From positions 124,001-188,000 of the forward strand of contig JAKPOP010000010.1 in the NCBI GenBank assembly GCA_029547805.1: 64,000 nucleotides of DNA. Direction: 5' to 3'. This DNA is from Deltaproteobacteria bacterium (GTDB lineage: Bacteria; Myxococcota_A; UBA9042; DTJE01). The translations under genes and the position numbers were made by a program. The notes under the pieces are model-generated. The model did not search any database. It was not told the DNA's origin and saw nothing but the letters and a program-made list of their open reading frames with translations. Every line of letters begins with the position of its first letter. The first letter of the stretch is position 1. Shown piece after piece: positions 1-64,000 of the stretch.

Positions 1-855
1 GCCGGGTCCATCGTCGTCGTGGCCAAGCAGCCCTCCGAGGAGCCCATCGCCGTCGAGACCTACTTCGGCGCCGCCTCGAAGGAAGACGTCCGGTCCTTCG
101 TCACTGTGGAGTCGGGCATCGTGAAGGACGGCGCCGCCGGGGAGAGCGGGGAGCCCGACGGGAACCTCAACGACAAGGATCGAAAGTACTTCGGCGTCAA
201 CTGGGTCTTCCCGAAGGCCACCCTGTTCCCCGGAGGCCATTACCAGGCGTACCTCACGAAGGGGACCCACGAGTCCTGCGCCTGGGTCCAGACCAACAAG
301 GAGAGCACGCTGGACTTCCGCTGCCAGTTGAACGAGGGCGTTCTGTCGGGCCTGTCGATCCTGCACTTCGCCTTCGTGGACGGCGTGGCGACGGAGATCC
401 AGAAGGGGGCCCAGGGCTGGCCGGTGACCAACGATCCCGGCAATCCCATCGGATATGGCCTGAAGTCCGTGCTCCGGGATTGGTGGAGCCGCCGGGACCG
501 TCTGGCGGACCTCTATGGCAGCCAGTTCACCTACGAGGCCCCTGCCGGGCGCCCCGGAGGGGGCATCGTGGCGCCGACGTCGTTCCAGAACACGACGGAC
601 CCCCAGATGCCCGGCGGGCGGCCGCCCTGGGCCTGGTCCTGGAAGCCCACGGTGGCGGACCCGGACTTCTACTACAAGCAGATGCCCCAGGGGTCCCTGT
701 TCTTCGACCCGGCCTGGTACTTCTCCGAGCGCCACCGAATCCCCATGACGGCGGGCAGCGAGGGCTTCTCCTCGACCTACTGCTTCCATCCCTACCTGCG
801 CATCGATCGGCGGGGCGCCGATCCGGACTGCCCGGCCCGGCAGGCGGCCCCATGA
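1..855 (+). CDS. Hypothetical protein, 5' partial (frame stays open to base 1)
   Basis: Frame 1 is open from base 1 (AGSIVVVAKQPSEEPIAVETYFGAA...) to a TGA at 853-855 that overlaps the next ATG (ATGA). No family recognised. Confidence 0.7.
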   Translation, partial: AGSIVVVAKQPSEEPIAVETYFGAASKEDVRSFVTVESGIVKDGAAGESGEPDGNLNDKDRKYFGVNWVFPKATLFPGGHYQAYLTKGTHESCAWVQTNKESTLDFRCQLNEGVLSGLSILHFAFVDGVATEIQKGAQGWPVTNDPGNPIGYGLKSVLRDWWSRRDRLADLYGSQFTYEAPAGRPGGGIVAPTSFQNTTDPQMPGGRPPWAWSWKPTVADPDFYYKQMPQGSLFFDPAWYFSERHRIPMTAGSEGFSSTYCFHPYLRIDRRGADPDCPARQAAP

Positions 856-1997
856 CCCGTGCCCGGTGGCACCGGCCCCTCCGGTCCCGACGCCCTGGCC
901 CTGGTCGCTGGTGCGGAATCCTGCTCGCGGCCATCCTGGGAGGGTGTGCCGCAGGGAAGCCCATGGAGACCTGGACCGGGGAGGGGGAACCGCCCCGCCT
1001 GTCCTTGTCCGACCAGCCCCTGTGGACCGGTCTGGGGTCCGGGGAGGCGGTGGTCGCGGAGGTGGGAGGACTGCCCATCCCGGCCTCGCGGTATCGCCGG
1101 GCCCTGCTGGAGGCCGGCCCCGAGGCCGATCCCAGGACGGTCCTCCAGACCCTGATCGACCGGGAGGCCCTCGCCCAGAAGGCGGCCCAGGGCACCCCGG
1201 AGGGGGTCCTGGGAGCCTCCCGGGAGACCTTCCGCCAGGCCCTGGTGATGCGCCTGCTCCAGGACCGCCTGGACGAGTCCCTCCCGCCGGACGCGATCCC
1301 CTTGGCCCAGTTGGAACAGTGGTTTCGGGTCCCGGCGGTCTGGACGCGCTTCCATCACCACCGGATCCTCCGCGTGCGGGACTACCAGTGGATCTGCTGT
1401 GCCGGGGACCCGGCGGGATGCTCCACGCCGGACGCCCAGGCCTGCTTCCAGGAGGGGGCCCAGGCGATGCCCCGCCTGCTGGAGCGGGTCCGGGTCGAAC
1501 CCATGGACCCCGAGGACATCCCCCTGATGACCGAACGATGGCGGTCCATTGCCCCACGGCTGACCTACCAGGCCTACGACTTCGCCTGGGACGAGGAGCG
1601 GCGACTCCAGAAGGGGTCGATCCTCTTCGACGACGCGGTGGTCGAGACGGTGGTGGCGACGCCCCCGGGACAGTTCGCCGCAAGGCCGGTCCGAAGCCGC
1701 TATGGCTGGCACGTCCTGTTCGTCGCCGCCAGCGAGCCCCCGGAACAGAAGGGCCTGGAGGACCCCGCGGTCCGGAGGGAGGTGGCCCGAACCTTCCGGG
1801 TGCGCTACCAGCAACAGCGCCTGATCGAACTGCTGATCTCCCTGATCCCGGTCCAGGGCTTCCGATCCCTCGAGCAGGCCTTCCCCTTGGGACCGCCCCC
1901 GGGAACGCGCCCCCGTTGGGCCGCCCGGGTGGACGGGATCACCCTTGCGGAGGCCATTGCCGTGACCGATCGGGAGAAGGAGGACCAGGGCTTCTGA
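852..1997 (+). CDS. PpiC/SurA-like peptidyl-prolyl isomerase lipoprotein
   Basis: Lipobox-like LLAAILGGCAAG; C-terminal parvulin-like block KGSILFDDAVVETVVATPPGQFAARPVRSRYGWHVLFV; ATGA overlap with the upstream CDS. Confidence 0.75.
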   Translation: MTRARWHRPLRSRRPGPGRWCGILLAAILGGCAAGKPMETWTGEGEPPRLSLSDQPLWTGLGSGEAVVAEVGGLPIPASRYRRALLEAGPEADPRTVLQTLIDREALAQKAAQGTPEGVLGASRETFRQALVMRLLQDRLDESLPPDAIPLAQLEQWFRVPAVWTRFHHHRILRVRDYQWICCAGDPAGCSTPDAQACFQEGAQAMPRLLERVRVEPMDPEDIPLMTERWRSIAPRLTYQAYDFAWDEERRLQKGSILFDDAVVETVVATPPGQFAARPVRSRYGWHVLFVAASEPPEQKGLEDPAVRREVARTFRVRYQQQRLIELLISLIPVQGFRSLEQAFPLGPPPGTRPRWAARVDGITLAEAIAVTDREKEDQGF

Positions 1998-2062
1998 CCG
2001 CTCCTTGGGAGGCGTTCCCCCGGGTCCCGATCGATGAGAGACGAGCGGGCCACGGAGGCCGA

Positions 2063-2803
2063 TCAGACCGGTATCTCGCCAGGCGTTGCGTCCCGGATCT
2101 CCCCGGCGACTTGCCGGATGCGGGGGGCCAGTCCGCTGGACCGGAGGACGTCGGACAGGCACGCCCGGGACAGCAGGGGGATCACGGCCAGCCCGAGCCG
2201 GACGGGGCACCAGGGGTTCAACACCAGGGCCGCCTGCACGCTCTCCCGGACCCCGAAACGGGCCGACGCCAGGACCTCCAGGAAGGCCTGGGGGACCTGG
2301 GGCCGCCGGGACGCGATGCGAAGCACCTCCTCCTCGGTGATCCGGGGGTTTGCCAGCAGGATGCGCAGGACCGAGGGGTCCGGGTCGGCGCACAACAGCC
2401 GCAGCGTCTCGCGGTTCTGGCCCCGAGCCCTCCACTTCCGGGTCCCCAGGGGCACCTCCTCCAGGGCGTATTTCGGGGCCACGCCCTCCACGGCGACCCG
2501 CTCCGTCTCCCCCACCGCCAGGAACTCCGTGAGCACCCGCAGGCGATGGGCCCCCAGGCGTCCCGTCACCTCCTGGGCCCGCCCCGACGCCAGGACCTCC
2601 GCATCCATCAGGAGATGGACGATCGTGTCGAGCCAGAGAGGGCGGAAGTCCCGGTGACCCCGGCGGATGGCCAGGAACCCGAGCCAGTGGGCCAGCGACT
2701 CTCCGTCCCATGCCCGCATTGCGGCCCGGAGCGACTCCCGCCGCACGTCGGGGTGAGGCAGCGCCACCAGTCGTCTTGCGAGGTCCCGGGGAACGGGGTC
2801 CAT
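2063..2803 (-). CDS. Hypothetical protein, helical/HEAT-like composition
   Basis: Start MDPVPRDLARRLVALPHPDVRRESL; ends just inside the downstream end of the fadL-like gene; consistent codon bias. Confidence 0.6.
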   Translation of the reverse strand: MDPVPRDLARRLVALPHPDVRRESLRAAMRAWDGESLAHWLGFLAIRRGHRDFRPLWLDTIVHLLMDAEVLASGRAQEVTGRLGAHRLRVLTEFLAVGETERVAVEGVAPKYALEEVPLGTRKWRARGQNRETLRLLCADPDPSVLRILLANPRITEEEVLRIASRRPQVPQAFLEVLASARFGVRESVQAALVLNPWCPVRLGLAVIPLLSRACLSDVLRSSGLAPRIRQVAGEIRDATPGEIPV

Positions 2804-2804
2804 G

Positions 2805-4154
2805 TCAGAAACGATACGAGAAATCGAAGGCGAATTCGTTGTTCGCGGCATGGCCCTTGCCGTTGGCCGGGGGCTTGCCGACGCTCCGCTGGATGTTGAT
2901 CAGGTTGGCCCAGTTGTGGACGTAGCCCAGGCCGACGCGCCACCGGTCATCGACCCGCCACCGGAGCCCCAGGCTGATGCCCTTCTGGTTCGTCGAGGGG
3001 TTGTCCAGGCTGTAGGTCTGCTCCGGGATCGGCGTGAAGTCCATCTGGTAGCCCATCATCAGGTCCACCGACCGGACCGGACGGAACATCACCCCGACGT
3101 TCCAGGCCCAGGAGTTGTGGTAGTCCTTCTGGTCCGGCAGGTCCTGGATCAGCCCCAGCAGGGGTTCCCGGAAGTGGGTCGTCTGCTCCTGCAGGGACTG
3201 GTAGTGCCAGTAGTAGATGTCCATCCCGAACTCGAACCACGGCAGGGGTTCCCAGTTGAAGCCGGCCTTCAACTCGAAGGGGATCAGCATCCGGGTCGTG
3301 TGCCGGGTGTCGGCGAGCACCTCCCCCAGATGGCCCTTCAGCGTGCAGTCGGTGGACCCCGGAGGGCAGGTGCTCCCGGTCAGTTTCACCCGCCCCTCCA
3401 GCGTGATGGGAGACCCGCCCGAGAAGGCCGCTCCGATGCGGAAGGTCGGGTGGGGCCGGATCAGGACCCCGGCGTCGAGGGCCCAGGTCCAGTCCTGCCC
3501 GTCAATCTCCATGAGCATGTCCGTGGCCCCGGTCTTTTCGGCGGGCTCGAAGCGGAGATCGAAGGCCGGGGAGTCGCTGGCGATGTTCGGCAGCGGCAGC
3601 ATCTTCTTGTTCAGGTAGTACTTCTTGGTCAGGAAGACGTGGACCAGGTTCACCGCCACGCCGAAACTGAAGATGTCCGAGACCCGGTAGGCGGCGGCCA
3701 GGGTGGCCCGGCTGGCCAGGAAGAGGGCCTGGATGTCGTAGTAGCGCGTCGGGCTGTCCTCGGGGAGCGCCGCGCCGTAGGCGTTCGGGGCGTAGATGCC
3801 GAAGCCCAGGCGGAAATCCTTCGTGCCGCAGTCGCTCTGGAAGCCCAGAAATGGGATTGCCCCGACGCTCCAGGTCGGACGGATCTCCTTGTCCGGGCGC
3901 AGCACGCCCTGGCTGTCGTAGAGACGCAGCCCCATCTGCATCAGGAACCAGGACTGTGTGTGATAGAAGTGGGTGCCGTCCAGCAGGGTCAGGCCCGCCG
4001 GGTTGTGGAAGACGGCGGTGGTGTCGTCGGGACGCGCCGTGACCGCGAACATCCCCATCCGGCGGATGCCGAAGTCCGGGTTCGAGAACCCCCCGGCCCG
4101 ACCCACGACCGGGGTCCCCACCAGCACCAGAAACAGGGCCATGGTTCGCTTCAT
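2805..4154 (-). CDS. OmpP1/FadL family outer-membrane protein
   Basis: Signal peptide, then GGFSNPDFGIRRMGMFAVTARPDDTTAVFHNPAGLTLLDGTHFY (FadL-like N-terminus) and a C-terminal beta-strand ending FDFSYRF. Confidence 0.85.
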   Translation of the reverse strand: MKRTMALFLVLVGTPVVGRAGGFSNPDFGIRRMGMFAVTARPDDTTAVFHNPAGLTLLDGTHFYHTQSWFLMQMGLRLYDSQGVLRPDKEIRPTWSVGAIPFLGFQSDCGTKDFRLGFGIYAPNAYGAALPEDSPTRYYDIQALFLASRATLAAAYRVSDIFSFGVAVNLVHVFLTKKYYLNKKMLPLPNIASDSPAFDLRFEPAEKTGATDMLMEIDGQDWTWALDAGVLIRPHPTFRIGAAFSGGSPITLEGRVKLTGSTCPPGSTDCTLKGHLGEVLADTRHTTRMLIPFELKAGFNWEPLPWFEFGMDIYYWHYQSLQEQTTHFREPLLGLIQDLPDQKDYHNSWAWNVGVMFRPVRSVDLMMGYQMDFTPIPEQTYSLDNPSTNQKGISLGLRWRVDDRWRVGLGYVHNWANLINIQRSVGKPPANGKGHAANNEFAFDFSYRF

Positions 4155-4190
4155 GACTCCCCCGTCCCTCCGGATGGCGTCGCCTCGCCG

Positions 4191-4221
4191 AGTCTATGCT
4201 GGAGACGCCCCGAAAAGGCAA
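4191..4221 (-). promoter_or_regulatory. Candidate sigma70 promoter of the fadL-like gene (TTGCCT-N19-TAGACT)
   Basis: Minus-strand TAGACT at 4196-4191, 36 nt upstream of the ATG; spacer of 19 nt is long. Confidence 0.4.
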
Positions 4222-4460
4222 GCCCTGTCCTGTCGCCGGACCCCCTTCCGCCGTCCCGACCCTACCTCTTCAGGCGCCAGCCGAGAATTCCCGGGTCATC
4301 TCGACGGGCGGTTCCAGCCGGACCACCTCCAGTTCCGGTGCTGCCTTGCCAGGACTCTCCGGGGGCATCGGCACGACGGGGCCATCGACCCGGTGTGACG
4401 TCGGTTGCATGGGGATCCCGAGTCGAATCGATCACGGATCCCGCCCCGCGAACTGATCGG

Positions 4461-4490
4461 TTGACAGGTTCCGGCGGGCTGTCCTATGTT
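4461..4490 (+). promoter_or_regulatory. Candidate sigma70 promoter TTGACA-N18-TATGTT
   Basis: Perfect -35 TTGACA at 4461-4466 and -10-like TATGTT at 4485-4490, upstream of the lipoprotein at 4584. Confidence 0.6.
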
Positions 4491-4583
4491 CCATTCATCC
4501 ATCCCTGAAGGAGGTCCACCCGGACAGGACACGACGATTCCACGGTGGGTCCAGGCTTTCGTGGACAAGACAAGGAGGTCAGA

Positions 4584-5510
4584 ATGCGTAGTTTGATCGT
4601 GCTGTTGTCCGCAACTGTCGCACTGGCGCTGGGATGTGCCCGAAAGGCTCCGCCTCCGCCGAAAGGTCAGGCTGGCGCCGAGAAGGCGGCTCCGACCGCC
4701 CAGGCCCCCCAGACCCCGCCGGCCGAGCAGGCCCCCGGGTCCCCCATGACGCCGGAGGATGTGGCCCAGGTGCTGGCCAGGCCGGCGACCCTGGCCTTCG
4801 TTCCGGCCCCCGGCGAGGTCTTCCTGGCCTTCCAGCAGGCGTCCTCCTCGGGCCAGAAGCCGTTGGAGATCAAGGTCCAGAAGGACCTGCCCGACTTCAA
4901 GGATCGAGCCCGGGCCGCCTTGCTGGCCGGCAAGACGGTCACCGACTTCCTTGTCGCGGTCCAGAATCGCAATGCGGAAGACGCCGTCATTCTGACCGAC
5001 CATCTCCTTCGGCTGGCCGATCGTCTGGGCATGGGGGAGATCGCCAGGAGTTCGGCCGCCGGACTCTCCGATGCCATCACCAAGGCCAAGGATGCACCGG
5101 CGGACAAGGCCGCGGAAGCCTGGGACAAGGTCCGGGAGATCATCAGCAAGGTGGATGGGGACCTGCGCAACGGTCTGGCCGATGGAAAGGCCGATCGATC
5201 CACGGCCGACATGGTGGCACTCGGCGCCTGGCTCGAGGTGATCGCGGTGATCTCCGCGGCGATCCAGGATCACCCGGAGATGTCGGGGATCCTTCGCCTG
5301 GGGGCGGTTGCTGCCTATTTCGCCCAGAGCCTGTCAGGCATCGGCGGGCAGATCGGCAGTTCGCCCCTCGTCCCGAAGGCGGTTTCGACCGTGCAGGGCC
5401 TGAAACAGGTCCTCAACATCCCCTACAAGGAGACCTTCACTCGAGAGGCCCTGGGCGAGATGCAGAGGATCGCGTCGGGATTCCTTGCAGAGGCATGTGC
5501 CGCCAACTGA
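4584..5510 (+). CDS. Lipoprotein, unknown function
   Basis: MRSLIVLLSATVALALGCARKAPPPP: signal peptide with lipobox and Pro/Ala-rich linker. Confidence 0.75.
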   Translation: MRSLIVLLSATVALALGCARKAPPPPKGQAGAEKAAPTAQAPQTPPAEQAPGSPMTPEDVAQVLARPATLAFVPAPGEVFLAFQQASSSGQKPLEIKVQKDLPDFKDRARAALLAGKTVTDFLVAVQNRNAEDAVILTDHLLRLADRLGMGEIARSSAAGLSDAITKAKDAPADKAAEAWDKVREIISKVDGDLRNGLADGKADRSTADMVALGAWLEVIAVISAAIQDHPEMSGILRLGAVAAYFAQSLSGIGGQIGSSPLVPKAVSTVQGLKQVLNIPYKETFTREALGEMQRIASGFLAEACAAN

Positions 5511-5556
5511 GGGCGGAGAGGATGGACATCGGGTCATCCAACAGGAGGAGCAAGAC

Positions 5557-6027
5557 ATGAGCCGGAAACGAGGACGGTTCCTGGCACCCTTCGCAATGGC
5601 GGCACTGCTCATTTCCACCGTCACTCTCACGCCCAGGACCGGGGGAGCATCGATGGAGGACGCCCTCCGCAATGCAAGGCGGATCGCCGCGGGCATCCAG
5701 CAGAGATTCTCGAATGTCCAGGTCAGTCCGGTCGTCTACAAGGGATACCTGGCCCGAGGCGACATGACCGTCATCTCCGTGGTGCTCCAGGCGGGGGTCC
5801 ACTACTTCCTGATCGGGGCCGGATGTGGGGACTGCTACGACCTCGATCTGGTCCTCGTGGACGAGAACAACAACCTGATCGATCGGGACGTGCTGACGGA
5901 TGCCGTCCCGGTGGTCCAGGTGACACCTCGGTGGACCGGGGAATTCCGGATCGGGGTCAAGATGGCCAATTCCTCCGCCGATGGTGCCCACTGGGTGCTG
6001 CTGACCGCGATGACCGCAAGCGACTGA
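5557..6027 (+). CDS. Secreted protein with pre-peptidase C-terminal (PPC)-like fold
   Basis: N-terminal signal sequence; VISVVLQAGVHYFLIGAGCGDCYDLDLVLVDENNNLIDRD...TPRWTGEFRIGVKMAN resembles PPC beta-sandwich proteins. Confidence 0.6.
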   Translation: MSRKRGRFLAPFAMAALLISTVTLTPRTGGASMEDALRNARRIAAGIQQRFSNVQVSPVVYKGYLARGDMTVISVVLQAGVHYFLIGAGCGDCYDLDLVLVDENNNLIDRDVLTDAVPVVQVTPRWTGEFRIGVKMANSSADGAHWVLLTAMTASD

Positions 6028-6058
6028 CCCGTCTCGCCCCATTCTCCAGGAGCCTCCC

Positions 6059-8848
6059 ATGAATGATCTGGACCTGCTGATCGACCTGTTCTCCGCACTG
6101 GCCTGGGCCGACCAGTCCCTTTCCTCCGAGGAGTTCAGCGCCCTGTTCCATGCCTTCTCCTCGCGTCTGCCCGAACAGCAGGTCTTCCAGGTGATCCGGC
6201 GTCTCCAGGACTCCGCCACGCTGGGAAGCCAGGTCCTGCTGGATCGCCTTGTCGAGCGTTGCGAAGGGATGTCCCGTGCCGATCGGTGTGCCTTGATCCT
6301 CATGGGCTACGACTTCGCGGCCCACGACGGGATCGACCGGGCCGAGGAACGATTTCTCCTGGAACTGGCCGCCAGACTTGGCATCGCCGAACCGGACCTC
6401 CAGTGGATCCTCTGGGGCATCGAACCCCAGGGGAGCGCCCCGGAGATCGCTTCCGAGTCGATCCGGGTCGTTCACGTCGGAACTGGCCCAGGAGACTCCG
6501 TGCCACTGGAGACGTCCGCCGACCTGACCCTGTTCCAGGTCAGAGACAAGCGCTTCCTCCGGGTCCGGAAGGCCCGAACGGTGGTTCGCCTCGACGAACG
6601 GCCAGTCCCCCTCCATGTCCTGCTGGAAATCGCGCCCACCTCTCGCCTCGTATGTCGTCCCTACCGGCTGGAGGCAGGGGACATCGACCAACTGCTGGAA
6701 TCGGCAGGCCAGTCTGGTTCCTCCCTGGGGCAGGCGGTGCGCCTGGAGAGCCTGGCGGACTCGATGCTCTCCCTTCCCGATCGACCCATGGAGACGGACC
6801 AGGGGCTCCCGGGCAAGGGACGGGTGGCGGCCCTCACGGTTCGGGGCCTGTCCTACCGCGTCCCCAGTGGAAGAGACCCCAAGATCCTGGTGGACAACGT
6901 CTCGTTCCGGGCCAACCGGGGAGAACTGATTGCGATCCTCGGCCCCTCCGGGTGCGGCAAGACCACGCTCCTGGAGATGCTCTCCGGCCGTCGCTGTCCC
7001 TCCTCGGGGGACATCCTGCTCCGAATCGACGACCGGGACGTCCCGGTGGCCGGAGAGATGAGCCGCGTGGGCCTCGTTCCACAGGACGAGGTCCTCCTTC
7101 CCCAGTTGTCCGTCCGGGAGAACGTCGATTTCGCCTGCCGACTCCGAAATCCCCGGATGTCCCGCGAGGAACGGCAGAAGCGGGTCCAGGAGGCCATCGC
7201 CACGGTCTCCCTGGAAGATCGTGCCTCGTATCGCGTGGGCAGTCCCGAAAACCGCCTGCTCAGTGGGGGCCAACGGCGCCGGGTCAGCCTGGCGATGGAA
7301 CTGGTGGGGTCACCGGACGTGATGCTGCTGGACGAACCCCTGACCGGACTCTCGTCATTCGATGCCCGGATGCTGGCCGACGTCTTCCTGGACCTCGCAA
7401 GACAAGGGAAGATCGTCCTCGTGGTGGTGCACCAGCCATCGGCAGAGATCTTCCACCTGTTCCACAAGATCCTGGTGCTCGATGTCGGAGGCAAGATGGC
7501 CTTCTTCGGAAAGCCCCAGGAGGGTCTCCAGTACTTCCGGACCCACGGCGTGCGGTTCCGAACGCCGCCTGAGAACCAGGAATCCCCGCTGCATCCGGAC
7601 CTGATCCTGGAGACCCTCGAGCAACGAGACGCGGAGCAGTGCCAGGAGCGGCACGGGAGATCAGTGAAGCGCATCTATCCGCCGGATTACTGGCAGGCGG
7701 TATTCCAGCACCAGTTCCGGGATGCGATGGGGGAGGCTGTGTTGTCACCCTGCAGGACGGGCAGGCCGGTCTCCCCGTCCGCTTCGATCCGGGACCGCCT
7801 GGCACAGTTCGGGTCCCTGGTCCTGCGGAATTTCCTGGCCCGGATGCGCAACCCCTTCTCGCTGGTGCTGTCTCTGCTCATCGCGCCCTTCCTGGGAATC
7901 ATCCTGGCCTGGGTGGTTCGAAGCCCCGACCCTTACTCCCTGGGATCGAACCCGCTGCTTCCAGTGTTTCTCTTCATGGTTCCGATCGTCGTCTTCTTCC
8001 TGGGGATGATGGGAAGCTCCACGGAATTCGTACTGGAACGGCGCCTGTTCCTGCACGAGACGCCCCTGGACATCCCGCCGCTCTTCTACCTGCTGTCCAA
8101 GGGGATCGTGATCCTGCTCTGGACCTCTGTCGAGACCCTGCTGTTTCTCGGCATTTCCTTTGGGATCCTGGAGATCCGGACCGGATTTCACTGGTCGTAT
8201 CTCCTGGGCCTGCTGACGGCCGCAGCCGGGGTGACGCTCGGTCTGGCCATCTCCACGGTGGCACAGAATGTGCGGATGGCCCAGACCCTGGTCGTCGTCG
8301 TGCTGATTCCCCAGATCCTCTTTGGCGGCATCATCCCGTATGCCAAGATGAATCCAACCATCTTCGCGGGGGACCGGGAGAAACTCGATGCACCTCCCAT
8401 TGCGAAGCCCATCATCACCCAGTGGTGCTTCGAAGGGCTGGTGGTCACCCATGCCCTGACGAATCCCGCAGCCCGCCAGCGGGAACTGTGCAACTGTCCC
8501 TCGGCTCGAGGACCGGAGGAGACCCGAAGCGAGGACGAACTGTGTGGCGAGGTGGATGCCCTCGCGAAATCCACGGAAAACCACCAGTTGATGAATGACT
8601 TCGTCAATGGTGCCGATGACAACTTCCAGAAGCGCTATGGCAGAACGCCCTGCCACTATGGAACCCCTCTGGACGGAGATCCGCGGCCCTTCGTGGGCAA
8701 TGTCGCCTACGCCAGGGAGCGGTGGCTGCTGGGCAGACGCTGGTTGACGCCGGTGGCGGACTCCCTGGTCCTCGGCATGCTGGGCCTGTCGGGGGCCCTG
8801 CTGGCCCTCGGCGGGTTGTACCGACTTCGGCGCATCGCCCGGCGATGA
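6059..8848 (+). CDS. ABCG-type fused ABC transporter (NBD-TMD) with TerB-like N-terminal domain
   Basis: N-terminus FSALAWADQSLSSEEFSALFHAF...YDFAAHDGIDRAEERFLLELAARLGI (TerB-like); Walker A GPSGCGKTTLLEM; signature LSGGQRRRVSLAMEL; Walker B VMLLDEPLTGL; several hydrophobic segments after the NBD. Confidence 0.85.
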   Translation: MNDLDLLIDLFSALAWADQSLSSEEFSALFHAFSSRLPEQQVFQVIRRLQDSATLGSQVLLDRLVERCEGMSRADRCALILMGYDFAAHDGIDRAEERFLLELAARLGIAEPDLQWILWGIEPQGSAPEIASESIRVVHVGTGPGDSVPLETSADLTLFQVRDKRFLRVRKARTVVRLDERPVPLHVLLEIAPTSRLVCRPYRLEAGDIDQLLESAGQSGSSLGQAVRLESLADSMLSLPDRPMETDQGLPGKGRVAALTVRGLSYRVPSGRDPKILVDNVSFRANRGELIAILGPSGCGKTTLLEMLSGRRCPSSGDILLRIDDRDVPVAGEMSRVGLVPQDEVLLPQLSVRENVDFACRLRNPRMSREERQKRVQEAIATVSLEDRASYRVGSPENRLLSGGQRRRVSLAMELVGSPDVMLLDEPLTGLSSFDARMLADVFLDLARQGKIVLVVVHQPSAEIFHLFHKILVLDVGGKMAFFGKPQEGLQYFRTHGVRFRTPPENQESPLHPDLILETLEQRDAEQCQERHGRSVKRIYPPDYWQAVFQHQFRDAMGEAVLSPCRTGRPVSPSASIRDRLAQFGSLVLRNFLARMRNPFSLVLSLLIAPFLGIILAWVVRSPDPYSLGSNPLLPVFLFMVPIVVFFLGMMGSSTEFVLERRLFLHETPLDIPPLFYLLSKGIVILLWTSVETLLFLGISFGILEIRTGFHWSYLLGLLTAAAGVTLGLAISTVAQNVRMAQTLVVVVLIPQILFGGIIPYAKMNPTIFAGDREKLDAPPIAKPIITQWCFEGLVVTHALTNPAARQRELCNCPSARGPEETRSEDELCGEVDALAKSTENHQLMNDFVNGADDNFQKRYGRTPCHYGTPLDGDPRPFVGNVAYARERWLLGRRWLTPVADSLVLGMLGLSGALLALGGLYRLRRIARR

Positions 8849-9042
8849 GCCACGCAAGCCGCCAGCGAGCAACCCGTCGTCCGCCGGGAACGGTCCAACC
8901 TCGGGAGGACCACGGTTGATCCCAGCACCTGGTCCGGCCCGGCGCGACCAGGGAAGGTTCCCGGAAGACGGCCCGCTCCGGCCGGACCTTCCTCGGCAGG
9001 GAACCCCGTGATAGACTGTGGCATCCCCCCGGAGGAGGACCG

Positions 9043-11574
9043 ATGCGCCATCACCTTCCTGCGGCCGTCTTCCTGTTGACCCTGCCCCCCCTGCTGCTGC
9101 TCCCGGAGAGGGCCCTCCCGGAGGAGACCGAAGAGACGACGGATCTGGTCAGTGAGGTCATCCGGGACTGCCCCAGGAACCGGGACCCCGGGGGCTACCA
9201 GGAACTGGAGGCCAGGACGCTGGATCGCGTGCGCCTGGCGATCTCGACGGGCAGAATCCGAGAGGCTCATGCGGCCACGGAGGCGCTGATCGCATGCCAT
9301 GCCCGGCAGCAGCAATCCAGGAGGGGCCAGGAGTTCTCGGAACGGCTGCGGAGGACCTTCTGCCGGGTCACCCTGCGCCTCGTCGAACAGGAACGCAACG
9401 CGAGCCCGGAACAGGTCCGGCGGGCGCGGGAACTCTGTCCTGTTCCATCGGAATCGCCGCCAGACGGCGAGAACGCCATCCGGCGCTGGGGAGAGGATGC
9501 GAGACGTCATCTCCTGTTCCTCTCGCTGGTCGAGGACTCCTCCCGGACCTTCCGGGAGGCCAGGGACAGTGCCCGTGCCTTGCGGAAGACCGGGTTGTGG
9601 ACCGGACTGCTGGACGAACAGGGACCGCCAACGTCGGAACGAAGCGGTGTGGTGCTCACCGACACCCTTTCTCTGGAAGGCGATGACTCCGAGGACTTCT
9701 CCTGGGATCGGGCCCCCGGGACGACCCCGAACCCGCTGGTCACTGCAGAGACCCTTCTGCTTGCCTCGGGAATGGCGACGAACCGCCTGGAGGAGGTCTT
9801 CTCCCTGATGGGGGGGCAGGAGGCCCTCTGTCGCTCCACCCTGCTTCAAGACGAACACTTCCTGTCCAGGTTCCCCATCGAGGATCGCTCCGCGCTGCGC
9901 CTGGCCGTGAATCACGTCCTGGCCTCCGGCATCCCGGATCCCCTGGCGGCCTTGCTGGACCAGGCGCAGCAGCGGCTCCCCGAGGAGGAGTGCCCGTTCA
10001 ACCGGTTCGTTGCATGGCTCGTTGCGAGTTCCCTGAAAGGACCGGACGTGGACCTGCTCGTGTCCCACCAGCAGGCGCACGTGGTGGCTCGATTCTTCCG
10101 AGAGATTCCTGCCTTGGTGAAGGTCCCCGGAAGCGAGGCCTCCCGACAGGCGATCCTGGGATACCTGCTGGAACCCCCTCCCTTCGAAGGCCAGGAGGAT
10201 CGTCGCTGCGAACTGGCTCGAAGCCTCCTGAAGACGGGATCCTATCAGGCGGCTCTGAACCTGTGGGCTGCCCGTTCCTCGGAGCAGGCCCCTTGTTCCC
10301 TCGGCCTGAGGATCGAGGCAGGGCTGTTGCTGGAGATGGAGCGCGGTGTGGAACAGGAAGGGCTGACCTCGGCCCTGACGGACCTCCTCTCGGGGTCCCC
10401 GGCTTCCGAGGACATCCAGGAGGTCCTCTCGCAGCCAAGACCCGTGGAGGCACAGGTTCTGCTGGTGAGAAGGCTCGGAGACCTGGCGGTTCGGAAGGAA
10501 CGGGATGCCCCGGCACGCCATGCGGTCCTCCGGTCCCTCGCGCTCCTCGCCCAGGCCCAGGTGGGAACGCCGGTTGCGGGAAAGGCCATCGAGTTCGCAA
10601 TGCTGGGGGGATGGGAAGAAGACCCCGAGGAGATGCCGCTGTTGCTCCAGGTCGCATGCCGTCACCATCTGCTGGTCCATCAACCGGAGCAATCCCGGGA
10701 GGCCTGGCGTGGCAGTCTCGCCGCCCTGCAACCCGGCATGGAGAAGGCCCGAGACGCCTTCTGGATGCTGACGGTCTGGCTGGTCGAGCAAGGGTACGAG
10801 TCCTGGATCCGCCGGGATCGCTCCGAGTGGTCCCGGGTGCTCCCGTCCAGCCCCCCAATCGCGAGCCAGGTCGCCCTGGCCATGGCCAGGAGAGGACTCG
10901 GGGACCTGGCAGTCCAGGTCCTGCGGCACGCGACGATGGAGATGCGGACGAAGCGCCCCCTCGATGCATCATCCCGGATGGTTCTCGCCGACGCGTGGAT
11001 CACCCTGGGAAGACCTGACATCGCCGGGACCCTCCTCTCCTCCCGTGGGGGGCCCGTGGGCGTCGAGGTCATCTCCCCCACGCTGCTGGCCCGAAAGGCC
11101 CTGGCCGAACATCGGTATGACGCGGCCATCGACTTGTTGACCGACCTCCTCTCCCGACAGCCCAAGGACCCGGATGGCCTGTATCTGCGGGCGATGGTGT
11201 GGCTGGTCTCCGGACGCCCGGAGCAAGCCGAGAAGGACCTGTTGGTCTGCCTGGAATCGGGCCAGCCCTCCGCGGCACTGCTGGGAGGCATCGGGTTCGC
11301 CCGTTTCGACCAGGGACGTCCCGCGGAGGCCGAAGAATCCTTTCGGCGGGCCCTCGAATTGAAGGCGGACTCCCCCGACAACCAGGTGGGACTGGTCCTG
11401 AGCGTGTTCCGCCAGGGTCGCCTGGAGGAGGCCCGTGGTATCTGGGAGCAGACCCTGCGAACGCACCCCCTCTTCCGGAAGGGACTCGACGATGCCGAGC
11501 GGGCCGGGTATCTCTATTCCCCCGTGGAGAAGAAGGCCTGGAGGGACTTCCACAAGGCCCTCCGGAGCCGGTAG
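9043..11574 (+). CDS. TPR-repeat protein, exported
   Basis: Signal peptide AAVFLLTLPPLLLLPERALP; C-terminal TPR-like helices (ALAEHRYDAAIDLLTDLLSRQPKDPDGLYLRAMVWLVSGRPEQAEKDLLVCLESG). Confidence 0.75.
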   Translation: MRHHLPAAVFLLTLPPLLLLPERALPEETEETTDLVSEVIRDCPRNRDPGGYQELEARTLDRVRLAISTGRIREAHAATEALIACHARQQQSRRGQEFSERLRRTFCRVTLRLVEQERNASPEQVRRARELCPVPSESPPDGENAIRRWGEDARRHLLFLSLVEDSSRTFREARDSARALRKTGLWTGLLDEQGPPTSERSGVVLTDTLSLEGDDSEDFSWDRAPGTTPNPLVTAETLLLASGMATNRLEEVFSLMGGQEALCRSTLLQDEHFLSRFPIEDRSALRLAVNHVLASGIPDPLAALLDQAQQRLPEEECPFNRFVAWLVASSLKGPDVDLLVSHQQAHVVARFFREIPALVKVPGSEASRQAILGYLLEPPPFEGQEDRRCELARSLLKTGSYQAALNLWAARSSEQAPCSLGLRIEAGLLLEMERGVEQEGLTSALTDLLSGSPASEDIQEVLSQPRPVEAQVLLVRRLGDLAVRKERDAPARHAVLRSLALLAQAQVGTPVAGKAIEFAMLGGWEEDPEEMPLLLQVACRHHLLVHQPEQSREAWRGSLAALQPGMEKARDAFWMLTVWLVEQGYESWIRRDRSEWSRVLPSSPPIASQVALAMARRGLGDLAVQVLRHATMEMRTKRPLDASSRMVLADAWITLGRPDIAGTLLSSRGGPVGVEVISPTLLARKALAEHRYDAAIDLLTDLLSRQPKDPDGLYLRAMVWLVSGRPEQAEKDLLVCLESGQPSAALLGGIGFARFDQGRPAEAEESFRRALELKADSPDNQVGLVLSVFRQGRLEEARGIWEQTLRTHPLFRKGLDDAERAGYLYSPVEKKAWRDFHKALRSR

Positions 11575-11611
11575 GGCCCCGTCGTCCCAGGGCCTTGCGA
11601 CCATTTGACCC

Positions 11612-13381
11612 CTATCGCAATCGATCGGTCTGCACTTCCCTGTTCCTCATCTTCCGCGGCAACTGCGCGCGCACCATCACCCCGGCCTCTGGTCGCCTGG
11701 ACACCTTCCTGGAGACATACCCCGCCTTGCGAAACTCGAAGGTCCGCTCGGCGGAGCCAGGCCGGAACCTCGCCACGAAGGGGGTCTTTCCCAGGAACTC
11801 CCCCTCGGAGAAGACCTCGCATTCGGGAGGGTCGGACTCGAAGGTGACCTCGATCCATGCCGGAGCCGGCGGGGGGATCCTGGCAGGGGGCGGCACCATG
11901 ACCTCGTGCTCCGCCTTGGCCTCCTGGGTGCCCCCGACCGCGCTCTCCTCGGTCTTCGGGGTCGTGGCCTCCTGGGAGCCGCTGGCTCGTTGCCGCGATG
12001 CCTCCGAGGTCGGCCGGCTCTCCGTGACCGCCGGTACGTCCGATGTCCCCGTCTCCCTGGGTCCGTCCCGGGTCGGAAGGAGGCGTGCCAGGGCGAGGCC
12101 CAGGACGACCCCGCCGAGGATCACGACGGCGCCCTTCATCCAGCCAAGATACCTCTGCTGCCGCTGGCGCTTCAGGATCCGGCTGTCGCCCCCCGACCGG
12201 TCTCCCGCCTCCGACGGAGAGACCTTCGATGACGTCGCTGGGGGCTGTCTGGAATCGATCGGCTGGTAATCCACTCTCTCGGTAGGCAACAGTTCCTGGT
12301 GGGACGCACGACCCAGCGCTTCCTCGATCTCGTCCATCGCCTGCTCCAGGCTGTCCAACATCTCGGAGGCATCGCTGAATCGCTGATCCGGGTCTTGAGC
12401 CAGTCCCCGGGCCAGGAACGCCTGGATCGAAGGATGAAGCCTGGCAAAATCCGGAAGGGATTCAGGTCGATGGTCATTCGCCTTCTTCGTCGTCAACACG
12501 GCCATGTCCGACAGACCGTCGTAGGGCCTTCTCCGGGTGAAGGCCTCGTAGATCATCAGCGCGACCGCGTACAGGTCCGCCCGATGGTCCACCGGCACCG
12601 CCTTCCCGCCGGGAATCTGCTCCGGCGCGACGTACTGCGGCGTCCCCAGGAACTGCCCGGCGATCGACAGGTCCTTCTCGAATCCTGTCAACTCCCCCGA
12701 GACGGCCTTGGCCAGGCCGAAATCCAGGACCTTCACGAAGTGGCGATTCCCGGCCACCTCCCTCAGCATCACGTTTTCCGGCTTCATGTCCCGATGGATG
12801 ATTCCCAGATGATGCGCCTCCTGCATCGCGTGCATCACCTGGCGGAAGATGATCCGAATCTCCGGAAAGGAAAGAGAACTCTCGGGAGAGTTCTGGGGAA
12901 CGCCGGACAATCGGGCGCGCAAGGTGCAGCCGCCTTTCACGTACTCCAGGGCCATGTAGGGCACCGGGAAGGGCAGTTCAGCGACGCCAAAATCGTAGAG
13001 TTTCACGATGTTCGGATGGTCCAGCATCGCGATGGACCGGGCCTCGCGCTTGAATCGCTCAAAGGCCTCCTGGGAATGCTGCAACCCTGAAATGAGCTTC
13101 AGAGCCACCTCCCGGTTCAGGGCCGATTGCAGCGCGAGATACACCGCCCCCATGCCTCCCACGCCCAGTTTCCCGATCAGCAGGAACTTGTCGATGGTCA
13201 GGCCCAACATCTGGTCGGGCTTGACTCCACGCCGCTGGTCGTATTCCAGCGCCTTCTTCCAGGAGGTCTCCGGGATGAAGGAGTATCCCTTCGAGTTGCA
13301 TTCTTCCGACGGACAGCGACTCCCGATCGGGCCCCGGGCCTTCCCGCAGTGGGGACAGATACCGGCAATTCCACTCTTCAT
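11612..13381 (-). CDS. Serine/threonine protein kinase with N-terminal Zn-ribbon, single TM segment and C-terminal PEGA domain
   Basis: CPHCGKARGPIGSRCPSEEC; GKLGVGGMGAVYLA, HRDMKPENVM, VLDFGLAKA, APEQ; TM AVVILGGVVLGLALARLL; PEGA-like WIEVTFESDPPECEVFSEGEFLGKTPF. Confidence 0.92.
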   Translation of the reverse strand: MKSGIAGICPHCGKARGPIGSRCPSEECNSKGYSFIPETSWKKALEYDQRRGVKPDQMLGLTIDKFLLIGKLGVGGMGAVYLALQSALNREVALKLISGLQHSQEAFERFKREARSIAMLDHPNIVKLYDFGVAELPFPVPYMALEYVKGGCTLRARLSGVPQNSPESSLSFPEIRIIFRQVMHAMQEAHHLGIIHRDMKPENVMLREVAGNRHFVKVLDFGLAKAVSGELTGFEKDLSIAGQFLGTPQYVAPEQIPGGKAVPVDHRADLYAVALMIYEAFTRRRPYDGLSDMAVLTTKKANDHRPESLPDFARLHPSIQAFLARGLAQDPDQRFSDASEMLDSLEQAMDEIEEALGRASHQELLPTERVDYQPIDSRQPPATSSKVSPSEAGDRSGGDSRILKRQRQQRYLGWMKGAVVILGGVVLGLALARLLPTRDGPRETGTSDVPAVTESRPTSEASRQRASGSQEATTPKTEESAVGGTQEAKAEHEVMVPPPARIPPPAPAWIEVTFESDPPECEVFSEGEFLGKTPFVARFRPGSAERTFEFRKAGYVSRKVSRRPEAGVMVRAQLPRKMRNREVQTDRLR

Positions 13382-13407
13382 CGCCCCTCCCTTCCCCTCC
13401 TGGCGCG

Positions 13408-13436
13408 ATGATACCCGGCCAGTCCGGGGGGAGCAA
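13408..13436 (-). promoter_or_regulatory. Candidate sigma70 promoter of the STPK (TTGCTC-N17-TATCAT)
   Basis: Minus-strand hexamers with 17-nt spacing, 27 nt upstream of the ATG at 13381. Confidence 0.5.
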
Positions 13437-13514
13437 GAAGGACCTGACCCTTTCGCAGGGAACGGTCGACCGTAGTGTGCTATTCTCCGCCCCGACTCAG
13501 GCGGCAGGGATTCG

Positions 13515-14027
13515 ATGTTTCGGGCCGCGACGGGGGCGGGCTCGCCGGGGGACGTGAGGCGATGGCATGCCGGGATCATCCTGGCCATCGGCATCCTGTG
13601 TCTGGCGGGGTCCTTGTGGGTGCGGGTCCGGCTCCAGGCATTCCGGGTGGACTCCGTCCAGGTCGCCCTCGGCCTCTCCATGGATGGGCCCGCCCTGGAC
13701 CTCGTCGTGGACGGGCACAACCCGATGCCGGTCTCCGTTCACCCCAGAAGGCTGCAACTGCGACTGTTGGTTCCCGGTCAATCGGCCATCGCCACGAGCC
13801 TCCTCCTGGAGGAGGAGACCCGATTCCCCCCGGGGGACTTCGAGGTTTCGTCGCGAGCCCTGATCGCCATGACCGGCCAGGAGATGTTCGAGGTTGGCGT
13901 CTCTCTCCTGGGAATCTCCCGGCTGCCGCCCCAGGAGATCCCTTTCGAGGGTGTCGTCGTGGTCGACGTCGGGGGCATTGAACGAGAGGCCTCCTTCGAA
14001 GGCCGATTCCGCTGGAGGGGCCTCTGA
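13515..14027 (+). CDS. Membrane-anchored LEA14/WHy-like protein
   Basis: One N-terminal TM segment then FRVDSVQVALGLSMDGPALDLVVDGHNPMPVSVHPRRLQLRL, a WHy-like beta pattern. Confidence 0.55.
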   Translation: MFRAATGAGSPGDVRRWHAGIILAIGILCLAGSLWVRVRLQAFRVDSVQVALGLSMDGPALDLVVDGHNPMPVSVHPRRLQLRLLVPGQSAIATSLLLEEETRFPPGDFEVSSRALIAMTGQEMFEVGVSLLGISRLPPQEIPFEGVVVVDVGGIEREASFEGRFRWRGL

Positions 14028-14040
14028 GGAAGGAGGAGAG

Positions 14041-15150
14041 ATGAGGCTGTACTTCGCCAATGCGGCCGATGTGGCTGGAAACGGAACCCCCGATCCAGGG
14101 CACCGCCAGTCCGTCGATTCCGGGTTCGAAAGACGGCAGCGCGGCCGATTGTTCGGGCGCTCCACGGCCCTGATGATTGTCGGGCTGGGACTCTTCCTGG
14201 CGGGGATCGGCAACCTGTGGTTCTTCCCTCCAACGGTGGACGTGGGAACCGTCGAGATCGCCAGGAAGGGGGCCTCGACCGGACCAGGGGTCGGTCACCC
14301 GGCAGGATCAGCAGGGGCCGAGACCCTCGACGACCTGCTGACCCGGTGCTACGGCAGCCCTCCACCGGCCACTCCCAGGCGAGAAGCCGGTCGGCAGACC
14401 TCCGCCTTCGAGCAAGGGAAACAGGCGGTCCGTGCCGGCATGGAGCGGGCCGTGGATCTCACGACACGTCCCCTCTCCCCGGAGGAAGAACAGGTGTTCG
14501 GTCGCCGCCTGGCCACGGAGATGCATCGAAACCACCCCGCGTCCGATGACCGGGCCCTGCAGGACCGGGTCTCCCGCATCGTCCAGCGTCTGCGCAAGAT
14601 CCTGCCGGGCCAGGGGCGATGGGACTACCACTTCGAGGTCCTGGAGTCTCGCAGAGGGAATGCCTTCATGGGTCCTGGTGGAACCGGGTTCTTCTTCCGC
14701 CCCCTCGGAAGCCTGATGGGTTCGGACGATGCACTGGCACTCGTACTGGCCCATGAGATCGCCCATTCCGAGCTTCGCCATCTGGACCCCCTGCTCCGGA
14801 CGGCGAAGGCCGGAAGGGAAATCGGCCGCCGGATCCTGGGGAGCGACGAGGGGGGAGACCTCGGGGAGACGGCCGCGACCATTTCGACCTCCCTGATGCG
14901 CCTCACGTACGATCAGGACCAGGAATACGAAGCAGATCGCCTGGGCCTGTGCCTCGCCGTCCTGGCGGGATTTTCCTCCGGGGCCGGGATCGAGGCGATG
15001 GATGGTCTGGCTGGACGGGACCGGGACCGGCCCCCGCAGGACGAGACCGGACGCATCCTGTACGACGTGGTGTCCTCCCATCCACCCCTGTCGGAGCGGG
15101 TTGCGTATTTCCGGACGCTGGAACGGGTACTCCGGGGAACGAAACGATGA
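14041..15150 (+). CDS. Membrane-anchored M48 family metallopeptidase
   Basis: N-terminal TM; LAHEIAHSELRHLDP (HExxH); QDQEYEADRLGL (downstream zinc ligand motif). Confidence 0.88.
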   Translation: MRLYFANAADVAGNGTPDPGHRQSVDSGFERRQRGRLFGRSTALMIVGLGLFLAGIGNLWFFPPTVDVGTVEIARKGASTGPGVGHPAGSAGAETLDDLLTRCYGSPPPATPRREAGRQTSAFEQGKQAVRAGMERAVDLTTRPLSPEEEQVFGRRLATEMHRNHPASDDRALQDRVSRIVQRLRKILPGQGRWDYHFEVLESRRGNAFMGPGGTGFFFRPLGSLMGSDDALALVLAHEIAHSELRHLDPLLRTAKAGREIGRRILGSDEGGDLGETAATISTSLMRLTYDQDQEYEADRLGLCLAVLAGFSSGAGIEAMDGLAGRDRDRPPQDETGRILYDVVSSHPPLSERVAYFRTLERVLRGTKR

Positions 15151-17555
15151 GCCGCGGTCCCGACAGGGTTCCGGACGATCCTCTGCCGACGGCCCGGCTG
15201 TGGGATCTGCCGGACATCCCCCTGGGCCGCGCATTCCTGGTAGGACGCCACCCGTCCGCGGACCTGGTACTGGATGTGCCGACGGTCTCCGTTCGGCATC
15301 TCTCGGTCCGCCGAACCCCGGCTGGATGGGAGGTCACGGACCTCGGGAGCACCAATGGGACCTTCCTGAATCGCGGCGACAGGCCGGTCGTCGAGCCGAC
15401 CCTGGTGGACCCGAAAGACGTACTGTTGCTGGGCAGTTTCCGGCTGCCCGTCTCCCTGATGTTGCGGAAACTGGGGGTCTCGGACACGGAAATCCCTGAC
15501 GACTTCCGGGTTTCGGTCGGACGGGAGCCGCTCGTGCTGGGACGCGCCACCGACTGCGATCTGGTGATCCCGTTTCCCCAGGTCAGCGCGCGCCATGCCC
15601 GGGTCACCCTTCTTCCAACAGGGCAGTTGCTGGTCGAAGACCTGGGCAGCACGAACGGAACGTTCGTGGACGGTCGTCGGATCCGTCGCGCGGTGGTGCA
15701 GCCGGGATCCCACCTGAGCCTGGCCTCGGTTCCCGTGGTGCTGGAAGCGGATCACTGCCTGAGAGCCTCCATGCGTCGAGGCACCGTGCGCCTGGACGCG
15801 GTGGGAGTCACCCGGGTCGTCCGCCATCGGGTCTCGGGCCGGCCCGTGAGACTGCTGGACGACGTGCACGTCTCGATCTACCCGTCGGAACTCGTGGGAA
15901 TCATGGGCCCCTCGGGGGCCGGCAAGACGACGCTTCTGCTGGCCCTGAATGGCTACGAGCCTCCGGACGAGGGTCGGGTCCTGATCACGGGCGAGGACCT
16001 CTATGACCATTTCGACCGCTTTCGGGGCCTCATCGGATACGTACCCCAGGACGACATCATTCACCGGGCCCTCACGGTCCGAGAGTCCCTCCAATTCACC
16101 GCCCGGTTGCGTCTTCCCGCCGATACCACCCGCCAGGAGATCGATCGGCGCATCTCCCAGGTACTGGCGGACCTCAGGCTCGTCGATCAGGCGGATGAGA
16201 TCATCGGGTCCATCGAGGAGAAGGTGCTGTCTGGAGGTCAACGCAAGCGGGTCAATCTGGCCCAGGAACTGATCACGGACCCCGACCTGCTGCTGCTGGA
16301 CGAACCGACCTCGGGCCTGTCGGCCAGGGATACCGCCGACGTGATGGACCTCCTGAGGGCCATGGCAGACCGGGGGCGTACCGTGGTCCTGACGATCCAT
16401 CAGCCCTCGGCGGAGGTCTATCGCAAGATGGACCAGGTGCTCTTGATGGCCCAGGGAGGCAAGGTCGCCTTCTTCGGGCCCACAGAGCCGGATTCCTACG
16501 ACTTCATGGGCGTACGCTCCCCGAGCCCCGACCAGATTCTGGACCGGCTCGAAGACGCTCGTCCCGAAGAGTGGACAAGGCGATACCGGGGTTCTCCCCA
16601 GTACCGGACCTACGTCCTCGAGAGACAGGGGAGCATCGGGGATCCCGAGGCCCGGTCTCGGCCCGTCCGGCGCCGCCATGCCTCGCCCTTCCGGCAGCTG
16701 GGGGTCCTGCTGCACCGCTACGGTCTGGTCAAGGCACGGGACCGGGGAAACGCCTGGATGATGCTGTTCCAGGCCCCCATCGTCGGGAGCCTCATCGGCT
16801 GGCTCTTCCGCGACGCGCGGGAGGACCCCTTGAAACGAGGCGCCCCGCTGTTCGTGATGGTGATCGCGACCATCTTCTTCGCCTGCTTCAACGCATGCCG
16901 CGAGATCGTCGCGGAACGGGCCATCTTCCGGCGGGAACGAATGGTCAATCTCGGCATTGGTCCCTACCTGCTTTCCAAGTTCCTCGTCCTCGGAGCGGTG
17001 GATGGCCTCCAGGTGCTCCTGTTGCTGGCACTGGTCGGGTGGTCCACCGGACTCGAGGGCTCCTGGAGCGGCTTCCTGCTCGTGCTGTGGTTCGCCGCCC
17101 TGGCTTCCACCGCGATGGGCCTGCTCATCTCCACCGTGGTGAGATCCTCAGAGGCAGCCATGGCCATGGTTCCGATCGTCCTGATTCCCCAGATCGTCCT
17201 GGCTGGATTCATCGTCCCCCTGGACCGCGCCGACGTCGAGACGCCGGCCTCCCTGGTGGTCTCCAGGTGGGCCAACGAGGCCATGATGCACCTCGAGGCC
17301 GAGGGAATCGAGCAGGGACGAGGATCGTCCCCGAGGACGCCTCCCTCGTCATCCCGGGAGGATCGCCCCCGGAGCCTCTCGGAACACCCATCCTTCCTTC
17401 CCGCCGCTCCGGAGCCCACCTTCCGACGATGCTTCCTCGAGAGCAAGAAACTGCAGGGAGGCCGGCCGGGGACGGACCTGTCGGTGATCCTGGGATTCCT
17501 GGCACTGTTTCTAGGCACTGCATCGTATCTCCTCGCGAGAAGGGATCGGCGCTGA
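15147..17555 (+). CDS. FHA-FHA-ABC ATPase-TMD fused ABCG-type transporter (Rv1747-like architecture)
   Basis: Two FHA motifs (FLVGRHPSADLVLDVPTVSVRHLSV...DLGSTNGTFL; LVLGRATDCDLVIPFPQVSARHARV...DLGSTNGTFV), Walker A GPSGAGKTTLL, signature LSGGQRKRVNLAQEL, TM segments; ATGA overlap with the M48 gene. Confidence 0.92.
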   Translation: MSRGPDRVPDDPLPTARLWDLPDIPLGRAFLVGRHPSADLVLDVPTVSVRHLSVRRTPAGWEVTDLGSTNGTFLNRGDRPVVEPTLVDPKDVLLLGSFRLPVSLMLRKLGVSDTEIPDDFRVSVGREPLVLGRATDCDLVIPFPQVSARHARVTLLPTGQLLVEDLGSTNGTFVDGRRIRRAVVQPGSHLSLASVPVVLEADHCLRASMRRGTVRLDAVGVTRVVRHRVSGRPVRLLDDVHVSIYPSELVGIMGPSGAGKTTLLLALNGYEPPDEGRVLITGEDLYDHFDRFRGLIGYVPQDDIIHRALTVRESLQFTARLRLPADTTRQEIDRRISQVLADLRLVDQADEIIGSIEEKVLSGGQRKRVNLAQELITDPDLLLLDEPTSGLSARDTADVMDLLRAMADRGRTVVLTIHQPSAEVYRKMDQVLLMAQGGKVAFFGPTEPDSYDFMGVRSPSPDQILDRLEDARPEEWTRRYRGSPQYRTYVLERQGSIGDPEARSRPVRRRHASPFRQLGVLLHRYGLVKARDRGNAWMMLFQAPIVGSLIGWLFRDAREDPLKRGAPLFVMVIATIFFACFNACREIVAERAIFRRERMVNLGIGPYLLSKFLVLGAVDGLQVLLLLALVGWSTGLEGSWSGFLLVLWFAALASTAMGLLISTVVRSSEAAMAMVPIVLIPQIVLAGFIVPLDRADVETPASLVVSRWANEAMMHLEAEGIEQGRGSSPRTPPSSSREDRPRSLSEHPSFLPAAPEPTFRRCFLESKKLQGGRPGTDLSVILGFLALFLGTASYLLARRDRR

Positions 17556-17600
17556 TCCGGAGGCAAGAGGTCCATGCATCCCCTCATCACAGGAACCTCC

Positions 17601-18512
17601 ATGACGACACGACCACTGCCCGTGACCTGGGAGGACCACCCGGACAACCCGCTGATCCGGCCTCCGTTTCCGGAATTCCTGATCGCCGACCCCACCTTCC
17701 TGCCGCCGGACCAGGCGCCCGACGGGCAATGGCACCTCTTTGCCCACGGCATCCTGCTGGGCATCCATCACTTCACCAGCGAGGACGGGATCGCCTGGAG
17801 ACGCCAGGGCCGGGTCTGCTGGGGCATGAGACCGCATGTGGTCCGCTTCGGGGACGAGTACCTGCTCTGGATGGAACGGGCCCTGGGACCCAGGTCCACG
17901 GGCATCGCGTGCTGCCGGTCCCGGGACCTGCGCACCTTCTCGAGGCCCCGGGTGGTGCTGCGCCCGTCCCTGCCCTGGGAGGGGCGACGGGTTCGGACCG
18001 TCGGCAATCCCTGCGGCGTGGTGCGCCCCGACGGGTTCTGGATCTACTACAGCGCCGGTCTCTCCTGGCTCCGGGACTGCGGGTTCCCGGAGCCCCGGCA
18101 CATCGGCGTGGCCTTCGGCCCGGGACCCGAGGGCCCCTTCGAGAAGCACCCGGAACCGCTCTGGTCCCCGGACCCGTCGGTGCCCTGGCGGAACCTCGGG
18201 GCCGGCGCCGTCAAGGTGATGCCCTGGGGCGACGGCTGGATCGGCTTTGAGAACGGCATCTACACGGACCCGAAGGGGCATTCCCGGTCGGACATCCGGC
18301 TCCACTGGAGCCCCGACGGCCTGCACTGGCAGTTGGCCCACGACGCCCCGCTGGTCCGCCCCGAACCGGGATGGAAGCAGGCCCTGGTCTATGCCCTGGA
18401 CGTGCGCCCGGTGGGGGACCGGCTCGTGATGTTCTACAACGCGCGGTCCGGCTGGCGCTTCGGGGTCGAGCGGATCGGGAGGGCCGACTGCCTATTGCAG
18501 GTGCCCCGATAG
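17601..18512 (+). CDS. GH43/GH130-like five-bladed propeller glycosidase-type protein
   Basis: HPDNPLIRPPF...DPTFLPPDQAPDGQWHLFAHGILLGIHHFTSEDGIAWRRQG; SRDLRTFSRP; LHWSPDGLHWQLAHDAPLVRP: repeated propeller-blade motifs. Confidence 0.65.
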   Translation: MTTRPLPVTWEDHPDNPLIRPPFPEFLIADPTFLPPDQAPDGQWHLFAHGILLGIHHFTSEDGIAWRRQGRVCWGMRPHVVRFGDEYLLWMERALGPRSTGIACCRSRDLRTFSRPRVVLRPSLPWEGRRVRTVGNPCGVVRPDGFWIYYSAGLSWLRDCGFPEPRHIGVAFGPGPEGPFEKHPEPLWSPDPSVPWRNLGAGAVKVMPWGDGWIGFENGIYTDPKGHSRSDIRLHWSPDGLHWQLAHDAPLVRPEPGWKQALVYALDVRPVGDRLVMFYNARSGWRFGVERIGRADCLLQVPR

Positions 18513-20546
18513 CCACTCGCCCACGGTCTGGTACCAGAACCGCCGATTGGCCGGCTTCTGGATGAAATGGTCCTCGTCGGGAAAGACCACCAGGCGGGAC
18601 TCGACCCCTCGAACCTGGAGCGCCGTGAACAGGAACAGGGCCTGCTCCAGCGGCACCCGGAAGTCGTTGGCCCCGTGGATGACCAGCATCGGGGTCTGGA
18701 AGTCCTTCACATAGGACGACGGCGACACCTTCCGATACGCCTCCGGGTGGTCCCAGGGGGTCCCGCCGATGTCCCACTCGGGGAACCACAACTCATCGGT
18801 CGTGCCGTACTTGACCTCGAGGAAGGAGGGACCCGCGTGGCTCACCAGGCACCGGAAGCGGTTGCCGGACCGGGCCTCCATCCAGTTCGTCATGTAGCCC
18901 CCGTAGGACCCGCCCATCGCGCAGACCCGCCCGAGGTCCAGGTCCGGCCGCGTGGCCTGGAGGTGGTCCAGCCCCTTCAGAAGGTCCTCGTAGGGGCGAC
19001 CGCCCCAGTCCCGGCTCACGGCGTTGACGAAGGCCTGACCGTATCCGACGCTGCCGGTGGGATTCGGCAGCAGGATGGCGTATCCCAGGGAGGTCAGGGC
19101 CAGGGGATTCCACCGGGGATGGAAGGAATCGAGGAAGGCCCCCTGGGGCCCGCCGTGAATGAACATCACCACGGGGCGGGGGCCCGGAACGGGGGCCGAT
19201 CGGGGGATCATCAGGAAGCCATGCACCCGGGCGGGTCGGCCCGTGGCGGGGTCCACGGCCCCGTCCCACCAGACCTCCTCCACCGATGGCAGGGCCAGGC
19301 CCTTCAGGGCCTCGCCACCGAAGTCCGTCAGGGCCTGCCCCACCGACGTTCCGCCGGACCGGAGGTCCCGAGAATGGAGTTCCGCCGGCCGCAGCATCGA
19401 GTCCCGGGTGAAGAAGACCCGGTTTCCGACGACGGCCGGGTGATGGCAGGTCGCCGGACCCGTGACCGGGCGGGCCCGGGCGCCGGGCCGGGCCTCGACC
19501 CGGTAGAGGGGCAGGCGCCCCTTCTCCATGACCGAGAAGACGATCTCCCGGCCATCGGGGGCCCAGGCGAACTCCTCCACCCAGTCGTCCATCTCGTCAG
19601 CAACGATCCAGGTCTTCCCGGACTGTCGGTCCATCACCTGGAGACGCCAGCGGTCCGACTCGAACCCCGGCACCGCCTGGGCCAGCCAGGCGATCCGCTT
19701 CCCGTCGGGCGAGAACCGGGGTGCCCGGTCGGCCGCCGGGTTGTCGGTGATCCGCCGGACCTCTCCGCGCTCCACCAGAAAGAGGTCCGTGTTGGTGGAC
19801 TTCCAGGGGTCCGGGACCTTCTTCGCGGTGTGGACAAGCGCCCCGTCCCGGGAGACGTCGTAGTCCTCCCGTCCGCCGAACGGGAGCGGCAGGGCGTCCC
19901 AGGCCGGGTCCAGCACCACGACCTCCGGCGCCCCTCCCGAGGCCCGGACCCGGAACAGGCCCACCCGGGTGCCGTCGGACCACTGGTTCCAGGGACGGAC
20001 GTAGAGCCGGTCATAGACCATCGCCGAGGTCCGGTCCTTCCGCTCCTTCTGGCGTTCCACCGTGCAGCGGAAGTCCGCCCCACAGGACGCCTCGACCGAG
20101 GCGCCAAAGTAGAGGAAGTCCCCGGCCCATCGCAGGTGGTCCAGCGGAATCGGTGATTCCAACAACAAGGAGGGCTCGCCACCGTCCAGCGGCAGCAGGA
20201 AGATCCCCTGCTTCCCCTCCCGCTCGCCGACGAAGGCCACCCGCCTGCCGTCGGGCGACAGGGTGAAGGACCCGCCGGTCCGGCCCCCCCGGGTCAGGGG
20301 ACGGGCCCCCTGCCCTTCCCGAAAGACCCACAGGTCCCGCAGGAACCGAGGCCCCCCGTCGTAGGTCTGGAGCCGGAAGACCACCTCCTGCCCTCCCGGC
20401 GTGACCTCGAAGTCCATCACAACGGGCAGGCGCATCACGTCGTCGATGTCCGGGGCCTTCGGGGTCTGCCCCCGGACCGGCATCGCCAGAACCACCAGCA
20501 CCGCCAGCCCCATTCCCGCACCCGGGGCCCGCCAGATTCCTCTCAT
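18492..20546 (-). CDS. S9 family prolyl oligopeptidase-type peptidase
   Basis: Signal peptide; beta-propeller SPDGRRVAFV repeats; GGSYGGYMTNW nucleophile; HGANDFRVPLEQA; DEDHFIQKP. Confidence 0.92.
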   Translation of the reverse strand: MRGIWRAPGAGMGLAVLVVLAMPVRGQTPKAPDIDDVMRLPVVMDFEVTPGGQEVVFRLQTYDGGPRFLRDLWVFREGQGARPLTRGGRTGGSFTLSPDGRRVAFVGEREGKQGIFLLPLDGGEPSLLLESPIPLDHLRWAGDFLYFGASVEASCGADFRCTVERQKERKDRTSAMVYDRLYVRPWNQWSDGTRVGLFRVRASGGAPEVVVLDPAWDALPLPFGGREDYDVSRDGALVHTAKKVPDPWKSTNTDLFLVERGEVRRITDNPAADRAPRFSPDGKRIAWLAQAVPGFESDRWRLQVMDRQSGKTWIVADEMDDWVEEFAWAPDGREIVFSVMEKGRLPLYRVEARPGARARPVTGPATCHHPAVVGNRVFFTRDSMLRPAELHSRDLRSGGTSVGQALTDFGGEALKGLALPSVEEVWWDGAVDPATGRPARVHGFLMIPRSAPVPGPRPVVMFIHGGPQGAFLDSFHPRWNPLALTSLGYAILLPNPTGSVGYGQAFVNAVSRDWGGRPYEDLLKGLDHLQATRPDLDLGRVCAMGGSYGGYMTNWMEARSGNRFRCLVSHAGPSFLEVKYGTTDELWFPEWDIGGTPWDHPEAYRKVSPSSYVKDFQTPMLVIHGANDFRVPLEQALFLFTALQVRGVESRLVVFPDEDHFIQKPANRRFWYQTVGEWLSGHLQ

Positions 20547-20589
20547 GGGTACCTCCTCGGGGAATGCACGGGTCGTCGGACGGACGTCC

Positions 20590-21255
20590 TCACGGGTCCT
20601 CGTTCCAGGACCGGCCCGCCACGATGCCCAGTTCCTTGAGCCGTGTCTGGAAGACCAGGTTCAGGATGGCCTCCCGCATCTCGTCATCGACCCGGTCGAA
20701 GTGCCCGGCCACCTCGTATCCGCCCTCCGCGGCCTCGCAGCGGACGACGGTGGCGGGAACGCAGGCCCGGCGACCGTCCTTGGGCATTCGGAGGCAGAAC
20801 CAGGCCGTGTCGCCCGGACGAACCCGTCGGGACTGGCGCCAGCGGAATCCCGACGCCGAGAGTTCCACCACCGCCGGGGCCAGAGGCACCGTCGGGGACG
20901 GCGACGGCCCCACGGAAAACGCCGCCTCGACCTCCACCTGGGCCCGGATGTACTCCCGCTTCTCCACCATCCTCGGCCGACCCTTGGGGAGCAGGTAGAT
21001 CCGGACCGGCGTGAGCACCTCGTCCACGCTGGCCCGGAGGGCCCAGATCCCCTCCGGTGCCAGGCGGCTCACCAGCACCCGTTCGCCCTTGGTCCACGGA
21101 GGCTGGACCTGCATCGGGGCCTCGACGATGAATCCCCGCCCCCGATCGAATCGAAGCACCACCTGCAGCACCTCGAGGTCGGTTTGCCCGAGCCGGACCA
21201 GCAGCATCTCGGTCCCCGGCTCCCAGGGCTTCGGCGCCCGGTCGGTCTCTTCCAT
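20590..21255 (-). CDS. PilZ domain protein
   Basis: KREYIRAQVEVEAAFSV (RxxxR) and VVELSASGFRW (PilZ [D/N]xSxxG position, with E at the first site). Confidence 0.7.
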   Translation of the reverse strand: MEETDRAPKPWEPGTEMLLVRLGQTDLEVLQVVLRFDRGRGFIVEAPMQVQPPWTKGERVLVSRLAPEGIWALRASVDEVLTPVRIYLLPKGRPRMVEKREYIRAQVEVEAAFSVGPSPSPTVPLAPAVVELSASGFRWRQSRRVRPGDTAWFCLRMPKDGRRACVPATVVRCEAAEGGYEVAGHFDRVDDEMREAILNLVFQTRLKELGIVAGRSWNEDP

Positions 21256-21267
21256 CGCCCGGCCCCC

Positions 21268-23142
21268 TCAGTCCCGTACCAGGCGCCTGGCCTGGACCAC
21301 CTCGGCCTTGAGTTCCCCCGACAGTCGTCCCAGGTCCTCCAGCGCCGCCGCCAGTTGTTCCCCATCCTCGCCGGCGCCTCCCGGGATCCGCTCCATCACC
21401 TCTGGAAGGAGCCCGGTCAGGACGTCGAGCCCGGTTCGGAACTCGGAGATCGCACCATTGATCCGGTCGATCACGCCCTGCAGTTCCGCGGGCACGGGGG
21501 CAGGCGCCGGGGTCTCGGCAGGCGCCGGCGCGGCCTGAGGCGCGGCCTCCAGCAAGGCGATGCGCTGCTGGAGCCGGTCCCCGACCTCCTGGAGCCGGTC
21601 CCGCTCCGCCATGACCTCCTTCAGGCGCTGCTGGAGGTCCGCCACCTGCCGTTGGAGCCCCTCCACCTCGCCCGCCTCCCGGGCCCTGGAGGCCCCCTGG
21701 GCCTTCTCCAGTTCCTCCATCAGCCGAGCGACCTTCTTGAACGCGGCCCGGTTGGCCGCCTTCAGTTCCTCGACCTCGGACCCCATGGCCTGGGCCGATG
21801 CCCCTTCCCGCCTCGCCTCGGCCAGGGCCTCGGTGGCCTGCTGGATCCCCGCCGAGAGGTCCGCCACCTCCCGCTCCCGGGCCTCCAGGCGGGCCTGGAG
21901 AGTCGCCCGGTCCTCGTCAAACTGCCGCTTCAGGACCTCCCAGCGCTCCACTTCCTCCAGCAGGCGGTCCCGCTCCTCGGTGATCGCCGCCAGGGCATGG
22001 CGGTCCTCCCCCTGGCCCTGGAGGGCCTGTTCCCGGAGCCTCTCGGCGGCCTCGGCCCGTTCCCGGAGCGCCTCGACCTCCCGTTCCAGTCCCGAGAGGC
22101 GTTCCAGGGCCTGGTCCCGTTGCTGCTGGTCCTCCCTGGACCGTTCCATCTCCTGGAGCCGGAGCCTCAAATCCGCCGCCTCCGCCTCCAGGGCCTCCCG
22201 CCGGAGTTCTGCCTCCGCGGCCCTCCGGGCCGCCTCGTCGCGTTCCTGCCGCAAGACGTCTCGTTCCAGTGCCAGCCGATCCCGCGCGACCTCGGCCTCC
22301 TCACCGCGACGGTTCGCCTCTTCGAGTTCCTCGTGGAGACGCCGTGCGTCCACCTCCATCTGGCTCACGGATCGCTCCAGGCCCGCCAGTCTCTCCCGGA
22401 GGGCCGCCGTCTCCTGCAACTCCGTCGCCTGGTGTTCCAGCACCCGGGTCAGGTCCTCGACCTGCGCCTCCAGTTGCCGCTGCCGCTGGCGTCCCTCCTC
22501 CAGCAGGGCCTCCTGTTCCGCGAGCCGCTGCCTCAGGGACTCCTCCTGGCCGGGTTCCGGCCGCCGCGGCACCTCCCCCTGCGCTGCCACCGGACCCGCC
22601 GAGACCCCGGAGGGCACCGGGGCGGCCGGGGATTCCTCTTCCAGGAACACCACCTCCCCTGCGTCCTGCGATGCGACGGCCGCCCCGTATCCGATGGTCT
22701 CCATCGGGCTCGACGGGGCCGGTTCCACCGGAGGCCGGGACCAGGACTCGGTGCCTCGGGGTCCCGACGCCGCCGGGGACGGTCCTGAGGCCTCCGGAAT
22801 CGGGGGCGGTCCCTCCTCCGTCGCCTCCTCCCGTGCCTCCAGGTCCTCCGGGTCCAGTCGCACGGTCACCTGCAGGGCCCCCAGAAAGACCTTCTCCCCG
22901 TCTTCGAGTTCCGCCTCGGCCACCCGCTCCTTCCCCACCCAGACCCCGTTCGCGCTGCGGTTGTCCACCACCCGGACGACGCCCGCCTCCCAGAGGAAGC
23001 GCGCATGGACCCGGGAGACCGTGTTGTTGCGGGTCCGAAGATCGCATTCCGGTTGCCGTCCGACCACGACGACCGGCCGGTCCGGTCCCAGGAGCAGGGT
23101 CTGCTCGGAACCGTCCTCCCCGGTATAGATCAATCTGGCCAC
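21268..23142 (-). CDS. FHA domain protein with long coiled coil
   Basis: GTG start MARLIYTGEDGSEQTLLLGPDRPVVVVGRQPECDLRTRNNTVSRVHARF...NRSANGVWV, followed by several hundred residues of E/R/A/L-rich heptad-like sequence. Confidence 0.85.
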   Translation of the reverse strand: MARLIYTGEDGSEQTLLLGPDRPVVVVGRQPECDLRTRNNTVSRVHARFLWEAGVVRVVDNRSANGVWVGKERVAEAELEDGEKVFLGALQVTVRLDPEDLEAREEATEEGPPPIPEASGPSPAASGPRGTESWSRPPVEPAPSSPMETIGYGAAVASQDAGEVVFLEEESPAAPVPSGVSAGPVAAQGEVPRRPEPGQEESLRQRLAEQEALLEEGRQRQRQLEAQVEDLTRVLEHQATELQETAALRERLAGLERSVSQMEVDARRLHEELEEANRRGEEAEVARDRLALERDVLRQERDEAARRAAEAELRREALEAEAADLRLRLQEMERSREDQQQRDQALERLSGLEREVEALRERAEAAERLREQALQGQGEDRHALAAITEERDRLLEEVERWEVLKRQFDEDRATLQARLEAREREVADLSAGIQQATEALAEARREGASAQAMGSEVEELKAANRAAFKKVARLMEELEKAQGASRAREAGEVEGLQRQVADLQQRLKEVMAERDRLQEVGDRLQQRIALLEAAPQAAPAPAETPAPAPVPAELQGVIDRINGAISEFRTGLDVLTGLLPEVMERIPGGAGEDGEQLAAALEDLGRLSGELKAEVVQARRLVRD

Positions 23143-23182
23143 GACCCACCTCCCTCGCGCCCCCGCAGATCCCCGAGCCCGA

Positions 23183-23590
23183 TCAGCGTTCCGATCGCAG
23201 CGCCCGGAACCGGCCCTCGGGCCTGCCGGCCGCATCCACGAGGTCCCCCACCAGCACGTGCCCCCCCATGCGAGCGCGAACCGTCCAGGGGTGGCGCATC
23301 TCGGAACACTCCAGGGCCGGCGTCTCGGGGTCGATCTGGAACTGGACCTCTCCTTCCTCTCCCTGCTGCACCTGACAGACCGCCAGGCGGGTGGTCGCGC
23401 CCCGTTCATCGAGCCAGACGGCCGACGACCCCTTCTTCTGAAGGTCCAGCGCCACCTGGAAGAGTCGCCCCTCGAACCGCTCCCCGCTGCCCTGCCAGCG
23501 GTCCCAGAGGCTCGGAGCACAACCCGCTCCCGCCAGGCAGACCCCCGCCAGCAGCACCCATTGGAACCCACGGAGCGTCTCGACCCTCAT
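23183..23590 (-). CDS. Lipoprotein, unknown function
   Basis: MRVETLRGFQWVLLAGVCLAGAGCAPSLWD lipobox. Confidence 0.7.
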   Translation of the reverse strand: MRVETLRGFQWVLLAGVCLAGAGCAPSLWDRWQGSGERFEGRLFQVALDLQKKGSSAVWLDERGATTRLAVCQVQQGEEGEVQFQIDPETPALECSEMRHPWTVRARMGGHVLVGDLVDAAGRPEGRFRALRSER

Positions 23591-23662
23591 CCTCTCCTCC
23601 TGGCACGTTCCGTGTCGCAACGACCCGTCCGGGTCGAACCAGCACCCGCTCGATTCGTGGCG

Positions 23663-23692
23663 AGCATAGCCTTCAACGGCCCCTCTTCGCAA
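23663..23692 (-). promoter_or_regulatory. Candidate sigma70 promoter (TTGCGA-N18-TATGCT)
   Basis: Minus-strand hexamers 73 nt upstream of the lipoprotein ATG. Confidence 0.4.
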
Positions 23693-23847
23693 GGCACGGG
23701 GAGGTTGGCCATGCGCCGTCCGGGAGTGACGCCGCGGTCCGGGCTCCGTAGAGGGGAGCCGCGAACCCGCGCCGGATCCGGGAGGGGTGGAATGGTGATA
23801 GACTGCCGCCGTCGCTGGCAGGTCCAGCCCACCAGGAAGGAGGTTCC

Positions 23848-25293
23848 ATGTCCGGGATTGCCGATCTTCGTCCGACGTTTCTGTTCCGTCATTTCGAGGC
23901 GCTGCTGGCCATTCCCCGGGGTTCGGGCAACGAGGCGGCCGCCCGCCAGCACGTGCTGTCCTGGGCCCGGGAGCACGGCTGGGACACCCGGACCGACGCC
24001 GTGGGCAACGTGGTTGTCGCGGTGCCCGCCACCCCGGGTCACGAGGACGCCCCCACGGTGGTCCTCCAGGGCCACCTGGACATCGTCTGCGAGAAGCATT
24101 CCTCGGTCACCCACGACTTCCTGAAGGACCCGATCCCCGCCTGGGTGGACGGCGACGTGATCCGGACCCGGGGGACGACCCTGGGCGCCGACAACGGCAT
24201 CGGCGTGGCCGCTGCGATGGCCGTCGCCGAGGATCCCGAGGCGGTCCACGGCCCGCTGGAACTGCTGTTCACGATCGACGAGGAGACGGGGATGACCGGG
24301 GCCTTCGGGCTCCAGGCGGACCTGTTGCGAGGCCGCGTGATGCTGAACCTGGACTCGGAGGACGAGGGGACCCTCTTCGTGGGGTGTGCCGGTGGCGGAG
24401 ACTCGATCCTCCACCTGCCCGTCACCCGTTCCCCGGCGCCCCTCGGCACCGTGTGCCTTGAAGTCTCCGTCTCCGGGCTGAAGGGGGGACACTCGGGTCT
24501 GGACATCGGCCAGAACCGTGGAAACGCCCTGAAGATCCTGGCCCGGGCCCTGGCCTTCGCCGCGCCGGGAGGGGACCTCGGCATCGCCGGGATGAACGGG
24601 GGCAGCAAGCGCAACGCCATCCCCCGGGAGGCCCGGGCCGTGGTCCACATTCCCGGGACCCAGGCCCGGTCGTTCCAGGAACGGATCCAGGAATTCGCCC
24701 GAATCATGGCCGAGGAACTGGGCGCCGCCGACCCGGGCCTGGTCATCCAGGTCGCAGCGACGCCCGATGACCGGGCCCCCATCACCCGTTCCGGGGACCT
24801 GATCCGGCTATTGCTGGCGCTGCCTCACGGGCCCCTGGCCATGAGCAGCGAGATCCCGGGCCTGGTCCAGACCTCGACGAACCTGGCCATCGTGACCCTG
24901 GAGGACCACGAGTGCCAGGTCGTCTGCAACAGCCGGTCCTTCATCGGCACGGCCATGGAGGCCGTTCGGCAGGGAATCCGGGCCGCCGTGGAACTGGCCG
25001 GCGGGACGGCGGACCTGGTGGGGCAGTACCCGGGCTGGCGACCGAACGTGAACAGCCAGGTGCTCCAGGTCTGCCGGGAGGTCTGGCGCGAGGTGTCGGG
25101 CCGGGACGCCCTGGTGACGGCCATTCACGCCGGGCTCGAGTGCGGCGTCATCGGAGAGCGGGTCCCCGGGATGGACATGATCTCCTTCGGCCCGGACATC
25201 CGGGGCGCCCACTCCCCCGACGAGCACGTCTCCATCTCCTCGACCGGGCGGTTCTACGACTACCTGAAGGCGGTCCTCCGGCGGCTCGCCTGA
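23848..25293 (+). CDS. pepD: Beta-Ala-His dipeptidase / aminoacyl-histidine dipeptidase (M20/M28-type)
   Basis: FRHFEALLAIPRGSGNEAAARQH; VVLQGHLDIVCEKHS; DGDVIRTRGTTLGADNGIGVAAAMAV; IDEETGMTGAFGL. Confidence 0.92.
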   Translation: MSGIADLRPTFLFRHFEALLAIPRGSGNEAAARQHVLSWAREHGWDTRTDAVGNVVVAVPATPGHEDAPTVVLQGHLDIVCEKHSSVTHDFLKDPIPAWVDGDVIRTRGTTLGADNGIGVAAAMAVAEDPEAVHGPLELLFTIDEETGMTGAFGLQADLLRGRVMLNLDSEDEGTLFVGCAGGGDSILHLPVTRSPAPLGTVCLEVSVSGLKGGHSGLDIGQNRGNALKILARALAFAAPGGDLGIAGMNGGSKRNAIPREARAVVHIPGTQARSFQERIQEFARIMAEELGAADPGLVIQVAATPDDRAPITRSGDLIRLLLALPHGPLAMSSEIPGLVQTSTNLAIVTLEDHECQVVCNSRSFIGTAMEAVRQGIRAAVELAGGTADLVGQYPGWRPNVNSQVLQVCREVWREVSGRDALVTAIHAGLECGVIGERVPGMDMISFGPDIRGAHSPDEHVSISSTGRFYDYLKAVLRRLA

Positions 25294-25328
25294 TCCGGTC
25301 TGCCTCCGATGGGGCCCATCCACCGGCC

Positions 25329-25358
25329 TTGCGCACCAGCGTCCCGTTCCCGTAGGAT
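25329..25358 (+). promoter_or_regulatory. Candidate sigma70 promoter (TTGCGC-N18-TAGGAT)
   Basis: 24 nt upstream of the Cys-rich protein ATG. Confidence 0.4.
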
Positions 25359-25382
25359 TCCTCCGTCCAGGGGAGGAGACCG

Positions 25383-26723
25383 ATGCCCAGAATCCTGTTG
25401 CCGGTGATGCTGGCGGTCCTGGCCGTCCTCTGGCAGCCCCGGTCGGCCACATCCCAGTGTCCCAGTGGAGACAAGTACATCTCGAACACCTGCGTGACGA
25501 TCACCGCCACTGGTTGCTGCAACGACGCCGATCACGTGCGCTATTGCTACAATGGGGTCCTCTGCGAGCGGTACTGCGTGAGCGACTGGTGCGGCTGGTC
25601 CTCAAGCCGGTACACCTGCACCAGCAGCCAGACCTCGGACCCCTCGGGCGCCTTCCCCCGGCCATGCCCCTGCGACTGCTCGGGCAAGGAGTGCGGCGAC
25701 GACGGCTGCGGCGGGTCCTGTGGGACCTGCACGGCCACCTACCAGTGGGAGTGTCGCCAGGGCATCTGCGTCTGCACCCGGGACTGCACGAATCGCCAGT
25801 GCGGATCCGACGGGTGCGGCGGATCCTGCGGCACCTGTCCCACGGGCAAGGTCTGCTCCCGGAACCAGTGCATCGACAAGCCGTGCACGCCGGCCTGCGT
25901 CGAGCGGGTCTGCGGGTCGGACAAGTGCGGCGGGTCCTGTGGCACCTGCCCGCCGGACGAGGAATGCAACGAGTACAACGGTCAGTGCGTCGGGGCCGCC
26001 TGTACCCCGAACTGCGCCAATCGCCAGTGCGGGGACGACTCCTGCGGCGGCTCCTGCGGCGACTGCCCCAATGGCTTCTCCTGCGATGCATCGGGCGTCT
26101 GCCGCCCAGGGACCTGCCAGCCCGCCTGCCAGGGTCGGGAGTGCGGACCGGACGGCTGCGGCGGATCCTGCGGCGACTGCCCCGAAGACAAGGTCTGCGA
26201 TGTGGGTCCCGGGACCTGCACGGTCCCGGCGTGCCTTCCAGCCTGCCAGGATCGGCAGTGCGGCGATGACGGATGCGGCGGAGTCTGCGGCGTCTGCCGG
26301 ACTCCCGAGGTCTGCACCCAGACGTTCCAGTGCCTCGTCCCCTGCGAGCCTCGGTGTGCCGACAGACAATGTGGCGACGACGGCTGCGGCGGGTCCTGTG
26401 GGACCTGCGGCGAGGGCCTCTACTGCGACGAGAACCATCGCTGCCGGGCCGGCACGCCCCCGGACCCGGGCCCCGGGGAGGACGCGGCTCCCGACCCGGG
26501 AGACCGGGGGAGCCCCGGAGAGGAGGAGGACCAGGGTGGCACGACCCCGCCCCCGGTCACTTGCCCGCCGGGAACCGTGTTGCGCTACGGGTCCTGCGTG
26601 CCTGCGGAGACCGGCGGGGGCAAGTCGGGATGCGCCCTGTCGGGGCGGTCCTCCGGGTCCTGGACGCTGACCCTGGTTCCCCTGGTGGCCCTGGCTGCGA
26701 CCCGACGTCGCCGCAGGGCCTGA
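25383..26723 (+). CDS. Secreted Cys-rich repeat protein with MYXO-CTERM-like C-terminal tail
   Basis: Signal peptide; about seven CxxRxCGxDxCGGSCGxC repeats; Pro/Asp/Gly-rich linker; terminal GKSGCALSGRSSGSWTLTLVPLVALAATRRRRRA. Confidence 0.9.
   Translation: MPRILLPVMLAVLAVLWQPRSATSQCPSGDKYISNTCVTITATGCCNDADHVRYCYNGVLCERYCVSDWCGWSSSRYTCTSSQTSDPSGAFPRPCPCDCSGKECGDDGCGGSCGTCTATYQWECRQGICVCTRDCTNRQCGSDGCGGSCGTCPTGKVCSRNQCIDKPCTPACVERVCGSDKCGGSCGTCPPDEECNEYNGQCVGAACTPNCANRQCGDDSCGGSCGDCPNGFSCDASGVCRPGTCQPACQGRECGPDGCGGSCGDCPEDKVCDVGPGTCTVPACLPACQDRQCGDDGCGGVCGVCRTPEVCTQTFQCLVPCEPRCADRQCGDDGCGGSCGTCGEGLYCDENHRCRAGTPPDPGPGEDAAPDPGDRGSPGEEEDQGGTTPPPVTCPPGTVLRYGSCVPAETGGGKSGCALSGRSSGSWTLTLVPLVALAATRRRRRA
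25671..26446 (+). repeat. Seven tandem coding repeats of about 36-39 codons (CGxDGCGGSCGxC module)
   Basis: KECGDDGCGGSCGTC / RQCGSDGCGGSCGTC / RVCGSDKCGGSCGTC / RQCGDDSCGGSCGDC / RECGPDGCGGSCGDC / RQCGDDGCGGVCGVC / RQCGDDGCGGSCGTC. Confidence 0.92.
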
Positions 26724-26729
26724 TCCCCG

Positions 26730-27671
26730 TCAGAAGAGCCCGGGATCCAGAGGAGGGGCCAGCACCTCGGCCTCGAGCCCCAGGTCGGCCAGTTGCCGGC
26801 GCAATCTCGGTGCCCCGGGTCCCCAGAGGACCAGCCGGGCCGCCCTGACGACCCGGACCAGCCGGGCCAGCGCGACCGGTCCACCGCCGAACACCACCCG
26901 CAACGACCGGATTCCCCCCCGGAAGCCGGCCTCCGGGACCGGTCGGTCCCCGGAGGCGATCCAGAGGGCCATGGCCCTCGGCGGCAGGGGGTCCCGGCCA
27001 TCCCAGGCCCGGACCGGCGGCAGGTCCAGTCTCTGTCGCCTCCCAACCCGGCACAAGGCCGGAATCCTTGCAGGAACCCCGATGGGGTCGGTGGTTTGCC
27101 CCAGGCGTTGCAGCACCCGGAGGGCACTTCCGGGTCCCTCGACCACCAGGCAGATGGCCTCGCCACGATCCCGGGCCTCCGATTCGAGGCCCGGGAGCCT
27201 CGCCTCGGGGACCTCCTCGGCGACCTCGACCCCCGGGGGCATCGGGACGGGGTCCCGGGCCCCGACGAGCAGGGTGCCCACGGATCGCCCCGGTTCCGAT
27301 CCCCAGTGCTCCACCAGGGAGTCCTCGTCCCCCTCCCGCAGGTACAGCAGGCGCGCCGATCCCCGTTCCACCCACAGGCACGAGGCCCCCGGAGTGCCGC
27401 CGGTGGGCTCGGCGGCCAGTCGCAGCCTCCCGAGCCCGAGGGTGCCCACCAGGGGCAGGGCCCGGGCGCCGGGACGCAGCACCCCCAGCAGCCCCAGCAT
27501 CTCTGGACGGCACAGGACCTGGCCCCGAAGTCGTCGGCGTCCCAGGGCGTCCAGCGAGGACAAGAACCCCACCCCCGGACCGGGCCAGGCGTCGAACCAG
27601 AGGGGGCTTCCCCGGAGGCGGACCCCCGGACCGGAAGGGGACCACTCCAGTTCGATGTCCCCGGGCGTCAT
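26730..27671 (-). CDS. Hypothetical protein; possibly a degenerate metallo-beta-lactamase / beta-CASP exonuclease-like protein
   Basis: Co-directional, 22 bp downstream of the pilS-like gene; IELEWSPSGPGVRLRGSPLWFDAWPGPGVGFLSSLDALG resembles the N-terminus of MBL exonucleases without the HxHxDH motif. Confidence 0.55.
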   Translation of the reverse strand: MTPGDIELEWSPSGPGVRLRGSPLWFDAWPGPGVGFLSSLDALGRRRLRGQVLCRPEMLGLLGVLRPGARALPLVGTLGLGRLRLAAEPTGGTPGASCLWVERGSARLLYLREGDEDSLVEHWGSEPGRSVGTLLVGARDPVPMPPGVEVAEEVPEARLPGLESEARDRGEAICLVVEGPGSALRVLQRLGQTTDPIGVPARIPALCRVGRRQRLDLPPVRAWDGRDPLPPRAMALWIASGDRPVPEAGFRGGIRSLRVVFGGGPVALARLVRVVRAARLVLWGPGAPRLRRQLADLGLEAEVLAPPLDPGLF

Positions 27672-27693
27672 GGGGCCCTCCCGCGATGCCGGA

Positions 27694-29436
27694 TCACGCC
27701 AGGGGCAGCCGCACCTCGAACTCGGTCCGCAACCCCGGCACGCTGCGGACCGTCACGTCCCCCCGGTGCTCCTGGCAGGCCTGCTTCACGATCGCCAGCC
27801 CCAGGCCGGTACCCCGGGCCTTGGTGGTGAAGAAGGCGTCAAAGACCCTGGGAAGGTCCTCCGGGGGAATGCCCGGCCCGTTGTCGATCACCCGGACCAC
27901 CGCAACCGACGGGTTGACGCCCCGATCGACCCCCATCCGGATCTCGACCTCGCCAGGACGATCGAGGGCCTCCACGGCGTTCTTGCACAGGTTCAGGAAG
28001 ATGCGATAGAGGCGATGGCGGTCCCCCGGCACGACGACCCCGGGTTCCAGGTCCATCCGAATGTGGTGCAGGCTCGCCTGGGGCATTCCCCGGACCACCT
28101 CCGCCACTTCCGACAGGAGGTCTCCCAGGTCCACCTCGGTCCACTCGCCGGTCCGGGGCCGCGCGTAGTCCAGGAGTTCGGTGATCCACTCGTTGAGCCG
28201 GTCGATCTCCCGGATCATGATCTCCAGCGGACGCTGCTCCTCGGCCTCCCCGGAACGGGAGGCCTGGATCATCTGGGCCGATGCGGAGATCGCGGCCAGG
28301 GGGTTGCGAATCTCGTGGGCCACGACCGCCGCCAGTTTCCCGATCACCGCCAGGCGTTCCTCGGCCTTCCGCTGCTCCTCCAGGCGTCGGACATGGGTGA
28401 CGTCGGCGAGATCCAGGATGCGCCCGATGGGCTCCCCCATGCGGTCCATGAGCGGCGAGACCCCGACCTGAAGCCATCGATCCGATCCGTCCGCCGCCAC
28501 GCACCGAAAATCGAAGGGGCCCGCTCCCCGTTCCACCAGGGGACGCAGGTCCGGCACCAGGTCGAAGAGGACCCGTCCCCGGGAGTTGCGCATGTCCAGC
28601 CCCAGCAACTGCTCCGCGGCTCGGTTGATGTGCAGCACCCGGTCGTCCAGGCGACAGGTGATCACCCCATTGTTCAGGGAGGCCAGGATCGACTCGTGGA
28701 GCTGGCGCAGGTCCTCCAGGCTGGTCCGGTAGCGCTCCCGCTGCAGGTCCGCCCGGCGCATCTGGGCCAGCAGGAATCCCGACAGGACCCCGATGCTCAC
28801 AAAGGCCACGAGGTTCAACGCCAGGGAATAGAGGACCGAAGACGCCGTGCCCCGGGCCAGCACTCCCCCGAGGAATCCCGGAATCGCCACGGCCCCCAGT
28901 TCCAGGGCTGCGATCATCCCCATCAACACCGCGGACAGCCCGATTGCGAACCAGGTCCCGGTCCTCCCGGCGAGAATGCCCGCCACGATGATGTTGAGGG
29001 AAAAGAAGAACGTGAAGGCCGACCCGGTGCCGCCGGTGGCGGCCACCAGCATGGCCGACAGGAGGCCGTCCTGGACCGATTGGGCCATCGCGACGATCAG
29101 GAGTCCCCGGTGAGTCCGGACGGCCATGAGGATCGGAAACCAGATCGCCGCCGGCACCAGCCAGATCAGGGCGACCCGCATGAGCGTGCCCCGGACGACC
29201 TCCAGCAAGGACCCTCCCGTGCCCCGGCCAAAGAAGGCGGTCGCCGCCACCAGCACCAGCAGGCTCGCGATCCGCAGCCAGGACATCCACAGGAGTTTCC
29301 GCCGCAGGCCCGCAACGACCCAGGGCGCCCGGGGGTCGTCCAGGCGCCCGAGGTGAGACGCCTCGGACAGGATCGCCGGGGTGTAGTCGTGACCGCCGGA
29401 AGGGGACATCCCGGGCCGTGGGGATTCGGACGCCAC
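27694..29436 (-). CDS. PilS-like membrane sensor histidine kinase with PAS domain
   Basis: N-terminal TM bundle; PAS; VVAHEIRNPLAAISASAQMI (H box); DNGPGIPPEDLPRVFDAFFTTKARGTGLGLAIVKQ (N/G boxes). Confidence 0.9.
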   Translation of the reverse strand: MASESPRPGMSPSGGHDYTPAILSEASHLGRLDDPRAPWVVAGLRRKLLWMSWLRIASLLVLVAATAFFGRGTGGSLLEVVRGTLMRVALIWLVPAAIWFPILMAVRTHRGLLIVAMAQSVQDGLLSAMLVAATGGTGSAFTFFFSLNIIVAGILAGRTGTWFAIGLSAVLMGMIAALELGAVAIPGFLGGVLARGTASSVLYSLALNLVAFVSIGVLSGFLLAQMRRADLQRERYRTSLEDLRQLHESILASLNNGVITCRLDDRVLHINRAAEQLLGLDMRNSRGRVLFDLVPDLRPLVERGAGPFDFRCVAADGSDRWLQVGVSPLMDRMGEPIGRILDLADVTHVRRLEEQRKAEERLAVIGKLAAVVAHEIRNPLAAISASAQMIQASRSGEAEEQRPLEIMIREIDRLNEWITELLDYARPRTGEWTEVDLGDLLSEVAEVVRGMPQASLHHIRMDLEPGVVVPGDRHRLYRIFLNLCKNAVEALDRPGEVEIRMGVDRGVNPSVAVVRVIDNGPGIPPEDLPRVFDAFFTTKARGTGLGLAIVKQACQEHRGDVTVRSVPGLRTEFEVRLPLA

Positions 29437-29439
29437 GGT

Positions 29440-30660
29440 CTATTTCCCAGTCCCGGAGAGGTTGTCGGCCATCGAGAAGATCGGCAGGTACATCGCGATC
29501 AGCACGAAGCCCACCATGCCGCCGATGACGATCATCAGCATCGGCTCGATCATGGACGTCAGGGCCTCCACCGAGGCATCCACCTCGTCGTCGTAGAAGT
29601 CCGCGATCTTGGTCAGCATCACGTCCATCGCGCCGGTGGACTCGCCGACGGCAATCATCTGGACCACCATCTTCGGGAAGATCCTGGCCTCATCCAGCGG
29701 GCCCGCAATGTTCTTTCCCTCGGCCACCTTGGACCGGGTGTACTGGATCCCCTTCTCGATCACCCGGTTGCCCGCGGACCGGGCCACGACGTCCAGGCCG
29801 TCCAGGATCGGGACGCCCGAGGAGACGAGGGTCCCGAGGGTCCGGGTGAACCGGGCGATGGAGGACTTCTGCACCAGGGTGCCGATGACCGGGATCTTCA
29901 GCAGCAGCAGGTCCAGCAGGTAGGCCCCGGTCTTGCTCCGCTTGAACAGCACGAACCCGACGATCACCGCCGTGGCCACCAGGGCAAACCACGGGACGTT
30001 GTGCAGGAACTTGTTCGAGAGGTTCACCACGAACTGCGTCAAGGCCGGCAGTTCCCGGTTGCCGACGCCCTTGAAGATGCCCGCCATCGACGGGATCACC
30101 TTGCCCAGCAACAGCACCAATGTCCCGCCTGCGGCGATCAGGACGAAGGAGGGATATTTCAACGCCCCCTGGACCTTCTGCCGGAGTTTCATGGATTTCT
30201 CGGTGTAGGAGGCCAGGCGGTTCAGGATCGTGTCCAGGATGCCGCCGACCTCGCCGGCCTGGACCAGGGAGATGAAGAGGGTGTCGAAGACCTTGGGGTG
30301 CTTCTTCAGGGCATCGGCGAGCGTCGAACCCTGCTCCACCTGGCCCTTCACCGAGAGGATCACCTTCTTGAACTGGGGATCGGGCTCCTGGCTCCCGAGG
30401 ATGTCCAGGCACTGCACCAGGGGCAGGCCCGCGTCGATCATGGTGGCCAGCTGCCGGGTGAAGACCACCAGGGTCTTGGTCTTGACCCCACCCAGGCTCG
30501 GGAGCGTGATCTCGATCTGTCCCCAGGCCCGGGAGACCTTGGTCGGCTGGACCCCGGAGGCCCGGACCCGGGCCTCGGCCTCGGCCAGGTTGGAGGCCTC
30601 CACGGTCCCCTTCCGGAACTGCCCCTCCCGGGTCGTTCCTTCATACTGGAACTTCGCCAT
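29440..30660 (-). CDS. pilC: Type IV pilus inner-membrane platform protein PilC
   Basis: MAKFQYEGTTREGQFRKGTVEA; VFTRQLATMIDAGLPLVQCLDIL; GVPILDGLDVVARSAGN; MIEPMLMIVIGGMVGFVLIAMYLPIF. Confidence 0.95.
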   Translation of the reverse strand: MAKFQYEGTTREGQFRKGTVEASNLAEAEARVRASGVQPTKVSRAWGQIEITLPSLGGVKTKTLVVFTRQLATMIDAGLPLVQCLDILGSQEPDPQFKKVILSVKGQVEQGSTLADALKKHPKVFDTLFISLVQAGEVGGILDTILNRLASYTEKSMKLRQKVQGALKYPSFVLIAAGGTLVLLLGKVIPSMAGIFKGVGNRELPALTQFVVNLSNKFLHNVPWFALVATAVIVGFVLFKRSKTGAYLLDLLLLKIPVIGTLVQKSSIARFTRTLGTLVSSGVPILDGLDVVARSAGNRVIEKGIQYTRSKVAEGKNIAGPLDEARIFPKMVVQMIAVGESTGAMDVMLTKIADFYDDEVDASVEALTSMIEPMLMIVIGGMVGFVLIAMYLPIFSMADNLSGTGK

Positions 30661-30700
30661 CCGGAGTCCTCCTGCCCGGCCGGGCCGCCCGTTCCAGCCC

Positions 30701-31828
30701 TCAGAGACCGGCCTGGGCCATCATGTTCTGCAACTCCTCCAGGTCCCCCGCCCGCAACAGGGCCTCGTCCTTCGTGATCAGCCGCTCCTTCACCAGGCGC
30801 AGCAGGCTCTGGTTCAGGGTCTGCATCCCGGACCGCCCCTGGCCCATCTGCATCTGGGAGTAGATCTGGTGGATCTTCCCCTCCCGGATCAGGTTCCGGA
30901 CCGCCGGCGTCGGCATCAGGAGTTCCAGGGCCATCACCCGCCCCCGGCCGTCCATCCGGGGCAGCAACTGCTGGCACAGGATCCCCTCGATCACGAAGGC
31001 GAACTGACCCCGCACCCGCTCCTGCTGCTCCACCGGGAAGAGGTCCATCACCCGGTTGATCGTCTGGGCCGCCGAGTTGGTGTGCAGGGTCGAGAGCACC
31101 AGGTGCCCCGTCTCGGACAGGCGCAGCGCCGTCTCCATCGTCTCGGTGTCCCGGATCTCGCCCACGAGCACGACGTCCGGGTCCTGCCGCATCACGTAGC
31201 GCAGCGCATCGGAGAAGGTCTGGGTGTCGGACCCCACCTCCCGCTGGTTCACAATGCAGTTCTTGTGGGTGTGCAGGAACTCGATGGGGTCCTCGATCGT
31301 GATGATGTGGCCACGCCGGCGCTGATTGATCAGGTCGATCATCGAGGCCAGCGTGGTGGACTTCCCGGACCCGGTGGGTCCCGTGACCAGGATCAGGCCC
31401 CGGGGCCGGTCCACCAGCTGGTAGATCGCCGACGGCAGGCCCAGTTCCTCGAAAGTCAGGATGCGGGTGGGGATCTGCCGCAACGCCCCGGCGATGCTGC
31501 CCCGCTGGCGGAAGAAATTGGCCCGGAACCGGCTCACTCCCTTCCACTGGAACGACAGGTCGATCTCGTTGCGCTCCTCGAAACGCTTCTTCTGGCTCTC
31601 GGTCAGGATCGAGTAGGCCAGTCGCTGGGTGTCCGCTGGCGTCAGGGGCGGGACCTTCACCGGGTAGAGGTTGCCGTCCACCCGGAGGTGAGGCGGCGTC
31701 CCGACCGTGAGGTGGAGGTCCGAGGCCCCCTTCTCGACCATCACCTGGAGCAGTGCATGGATTTCCAGGACCGGTGTCCCGGGCGGCGGGCTCTGGGACT
31801 TCGGGGTGGAAGGCCCTGGGGAATTCAT
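30701..31828 (-). CDS. pilT: Type IV pilus retraction ATPase PilT
   Basis: LLQVMVEKGASDLHLTVG; VTGPTGSGKSTTLASMID; RQDPDVVLVGEIRDTETMETALRLSETGHLVLSTLHTNSA. Confidence 0.96.
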   Translation of the reverse strand: MNSPGPSTPKSQSPPPGTPVLEIHALLQVMVEKGASDLHLTVGTPPHLRVDGNLYPVKVPPLTPADTQRLAYSILTESQKKRFEERNEIDLSFQWKGVSRFRANFFRQRGSIAGALRQIPTRILTFEELGLPSAIYQLVDRPRGLILVTGPTGSGKSTTLASMIDLINQRRRGHIITIEDPIEFLHTHKNCIVNQREVGSDTQTFSDALRYVMRQDPDVVLVGEIRDTETMETALRLSETGHLVLSTLHTNSAAQTINRVMDLFPVEQQERVRGQFAFVIEGILCQQLLPRMDGRGRVMALELLMPTPAVRNLIREGKIHQIYSQMQMGQGRSGMQTLNQSLLRLVKERLITKDEALLRAGDLEELQNMMAQAGL

Positions 31829-31840
31829 GGTCCTCCCTGG

Positions 31841-33664
31841 TCAGTCGGCGCGGGTCACCCGGAGCACCTCCTCGATGGTGGTGACGCCGGCCTTCACCTT
31901 CGCCAGACCCGCCTGGCGCAGTGACATCATCCCCAGCCGCATGGCCTCCCGCTTCAGTTCCACTGCCGAGAAGCCCTGGAGGATGGCCTCCTTGATCTCG
32001 TCCCCGACGGGCATCACCTCGTAGATGCCGCTCCGGCCCTTGTAGCCCGTCTCGTTGCAGACACGGCATCCCCGGCCCTTCATCGGGACGACGCTCTTCG
32101 CCTCCTTTTCCGAGAACCCGATCTGCATCAGGACCTCCGGCGAGACCGGGGCCGGTTCCTTGCACTCCTTGCAGATCTTTCGGACCAGTCGCTGGGCCAG
32201 GACCAGGATCAGCGAGGCCGTCACCAGGAACGGCTCGATGCCCATGTTCAGCAGCCGATTGATCGTCGAGGGGGCGTCGTTGGTGTGCAGCGTCGAGAGC
32301 ACCAGGTGCCCCGTCAGGGCGGCCTTGACCGCTGTCTCCGCCGTCTCGAAGTCCCGGATCTCCCCGACCATGATGATGTCCGGGTCCTGCCGGAGGAAGG
32401 ACCGCAGCGCCGCGGCGAAGGTCAGCCCGATCTCCTCCCGGACGTGCACCTGGTTGATCCCCGGGATGTTCATCTCGACCGGGTCCTCGGCGGTGGAGAT
32501 GTTCTCGGTCGTGGTGTTCAGTTCCGTCAGGGCCGAGTAGAGCGTCGTGGACTTTCCGGACCCCGTCGGACCGGTGACCAGCACCATGCCCCAGGGCTGG
32601 TGGATGGCCTCCCGGAACTGCCGCAGGGGGACCTCCTCGAATCCGATGGCCGCCAGGTCCAGTTTCAGGGCGCTCTTGTCCAGGACTCGGGCGACCACCT
32701 TCTCCCCGAAAAGGCAGGGGAGGATGCTGATTCGGAAGTCGACCTCCTTCTCCTTGCCCATCACGAGCCGGATCCGGCCGTCCTGGGGCAGACGGCGCTC
32801 GGCGATGTCCAGTTCCGCCATGATCTTGATGCGGGAGACGATGGCATTGCGCAGGCGCATCGGCGGGCGCATCACCTCGTAGAGCACGCCGTCCATCCGG
32901 TAGCGGACCCGGAAGTCCTTCTCGTAGGCCTCGATGTGGATGTCCGAGGCCCCGCGCTTCACCGCATCCACCAGGATCATGTTGACGAGCCGGACGACCG
33001 GGGCCTCCTCGGTGGCCTTCGCCAGTTCCGTGAGGTCCACCTGCTCGTCCTTCACCACGTCGATCCGGCCCGGTTCCTCCTCCCCCTCGATCTCCTCGAA
33101 GAGGGACTTCAGGCGCTCGTCGTGCTGAGTGGTTCCGTAGTACCGCTCGATGGCCTTCCGGATGGACGTCTCCGACGCGACGAGGACCTCGACGTTGAGT
33201 CCCGTCAGGAACTTCAGGTCGTCCATCGCGTAGATGTTTCCCGGGTCGCTCATCGCCACGATCAGCGTCGAACCCTGGCGCATGATCGGCATCAGGACAT
33301 GGCGCTCGGCCACCTCCCGGGGCACCAGTTTGACGGCCTCCTCGCTGACGTCGGCCTCGTCGAGGTTGATCGACGGGACCCCGTACTGGCGGGACAGGAA
33401 ACTGATGAGGTGACTCTCTTCGAGGTAGCCCAGTTTCGCCAGCGTGTAGCCCAGGTTCTCGCCATCCTGCTGGACCCGCTGGGCGTCCTGCAACTGGCTC
33501 AGGTTGATCAGTTTCTCCCGGAGGAGCAGTTCCCCCAGGCTGCTCCCGGGGCCCCCGACCCGGGCCGGGGTGTAGTCCCCCCCGCCCCCGACACGGGAGG
33601 GCAGCCGATCGGTCGTCCGGGACGAGGCTTCATCCTTCGTGGGATCCCTGGGGTCTTCCGGCAT
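31841..33664 (-). CDS. pilB: Type IV pilus assembly ATPase PilB
   Basis: GspE N-terminal-like domain; GPTGSGKSTTLYSAL; RQDPDIIMVGEIRDFETAETAVKAALTGHLVLSTLHTNDAPSTI; CxxC pairs CKECKE / CRVCNE. Confidence 0.96.
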   Translation of the reverse strand: MPEDPRDPTKDEASSRTTDRLPSRVGGGGDYTPARVGGPGSSLGELLLREKLINLSQLQDAQRVQQDGENLGYTLAKLGYLEESHLISFLSRQYGVPSINLDEADVSEEAVKLVPREVAERHVLMPIMRQGSTLIVAMSDPGNIYAMDDLKFLTGLNVEVLVASETSIRKAIERYYGTTQHDERLKSLFEEIEGEEEPGRIDVVKDEQVDLTELAKATEEAPVVRLVNMILVDAVKRGASDIHIEAYEKDFRVRYRMDGVLYEVMRPPMRLRNAIVSRIKIMAELDIAERRLPQDGRIRLVMGKEKEVDFRISILPCLFGEKVVARVLDKSALKLDLAAIGFEEVPLRQFREAIHQPWGMVLVTGPTGSGKSTTLYSALTELNTTTENISTAEDPVEMNIPGINQVHVREEIGLTFAAALRSFLRQDPDIIMVGEIRDFETAETAVKAALTGHLVLSTLHTNDAPSTINRLLNMGIEPFLVTASLILVLAQRLVRKICKECKEPAPVSPEVLMQIGFSEKEAKSVVPMKGRGCRVCNETGYKGRSGIYEVMPVGDEIKEAILQGFSAVELKREAMRLGMMSLRQAGLAKVKAGVTTIEEVLRVTRAD

Positions 33665-33711
33665 CGAAATCGTCCTCTCTCCGGGTGGCCAGGAGCCTCC
33701 TGTGGCCATTG

Positions 33712-33741
33712 ATGGTACGTGCGGAAAGGGCTTGAAGTCAA
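33712..33741 (-). promoter_or_regulatory. Candidate sigma70 promoter of pilB (TTGACT-N18-TACCAT)
   Basis: Minus-strand hexamers, -10 about 48 nt upstream of the pilB ATG. Confidence 0.55.
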
Positions 33742-33766
33742 GAATCTCCGGGGATCCCGACCTGGC

Positions 33767-33790
33767 CGGCGGCAGGGGGATTCGCCGCCG
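33767..33790. other. Inverted repeat, 7-bp stem (CGGCGGC-N10-GCCGCCG)
   Basis: Perfect arms read directly; intergenic between the DHOD-like gene and the pilB promoter. Confidence 0.6.
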
Positions 33791-33800
33791 CGATGGCCCC

Positions 33801-33823
33801 TCCGCCCTGCATCGGAGGGCGGA
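33801..33823. other. Inverted repeat, 8-bp stem (TCCGCCCT-N7-AGGGCGGA), possible U-tract-less terminator
   Basis: Perfect arms, immediately beyond the stop of the DHOD-like gene; no T-tract on either strand. Confidence 0.6.
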
Positions 33824-33839
33824 CCCCGAGACTCCCCTG

Positions 33840-34838
33840 CTAGGCGATCCCACGCCAGGAGTTCAGGATCTTCAGGTAGTTCCCCCGCTCGTAGGCCGAG
33901 GGGTCCGCGACCCGGGCCAGGCTCATGGCCCCCTGCATCTGCGTCACGGACTCGTAGTCGTGGTCCGCCATCCACTTCGTCAGGCCCTCGATCAGCGTCG
34001 CGGCCTCTCCGGGTCCTCTTCGAAGCAACGCCGAGACCACCTGGACCGCCCGGGCGCCGGCCATGAGGCTCTTCACCACGTCCACCGCGTCGTGGACGCC
34101 CCCGGTGACGGCCAGGTCCGCCGGGACCCGCCCGAACAGCAGGGCGAGCCAGCGCAACCGGAGCAGCAATTCCGCCGGCGTCGAGAGGCGCAGGGACGGC
34201 TCCACCTCCAGGCGCTCCACGTCGATGTCGGGCTGGTAGAAGCGGTTGAACAGGACGATCCCGTCGGCCCCCGCCGCTGCCAGCCGGGAGGCGAAGTTCC
34301 CGAGGGCGGTGTAGAAGGGCGAGATCTTCACGGCCACGGGGATCGTGACCGCTGCCTTCACCGACCGGACCACCTCCAGGGCCTGGGCCTCGACCTCCTC
34401 GGGGGACTCGTCGGGGCTCCCGGCGACCCGATAGAGGTTCAGTTCCAGGGCGTCGGCTCCGGCCTGCTGGATCAGGCGGGCATGGTCCGTCCAGCCCTTC
34501 CCCGTGATCCCGTTCAGGCTGCCGATCACGGGGCAGGTGACCGCCTGCTTCACCTTCCGGACCTGCTCCAGGTAGTTCTCGGGCCCCAGGCGATACTCCG
34601 CGGGCTCCGGGAGGTAGGAACGAGCCTCTGCAAAGGACTCCGCCACCAGTTCCCGGTCCAGGTGGTCGGTCCACTGCTCCTGGAGCAGTTGCTCCTCGAA
34701 GAGGCTGTGCATCACGATGGCCCCGACGCGGGCCTCCTCAAGACGCCGCACCGCGTCCAGGTCATCCACCAGCGGACTCGCCCCGACCACGATGGGGTTG
34801 CGCAACTCGATCCCCAGGTAGTTCGTCTTCAGGTCCAT
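33840..34838 (-). CDS. Dihydroorotate dehydrogenase-like protein (FMN TIM barrel)
   Basis: MDLKTNYLGIELRNPIVVGASPLVDDLDAVRRLEEARVGAIVMHSLFEEQ; VIGSLNGITGKGWTDHARLIQQAGADALELNLY; VKISPFYTALGNFASRLAAAGADGIVLFNRF. Confidence 0.9.
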   Translation of the reverse strand: MDLKTNYLGIELRNPIVVGASPLVDDLDAVRRLEEARVGAIVMHSLFEEQLLQEQWTDHLDRELVAESFAEARSYLPEPAEYRLGPENYLEQVRKVKQAVTCPVIGSLNGITGKGWTDHARLIQQAGADALELNLYRVAGSPDESPEEVEAQALEVVRSVKAAVTIPVAVKISPFYTALGNFASRLAAAGADGIVLFNRFYQPDIDVERLEVEPSLRLSTPAELLLRLRWLALLFGRVPADLAVTGGVHDAVDVVKSLMAGARAVQVVSALLRRGPGEAATLIEGLTKWMADHDYESVTQMQGAMSLARVADPSAYERGNYLKILNSWRGIA

Positions 34839-34857
34839 CGGTCTCCTCCTCGCCCGT

Positions 34858-38445
<3,588 letters not shown>

Positions 38446-38533
38446 CGAAGACTCCTGCGTGGCGGGCCACCGGGGCACGCCTTGAGGTTTCCCTTGCGGA
38501 ATCGAAGACTTGTCGGTTCCGCGACCGGGGCGG

Positions 38534-38562
38534 AGTCTATGGGCCGCCCCCCGGGAAGTCAA
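38534..38562 (-). promoter_or_regulatory. Candidate sigma70 promoter of PFOR (TTGACT-N17-TAGACT)
   Basis: Minus-strand hexamers with 17-nt spacing upstream of the ATG at 38445. Confidence 0.6.
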
Positions 38563-38628
38563 GACGAAAAGCCGGCCGATCCCCGCCATCTGCCGTTCCC
38601 GGGACTTCGGGGGCACGACGATCGGTTC

Positions 38629-38656
38629 TTGGGAATGGCTCCGGGTGGGATACAAT
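38629..38656 (+). promoter_or_regulatory. Candidate sigma70 promoter of maf (TTGGGA-N16-TACAAT)
   Basis: -10 TACAAT 33 nt upstream of the ATG at 38690. Confidence 0.45.
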
Positions 38657-38689
38657 GCCCCCGGTCCCGACCTCGGCGGAGGAGAGCGG

Positions 38690-39346
38690 ATGCCCGGTCA
38701 ACTGGTCCTTGCATCGGCGTCGCCCAGGAGGCGCGAACTGCTGGAGAAGGTCGGCTTCTCGGTCAAGGCGATGCCGATCCACATCGACGAGGAGCCTCGT
38801 CCCGAGGAGGCCCCGGAGACCTACGTGAAGCGGATGGCCAGGACCAAGGTCCTCTCGGTGGTGGAACGGATCCAGCAGACCCTCTACCCCACCGAGGCCG
38901 AGGCCCAGCGCCTCCGGTCGGGCCTCATGCGGGAGACGCCGCTCCGGTGGGTCCTCGGTGCCGACACGACGGTGGTGATGGACGGGAACCGGACCTGCGG
39001 CAAGCCTCGGGACCACGAGGAGGCCGTCGAGATCCTGTCGGCCCTCGCAGGGCAGGAGCACTGTGTGATCACGGGGTTCTGCCTCTACGACATGCGCAAG
39101 TCCAAGGAGGGCCTCCAGGCCGTCACAACCATCGTCCGCATGAAACCGATGTCCCGGGTGGAGATCGAGAAGTACCTCTCGGTGGGCGAATCGATGGACA
39201 AGGCCGGCGCCTACGCGATCCAGGGCGTGGGGGCCTACCTGGTGGAACAGATCTCCGGGTCCTACACCAACGTGGTGGGACTCCCCCTCTGCCAGGTGGT
39301 CGAGATGATGACCGAGATGGGAGCCACCGACGTGCTGCCCTTCTGA
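38690..39346 (+). CDS. maf: Maf-like nucleotide pyrophosphatase
   Basis: LVLASASPRRRELLEKVGF; VLGADTTVVMDG; GKPRDHEEAVEILSALAGQEHCVITGFCL; DKAGAYAIQGVGAYLVEQISGSYTNVVGLPL. Confidence 0.95.
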   Translation: MPGQLVLASASPRRRELLEKVGFSVKAMPIHIDEEPRPEEAPETYVKRMARTKVLSVVERIQQTLYPTEAEAQRLRSGLMRETPLRWVLGADTTVVMDGNRTCGKPRDHEEAVEILSALAGQEHCVITGFCLYDMRKSKEGLQAVTTIVRMKPMSRVEIEKYLSVGESMDKAGAYAIQGVGAYLVEQISGSYTNVVGLPLCQVVEMMTEMGATDVLPF

Positions 39347-39361
39347 GGAGGCCCCCGGGAG

Positions 39362-40087
39362 ATGGCATCGATGGTCGATCGGGAGACACCGTTCGCGGCC
39401 AGGCTTGCGGCCGTGCGGGACCGGATCGCCGAGGCCTGCCGGTCGGCGGGCCGGGACCCGGCCGAGGTGCGGCTGGTCGGCGTCTCGAAGACCCGCCCCG
39501 CCGCCGAGGTCCTGGCGGCCCTCGAGGCGGGACTGGCCGACTTCGGGGAGAACTACGCCCAGGAACTGGAGCGCAAGGCCCGAGAGGTCCAGGAGGCCGG
39601 AGGCCGTCCCCGGTGGCACTTCATCGGACATCTCCAGACCAACAAGGTCCGACGGGTGCTGCCCCTCCTGGCGTCGGTCCACTCGGTGGACCGCCCCTCT
39701 CTGGTCCGGGAACTGGGAGCCGGCACGGACCCGGGACATCCCCTGGAGGTCTTCGTGGAGGTCAACCTGGGCGACGAGGCGTCCAAGACCGGGGTTCGGG
39801 CGGCCGACGCCGAGGACCTCTGCCGGCAGGTTCTGGCCGCTCCGGGCCTTCGGCTGGTCGGCCTGATGGGAATGCCTCCCCTGGCACCGGACCCCGAGGC
39901 CTCCCGCCCCCATTTCCGACGGCTCCGTGACCTCCTGCGGGACCTGCAGCGACGCCTCCCCTGCCCCCCCGAGACCTTCCGCCATCTCTCGATGGGCATG
40001 AGCGACGACCTGGAGGTGGCGGTCCAGGAGGGGGCCACCTGGGTCCGGGTCGGGACCGCCCTCTTCGGACCCCGGAGGACGCCGTGA
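39362..40087 (+). CDS. yggS: YggS/PROSC family PLP homeostasis protein
   Basis: EVRLVGVSKTRPAAEVLAALEAGLADFGENYAQEL; WHFIGHLQTNKVRRVLPLLASVHSVDR; LSMGMSDDLEVAVQEGATWVRVGTALFG. Confidence 0.95.
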   Translation: MASMVDRETPFAARLAAVRDRIAEACRSAGRDPAEVRLVGVSKTRPAAEVLAALEAGLADFGENYAQELERKAREVQEAGGRPRWHFIGHLQTNKVRRVLPLLASVHSVDRPSLVRELGAGTDPGHPLEVFVEVNLGDEASKTGVRAADAEDLCRQVLAAPGLRLVGLMGMPPLAPDPEASRPHFRRLRDLLRDLQRRLPCPPETFRHLSMGMSDDLEVAVQEGATWVRVGTALFGPRRTP

Positions 40088-42129
40088 ACCGGGAACGCCC
40101 CTGGGTCGCACCCCTGGTGGAGGCCCTCTTCGTCGCCCTGGGGCTCACGGTGGTCTTCGTCTTCTCGTTCCGGCCCAACTGGGACATCGACATCTTCTGG
40201 CACATCGCCACCGGCCGGTGGATCGTGGACCACGGCGCCCTGCCCCACACGGACATCTTCAGCGCCACCGACCCGGGCCGGCCCTGGACGCCGTTCCAGT
40301 GGCTCTACGAGGTCGCCATGTCCGAACTGGAGTCCCGGGTCTCCTTCACCGGGATCCGGGTTCTCCACGCCTCCCTCTTCGTTGGCACCTTCGCCCTCTG
40401 GTGGTGGTGGTTCCGGCGGGTCTTCCGATCCCGGATCGCGGCCGCCGTCCTCTGGTCCCTGGCCCTGGTCCTCTGCCTGGACCGCTTCCGGGTGCGCCCG
40501 GAGGCCTTCAACTTCTTCTTCACGGCCCTGACGATCCCCCTCTTCCCCCTGTGGCCCTGGGAGGAGCCCCGCCCTTCCCTGCGATCCCGGGCCATCACGC
40601 TGGCCCTCGTGGGAGCCCTCTGGGCCAATCTCCATGCCGGCGGGGCCCTCTGGCTCCCCCTCTCCCTGGGGGCGGTGCTGGCCGGGGCGGTCCTGGCCTG
40701 GCTCGCGAACCGTTCCTCCCGGGACCGCCTCGGAGACCTCCGCGAATCGACCGGGCTCTTCCTGGCCGCCCTCCTGCCGATGATCCCGATGCCCGGCTTC
40801 CTGAAGGGGGTCCATCAGGCCTTCGCGATGTACCAGGAGAGCATGGTCCTGATCCCCGAGTGGCACCCGCCGGCGGCCTACTTCCATCCGGCCTTCGGGG
40901 GGCGGCTGACCCCGGCCCATGCGGTCTGCGGCGCCTTCCCCTACCTGCTGCTCCTGGGGCTCGCCCTGGTGACGATCCACGGGTTGCTGCGTCACGGCTG
41001 GAGGAACTTCCTCAGTCGCCATCGAGCGGGGATCCTGGCCCTGGCCTGGCTCAACGGCCTGATGGCGGCCCGAACGGCCCGTTTCCTGTACCTGGACGTC
41101 GTGGCCCTGGCGGCACTGCTGGCCAGCCGGGACCGGTGGACCGTTCCGTCGTGGACGACCCGCCTGGGGGCCCAGGTGGCCGGAATGCTTGCGGCGACCG
41201 TGCTGGGCATGCTGGCCTACGACCAGGCCATCGTGAAGGAGCGGGGGGGACTGGACAAGGCCCTCAAGTCCCTCTCGTCGGACCTGGAACCGGGGACCTT
41301 TCCGGTAGAGGCCTCTGACGCCATCGAGGCGATGGACCTCCGGGGACGAATCTTCCACTACACCTCCTGGGGAGGCTACCTGATCGGCCGCCACTTCCCC
41401 CGATGCACGGTCTTCACCGATGGGCGCGGCAACTTCACCTCCCAGGAAAAGGACGTCCTGGTGAGCACCCATCGCCCCTGGGAACGGGAGGAGGCCCTGG
41501 AGGTGGCGTTCGAACGATATCCGTTCGAGATCCTGGTGTTCCCGGCGCCCGTCTTCCCGGTCCTGGACTGGGATCGGGAGCGGTGGGTGCTGGTCCATCG
41601 GGACGACCTGGCGGAGGTCTTCCTGCGACGATCCCCGGAAAACGAGGACAACTTCCGCCGCGTCGTGGCCTGGTGGCGAACCCTGGGAATCGACGCCCCC
41701 GACGACCCCGTTGCCGCCGAGGCGCGCCATCTCCGGGTCCTCGCCGAGGAGCGCCTGCAACGCAAGGAGGTCCAGCAGGCCCTCGCCGAGGCGTCGGTGA
41801 AGGCCCAGGACGCCGATTCCCCCCAGCGCCGGGCCGAGGGGCTCTTCGAGGGCGCCCACGTGCTCTTCGAGGCCGGACGCTACGACCTGGCGGCGAGATT
41901 CTTCCGCAAGGCCCTGGAGCAGGGCTTCCGCCACTCGACCTGCGGGCTCTACCTCGCCTGGTCCCTCCACCTGGCCGGGAAGGACGACGAGGCCAGGAAC
42001 GCCCTGAAGACCCACGTGATCGACCCGGACCCCCAGAGGCGACCCGATGCCGGACCCCTGCGGTACGGCGGTCAGCGGGTACTGGAGGCCCTGGTCCGGA
42101 GACTGGGAATCGGAACCCGGACGCAATGA
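40084..42129 (+). CDS. Multispanning membrane protein with C-terminal TPR-like region
   Basis: FSFRPNWDIDIFWHIATGRWIVDHGALPHTDIFSATDPGRPW; several TM helices; helical C-terminal tail; ATGA overlap with yggS. Confidence 0.75.
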   Translation: MNRERPWVAPLVEALFVALGLTVVFVFSFRPNWDIDIFWHIATGRWIVDHGALPHTDIFSATDPGRPWTPFQWLYEVAMSELESRVSFTGIRVLHASLFVGTFALWWWWFRRVFRSRIAAAVLWSLALVLCLDRFRVRPEAFNFFFTALTIPLFPLWPWEEPRPSLRSRAITLALVGALWANLHAGGALWLPLSLGAVLAGAVLAWLANRSSRDRLGDLRESTGLFLAALLPMIPMPGFLKGVHQAFAMYQESMVLIPEWHPPAAYFHPAFGGRLTPAHAVCGAFPYLLLLGLALVTIHGLLRHGWRNFLSRHRAGILALAWLNGLMAARTARFLYLDVVALAALLASRDRWTVPSWTTRLGAQVAGMLAATVLGMLAYDQAIVKERGGLDKALKSLSSDLEPGTFPVEASDAIEAMDLRGRIFHYTSWGGYLIGRHFPRCTVFTDGRGNFTSQEKDVLVSTHRPWEREEALEVAFERYPFEILVFPAPVFPVLDWDRERWVLVHRDDLAEVFLRRSPENEDNFRRVVAWWRTLGIDAPDDPVAAEARHLRVLAEERLQRKEVQQALAEASVKAQDADSPQRRAEGLFEGAHVLFEAGRYDLAARFFRKALEQGFRHSTCGLYLAWSLHLAGKDDEARNALKTHVIDPDPQRRPDAGPLRYGGQRVLEALVRRLGIGTRTQ

Positions 42130-42158
42130 TAGAATCGGCCGGGAAAGGAGGAGGTTTC

Positions 42159-43133
42159 ATGAAGACGACGTTGGACGTGCTCTTGCTGCTGGCCCTGCCC
42201 GCCTCGGGCAAGTCGGAGGTCCGCAAGTTCCTGGCGGCCCACGGCCCCGAGGAGTGCCGGTCGCTCTTCTTCCTGGGGCCGACGGTGCAACTGGACGACT
42301 ACCCCTACGTCCACCTGATGCGCCGGATCGACGATGAACTGGAGCGGATGGGTCAGCCCCGAGTCTTCTTCCGGTCCTCGGAAGAGGGATTCGCGGACCC
42401 CCGGGACTGGATCACCTTGATCGAACTGCTCAACGACGACTGGGCCTCCCTGCACCGGCCCCCGGCCGACCTTCCGCCCCGATGTGCGGGGACGCTGATG
42501 GACCGGATCGAGGCCGCCTCCGATCGCGCCGGGATCGGGCCCCGTCTGGCGCGGCTGCGAACCGACCGGCGAAGGGCCCTGGAGGACGAACTGGAGACCG
42601 AGAGCCGGATGCTGCTGGAGGACCTCCAGGAGGCGATCCCCCCGTCCCTGGAGGGTCGGACCGTCGTGATCGAGTTCGCCCGGGGTGGACCCGACGGGTC
42701 CGCGATGCCACTGCCGGATCCCCTGGGCTACCGGGCCTCCCTGCAACGCCTGGCACCGGACCTCCTGGCGAAGGCGGCGGTCCTCTACATCTGGGTGACC
42801 CCCGAGGAGTCCCGGCGCAAGAACCAGGAGCGTGCGGACCCGACCCAGCCGGGTTCCATCCTCCATCACGGGGTGCCCCTGCCGGTGATGCTCGGGGAGT
42901 ACGGTTGCGACGACATGGAGTGGTTGATCGGGCAGTCGGACCGCCCGGGCACCCTGCGGGTCGAGGCCCATGGGCGCACCTTCCACCTGCCCGCGGCGCG
43001 CCTGGACAACCGGGTGGACCGGACCACCTTCGTCCGGGGACCCAGGGACCAGTGGGACCCCGGGGCCGTCGAGACCCTCCGGTCCGCGCTTCACGACGCC
43101 TTGAAGTCCCTGGCCTCGACGCCCCGGGACTGA
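42159..43133 (+). CDS. Uncharacterised P-loop NTPase / kinase-like protein
   Basis: LLLLALPASGKSEVRKFL (Walker A-like AxxxxGKS) at the N-terminus; GRTVVIEFARGG; strong RBS aaaggaggagg. Confidence 0.7.
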   Translation: MKTTLDVLLLLALPASGKSEVRKFLAAHGPEECRSLFFLGPTVQLDDYPYVHLMRRIDDELERMGQPRVFFRSSEEGFADPRDWITLIELLNDDWASLHRPPADLPPRCAGTLMDRIEAASDRAGIGPRLARLRTDRRRALEDELETESRMLLEDLQEAIPPSLEGRTVVIEFARGGPDGSAMPLPDPLGYRASLQRLAPDLLAKAAVLYIWVTPEESRRKNQERADPTQPGSILHHGVPLPVMLGEYGCDDMEWLIGQSDRPGTLRVEAHGRTFHLPAARLDNRVDRTTFVRGPRDQWDPGAVETLRSALHDALKSLASTPRD

Positions 43134-43173
43134 CCCCCGGCCCTCTCGGACCACCACCAGGCAGATCCCTGCG

Positions 43174-44454
43174 TCACTGCAAGGTGGACGCGACCTTCTG
43201 CAGCAGCGCCTTCCACCGGATGCAGGCGACGGTCCGGGAACCGCCACGGCAGGCCCGGGCCTTCTCCCGCCCCAGGGCCGGCATCAAGGCCCGAAGACGG
43301 GACCGGACATCCTCGAAGAAGGCCGATTCCCGGGGGATCGAGAACAGGGCCTGCAAGGCCGGTTCCCACCGGCCCTCGGCCTGGTCCCGATCCGACGAGG
43401 CGAGGGCCTCCGCCGCCCGTCGCTCCCGTTGGAGCCGGTTCTCCACCCGGACGGCCGAGGGATCCAGGGGATGGTCCTCCAGGACGATCCGGACCAGGCG
43501 CTCGGCATCGTCCAGGCGCCGCTGGTCCAGCATCCGCCGCGCCTCCTCCAGGGTCCCGGCGGCATCCCGGACGACCTCCGGGGAGCCCGCTGCGGCTGCC
43601 TCCGGTGCGTGTCCCGCCCCGGGGGCCTCCGGTCCCGGCGTCGCCGCCTCCGGGACCGAAGAAGGGCCTCCCATCGAAGAGGAGGAGGCCTCGGTGGACA
43701 CCCCCTCCCCCATCGACTTGCGACCGGACCACCAGGCGACGCCACCGACCACCAGGGCACCGACCACCAGGGCACCGATCCCCAGTCGCCAGGCCCGTCG
43801 AAGACGACCACGTCGACTCCGGATCGTCCCGGCCTCGGGCAGTTCCACCAGGAACTCCACGTCCCCGAACCGCAGGAGGTCCCCGTTTGCCAGTTCCCGA
43901 GCCCGGACCCGGGAGTCGTTCACGAAGACCCCGTTGGCGCTGTCCAGGTCCTCGACGATCACGGACCCGTCCATCCGAGCCAACAGGCGGGCGTGGTTGC
44001 GACTGACCGACGGGTCCAGCAGCACCAGGGCGCAGTCGCGCCCCCGGCCGACCATCACGACGTCCTGGGAGACCTCGGTCACCTGGTCCCGTACACCGGG
44101 ACTGCGGCCCACGAGCCGCACTCGCAGCGCCTCGGCCGCCGGGACCCGAGGCCCCTGCACCCGGATCCGGAACTCTCCGATCCGGAGCACCTCGCCGTCC
44201 TGAAGGAACCTCGGCTCCTGGACCCGCTCCTCCCCGATCCAGATGCCGTTGGAGGAGCCGAGGTCCTCCAGCATCAGCCTTCCGCCGTGGACCGAGAACC
44301 GGGCGTGCCTGCGGGAGACGCTCTCGGAGGGAAGGATCAGGTCGCACTGACGGCTGCGCCCGGCCACCACGATCCCGTCGCGGATCTCCCGCTGGTCCGA
44401 TACGACCCCGAGCCGATCCTCGACGATGAGCAACCAGCCCGACAGCCCGGCCAT
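43174..44454 (-). CDS. Double-FHA domain membrane protein with C-terminal helical/TPR-like region
   Basis: VAGRSRQCDLILPSESVSRRHARF...LGSSNGIWI and MVGRGRDCALVLLDPSVSRNHARL...LDSANGVFV; TM GIGALVVGALVVGGVAWW. Confidence 0.85.
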   Translation of the reverse strand: MAGLSGWLLIVEDRLGVVSDQREIRDGIVVAGRSRQCDLILPSESVSRRHARFSVHGGRLMLEDLGSSNGIWIGEERVQEPRFLQDGEVLRIGEFRIRVQGPRVPAAEALRVRLVGRSPGVRDQVTEVSQDVVMVGRGRDCALVLLDPSVSRNHARLLARMDGSVIVEDLDSANGVFVNDSRVRARELANGDLLRFGDVEFLVELPEAGTIRSRRGRLRRAWRLGIGALVVGALVVGGVAWWSGRKSMGEGVSTEASSSSMGGPSSVPEAATPGPEAPGAGHAPEAAAAGSPEVVRDAAGTLEEARRMLDQRRLDDAERLVRIVLEDHPLDPSAVRVENRLQRERRAAEALASSDRDQAEGRWEPALQALFSIPRESAFFEDVRSRLRALMPALGREKARACRGGSRTVACIRWKALLQKVASTLQ

Positions 44455-44487
44455 GGCAGGAATCCCCAATGCCGGCGTCCCCCGGGA

Positions 44488-46227
44488 CTAGCCGGGAGTT
44501 CGCAGGCTCGCCAGGCGGCAGCCACCCGCCGGGTCCGACTCCAGACGGGCCACCTGCCGGACCATCCGGCGGGCCATCGACCGGGCCCCGTTCTCCGGGA
44601 GTCCGGGGATCGCCAACATCAGCATGGTGTCCAGGAGCGCTGCGGGAGAAGAGTCCCCGTCATCCGCCGACCAGCCCGCCAGGAGGCCGCTGCCGGCCAG
44701 GGACTGGCGGGCCAGCAGGGGCAGGTCGTCCACCTCGAGGTCGACCGCGACGACCAGGTCGGGCCGCAAGGAGGCCAGCAGCGCCGCCGCCGCAGGGCCC
44801 ATGGCCGCCAGGGCCCGCCGGTCCAGCCGGATCACCCCGGATCCCGCATCGGCGCCCCCGGGCCCTCCATCCAGTACCACGACGCGGAAGTTCCCCGGCA
44901 GGGTCCCCAGAAGCGCCAGGGCGAATGCCCGCCTCTGGGCCGGCGTCCCGCCCGCGAGGGCGACCCCCTGGCGATCCAGGACCGCCTGCCGCAGCAGGTC
45001 GGCCTCCGGCTCCGGCACCCGACCCTCCGAGACCCACTCGGACCATGCGGGGTGCCGCAGGACACACCGCTCCAACCGGATCACCCGCCCCCCCACGGCG
45101 ACCGGGGGATTGACCACCTGGAGGGAGAACCCCTCCAGCAGGGCCGCCTGCACGGATGCCTGGCCCAGGGCCTCCCGGGAGACCCCGGCCAGGTTCGCCA
45201 GCCGTTCCAGCACCCGGTCCTGTCCCCGCTGGGACGAGAAGCCCCGAACGACGCGGTCGACGCGGTCGCCCCGGCACACGAACACCTGTTCCCGGCCGAT
45301 GGTCATCATCCCGTGGATGGTCTCGTCGGCCAGGAGTTCCTCGAAGGGGCCCAGGCCCAGAAACTCGTAGAGGAGGTCCTGGGTCACCTCGTAGGGGTCG
45401 ACGTCCGGTCCAATCCGGCCCTCGCGCCGGAGATGATCCACCAGGCGCATCACCCCATTCGAGAGTCGCTGCCACACCTCGTCGGTGATCTCCTGCGTGG
45501 TGGGGTCGATCCCCGCGAACACCGTCCCCGCCGCGGCCTCCGCCAGGAGTCCCAGGGCCTTCACATACCTCTCGGGGGCCGACAGGTCCTGTGCCGTCGC
45601 GGGCCGGCGGGATACCGCCGACAGCCGGCTCGGCACCGAGACCGAGACCTCCGGGGAAGGGGACGGCTTCTCGGCGGGAGGCGGGGGAGGCGGCACCGCC
45701 GAGGGGGTGGTCGGTGCGACCCGGCTCGTGACGGGCTGCTCGACGGACTCCTGGGAGGGGGGAGCCTCCACCTCCACCTCGAGGTCCAGTGGCACTGGCA
45801 CGTCCGGCTGGCTCGCCTCAGGAGGCGGGGGCGGCGGCTCCACCGTCAGTGCTGGCATCGCCACCGTGGCCCGATACTGTGCCAGATCCTCCGGCGGGGG
45901 AGGCAGGGGGGTCGGCTCGTGGACGCCCGTGGTCCCCTGGACCTCGGAGAAACGGAGGATGTAGTCCCCGATGTAGACCCGATCCTCGGGGCTCAACTGC
46001 CTGGGTCCCGTGATGCGCCGGCCGTTCACGTAGGTGCCGTTGGTGCTCTTGAGGTCCGTCAGCACCACCGATCCCCCTTCGACCTGGACCATCGCGTGGC
46101 GCTTCGAGACGTTGGGCTTCGGGAGGACAATCAGGTTGCCCTGGACCCGCCCGATCGTCACGGCGGTGACATCGAACAGGTGCTCGTGCTCCAGTCCTCC
46201 CTTCTCGGCCACGGTGACCTTCAACAT
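44488..46227 (-). CDS. FHA domain fused to a CpaF/TadA-type secretion ATPase with degenerate Walker A/B (predicted pseudo-ATPase)
   Basis: FHA: TIGRVQGNLIVLPKPNVSKRHAM...LKSTNGTYVNG; CpaF-like LLYEFLGLGPFEELLADETIHGMMTIGREQVFV; P-loop position reads GGTPAQRRA; Walker B position LRPDLVVAVDLEV. Confidence 0.82.
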   Translation of the reverse strand: MLKVTVAEKGGLEHEHLFDVTAVTIGRVQGNLIVLPKPNVSKRHAMVQVEGGSVVLTDLKSTNGTYVNGRRITGPRQLSPEDRVYIGDYILRFSEVQGTTGVHEPTPLPPPPEDLAQYRATVAMPALTVEPPPPPPEASQPDVPVPLDLEVEVEAPPSQESVEQPVTSRVAPTTPSAVPPPPPPAEKPSPSPEVSVSVPSRLSAVSRRPATAQDLSAPERYVKALGLLAEAAAGTVFAGIDPTTQEITDEVWQRLSNGVMRLVDHLRREGRIGPDVDPYEVTQDLLYEFLGLGPFEELLADETIHGMMTIGREQVFVCRGDRVDRVVRGFSSQRGQDRVLERLANLAGVSREALGQASVQAALLEGFSLQVVNPPVAVGGRVIRLERCVLRHPAWSEWVSEGRVPEPEADLLRQAVLDRQGVALAGGTPAQRRAFALALLGTLPGNFRVVVLDGGPGGADAGSGVIRLDRRALAAMGPAAAALLASLRPDLVVAVDLEVDDLPLLARQSLAGSGLLAGWSADDGDSSPAALLDTMLMLAIPGLPENGARSMARRMVRQVARLESDPAGGCRLASLRTPG

Positions 46228-46401
46228 CCTGCCGTGCCCCCCTCTCCGGACGGAAACGCATTCTCCCCGAGCCCTCCCGGGATGTCAACGAATCCGAAGT
46301 CGTCGAGTCCCGTCGTCCTCGGGAAGAACCGGCCGATCTCGATGGTCTCGTTGCTCGGGAGGGGGCGTTCCGCTAGCATCGCGTGGGGCGAGGAACCGGT
46401 G

Positions 46402-47472
46402 ATGAAGGCATCGAGAAGGGCCTGGCTGCTCTGGATCGCGGTCCCCTGGTGGACCTCGTGCGCGCCCAGGGTCCAGCAGGTCCGGATGGACCCCATGGAG
46501 TTCGTCGCCCAGCGCACAGACGAGGGAATCGCCGTGGACCTCCTGGACCCCGAGGTCCTGTTCCGGGAAGGGACCGAGGCCTGGGAGGCCCGTCGCCTGG
46601 AGGAGGCCGCCCGGAAGTTCGGGTGGATCGTGAAGCACTTCCCCGATACCCCCTGGGCCCGGCCGGCGCTCTACAACCGGGCCCTCTCCCTGCTGGCGGC
46701 ACGGCGCCCTGGAGAGGCGGCCGACGACCTCCAGGCGTTTCTCCAGAGATACCCCGAGGACGAGGACCTGCCGGACGTCCTGCTGAAGGCGGGCCAGGCC
46801 CTCCAGGAATCGGGGCGATGGTCCGAGGCCGAGGCCCTCCTGCGGAGACGCCTCGGATTTCCGATGACCCTCTTCCAGGAATTCGAGGCCCGGGCCCGCC
46901 TGGCCCGGGTGCTCCGGATGCTGGGCCGGAGTTCCGAGGCCCGGGAGGAGGTCCAGCGGGTGCTGTCGCTGGCGGATCGGAACGCCACGGTGCCCACGGT
47001 CCACGGAAACGAGTTCGTGGCGATGGCGTCGTACGAGGGGGCCGAGACGTGGCACGACCTCTTCTCCCGCATCCGGTTCGTGCTGCCGACCGAACGCATG
47101 GAGAAGGACCTGGAGGACAAGGCGACCCTGTTCCTGAAGGCCCAGGCGGAGTATCTCCGGACCCTGCGCCTCGGGAACGTCTACTGGAGCGTCCAGGCGG
47201 GACTGCGGATGGGGCGCCTCTACGAGGAGTTCTACGACGATCTCCTGGGAGCCGAGATCCCCCCGGAACTGAATCCGGAGGAGCGGGAGATCTACCTGCA
47301 GGAACTCCGACGCAAGGCCCGGCCCCTGGTGGCGAAGGCGGTGGCGACCTACGAGCGGAACCTCTCGCTGGCCCGGGCCTACGGGGCCCGGGAGGAGTGG
47401 CTGGGGGACCTCCCCCTGCGGATCGCCCGACTCCGGCGGATCCTCGAGGAGACGCCCGATTCCTCCCCCTGA
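46402..47472 (+). CDS. TPR lipoprotein
   Basis: MKASRRAWLLWIAVPWWTSCAPRVQ lipobox; TPR-like EGTEAWEARRLEEAARKFGWIVKHFPDTPWARPALYNRALSLLAARRPGEAADDLQAFLQRYPED. Confidence 0.8.
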   Translation: MKASRRAWLLWIAVPWWTSCAPRVQQVRMDPMEFVAQRTDEGIAVDLLDPEVLFREGTEAWEARRLEEAARKFGWIVKHFPDTPWARPALYNRALSLLAARRPGEAADDLQAFLQRYPEDEDLPDVLLKAGQALQESGRWSEAEALLRRRLGFPMTLFQEFEARARLARVLRMLGRSSEAREEVQRVLSLADRNATVPTVHGNEFVAMASYEGAETWHDLFSRIRFVLPTERMEKDLEDKATLFLKAQAEYLRTLRLGNVYWSVQAGLRMGRLYEEFYDDLLGAEIPPELNPEEREIYLQELRRKARPLVAKAVATYERNLSLARAYGAREEWLGDLPLRIARLRRILEETPDSSP

Positions 47473-47537
47473 TCCCCTGACCACGGGCAAGGGCTCCGAC
47501 CGTCCCCCGCGCCGCGAATCCCGCGATGGGGGCATCC

Positions 47538-50465
47538 TCAGGATTTCTCTGGAGGTTCGACCGATTCCCGGGTCGGGCCCACCCCGCGTCGGATCAGGTC
47601 CTCGAAGGCCTCCACGGAGACGGGACGGCTGAAGAGATACCCCTGGGCGTACAGGCAGCCCAGTTCCCGGACCGCAGCCAGTTGCGCCTGGGTCTCGACC
47701 CCCTCGGCGATGGTCTCCATCTTCAGGGACTGGGCCAGCGTCACGATCGCCCGCACCAGTTCCCGGGAGGCGGTCTGGTCGATGCTGGACACGAAGGACC
47801 GATCGACCTTGATCGTCCGGATGGGAAACCGCTGGAGGTAGGACAGGGAGGAGTAGCCGGTCCCGAAGTCGTCCAGTTGCAGTCGCACCCCCATCCGATC
47901 GATCTCCTGCAGCATCCGGAGGATCTCCCCCAGGTCCTCCATGAGCAGGCTCTCGGTGATCTCGACCTTCAGGCAGCCCGGAGGCAGTCCCGACTCGGCC
48001 AGGGCCTCCCGGATGATCGCCAGGGGCTTGCCGTGGGTGAACTGTCGGGCCGAGAAGTTGACGCTGATCGTGAGGTCTCCCGCCTCGGGGAACCGCTCTC
48101 TCCAGCCGGCGGCGGTCCGGCAGGCCTCCCGGAGCACGAATTCCCCGATGGGGAGGATCAACCCGGTCTCCTCGGCCACGCGGATGAACTCCCCGGGACT
48201 CCGGGTGCCGAGTTCCGGATGCGCCCACCGAACCAGGGCCTCGGCCCCGGTGACCCGGTTCCGGGTCAGGTCCACGATGGGCTGGAGGAAGATGACGAAC
48301 TGGCCTTCGTCCACCCCGTGCCGCAGGTCCGACTCCAACTGGACCCTCCGGGAGATCTCCTGGTGCATCTCCCGGGTGAAGGCCACGATGCGGTTTCGAC
48401 CACCCTCCTTGGCCCGGTACATCGCCGTGTCGGCGTCCCGGAGGACCTCCTCGGCACTCCGGTAGTCCACCGTGCTGCGGGCCAGGCCGATGCTGGCCGC
48501 CGGAATGAACTCCTGTCCCTGGATCCGGATAGGTCGGGAGAGGTGCTGCTGGATCCGCTCGGCGACCTCCTGGGCGTCCGCCGGGTCCCGGAGGTCGTTG
48601 AGCAGCACCGCGAACTCGTCGCCGCCCAGGCGGGCCACCGTGTCCCCGGCCCGGAGGCACTCGGAGATCCGCCGGGCGACCCCCTTCAGGAATTCATCGC
48701 CGGCCGAGTGGCCCAGGCTGTCGTTGATGTCCTTGAACCGATCCAGGTCCAGGAACAGCACCGCGAAGAAGTACCAGCCGCGACGCCGGGCCACCGCGAG
48801 GCTCTGGTTCAGTCGATCCAGGAACAGGACCCGGTTCGGGAGCCCCGTCAAGGTGTCGTGGAGCGCCATCCGCTCCATCTGTTCCTGGACCTCGTGGCGC
48901 TCGGTGACGTCCACCAGGCTACCGACGGCCCGGGTCACCTCTCCCAGGGAGTCCCGCACCAGGACCACCCGGGCCTCGAACCAGAGCCATTCCCCGGACC
49001 TCCGGCGATACCGGAACTCCCCGAACCAACGCGACTGCCGTCCCCGGCAGACCTCGGCGAGGGACTCCTCCACCCGGAGGCGGTCCTCGGGGTGGGCCCA
49101 GAGCCGCCACTCCGTCACGGGGTCCCCCTGCCAGTCCGGGGACAGGTCCATCATCTCCCGCAACCGCGGGGAGAGGTAGGTGGTTCCCCGGCGAAGGTCG
49201 TGGTCCCACAGGCCCAGGTCCGCCGAGTGCAGCGCCAGGGTGTAGCGCTCCTCGCTCTCCTTGAGGGACTCCCGTTGAATGCGGAGGTCCGTGACGTCCC
49301 GGCAGCAGATCGCCACCTCCTCCTCCGTGGGAAGGACGTGCCACTCGTACCAGCCCCCCCGGGAGGGGCTGTGGACCTCGAAGGTTCCTCCCCGCCGATC
49401 CCGGACCGCGTCCCCGACATCGCTGCCGGCACCCCCGACCCCAGAGAGGAGTTGGAAGGCCTCCCGGCCGATCCAGTCTCCCGCCCCCAGGACCTCCTCG
49501 GCCGGGTGGTTCAGGAAGGCGATCCTCCCGTCCCGGTCCACCAGGAGGAGCCCCACCGAGGCGGTCTCGAGGGCCATCTCCAGCGTCTGGCACCGCCGTT
49601 TCGCCTGGTCCAGCAGGGGTTCCTCGTCCCGAATCTCCTCCAGGTACACCAGGCGCCCCAGGACCTCGCCCCGGGGACTTCGAAGCACCCGGGAACGAAC
49701 CCGGAAGCCCCGATCGCCGCGGGCGGACGACAGCAGACAGGTCCCTGTGGCCCATCCATCACCGTCCGCCGCGGCTCCCTTCAATGCAAGGTCCAGGCGT
49801 GGCAGCACCTCGGCCAGAGGCTGGCCGATCAGGCCCGTCGTCCATTCACCGGCCCGCAGCACGAGGCGCCGGGCGGTGTCGTTCATCAATCGGAGACGGG
49901 ACTCCTCGTCCAGGACCAGCAGGGGGTCCGGGAAGGATTCGAACAGGGCCCGCCAGCGCCCGTTCTGGCGCGCAAGGGAACGGTTGGAGTCCCGGATCTC
50001 CGAAAGGAGGTCCCCCAGGTCGCCCACGAGGCGATCCCGGACCACCATCATGTCCGCCTGGTTGAAGAACCCGTCCAGTACCGGGCACAGGTCCAGCACC
50101 GCCGCGGGATTCTCCCGCTGACCCAGGGCGATGAGATGCCGCAGGAAGGCCCGGCGAAGGTCCTTCAGCAGCCCCAGGAACAGGCTCACGTCGCCTCCCC
50201 GGTCCCGATGGGACCGGGCGGCCTGGAGGATCGGGCCCCAGATCGGGTGTTCCGGCGAGGGGACATCCAGTTCCCTGGGGGGCCTGGGCCCCCGTTCCAG
50301 GGCCAGATACTGCCTCAGGGACCCGCAAAGGGTCCGGAGGAGGTCCCCGATCTCGACCAGTTCCCCGGAGACGAACGGCTGCCCCGGTCCACCGGCCACC
50401 TCCTCCAGGGCCAGCACCGCCAGGGCCTCGTTCTCCTCTGTGAAGTGCCTCCAGAGATCGGTCAC
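47538..50465 (-). CDS. PAS-GGDEF-EAL cyclic-di-GMP protein with helical (RsbRD-like) N-terminus
   Basis: GTG start MTDLWRHFTEENEAL; GDTVARLGGDEFAVLL; GAEALVRWAHPELG; LQLDDFGTGYSSLSYL; AEGVETQAQL. Confidence 0.93.
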   Translation of the reverse strand: MTDLWRHFTEENEALAVLALEEVAGGPGQPFVSGELVEIGDLLRTLCGSLRQYLALERGPRPPRELDVPSPEHPIWGPILQAARSHRDRGGDVSLFLGLLKDLRRAFLRHLIALGQRENPAAVLDLCPVLDGFFNQADMMVVRDRLVGDLGDLLSEIRDSNRSLARQNGRWRALFESFPDPLLVLDEESRLRLMNDTARRLVLRAGEWTTGLIGQPLAEVLPRLDLALKGAAADGDGWATGTCLLSSARGDRGFRVRSRVLRSPRGEVLGRLVYLEEIRDEEPLLDQAKRRCQTLEMALETASVGLLLVDRDGRIAFLNHPAEEVLGAGDWIGREAFQLLSGVGGAGSDVGDAVRDRRGGTFEVHSPSRGGWYEWHVLPTEEEVAICCRDVTDLRIQRESLKESEERYTLALHSADLGLWDHDLRRGTTYLSPRLREMMDLSPDWQGDPVTEWRLWAHPEDRLRVEESLAEVCRGRQSRWFGEFRYRRRSGEWLWFEARVVLVRDSLGEVTRAVGSLVDVTERHEVQEQMERMALHDTLTGLPNRVLFLDRLNQSLAVARRRGWYFFAVLFLDLDRFKDINDSLGHSAGDEFLKGVARRISECLRAGDTVARLGGDEFAVLLNDLRDPADAQEVAERIQQHLSRPIRIQGQEFIPAASIGLARSTVDYRSAEEVLRDADTAMYRAKEGGRNRIVAFTREMHQEISRRVQLESDLRHGVDEGQFVIFLQPIVDLTRNRVTGAEALVRWAHPELGTRSPGEFIRVAEETGLILPIGEFVLREACRTAAGWRERFPEAGDLTISVNFSARQFTHGKPLAIIREALAESGLPPGCLKVEITESLLMEDLGEILRMLQEIDRMGVRLQLDDFGTGYSSLSYLQRFPIRTIKVDRSFVSSIDQTASRELVRAIVTLAQSLKMETIAEGVETQAQLAAVRELGCLYAQGYLFSRPVSVEAFEDLIRRGVGPTRESVEPPEKS

Positions 50466-50726
50466 TCGCCTTCCCCCTCCACCGTGACAGCGGGGAAGGG
50501 ATCCGCCCCTCCCCTCGCGACGCGCACGGGTCCGCGCGTCTTCGCGCCTCGCTCGCGTCCCTCCGTCCGCCGTCGAATCTTCCCGCGAAGACGGGACCAA
50601 CGGCAAGTTCCCTCCTCTCATTCGGCAGTCCGGGGGAAAAAGCCATGGGCAAGGGGCGGTCGCCGCGGGCTCCCGACCCGATCCGGAGTGCTATGCTCCG
50701 AGGTCGGGAGAGGAAGGAGATCCGCG

Positions 50727-52481
50727 ATGCCCCACGCCCCCGGTTCCGGGAGAAGGCACCACGGCCCCTGGGTCCTGGTGGCGGTCCTCGGGGCCCTGGC
50801 CCCGGGGGCATGCAGGCACTCCGGGGCCTCCATGGCCACGGACCCGGCGGTTCCGGGCGACGAGGTCCCGATGGACCCGGGAAGGGACCCGACACCGGAC
50901 CTGCCGTCCTCCCCCGGTCGGGTCGTGTGCCAGTCTCCCGAAAGGACCTCCGAGGCCTGGTACCACGACGCGGTGGGCTACGAGGTCTTCGTCCGGTCCT
51001 TCGCCGACTCCGATGGGGACGGGGTCGGGGACCTCCGGGGCCTCCTGGGCCGCCTGGACCACCTCAACGATGGGGACCCGACGACCGAGGACGACCTTGG
51101 GGTGGACCTCCTCTGGCTCATGCCCATCACCGAGAGCCCTTCGTACCACGGCTACGACGTGACGGACTACCGCCGCGTGAAGCCCGAGTACGGCCGCGAG
51201 GAGGACCTGGACGCGCTGCTGCGGGCCGCCCACGCCCGAGGCGTCCGGGTGGTGATGGACCTGGTGATCAACCACTCCTCCAGCCAGCACCCCTGGTTCC
51301 AGGATGCCCGGACATCCCCGGCAGCCACGCACCGGAACTGGTATGTATGGTCCCCGGTCCCCCTGGACTGGGGCCAGCCCTGGAATCCCGGGGCCAGGAC
51401 CTGGCATCCGGCCGGTGGCAACTGGTACTACGGCCTCTTCTGGGAGGGCATGCCGGACCTGAACTGGCGAGACCGGGACCTCGTGGCCGAGATGACCGAC
51501 ATTGCCCGATTCTGGCTGGGGAAGGGACTGGACGGCTTCCGGCTGGACGCGGCCCGCTATCTGGTCGAGGACGGGCCCGGAGCCGGCCAGGCAGACACCG
51601 ACGGGACCCACGATGCGCTGAGGACTTTGCGGGCGGCGACGGACGCGGTCCGCAGGGATGCATTGCTGGTCGGGGAGGTCTGGACCGATACGGCCACCGT
51701 CGGGACCTATCTGGACACCGGAGACCGCCGGGAGATCCCCATGGCCTTCGACTTTGATCTGGCCGGCGCCCTGGTGGAGGGCATCCGGACCGGGCAGGCG
51801 TCGGGGATTCGCCAGGCCCTCTGCGCCCATCTGGCCGTCGCCGGGGGGGCCCTGGGGACCTTCCTGACCAACCACGACCAGGAACGACTGGCCACGACGA
51901 TCGCCGATCGGGGAGAGGCGGGACGCCGACTCGCGGCCCTGCTGCTGCTGACCCTGCCCGGGGTTCCCTGGATCTACTACGGCGAGGAGATCGGCCAGCG
52001 AAATGGCACCGGGGGCGGCGACGAGGCCAGACGCCTGCCGATGCAATGGAGTCCCGGGGAGGGGGTCGGCTTCACCACGGGCGTCCCCTGGATGGCCCCA
52101 CGGGACACGGAGGCCTCCCGAACCGTGGCGGGACAGACCGACGACCCCCAGAGCCTCCTGTCCTGGTACCGGCGGCTGATCCGGATCCGGCGATCCCATG
52201 CCGCCCTGCGACGGGGCGGCACCGAGGTGCTGGACCTCGACGGGACCGCGGCGCGACCGCTCTTCTATCGCCGAGTCTCCGGGGACGAGGTGGTGCTGGT
52301 CGTGGCCTCCCTGGCCACTCGGGAGAACCGCGTGACGATCCCCGGCGCGGTCCTGGGTCCTTTCCTGCGCTTCCAGGACCTCCTGTCGGGGCGCACCCTC
52401 GCCCGGGCGACGCCTCAGGCGGACCTGCCGCTGGACCCCCTGCCGCCTTTCGGGGCCATCGTGCTCCGGGCCTCGCCGTAG
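50727..52481 (+). CDS. GH13 alpha-amylase family hydrolase, exported/lipoprotein
   Basis: WYHDAVGYEVFVRSFADSDGDGVGDLRGLLGRLDHL; GVRVVMDLVINHSS; GLDGFRLDAARYL; LVGEVWTD; LTNHDQERLAT. Confidence 0.93.
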   Translation: MPHAPGSGRRHHGPWVLVAVLGALAPGACRHSGASMATDPAVPGDEVPMDPGRDPTPDLPSSPGRVVCQSPERTSEAWYHDAVGYEVFVRSFADSDGDGVGDLRGLLGRLDHLNDGDPTTEDDLGVDLLWLMPITESPSYHGYDVTDYRRVKPEYGREEDLDALLRAAHARGVRVVMDLVINHSSSQHPWFQDARTSPAATHRNWYVWSPVPLDWGQPWNPGARTWHPAGGNWYYGLFWEGMPDLNWRDRDLVAEMTDIARFWLGKGLDGFRLDAARYLVEDGPGAGQADTDGTHDALRTLRAATDAVRRDALLVGEVWTDTATVGTYLDTGDRREIPMAFDFDLAGALVEGIRTGQASGIRQALCAHLAVAGGALGTFLTNHDQERLATTIADRGEAGRRLAALLLLTLPGVPWIYYGEEIGQRNGTGGGDEARRLPMQWSPGEGVGFTTGVPWMAPRDTEASRTVAGQTDDPQSLLSWYRRLIRIRRSHAALRRGGTEVLDLDGTAARPLFYRRVSGDEVVLVVASLATRENRVTIPGAVLGPFLRFQDLLSGRTLARATPQADLPLDPLPPFGAIVLRASP

Positions 52482-53680
52482 AGGGTCATCAGGCGGTGCA
52501 CCACCTGGTCCCAGTGAAACTCCCCCTGGACCCGATCCCGACCCCGGGCCCCCATCGCCCTCCCGCGGTCCGGGTCCCGGAGCAACGCCGCAAGGGCGTC
52601 CCCAAAGGCCCCGATGTCTCCGGAAGGCACCAGGATCCCGTCCTGGTCGTGGCGGATGATGTCCGGGACGCCCCCGACCTCGAAGGCCACCACCGGCAGG
52701 CCAGCGGCCCATCCCTCCAGGATCGCGATGCCGAAGGGCTCATGGACCGATGGCAGCAGCAGGACCTCCGCGGCGGCATAGGCATCCCGCAACTCGGAGG
52801 TCCCGGCCGGCAGACCCGGGATCAGCGTCGCATGGGGGGCCATCCGCTGCACGGCGTGCCGGACCTGGGCGGCGTAGGCCTCGTGGGTCACCGGTCCGAC
52901 GAGCACCAGATGGAGGTCCGGGAAGCGGGGCAAGAGCCCTTCCAGGACCTCCAGGGAGGTCCGCTGGGCCTTCTGGGGGTCGATTCGCCCGACCTGGAGC
53001 AGCACGCGGGCCCCCTCCGGGACTCCATGGCGCTGCCGAAAGGCCCGACCGTCCCCCCCCTCGAAGCGGGCGGGGTCCACGCCGTTGCAGAATCGGTGTA
53101 CCCGGACCCGGGGGTCGCGGCGCCGCAGGGCCTCCTCTTCCCGGCGCCCCAGCACGAGCACCCCCGCCGCATCCCGGGTCACCCGGTGGGAACCCAGGGC
53201 CCATCCCAGGACCTTGCCCCACTCCAGGGCCCCCTGCCGGGCCTCCCGGTAGGACTGCTGCTCCGACTCCGGGATGTCCTCCAGGCCCCCGTGGATCGTG
53301 AGGAAGTAGGGGATGCGGCGAATGGCGGCCACGGTCCGCACGATGCCCCCCAGGCGGTTGCCGGTGTGCAGGTGCAGGATGTCCAGGCGGGGAAGCCGCA
53401 GCAGGGCGGTCATGAGGGGAAAGGAGACGAGATTGCCCCCCTTCAGGTCCATCGCGCGACGGCCCTCGGGGGACAGGCCCCAGAACGGGTAGAAATACGG
53501 AAAGCGCCGGACCTCGACGCCCTCGAGGACCTCCTCCCGGCGATCCGCCAGGGCGTCGGGGCACCAGATCGCCACCTGATGTCCCAGGCGCTGCTGTCGC
53601 GCGGCGACCTCCAGCACCACCGACTCGGTGCCGCCCCAGTGGGACGTCGTGAAGCGCCGGGGGACATGGATGATGGTCAT
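52415..53680 (-). CDS. GT4-like glycosyltransferase
   Basis: MTIIHVPRRFTTSHWGGTESVVLEVAARQQRLGHQVAIW; VLLQVGRIDPQKAQRTSLEVLEGL; LPSVHEPFGIAILEGWAAGLPVVAFEVGGVPDII. Confidence 0.92.
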   Translation of the reverse strand: MTIIHVPRRFTTSHWGGTESVVLEVAARQQRLGHQVAIWCPDALADRREEVLEGVEVRRFPYFYPFWGLSPEGRRAMDLKGGNLVSFPLMTALLRLPRLDILHLHTGNRLGGIVRTVAAIRRIPYFLTIHGGLEDIPESEQQSYREARQGALEWGKVLGWALGSHRVTRDAAGVLVLGRREEEALRRRDPRVRVHRFCNGVDPARFEGGDGRAFRQRHGVPEGARVLLQVGRIDPQKAQRTSLEVLEGLLPRFPDLHLVLVGPVTHEAYAAQVRHAVQRMAPHATLIPGLPAGTSELRDAYAAAEVLLLPSVHEPFGIAILEGWAAGLPVVAFEVGGVPDIIRHDQDGILVPSGDIGAFGDALAALLRDPDRGRAMGARGRDRVQGEFHWDQVVHRLMTLYGEARSTMAPKGGRGSSGRSA

Positions 53681-54903
53681 GGGTGCGCCGCCTGGCAGAC
53701 TCGCCGGAGCAGGTCCTCCAACTGGTCCACGTAGCGGGTCATCGTGAACCCCTCCTCGACGGTGCGGCGGCCCTCGAAGGCGAGATGCCGTCGGAGGGCG
53801 TCGTCCTGGACCAGTCGGTCCACCGCGTCGGCCAGGGCCTCCGGGTCCCTTGCGGGGACCACCCAGGCGTTCTGGCCGTGGCGCAGGAACTCCCCCTGTC
53901 CCCCGTCGGCGGTGCTGATGACCGGGGTTCCGCTGGCCATCGCCTCCAGGTGCGTCAGCCCGAACGGCTCCCGCCAGACCGACGGGAAGACGAAGATGTC
54001 GTGGGTCCGGTAGAGGGCGGGCAGTTCCCCCGGCGGCCGCCTTCCCGCAAGGGTCACCCCGGGCACCTCGGCCGCCTGGCGCTCCAGGGCGATCCGGAAG
54101 GGATCCGGGCCAGTCCCCACGATCGAGCACAGGACGGGACGACCCCGGCGGTCCAGCCGCCGGACGGCCTCCACCAGCACGTCCACGCCCTTGTCGGGGT
54201 GGATCTGGCCGGTGTAGAGGACCCGGGGCGGATGCCCCGCGATCGCCCCCGGGTCCTCCTTGCAGGGGAACCTTTCCATGGGAATGCCCTGGTAGATCAC
54301 CTCGGCGTCGGCCACCGGCACTCCGGCCCGGAGGAGGTCCTCCCGGAGACACCGGCTGATGCAGGTGCACCAGCGCAGGTCCACGGCATCCAGGGTGTCC
54401 CGGCGGGCGAAGGTCTGCTCCAGAAGCCACCGGGCCAGTCCCCGAGGGCGGGCCCCGGGCCCCTGGATCGCGTAGGCCTCCGGCCAGAGGTCATTGAACG
54501 TGAAGACGACCGGGATCCCGGCATCCTGGCATGCCAGAACGGCGCCCAGGGTCATCCGGCGCTGACTCCAGGCGAAGGCCACGTCGAAGGGGCCCTCCCG
54601 GTCGATCAGGGCGCGGGTCTCCCGGAAGTTCCGGCGGCTGACCCGGTGGCGTCGAAACAGGTCGGATCGATAGGGTTCGCCGAACTCCCGTTCCAGGCGC
54701 AGGATCCGGAAGACCCGGGATACCGGGGGTTCCCCTCCGGAGTCGGGTCCCGATGCGGTGGTCACCACGGTCATCGCGTGGCCCCGGCGCTCCAGCGCCT
54801 CGGCCACCTGGCCGCAGAGGATCTCGTAGCCGCCCAGGAACAGGGGTGGGAAGAGGTTGGTCAGAACCAGCACCCGCAGCCGGTCGTTTCTGGGACGATT
54901 CAT
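53677..54903 (-). CDS. GT4-like glycosyltransferase
   Basis: RLRVLVLTNLFPPLFLGGYEILCGQVAEALERRGHAMTVVT; VLYTGQIHPDKGVDVLVEAVRRL; FPSVWREPFGLTHLEAMASGTPVISTADGGQGEFL; ATGA overlap. Confidence 0.92.
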   Translation of the reverse strand: MNRPRNDRLRVLVLTNLFPPLFLGGYEILCGQVAEALERRGHAMTVVTTASGPDSGGEPPVSRVFRILRLEREFGEPYRSDLFRRHRVSRRNFRETRALIDREGPFDVAFAWSQRRMTLGAVLACQDAGIPVVFTFNDLWPEAYAIQGPGARPRGLARWLLEQTFARRDTLDAVDLRWCTCISRCLREDLLRAGVPVADAEVIYQGIPMERFPCKEDPGAIAGHPPRVLYTGQIHPDKGVDVLVEAVRRLDRRGRPVLCSIVGTGPDPFRIALERQAAEVPGVTLAGRRPPGELPALYRTHDIFVFPSVWREPFGLTHLEAMASGTPVISTADGGQGEFLRHGQNAWVVPARDPEALADAVDRLVQDDALRRHLAFEGRRTVEEGFTMTRYVDQLEDLLRRVCQAAHP

Positions 54904-56324
54904 GTTCCTTCCGACGCCCGGGTCTTGAAGTCCTTCCCGATCCAGTTCCGGGCCAGCACCAGCATCACCGTCGAGGAAATGGCGATCAGGCCGTAGACGA
55001 GCCACATGGTCTGCGTCTCGAGTCGGTCCGGAGGCACCCCCTTCGGGCAGTAGCGAGCCAGGAACCAGCCGCTGTAGAGAGAGGTGACCACCTTGGTCAG
55101 GAACCAGGGGAACTGGGCGACGCCCATGTAGGCCCCCGTGCGTCCCTCGGGGGCGATCTCGGCCGCATACTGCAGGAACCGGGGCTGCCACATCGCCTCC
55201 CCGACGGTCATCAGCACCAGGTAGCCCAGGAGAGTCCAGAATGAGGGGCCCAGGGCCAGCAGGAAGGTCGGAGCGGCCATCACGGCGGTCCCCAGGATCA
55301 TCATGTCGTAGACCTTCCGCTTCTGGGTCACGGCGGTCACGATCGGAACCAGCACGAAGATCAGCAACGGATTGAAGTTCACGGCCAGTTCGAAGTTCTC
55401 CCCGATCCACGTCCCCTGGTAGGCCCGCTCGACGTACATCGGCAGGGTGAGCCAGTTGTGGGCGAAGAGGGTCTGGACCGGGATCAGGCAGAAGATGAAG
55501 AAGGAGAACTTCGGGTCCGCGAGGGGGTGGTTCCGGAGCCAGCGGATCACCGAGAACGGCTCGGCGGGTCCCTGGGGCGCCTGGGAAGACTTCCGGGTGG
55601 GCTCCTCGCCCCCCTTGCCCGAGACCGCCCGGGCGGCCTCGATGGCCTCCCGTTCCACCCGGCGCGTCAGCAGCAGCCCCAGTGCCACGATGCCCACCAG
55701 GGTGAGCCCGGCATAGACCCAGTAGGTCCCGGAGATGCCGAGCCCCGCGTATTTCTCGTCCCGAAGCAGGAACGCGAAGGAGGGCAGCCACCCCCCCAGG
55801 TTCATCAGGGCGTAGAGCATCGCGTAGCCCATGCCCGCCGTCTCGGGGGTCGTGAACTGACGCACCGCCGAGTAGGCCGCCGGCTGGTACATCCCGTAGC
55901 CCAGCACCACCAACAGGATGCCTCCCATCACCAGCAGGTGGATGGGGGACCCCAGCCCGTCGGGGGCGAGGCCCAGGAAGGGTGCCGCCGAGATGGCCAC
56001 CCGTCCCAGCAGCATGAGCACCAGGGCCGCCAGCATGGCCACGCGGACTCCCCACTTATCCGCAAGCCCGCCGAACAGGAACATGCTGAAGGTGATGCCC
56101 CAGGTCAGCACGCCGACCATCCGCCCCGCCCACACATCGTCCAGGCCCACGGCCTCGTTGAAGAACATCGCGAGGTAGCCCAGCATCCCGAAATAGACGA
56201 GCCCCTCCAGGAAGTAGGAGAGGTTGACACCCCAGAGGGCCCGGGGGGCATGGACCAGATCCACGAAGGGCTGGGTGAGTTCCCGCCACCAGGGTCCGGA
56301 AGGTGCCTTCGCATCGGTCGCCAT
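54900..56324 (-). CDS. MFS/POT-like transporter
   Basis: NLSYFLEGLVYFGMLGYLAMFF; FGGLADKWGVRVAML; about 12 hydrophobic segments; ATGA overlap with the downstream GT. Confidence 0.82.
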   Translation of the reverse strand: MATDAKAPSGPWWRELTQPFVDLVHAPRALWGVNLSYFLEGLVYFGMLGYLAMFFNEAVGLDDVWAGRMVGVLTWGITFSMFLFGGLADKWGVRVAMLAALVLMLLGRVAISAAPFLGLAPDGLGSPIHLLVMGGILLVVLGYGMYQPAAYSAVRQFTTPETAGMGYAMLYALMNLGGWLPSFAFLLRDEKYAGLGISGTYWVYAGLTLVGIVALGLLLTRRVEREAIEAARAVSGKGGEEPTRKSSQAPQGPAEPFSVIRWLRNHPLADPKFSFFIFCLIPVQTLFAHNWLTLPMYVERAYQGTWIGENFELAVNFNPLLIFVLVPIVTAVTQKRKVYDMMILGTAVMAAPTFLLALGPSFWTLLGYLVLMTVGEAMWQPRFLQYAAEIAPEGRTGAYMGVAQFPWFLTKVVTSLYSGWFLARYCPKGVPPDRLETQTMWLVYGLIAISSTVMLVLARNWIGKDFKTRASEGT

Positions 56325-56325
56325 C

Positions 56326-57225
56326 TCACGCTCCTGTCGAGGAAGAACCGCCGGGGTCATGGTCCGGCGCCAAGGATACCACCCTCTGCGGAACCCCGCC
56401 CGAGGAGGCCTGTCGGAGAAAGGACCGCACCAGGGCCACCCGGGTGAAGTGCCCCTGGGTCAGCCACTCGATCCGATGCCAGCGCCCCAGCAATGACCGG
56501 GCGATCCGGGCCTCGGACCACCCCTCGCGATGGAGCCGCAGCACCCGCTCCCCCAACTGCCGGTAATAGTTGATCTTCCGGTTCAGGGCCGCGATGGGGT
56601 CCTCGGGAATCCGGGCCGCCCCGGGGAACAGCACCCTCGGGCGCAGGGCGACCAGCCGCTCCAGCGAGGCGATCAGGGCCCAGATGTCCGCGTCGCTCCG
56701 GATCCCGATGTCCTGACCTCCGACGTAGAGGTCGCCGGTAAACAGGTATCCCCGGTCCTCTTCCCAGAAGCAGAGATGCTCCGGCGAGTGTCCCGGGGTG
56801 TGGATTGCCCGCAGGCGGAAGCCTCCGACGGTCACCACGTCGCCCTCCTGGAGCGGGATCCCGCCGGACACCGCATCGGGCCATCCCCAGATCAGGCGGC
56901 GGTAGAGTTGTTCCGGCTGCTCCTTCCGGGGGTCGCCGAGGACTCGCACGGTGCCGGCATGGGCCAGGACCTCGGCCTCGGGAAAGGCCCGGCGCAGGGC
57001 CCCGACCCCGCCGATGTGGTCCTCGTGGGCATGGGTCAGCAGGACCTTCCGGATCCTCCCGGGGCCCAGGGCGGCCACCAGGGCATTGCCCCGATGCACG
57101 GGACCAGCGTCCACCATCCCGTCGCCCAGGCGGTAGCAGGTGGTCCAGTAGCCTCCGAGGAGGCGACGGCCCCGGGCCGAGAGGTCGAAGCGGGTCACCT
57201 CCCCGATGTCCTGCCGTCGCACCAC
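56326..57225 (-). CDS. MBL-fold metallo-hydrolase (LACTB2-like)
   Basis: VLLTHAHEDHIGGVGALR; IHTPGHSPEHLCFWEEDRGYLFTGDLYV; C-terminal helical region. Confidence 0.88.
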   Translation of the reverse strand: MVRRQDIGEVTRFDLSARGRRLLGGYWTTCYRLGDGMVDAGPVHRGNALVAALGPGRIRKVLLTHAHEDHIGGVGALRRAFPEAEVLAHAGTVRVLGDPRKEQPEQLYRRLIWGWPDAVSGGIPLQEGDVVTVGGFRLRAIHTPGHSPEHLCFWEEDRGYLFTGDLYVGGQDIGIRSDADIWALIASLERLVALRPRVLFPGAARIPEDPIAALNRKINYYRQLGERVLRLHREGWSEARIARSLLGRWHRIEWLTQGHFTRVALVRSFLRQASSGGVPQRVVSLAPDHDPGGSSSTGA

Positions 57226-57328
57226 GTCGCCCCTCGGGCCGTCCCAGGCGGCCCTATGGTAGCCCCGTCGCCTCCGCGCTGCACCTGTCGGGATTGGGAA
57301 CGTCCGGAATCGAACGGACCTGCTTCGT

Positions 57329-58912
57329 CTACGACGCCTCGCCGGCACCCGGACGGGTCGGGCGGGCGGCATCGGGGGGGACTCGGGCCAGGGCGTCGGC
57401 GTAGCGACCCCAGAGTTCCTCCCGTCGGGCCAGCAGGCGATCCACATAGGACCGGAGCCCCTGGGCCATCATCAGGAACTGGGCGGCCTGGTCCATCGCC
57501 ACGTCCCCCCGGCGGCCCATGTGGTAGAGGTCCCGGAAGAGTCCCCGCTTGTCGGGGTCCCGGCTCAACAGGTAGGACCGTATCAGGCGGGCCGAGAAGG
57601 AGACCTTGGTCGCCAAGGAGGGCCGGACGCGGGCGGCCCGGCGGAACCCACCGAACGAGAAGGCCCTTCGAGCCTTCTCCCGGAGGTCGGCCCAGGAATA
57701 GGCATGATCCAGCAGGTCCAGGAAGCGGTCGTACGTCTCCCGCTCGGGAAGGCGTCCCCCCCGCTTGTTCGGAAGCAGGCTGTTCTGGAACGACGGCGGC
57801 AGCGGGATCCGTCGACCTTCGGCGGTGACCCGCCGCTCCAGGTCCGTTCCCTCGAGCACTGTCAGCAGGTTCAGCATCAGGTAGGAGAGGCCGTTCCTCC
57901 GGGCGAATTCCCGCACGGCATCGTAGGCCTCGGGGCCGTCGGAATCGAAGCCCAGCACGAAGGCCCCGATGCAGTGGATCCCGGCCCGATGCAGCGCCTC
58001 GATGGCCCGCTCGTACTCGTCGATGCGGAACTGGGTCTTCCGGGCCTCGGCCAGCCCCTCCTCGGTCAGGGACTCGAACCCCAGCACCAGGGAACTGCAC
58101 CCGGCCTCGGCCATGTCCCGCAGCAGGTCCTGGTCCCGGGTCACCTCCAGCGAGGCCAGGGCGGACCACTGGACCTCCAGGGGCTTGAGACCCGCCATCA
58201 ACTGTCGGGCATAATCCTTCCGGGCCGTCAGGTTGTCGTCCACGAAACTCAGGAAGCGCCCCGGAAGCCCCCGGATCTCCTGCAGCACGGCCTCCAGGGG
58301 GCGATACCTCGGACGGCGCCCGTAGAGGTGATGCACGAGGCAGAAGTCGCAGTGGTGGGGACACCCCCGGCTGACCTGGACCCCGAGGGCCATCACCTGC
58401 CGGGTATCCACCAGGTCCCACCGAGGCGAGGGAATCCGATCGGGAGACGGGAGGCTCCGGGCCTGATACACCGGCTGGAGGCGATTGTTCTGGACGTCCG
58501 ACAGCAGGTCCCCGAAGAGGTCCTCGGCCTCGCCGACGACCACCGCGTCACAGTGCTCCAGGACCTCCTGGGTCCGGGTGGAGGCGTAGGGCCCGCCCAT
58601 CACGACCCGAATCCCGGCCTCCCGGAACAGCCGGGCCAGGGCATACCCCCGCTCGACGTTCGTGCTCAGGGTGGTGAAGGCCACCAGGTCGAAGGAGTCC
58701 CGGACCGGGACCTCATCCATCTCCTCGTCCACGATCCGGACCTCCCAGGTGGACGGGGCCAGGGCCGCCAGAACCGGCAGAGCCAGGGGGGTCGTGGCCA
58801 CCTTGCGTCCCATCTGGCGCCCCATCTCCTTGAGGGCCCAGAGGTTGCGGAACTCGTGGCGGGGGCTCACCAGCAGCAGTCTGGGGCGACGTCTCTGCAT
58901 CGGTCGGGCCAT
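57329..58912 (-). CDS. B12-binding-domain radical SAM protein
   Basis: RLLLVSPRHEFRNLW...; VMGGPYASTRTQEVLEHCDAVVVGEAEDLF; VSRGCPHHCDFCLVHHLYGRRPRYRPLEAVLQEI (CxxxCxxC). Confidence 0.92.
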   Translation of the reverse strand: MARPMQRRRPRLLLVSPRHEFRNLWALKEMGRQMGRKVATTPLALPVLAALAPSTWEVRIVDEEMDEVPVRDSFDLVAFTTLSTNVERGYALARLFREAGIRVVMGGPYASTRTQEVLEHCDAVVVGEAEDLFGDLLSDVQNNRLQPVYQARSLPSPDRIPSPRWDLVDTRQVMALGVQVSRGCPHHCDFCLVHHLYGRRPRYRPLEAVLQEIRGLPGRFLSFVDDNLTARKDYARQLMAGLKPLEVQWSALASLEVTRDQDLLRDMAEAGCSSLVLGFESLTEEGLAEARKTQFRIDEYERAIEALHRAGIHCIGAFVLGFDSDGPEAYDAVREFARRNGLSYLMLNLLTVLEGTDLERRVTAEGRRIPLPPSFQNSLLPNKRGGRLPERETYDRFLDLLDHAYSWADLREKARRAFSFGGFRRAARVRPSLATKVSFSARLIRSYLLSRDPDKRGLFRDLYHMGRRGDVAMDQAAQFLMMAQGLRSYVDRLLARREELWGRYADALARVPPDAARPTRPGAGEAS

Positions 58913-58924
58913 GGAAACGACCGC

Positions 58925-58953
58925 AAGGTACCTGGGATCGGCGTTCCGGTCAA
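58925..58953 (-). promoter_or_regulatory. Candidate sigma70 promoter of the radical SAM gene (TTGACC-N17-TACCTT)
   Basis: Minus-strand hexamers just upstream of the ATG at 58912; the -10 is very close to the start codon. Confidence 0.45.
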
Positions 58954-58997
58954 TGACGGGCCGTCCATCCCGGCATCGCGACTGGCAGTCCCTGTTG

Positions 58998-59483
58998 TCA
59001 GGTCCCGGGTTCCAGTTCAGCAGGCCCCGGCAGGTCGGCCCATCGACGGGCGAGGATCGTGGCAATGACCTCCAGGAAGGCCTCGTCGGTTGCATCGAAG
59101 GCGTTGGCCTGGTGGCCGTCCACGTCGATCTGACCCAGGATCGCGCCCTCCCGGCGGATCAACACCACCAGTTCGGACCGGGTCTTCCAGGAACAGGCCA
59201 GGTAGTTGGAGCGGAGGGAGACGTCGGGCACGCACTGGTTCCGATTCTCCGCCACGGCAGTGCCGCAGACCCCGACCCCCACCGGGATTCGCCGGTGTTC
59301 GGTCGGCTCGCCGACAAAGGCGTCCAGCACCAGCACGTCCCCATCGAGGCAATAGACGCCAACCCAGTCCCATCCAGGCAGGCGCCCCAGCCTCTCCATC
59401 ACCCGCTGTCGGAATTCGCGGCCCCTCCCTGGGAACCGCTCCACCTCGCCGGCGATCGATCGGGCCGTCTCTTCGGCAATCAC
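58998..59483 (-). CDS. GAF domain protein (fRMsr-like)
   Basis: WVGVYCLDGDVLVLDAFVGEPTEHRRIPVGVGVCGTAVAENRNQCVPDVSLRSNYLACSWKTRSELVVLI; GTGA overlap with the upstream gene. Confidence 0.8.
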   Translation of the reverse strand: MIAEETARSIAGEVERFPGRGREFRQRVMERLGRLPGWDWVGVYCLDGDVLVLDAFVGEPTEHRRIPVGVGVCGTAVAENRNQCVPDVSLRSNYLACSWKTRSELVVLIRREGAILGQIDVDGHQANAFDATDEAFLEVIATILARRWADLPGPAELEPGT

Positions 59484-60538
59484 GGCGCCTCCTGGGACGA
59501 CGAGGGCAATCGCAAGGCCGCCTCGATGGGCCGGTGGTCCGAGGCCATGACCCGGGGAACAGCCCTCTGGGTGGACCCGGCAAACCCCCGGTGGAAGAGG
59601 TAGTCCAGGCGCCGATTGGGCGCCGTGGCCGGGAACGTCAGGGAGGCCTCGGAAGGGGCCTCCGGCGCCTCGTCCAGAAAGACCTCCCGGAGGCCCGGAA
59701 CCCCCTGGATCAGCGGGATCGTCCGATCGGTCGTGAAGTCGGTCTCCGGCTCATCGGGGAAGTCCTTCCGCTGGGGAGCGTTCTCCGGCACCGAGTTGAG
59801 GTCCCCACCGACCAGCAGCAGGCGGCCGTTGTCCATCCGAGCCAGCCGTTCGGCCAGGATCTCCGCCTGCCGTTCCCGATTGCGAGGCCAGAAGGCCTCC
59901 AGGTGGACGTTGACCGCAGTCAGGACCGCGCCGTTTCCGAGGTCCAGGTCGGCCCACTGGATGGCCCGGTGAAGCGCAAAGACGCGGTACCACCAGGGAG
60001 CCTCGGAGGCCTGCGGCAACGGTTCCCGGCGACAGGCCCGGATCGGAAAGCGGCTCAGGATGGCCTGTCCGCTCCGGACCCGCCCGATGTGGCCCGACGG
60101 GTTCCACCCCGGGTGGGGCACGTAGCGAACGTCCCAGGTGTCCACGTAGCAACCGTGCGGCAGGCCCGCATGCCCCAGGAGCCACTGGAACTGGTCCACC
60201 ATCCCGCTCCGGCGGGCCTCCCGGTCCACCTCCTGGAGGAGCACGACGTCCGGGTCCACCGCCCGGATCGCCGCGACGATGTCCTGGAGGTTCCGGACCA
60301 CGTGGTCCCGGTCATAAATTCCTGTGGGCTGTCCTTCGGCGCCGCCGCCGAAGGCGATGTTCCAGGACATCACCTTGATGGCCCGGGGCGGCGCCGGGAC
60401 CGGCGCTCCAGGCAGGGAGACGAGGTCGGCGCCCTCAAACCGATCGAGGTCCCGATTCAGGGGAGAGGAGGCGGCCCAGAGGAACCAGGTCCCCACGGCA
60501 CCCCCCAGCAGCACCAGGATGGCGATGGCGGTCTTCAC
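59480..60538 (-). CDS. Endonuclease/exonuclease/phosphatase family protein
   Basis: IKVMSWNIAFGGG; DPDVVLLQEVDR; LLLVGGDLNSVP; RRLDYLFHRGF; VMASDHRPIEAALRL. Confidence 0.9.
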   Translation of the reverse strand: MKTAIAILVLLGGAVGTWFLWAASSPLNRDLDRFEGADLVSLPGAPVPAPPRAIKVMSWNIAFGGGAEGQPTGIYDRDHVVRNLQDIVAAIRAVDPDVVLLQEVDREARRSGMVDQFQWLLGHAGLPHGCYVDTWDVRYVPHPGWNPSGHIGRVRSGQAILSRFPIRACRREPLPQASEAPWWYRVFALHRAIQWADLDLGNGAVLTAVNVHLEAFWPRNRERQAEILAERLARMDNGRLLLVGGDLNSVPENAPQRKDFPDEPETDFTTDRTIPLIQGVPGLREVFLDEAPEAPSEASLTFPATAPNRRLDYLFHRGFAGSTQRAVPRVMASDHRPIEAALRLPSSSQEAP

Positions 60539-60552
60539 CGGTCCTCCGGATA

Positions 60553-60580
60553 CAAAAAAGCCCCGGCCTGAGCCGGGGCT
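60553..60580 (-). terminator. Rho-independent terminator of tRNA-Val
   Basis: Minus strand AGCCCCGGC-TCAG-GCCGGGGCT-TTTTTT: perfect 9-bp stem plus T-tract, directly 3' of the tRNA. Confidence 0.92.
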
Positions 60581-60585
60581 CGCGG

Positions 60586-60657
60586 TGGGCGATGCAGGAT
60601 TTGAACCTGCGACTTCATCCGTGTGAAGGATGCACTCTCCCGCTGAGTTAATCGCCC
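60586..60657 (-). tRNA. tRNA-Val(CAC)
   Basis: Minus strand GGGCGAT...ATCGCCC-A acceptor; anticodon arm CATCC-TTCACAC-GGATG (anticodon CAC); T-arm GCAGG-TTCAAAT-CCTGC; CCA not encoded. Confidence 0.96.
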
Positions 60658-60677
60658 TGAAAGGCCAACGCGGGAGC

Positions 60678-60705
60678 AGTCTACCAGAACAGGTGGCCGT
60701 GTCAA
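60678..60705 (-). promoter_or_regulatory. tRNA-Val promoter TTGACA-N16-TAGACT (extended -10 TGG)
   Basis: Perfect -35; -10 TAGACT 20 nt upstream of the tRNA 5' end. Confidence 0.75.
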
Positions 60706-60814
60706 GGCTCTGCCGCCGGCCACGACACGCCCTGGCCCGGAGACGAAACCTTCCGGTTCCGGGGCCCAGGCAGCCGTTCGACCTTCGGCAGGATCCCCGG
60801 GTGAGACCACGGGG

Positions 60815-62899
60815 TCATCGGGCACCGTCTGGAGGCAGGGTCCCGCCCCCCAGGGCCGCCTCGATCGCATCGGGGTCCTGGATGGGCGGCAGGCAGGCCC
60901 CGGCGTGGCACAGGTACAGCGTCGGCCTCCCGTCGATCATGGGCCGGTCCCGGAGGGTCTCGGGCGCATGTCCGCCACCGTCCCGGGAACCTTCGGCGTC
61001 CCGCCAGACCAGCATCCCGCCGGAACCAACCCGTCCCAGGAAGGTCCGGGCCAGAGCCAGGGCGGCCGGGTCTTCCCGGGACCCGGCCATCACCGCCGTC
61101 CAGAACCGAGTCCGTTCCTCCATGGCCAGCAGCGTCCAGGGGGCCATCTGGGGCTGCGCCATGGCCGCCGGGCCAAAGGTCCGGACCAGGGACTCCAGCA
61201 AGCCGGTCCACGCCGAGTCTCCGGTCCAGCACTCCAGGCGCACCAGGAGCCGGATCCAGGCCCCAGGCCCCGAGGGGGTCGGGTGGTCCTGGAGCAGCAG
61301 CGGCGGCCGGTCCGGGAGGTCGGTCGTGCCGTCGGGGACCAGGTGGATCGTCCCGTCCGGGGCATGCCACCGTTGCTGGATCTCCCGGGCCAGGGAGAGG
61401 GCCAGGTCCGCCCAGACCGGATCGCCGGTTGCCCCATGGAGGTCGATCATCGACAGGGCCCAGAGGGCCGCGTCGGCCAGGGTCGGAACCCCCTCCGGTT
61501 CCGTCCCGTTGAGGGCCCTCCCGAGGATCCGTCCCTGCGGTCGAAAGACCCCCACGAGCGCCCGGGCCGTCCGATCCCCCTGGGCGATCCAGTCCTCCCG
61601 TCCTGCCATGACCCCGCAGGTGACCAGGGCCGAGCAGGCCAGGGCGTTCCACTCCAGGACGACCTTTGAGTCCCGCACCGGTGCCGGACGTCGGGAACGG
61701 GCCTCCCGAAGCGCCGGACGGATGCGATCCAGGAACGCCTCGTCATCGGCTGTCCGGACTCCCCGGCGGGTTGGCAGGAAGGATGGATGGAAACGGCCGG
61801 TGCCATCGTCCAGCAGGCTCCTGGCCATCAGGGCATCCTGATCACCCAGGACGGCCTTCAGGTCCAGGCCGTCCCAGAGATAGAAGGTCCCCTCCCCCAG
61901 CGGGTCGTCGGCGTCCAGGGAGGAGGCGAACAGTCCGTCGGGGCGGACCATCTCTCGAATCATCCACAGGACCGTATCCCTGGCCACCGCCTCCCAGGAT
62001 GGCCCGTCGGGGATTGCCGAGGTTGCCTCGGCAAACAGCCGGGCCAGCATCGCGTTGTCATAGAGCATCTTCTCGAAGTGCGGCACCGACCAGGTCGCCT
62101 CGGTGGCGTAGCGGTGGAAGCCGCCGCCAACCACGTCCCGGATGCCCCCGGTGATCATCGCCCGAAGGGTCCGTTCCAGGTCTCGGGCCAGGTCCGGGTC
62201 CCGGTCACGCCGGACTCCCGCCAGGACCAGGTCCAGGACCGGGACCTGGGGGAACTTGACCGGCCCGCCGATGCCCCCGTGCACCCGGTCGAACGGCAGT
62301 CTCCCGATCGCCTCTCGGACCGCCGCCGGTTCCCCGGGCTCTCCGGGTCCCGGCTCGCCGAGGGACCGCAGGGCCTCCAGCACCCTCCGGCCCTGGCGGA
62401 CCAGCAGCTCCCGGTCGTTTCTCCACCGCGCCGACACCTCCCGCAGCAGGGCCAGGAAGACCGGCCGAGGAAAGTAGGTGCCTCCGAAGAAGGGGTGCCC
62501 GTCGGGGGTCAACAAGGCCGTCAGGGGCCATCCTCCCTGCCCGGTCATCGCCTGGACCGCCTGAAGGTAGAAGGCATCGACGTCGGGCCTGTCCTCCCGG
62601 TCCACCTTGACCGGGACGAAGTCCTCGGCCAGCACCCGGGCCACCTCCTCGTCCTCGAAGGACTCCCGCTCCATCACGTGGCACCAGTGGCAGGAGGCGT
62701 ACCCGATCGACAGGAGGATTGGCAGGTCCCGACGCCGGGCCTCCTGGAAGGCCTCGGGTCCGAAGGGCCACCAGGGCACCGGATTGCGGGCATGCTGCCG
62801 CAGGTACAACGACGCCGACCCACCGAGGCGGTTTCGTGGCGCCTCCATTGCGGATCGGTCGGTGTCCTCGGGCCCGGGGGAATCGGTACGGTCGACCAT
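60815..62899 (-). CDS. Thioredoxin-domain protein, DUF255/SPATA20/YyaL family
   Basis: NRLGGSASLYLRQHARNPVPWWPFGPEAFQEARRRDLPILLSIGYASCHWCHVMERESFEDEEVARVL; GQGGWPLTALLTPDGHPFFGGTYFP. Confidence 0.95.
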   Translation of the reverse strand: MVDRTDSPGPEDTDRSAMEAPRNRLGGSASLYLRQHARNPVPWWPFGPEAFQEARRRDLPILLSIGYASCHWCHVMERESFEDEEVARVLAEDFVPVKVDREDRPDVDAFYLQAVQAMTGQGGWPLTALLTPDGHPFFGGTYFPRPVFLALLREVSARWRNDRELLVRQGRRVLEALRSLGEPGPGEPGEPAAVREAIGRLPFDRVHGGIGGPVKFPQVPVLDLVLAGVRRDRDPDLARDLERTLRAMITGGIRDVVGGGFHRYATEATWSVPHFEKMLYDNAMLARLFAEATSAIPDGPSWEAVARDTVLWMIREMVRPDGLFASSLDADDPLGEGTFYLWDGLDLKAVLGDQDALMARSLLDDGTGRFHPSFLPTRRGVRTADDEAFLDRIRPALREARSRRPAPVRDSKVVLEWNALACSALVTCGVMAGREDWIAQGDRTARALVGVFRPQGRILGRALNGTEPEGVPTLADAALWALSMIDLHGATGDPVWADLALSLAREIQQRWHAPDGTIHLVPDGTTDLPDRPPLLLQDHPTPSGPGAWIRLLVRLECWTGDSAWTGLLESLVRTFGPAAMAQPQMAPWTLLAMEERTRFWTAVMAGSREDPAALALARTFLGRVGSGGMLVWRDAEGSRDGGGHAPETLRDRPMIDGRPTLYLCHAGACLPPIQDPDAIEAALGGGTLPPDGAR

Positions 62900-63047
62900 C
62901 GGGAACGCCCCGTCCGGGGTGGTGGCAGTATGCCAGCATCTCGGGAGCAATGCTCGCTCGACGAGACCTCCGTTGCAGGAATCCGCCGGTTGCGGAGAAT
63001 TCCCTCCCGGGGCGATGGGCGCCACCGAAACCTGCAAGGAAGGGGTC

Positions 63048-63491
63048 ATGGAACCAGAAGCGACCACGGAGTGGGAGACGGCGACGGAGGTCCGGACGGT
63101 CTTCCGGGACATCGACATGCTGGGGCATGTCAACAACGCGGTGTACCTGTCCTACCTGGAACAGGCCCGGACCGACCTGTGGCGACGGTGGTTCGGCCCC
63201 GGCGGATACCACCGGATGCCCTATCTGGTCGGCGAGGCGACGATCCGGTACCGGAAGGCCGTCCACCTGAACGAGGTCCTCCGGATCGATGCCCGGCTCG
63301 TGTCGGTGACCCGGCGGACCTTCACGCTGGAGTACCGGTTCGTGCGGCTCTCGGACCCGCCGGAGGAGGTGGCCGTTTCCCGTTCCGTGCTGGTCTTCTT
63401 CGACCCGGAGAACGGTCGATCCGTGGACGCCCCCGAGGAGTTCCTGGCCTTTGCTGCCGCTCGGGGTCTGGCCCCGACGTCCGGGTCCTGA
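63048..63491 (+). CDS. Acyl-CoA thioesterase, hot-dog fold
   Basis: TVFRDIDMLGHVNNAVYLSYLEQARTDLW. Confidence 0.92.
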   Translation: MEPEATTEWETATEVRTVFRDIDMLGHVNNAVYLSYLEQARTDLWRRWFGPGGYHRMPYLVGEATIRYRKAVHLNEVLRIDARLVSVTRRTFTLEYRFVRLSDPPEEVAVSRSVLVFFDPENGRSVDAPEEFLAFAAARGLAPTSGS

Positions 63492-63507
63492 AGACGGGCC
63501 GGCAATC

Positions 63508-64000
63508 CTAGAAGTCCAGCACCGGGCCGGGCTCGAAGGCCGGCGCGGCCAGCACCGGCACGTGGTGGTCCAGGCACGGGGCCATCCGGCGGACCGTCTC
63601 TTCTGCCAGCCGCGGTTCGTTGTGGTCCCGGGAGAGATGGGCCAGCACCACCACCTGGGGCAGCCGCAACGACGCCTCCCCGACCCGCTGCAGGAACCCG
63701 CCGCTCTGGAGGTTCGACAGGTGCCCCCGGGACGAGGCCACCCGGGCCTTGTCCAGGGGATGCCGGGGGCTCCGCTGGAGCATCCCCTCGTCGTAGTTCG
63801 CCTCGATCACCACGGCGTCCACGTCCCGGAAGTAGGGCAGTTCCTCCACTCCGGCCTGACCCAGGTCGGTGGCCATCACCAGCCGTCGCTGCATCCCGCC
63901 CGATCCGGTCCGGAACAGAAAGCCGAAGGTCCGGACGTCGTGAGACACCTCGAAGGGGGTCACCTCCAGGTCCCCGACCAGGTAGGTGGCCCCGGGACGA
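63508..64000 (-). CDS. MBL-fold hydrolase (YycJ/WalJ-like), 5' end beyond the window
   Basis: Minus-strand frame open to the right edge (PGATYLVGDLEVTPFEVSHDVRTFGFLF); EANYDEGMLQRSPRHPLDKARVASSRGHLSNLQSG; VVVLAHLSRDHNEP. Confidence 0.85.
   Translation of the reverse strand, partial: RPGATYLVGDLEVTPFEVSHDVRTFGFLFRTGSGGMQRRLVMATDLGQAGVEELPYFRDVDAVVIEANYDEGMLQRSPRHPLDKARVASSRGHLSNLQSGGFLQRVGEASLRLPQVVVLAHLSRDHNEPRLAEETVRRMAPCLDHHVPVLAAPAFEPGPVLDF

Follow-up and report, generated by a model that had tools for sequence, protein, structure and literature searches.

An FHA domain is joined to a full-length CpaF/TadA-type secretion ATPase core, from which the catalytic residues have been lost, in a protein encoded in the window analyzed here (the whole 64,000-nucleotide stretch of contig JAKPOP010000010.1). 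Judged by these residues and by the gene content of its genome, it is well supported that this protein is a pseudo-ATPase and not a Tad motor. At least 70 related genomes keep the gene intact, together with its FHA domain and the gene for a membrane partner. We infer that the protein serves as a scaffold (described below).

Domain organization and the nucleotide site

The gene is a real open reading frame on the minus strand (Table 1), as the preliminary description had stated. Some gene calls at the locus rest on homology, a simple caller having chosen a long antisense ORF there. Pfam matched the FHA domain at residues 23–87 (E = 6e-19) and gave no T2SSE match in the protein, even at E ≤ 1, owing to the strong divergence of the ATPase part. 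The core was instead aligned by other searches: (i) phmmer against the PDB aligned residues 154–551 with CpaF (9e24, E = 3e-9); (ii) a profile of 37 orthologues matched the whole CpaF core to 9e24 at E = 5.6e-67; and (iii) the same profile also matched the VirB11 and FlaI structures over the core region. The core of Caulobacter CpaF (3HB-NTD-CAD) aligns with residues ~225–579. AlphaFold2 run on the single sequence, without an alignment, gave a model of too low confidence to interpret (pLDDT 41). The domain order FHA-IDR-3HB-NTD-CAD and the homology over the whole core are like those of the “class III” CpaF/TadA proteins in the accessible text of PMC12019362.

According to the same accessible text (PMC12019362), the nucleotide site of CpaF includes D215, R217, R223, K287, T288, E312, R347, and E357. 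We scored these eight positions together with the His-box histidines H374 and H382, and found that none of the ten residues is kept in the window protein, in agreement with the destroyed active site of the preliminary description, whose quoted motifs were all found in the translation. Q360, A362, and S368 stand at the positions of D215, R217, and R223, A362 and S368 being at Arg-finger positions, and the third Arg finger (R347) is replaced by S486. In Walker A, R432 and R433 occupy the positions of K287 and T288, and GK[ST] is absent; G457 stands in place of the Asp-box Glu (E312), D496 in place of the Walker B Glu (E357), and S513 and S520 in place of H374 and H382. The sole remnant at the P-loop is its first glycine, G426 (G281 in CpaF). 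CpaF, by contrast, has every one of the ten coordinating residues, as do the 8 intact CpaF-type proteins of the phylum that served as a control (with D or E at D215).

Table 1. Positions in the window of the pseudo-ATPase gene, its parts, and its putative operon partner
Feature	Position	Strand	Basis
FHA-linker-CpaF-like pseudo-ATPase, 579 aa, ATG start	44488..46227	(-)	ORF translation, Pfam, phmmer, orthologue profile
FHA domain, aa 18–92	45952..46176	(-)	Pfam PF00498 (E 6e-19), invariant columns, dN/dS
Pro-rich, probably disordered linker, aa 101–224	45556..45927	(-)	Sequence; resembles the IDR of “class III” CpaF (accessible text of PMC12019362)
Equivalents of three-helix bundle and N-terminal domain, aa 225–408	45004..45555	(-)	CpaF alignments
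Equivalent of RecA-like C-terminal ATPase domain, aa 409–579, catalytic residues lost	44491..45003	(-)	CpaF alignments, dN/dS 0.20
Walker A position, GGTPAQRR replacing GGTGSGKT	44929..44952	(-)	Alignment
Walker B position, RPDLVVAVDLEVD replacing RPDRIIVGEVRG	44728..44766	(-)	Alignment
His-box position, neither histidine present (S513, S520)	44635..44697	(-)	Alignment
2xFHA-TM protein, 426 aa, putative operon partner	43174..44454	(-)	Two FHA domains, conserved adjacency, dN/dS 0.27
Predicted TM segment of the 2xFHA protein, ~aa 224–242	43729..43785	(-)	Hydropathy only, and sequence

Selection on the gene, its FHA site, and its membrane partner

A sister genome of the same genus (G001) encodes a protein that is 87% identical and likewise reads GGTPAQRR at Walker A. 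The dN/dS values between the two genes, which are approximate (Nei-Gojobori), are 0.17 overall, 0.026 for the FHA domain, 0.20 for the dead ATPase domain, and 0.17 for the Walker A region; seven close pairs, this one included, range from 0.11 to 0.17, and the partner gene gives 0.27. The homologues examined, which come from dozens of genomes, have open frames with no internal stops. The suggestion of the preliminary description that the protein is a maintained pseudoenzyme is thus strongly supported by the loss shared with the same-genus sister, the separate losses in other genera of the family, purifying selection, and a conserved operon partner. Catalytic motifs that are destroyed, and that differ among genera, could also be read as the mark of a gene in decay or of a sequencing or assembly artefact, which we consider extremely improbable: this reading is already contradicted by the open frames, the dN/dS of ~0.17, the conserved operon, and the sister protein with its identical motif.

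The phosphothreonine-site residues of the FHA domain (G26, R27, S41, H44, and N63) are intact and do not vary in any of the 37 aligned sequences or across the window's class. By these residues, the domain is a predicted phosphothreonine-binding domain.

The double-FHA membrane gene that had been described directly downstream in the same orientation was confirmed. Its ATG is at 44454, ~33 nt past the stop of the pseudo-ATPase gene, and its product matches FHA twice (E = 1e-39). Throughout the class, a 2xFHA-TM gene lies directly downstream wherever the contig reaches far enough to show it, mostly at a distance of ~0–120 nt. The same arrangement occurs in several families elsewhere in the phylum, but several others (f18, f22, f34, and f54) have no adjacent 2xFHA gene, so that the pairing is not universal. 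Both FHA domains keep the binding motif G-R..S..H..N-G in 49 of 52 partner proteins. In f18, f22, f34, and f54, the divergent FHA-CpaF genes without an adjoining 2xFHA gene are those at L118, L123–L125, L127, L131, L132, L135, and L137. Short partners (246–277 aa) that end soon past the TM segment were seen at L048, L052, L066, L114, and L144, some of them at contig ends; two FHA domains and a TM segment may therefore be the minimal core, and the region beyond the membrane may be dispensable.

Family spread, course of loss, and origin

Of the genomes examined, almost all of those in the window's class have an orthologue, as do many across the phylum. A phylum-wide search gave matches in 244 of 284 genomes, a count that includes ordinary CpaF, and many of the matches are full-length with an FHA domain. 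A contig scan with the single window protein gave one weak relative, from Paractinoplanes; that scan relied on back-translated stretches, which fit near relatives only, and the whole-genome searches reached further. A tree was built from 78 core sequences, with the root assumed to be on the intact side; a branch with a support of 100/99 splits 70 divergent sequences from 8 intact ones.

The preliminary description had asked after sister genomes with an intact GKT and Glu, and no intact site was found in any genome of the window's order. Within the order, the P-loop Lys is kept in 4 of 13 proteins (GPKHSGKT, GPPRSGKT, GPPNSGKS, and GAPDTGKL), one of which also has the Walker B Glu. These Lys-keeping proteins belong to G013, G006, G004, and G007, the first three having the Lys as GK[ST]; the Walker B Glu is present in G004 only, and neither histidine is present in any of the four. 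The P-loop Lys has been lost throughout the window's own subgroup as well, and other genera of the window's family carry losses of their own. Across the alignment of the divergent family, H374 is missing from every row and K287 is retained in 16 of 72; by parsimony, at least 7 state changes are needed for K287 and 9 for E357. The outlying family f19, which includes two complete contigs, one of 5.05 Mb and one of 8.05 Mb, has mostly GKT or GKS, the Walker B Glu, and one His, with R347 and H374 gone. The motif at the nucleotide site changes rapidly between genera. This patchy survival of site residues across the relatives indicates that the loss was stepwise and repeated, with the window protein at the fully dead end.

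A permutation test of whether the catalytic columns had eroded more than the remaining columns that do not vary among intact CpaF proteins gave no significant difference (p = 0.05 in the family as a whole, p = 0.25 in the window's own order), and a selective loss of the catalytic columns is therefore not claimed. On this result, the entire surround of the nucleotide site has relaxed, and contacts within the hexamer may likewise be gone.

The Myxococcus xanthus protein KilF (MXAN_3107) is an FHA-fused CpaF ATPase clustered with the secretin KilC (PMC8460266); it drives the Kil pilus, and its gene lies within a Tad-like cluster (PMC8460266, PMC12075869). Two loci, from two genomes of the phylum, resemble this cluster: in both, a secretin gene is followed by an intact FHA-CpaF gene and then by a TPR gene, of the 2xFHA-TM-TPR type in L145:5927-10987 and of the FHA-TM-TPR type in L117:6491-12373. 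These Kil-like operons are candidates for the ancestral form of the two-gene unit in the window. Since intact members lie in Kil/Tad-like operons, the pseudo-ATPases, a phylum-wide family, are probably an orphaned Kil/Tad motor module, a conclusion that goes beyond the preliminary description. The simplest account would be that the family arose from a Kil-like operon after the loss of the secretin, platform, and pilins. Compared with KilF by description, the window protein is alike in having an N-terminal FHA domain joined to a CpaF-type ATPase and in its FHA-rich surroundings, and differs in having no catalytic residues, no nearby Tad genes, and no TadB/C in the genome. We know of no function assigned to the FHA fusion in the Kil predation system.

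Genome context and proposed role

No other CpaF-type match (E ≤ 1e-20) was found in the window's own genome, and the TadB/TadC platform was not found in a PF00482 scan of this genome, which is 96.7% complete. PF00482 (T2SSF) matched just two two-domain PilC/GspF-like proteins, one of which is the window's PilC. The genome has ~35 Ser/Thr kinase matches. As previously noted, no Tad, T2SS, or T4P gene is adjacent to the pseudo-ATPase gene, but the T4aP genes pilC, pilT, and pilB lie in the window in one run (29443-33664, minus strand), ~11–15 kb away; they are not conserved neighbours of the orthologues elsewhere. The conserved neighbours are housekeeping genes that vary by lineage, ThiG/ThiE-like in one family and, in that of the window, IF-2/RbfA/TruB-like; the names thi, IF-2, and TruB were given by reading the sequences. 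MlaC and outer-membrane-efflux genes are neighbours across class borders. Kil/Tad genes (secretin, peptidase, and others) were not found among the conserved neighbours of the divergent family. Next to the two-gene unit, at 42159-43130 (plus strand), lies the gene for a 324-aa protein that begins with a P-loop-like stretch (LPASGKSEV) and has no match in Pfam; in the window's family, this gene is conserved as a convergent neighbour. On the other side, at 46402-47469 (plus strand), a TPR protein is encoded divergently from the pseudo-ATPase gene, and seven or more genomes of the family have the same placement.

We consider it reasonably probable that the window protein is an ATP-independent descendant of an FHA-fused Tad/Kil motor ATPase (the “class III” CpaF, KilF type) that is now a phosphorylation-gated membrane scaffold. 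The protein would retain a CpaF-like fold and probably CpaF-like oligomerization, so that its N-terminal FHA domains, each carried on a flexible linker, would be arrayed as a ring of arms that bind phosphothreonine. Binding to phosphorylated partners would be switched by Hanks-type kinases, and the 2xFHA-TM protein would recruit or cluster the pseudo-ATPase at the inner membrane. Such a scaffold would be what remains of the stripped Kil-like operon. The relaxed surround of the nucleotide site, with its possible loss of hexamer contacts, and the families without an adjacent 2xFHA gene count against this model. The phosphothreonine-responsive hexameric scaffold proposed in the preliminary description would be compatible with the findings. 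A wider form of this proposal, in which the orphaned Tad/Kil module is phylum-wide and its hexameric ATPase was repeatedly made into an ATP-independent, phosphothreonine-gated ring scaffold with a 2xFHA membrane partner, is put forward more tentatively and seems to us somewhat short of an even chance.

The other role raised in the preliminary description, a decoy, is disfavoured, as is a regulator of an active Tad motor: the genome encodes neither another CpaF nor TadB/C. A related possibility is that the protein docks on or joins an active filament ATPase, such as the T4aP PilB or PilT, as a poison or phospho-sensing subunit. The pilB, pilT, and pilC genes are on the same strand, and the FHA-CpaF relatives are true motors by motifs and operons; we nevertheless regard this as unlikely, given the absence of a second CpaF-type ATPase and of TadB/C, conserved neighbours that are not T4P genes, and a residual similarity that points to CpaF and not to PilB. 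The CpaF-like region could also be, instead of a passive scaffold, a switch that binds a nucleotide, a c-di-nucleotide, or another ligand in a remodelled pocket, and the relatives that keep GK[ST] may bind ATP without turnover. K287 with S/T288 in some members (GPKHSGKT, GPPRSGKT, and GPTSSGKTT) and purifying selection that reaches the Walker A region would fit such a switch. The complete replacement of the coordinating residues in the window protein and the fast variation of the motif between genera, which is unlike a conserved new pocket, argue against it, and we hold it to be about as doubtful as the docking of the protein on a filament ATPase.

In the literature searched, no pseudoenzyme was found described in the PilT/VirB11 secretion-ATPase family, and a catalytically dead CpaF class is not described in the accessible text of PMC12019362. 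The bacterial Ser/Thr pseudokinases, as presented in the accessible text of PMC12599244, are similar in their conserved catalytic loss, maintained fold, and likely signalling role; they have a kinase fold, whereas the window protein has a predicted secretion-ATPase fold. The relatives of the window protein form a natural series that starts with intact KilF-like proteins, passes through those with GK[ST] only, and ends with fully dead ones; the order in which site residues were lost can be read from it. That an old two-gene unit has been kept despite full catalytic loss raises the question of what a filament motor does without ATP. That a Kil relative dropped the motor and kept the FHA domain suggests that what matters is the phosphothreonine signalling. 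If the scaffold proposal is true, these proteins would be a new kind of bacterial signalling platform built from a secretion motor.
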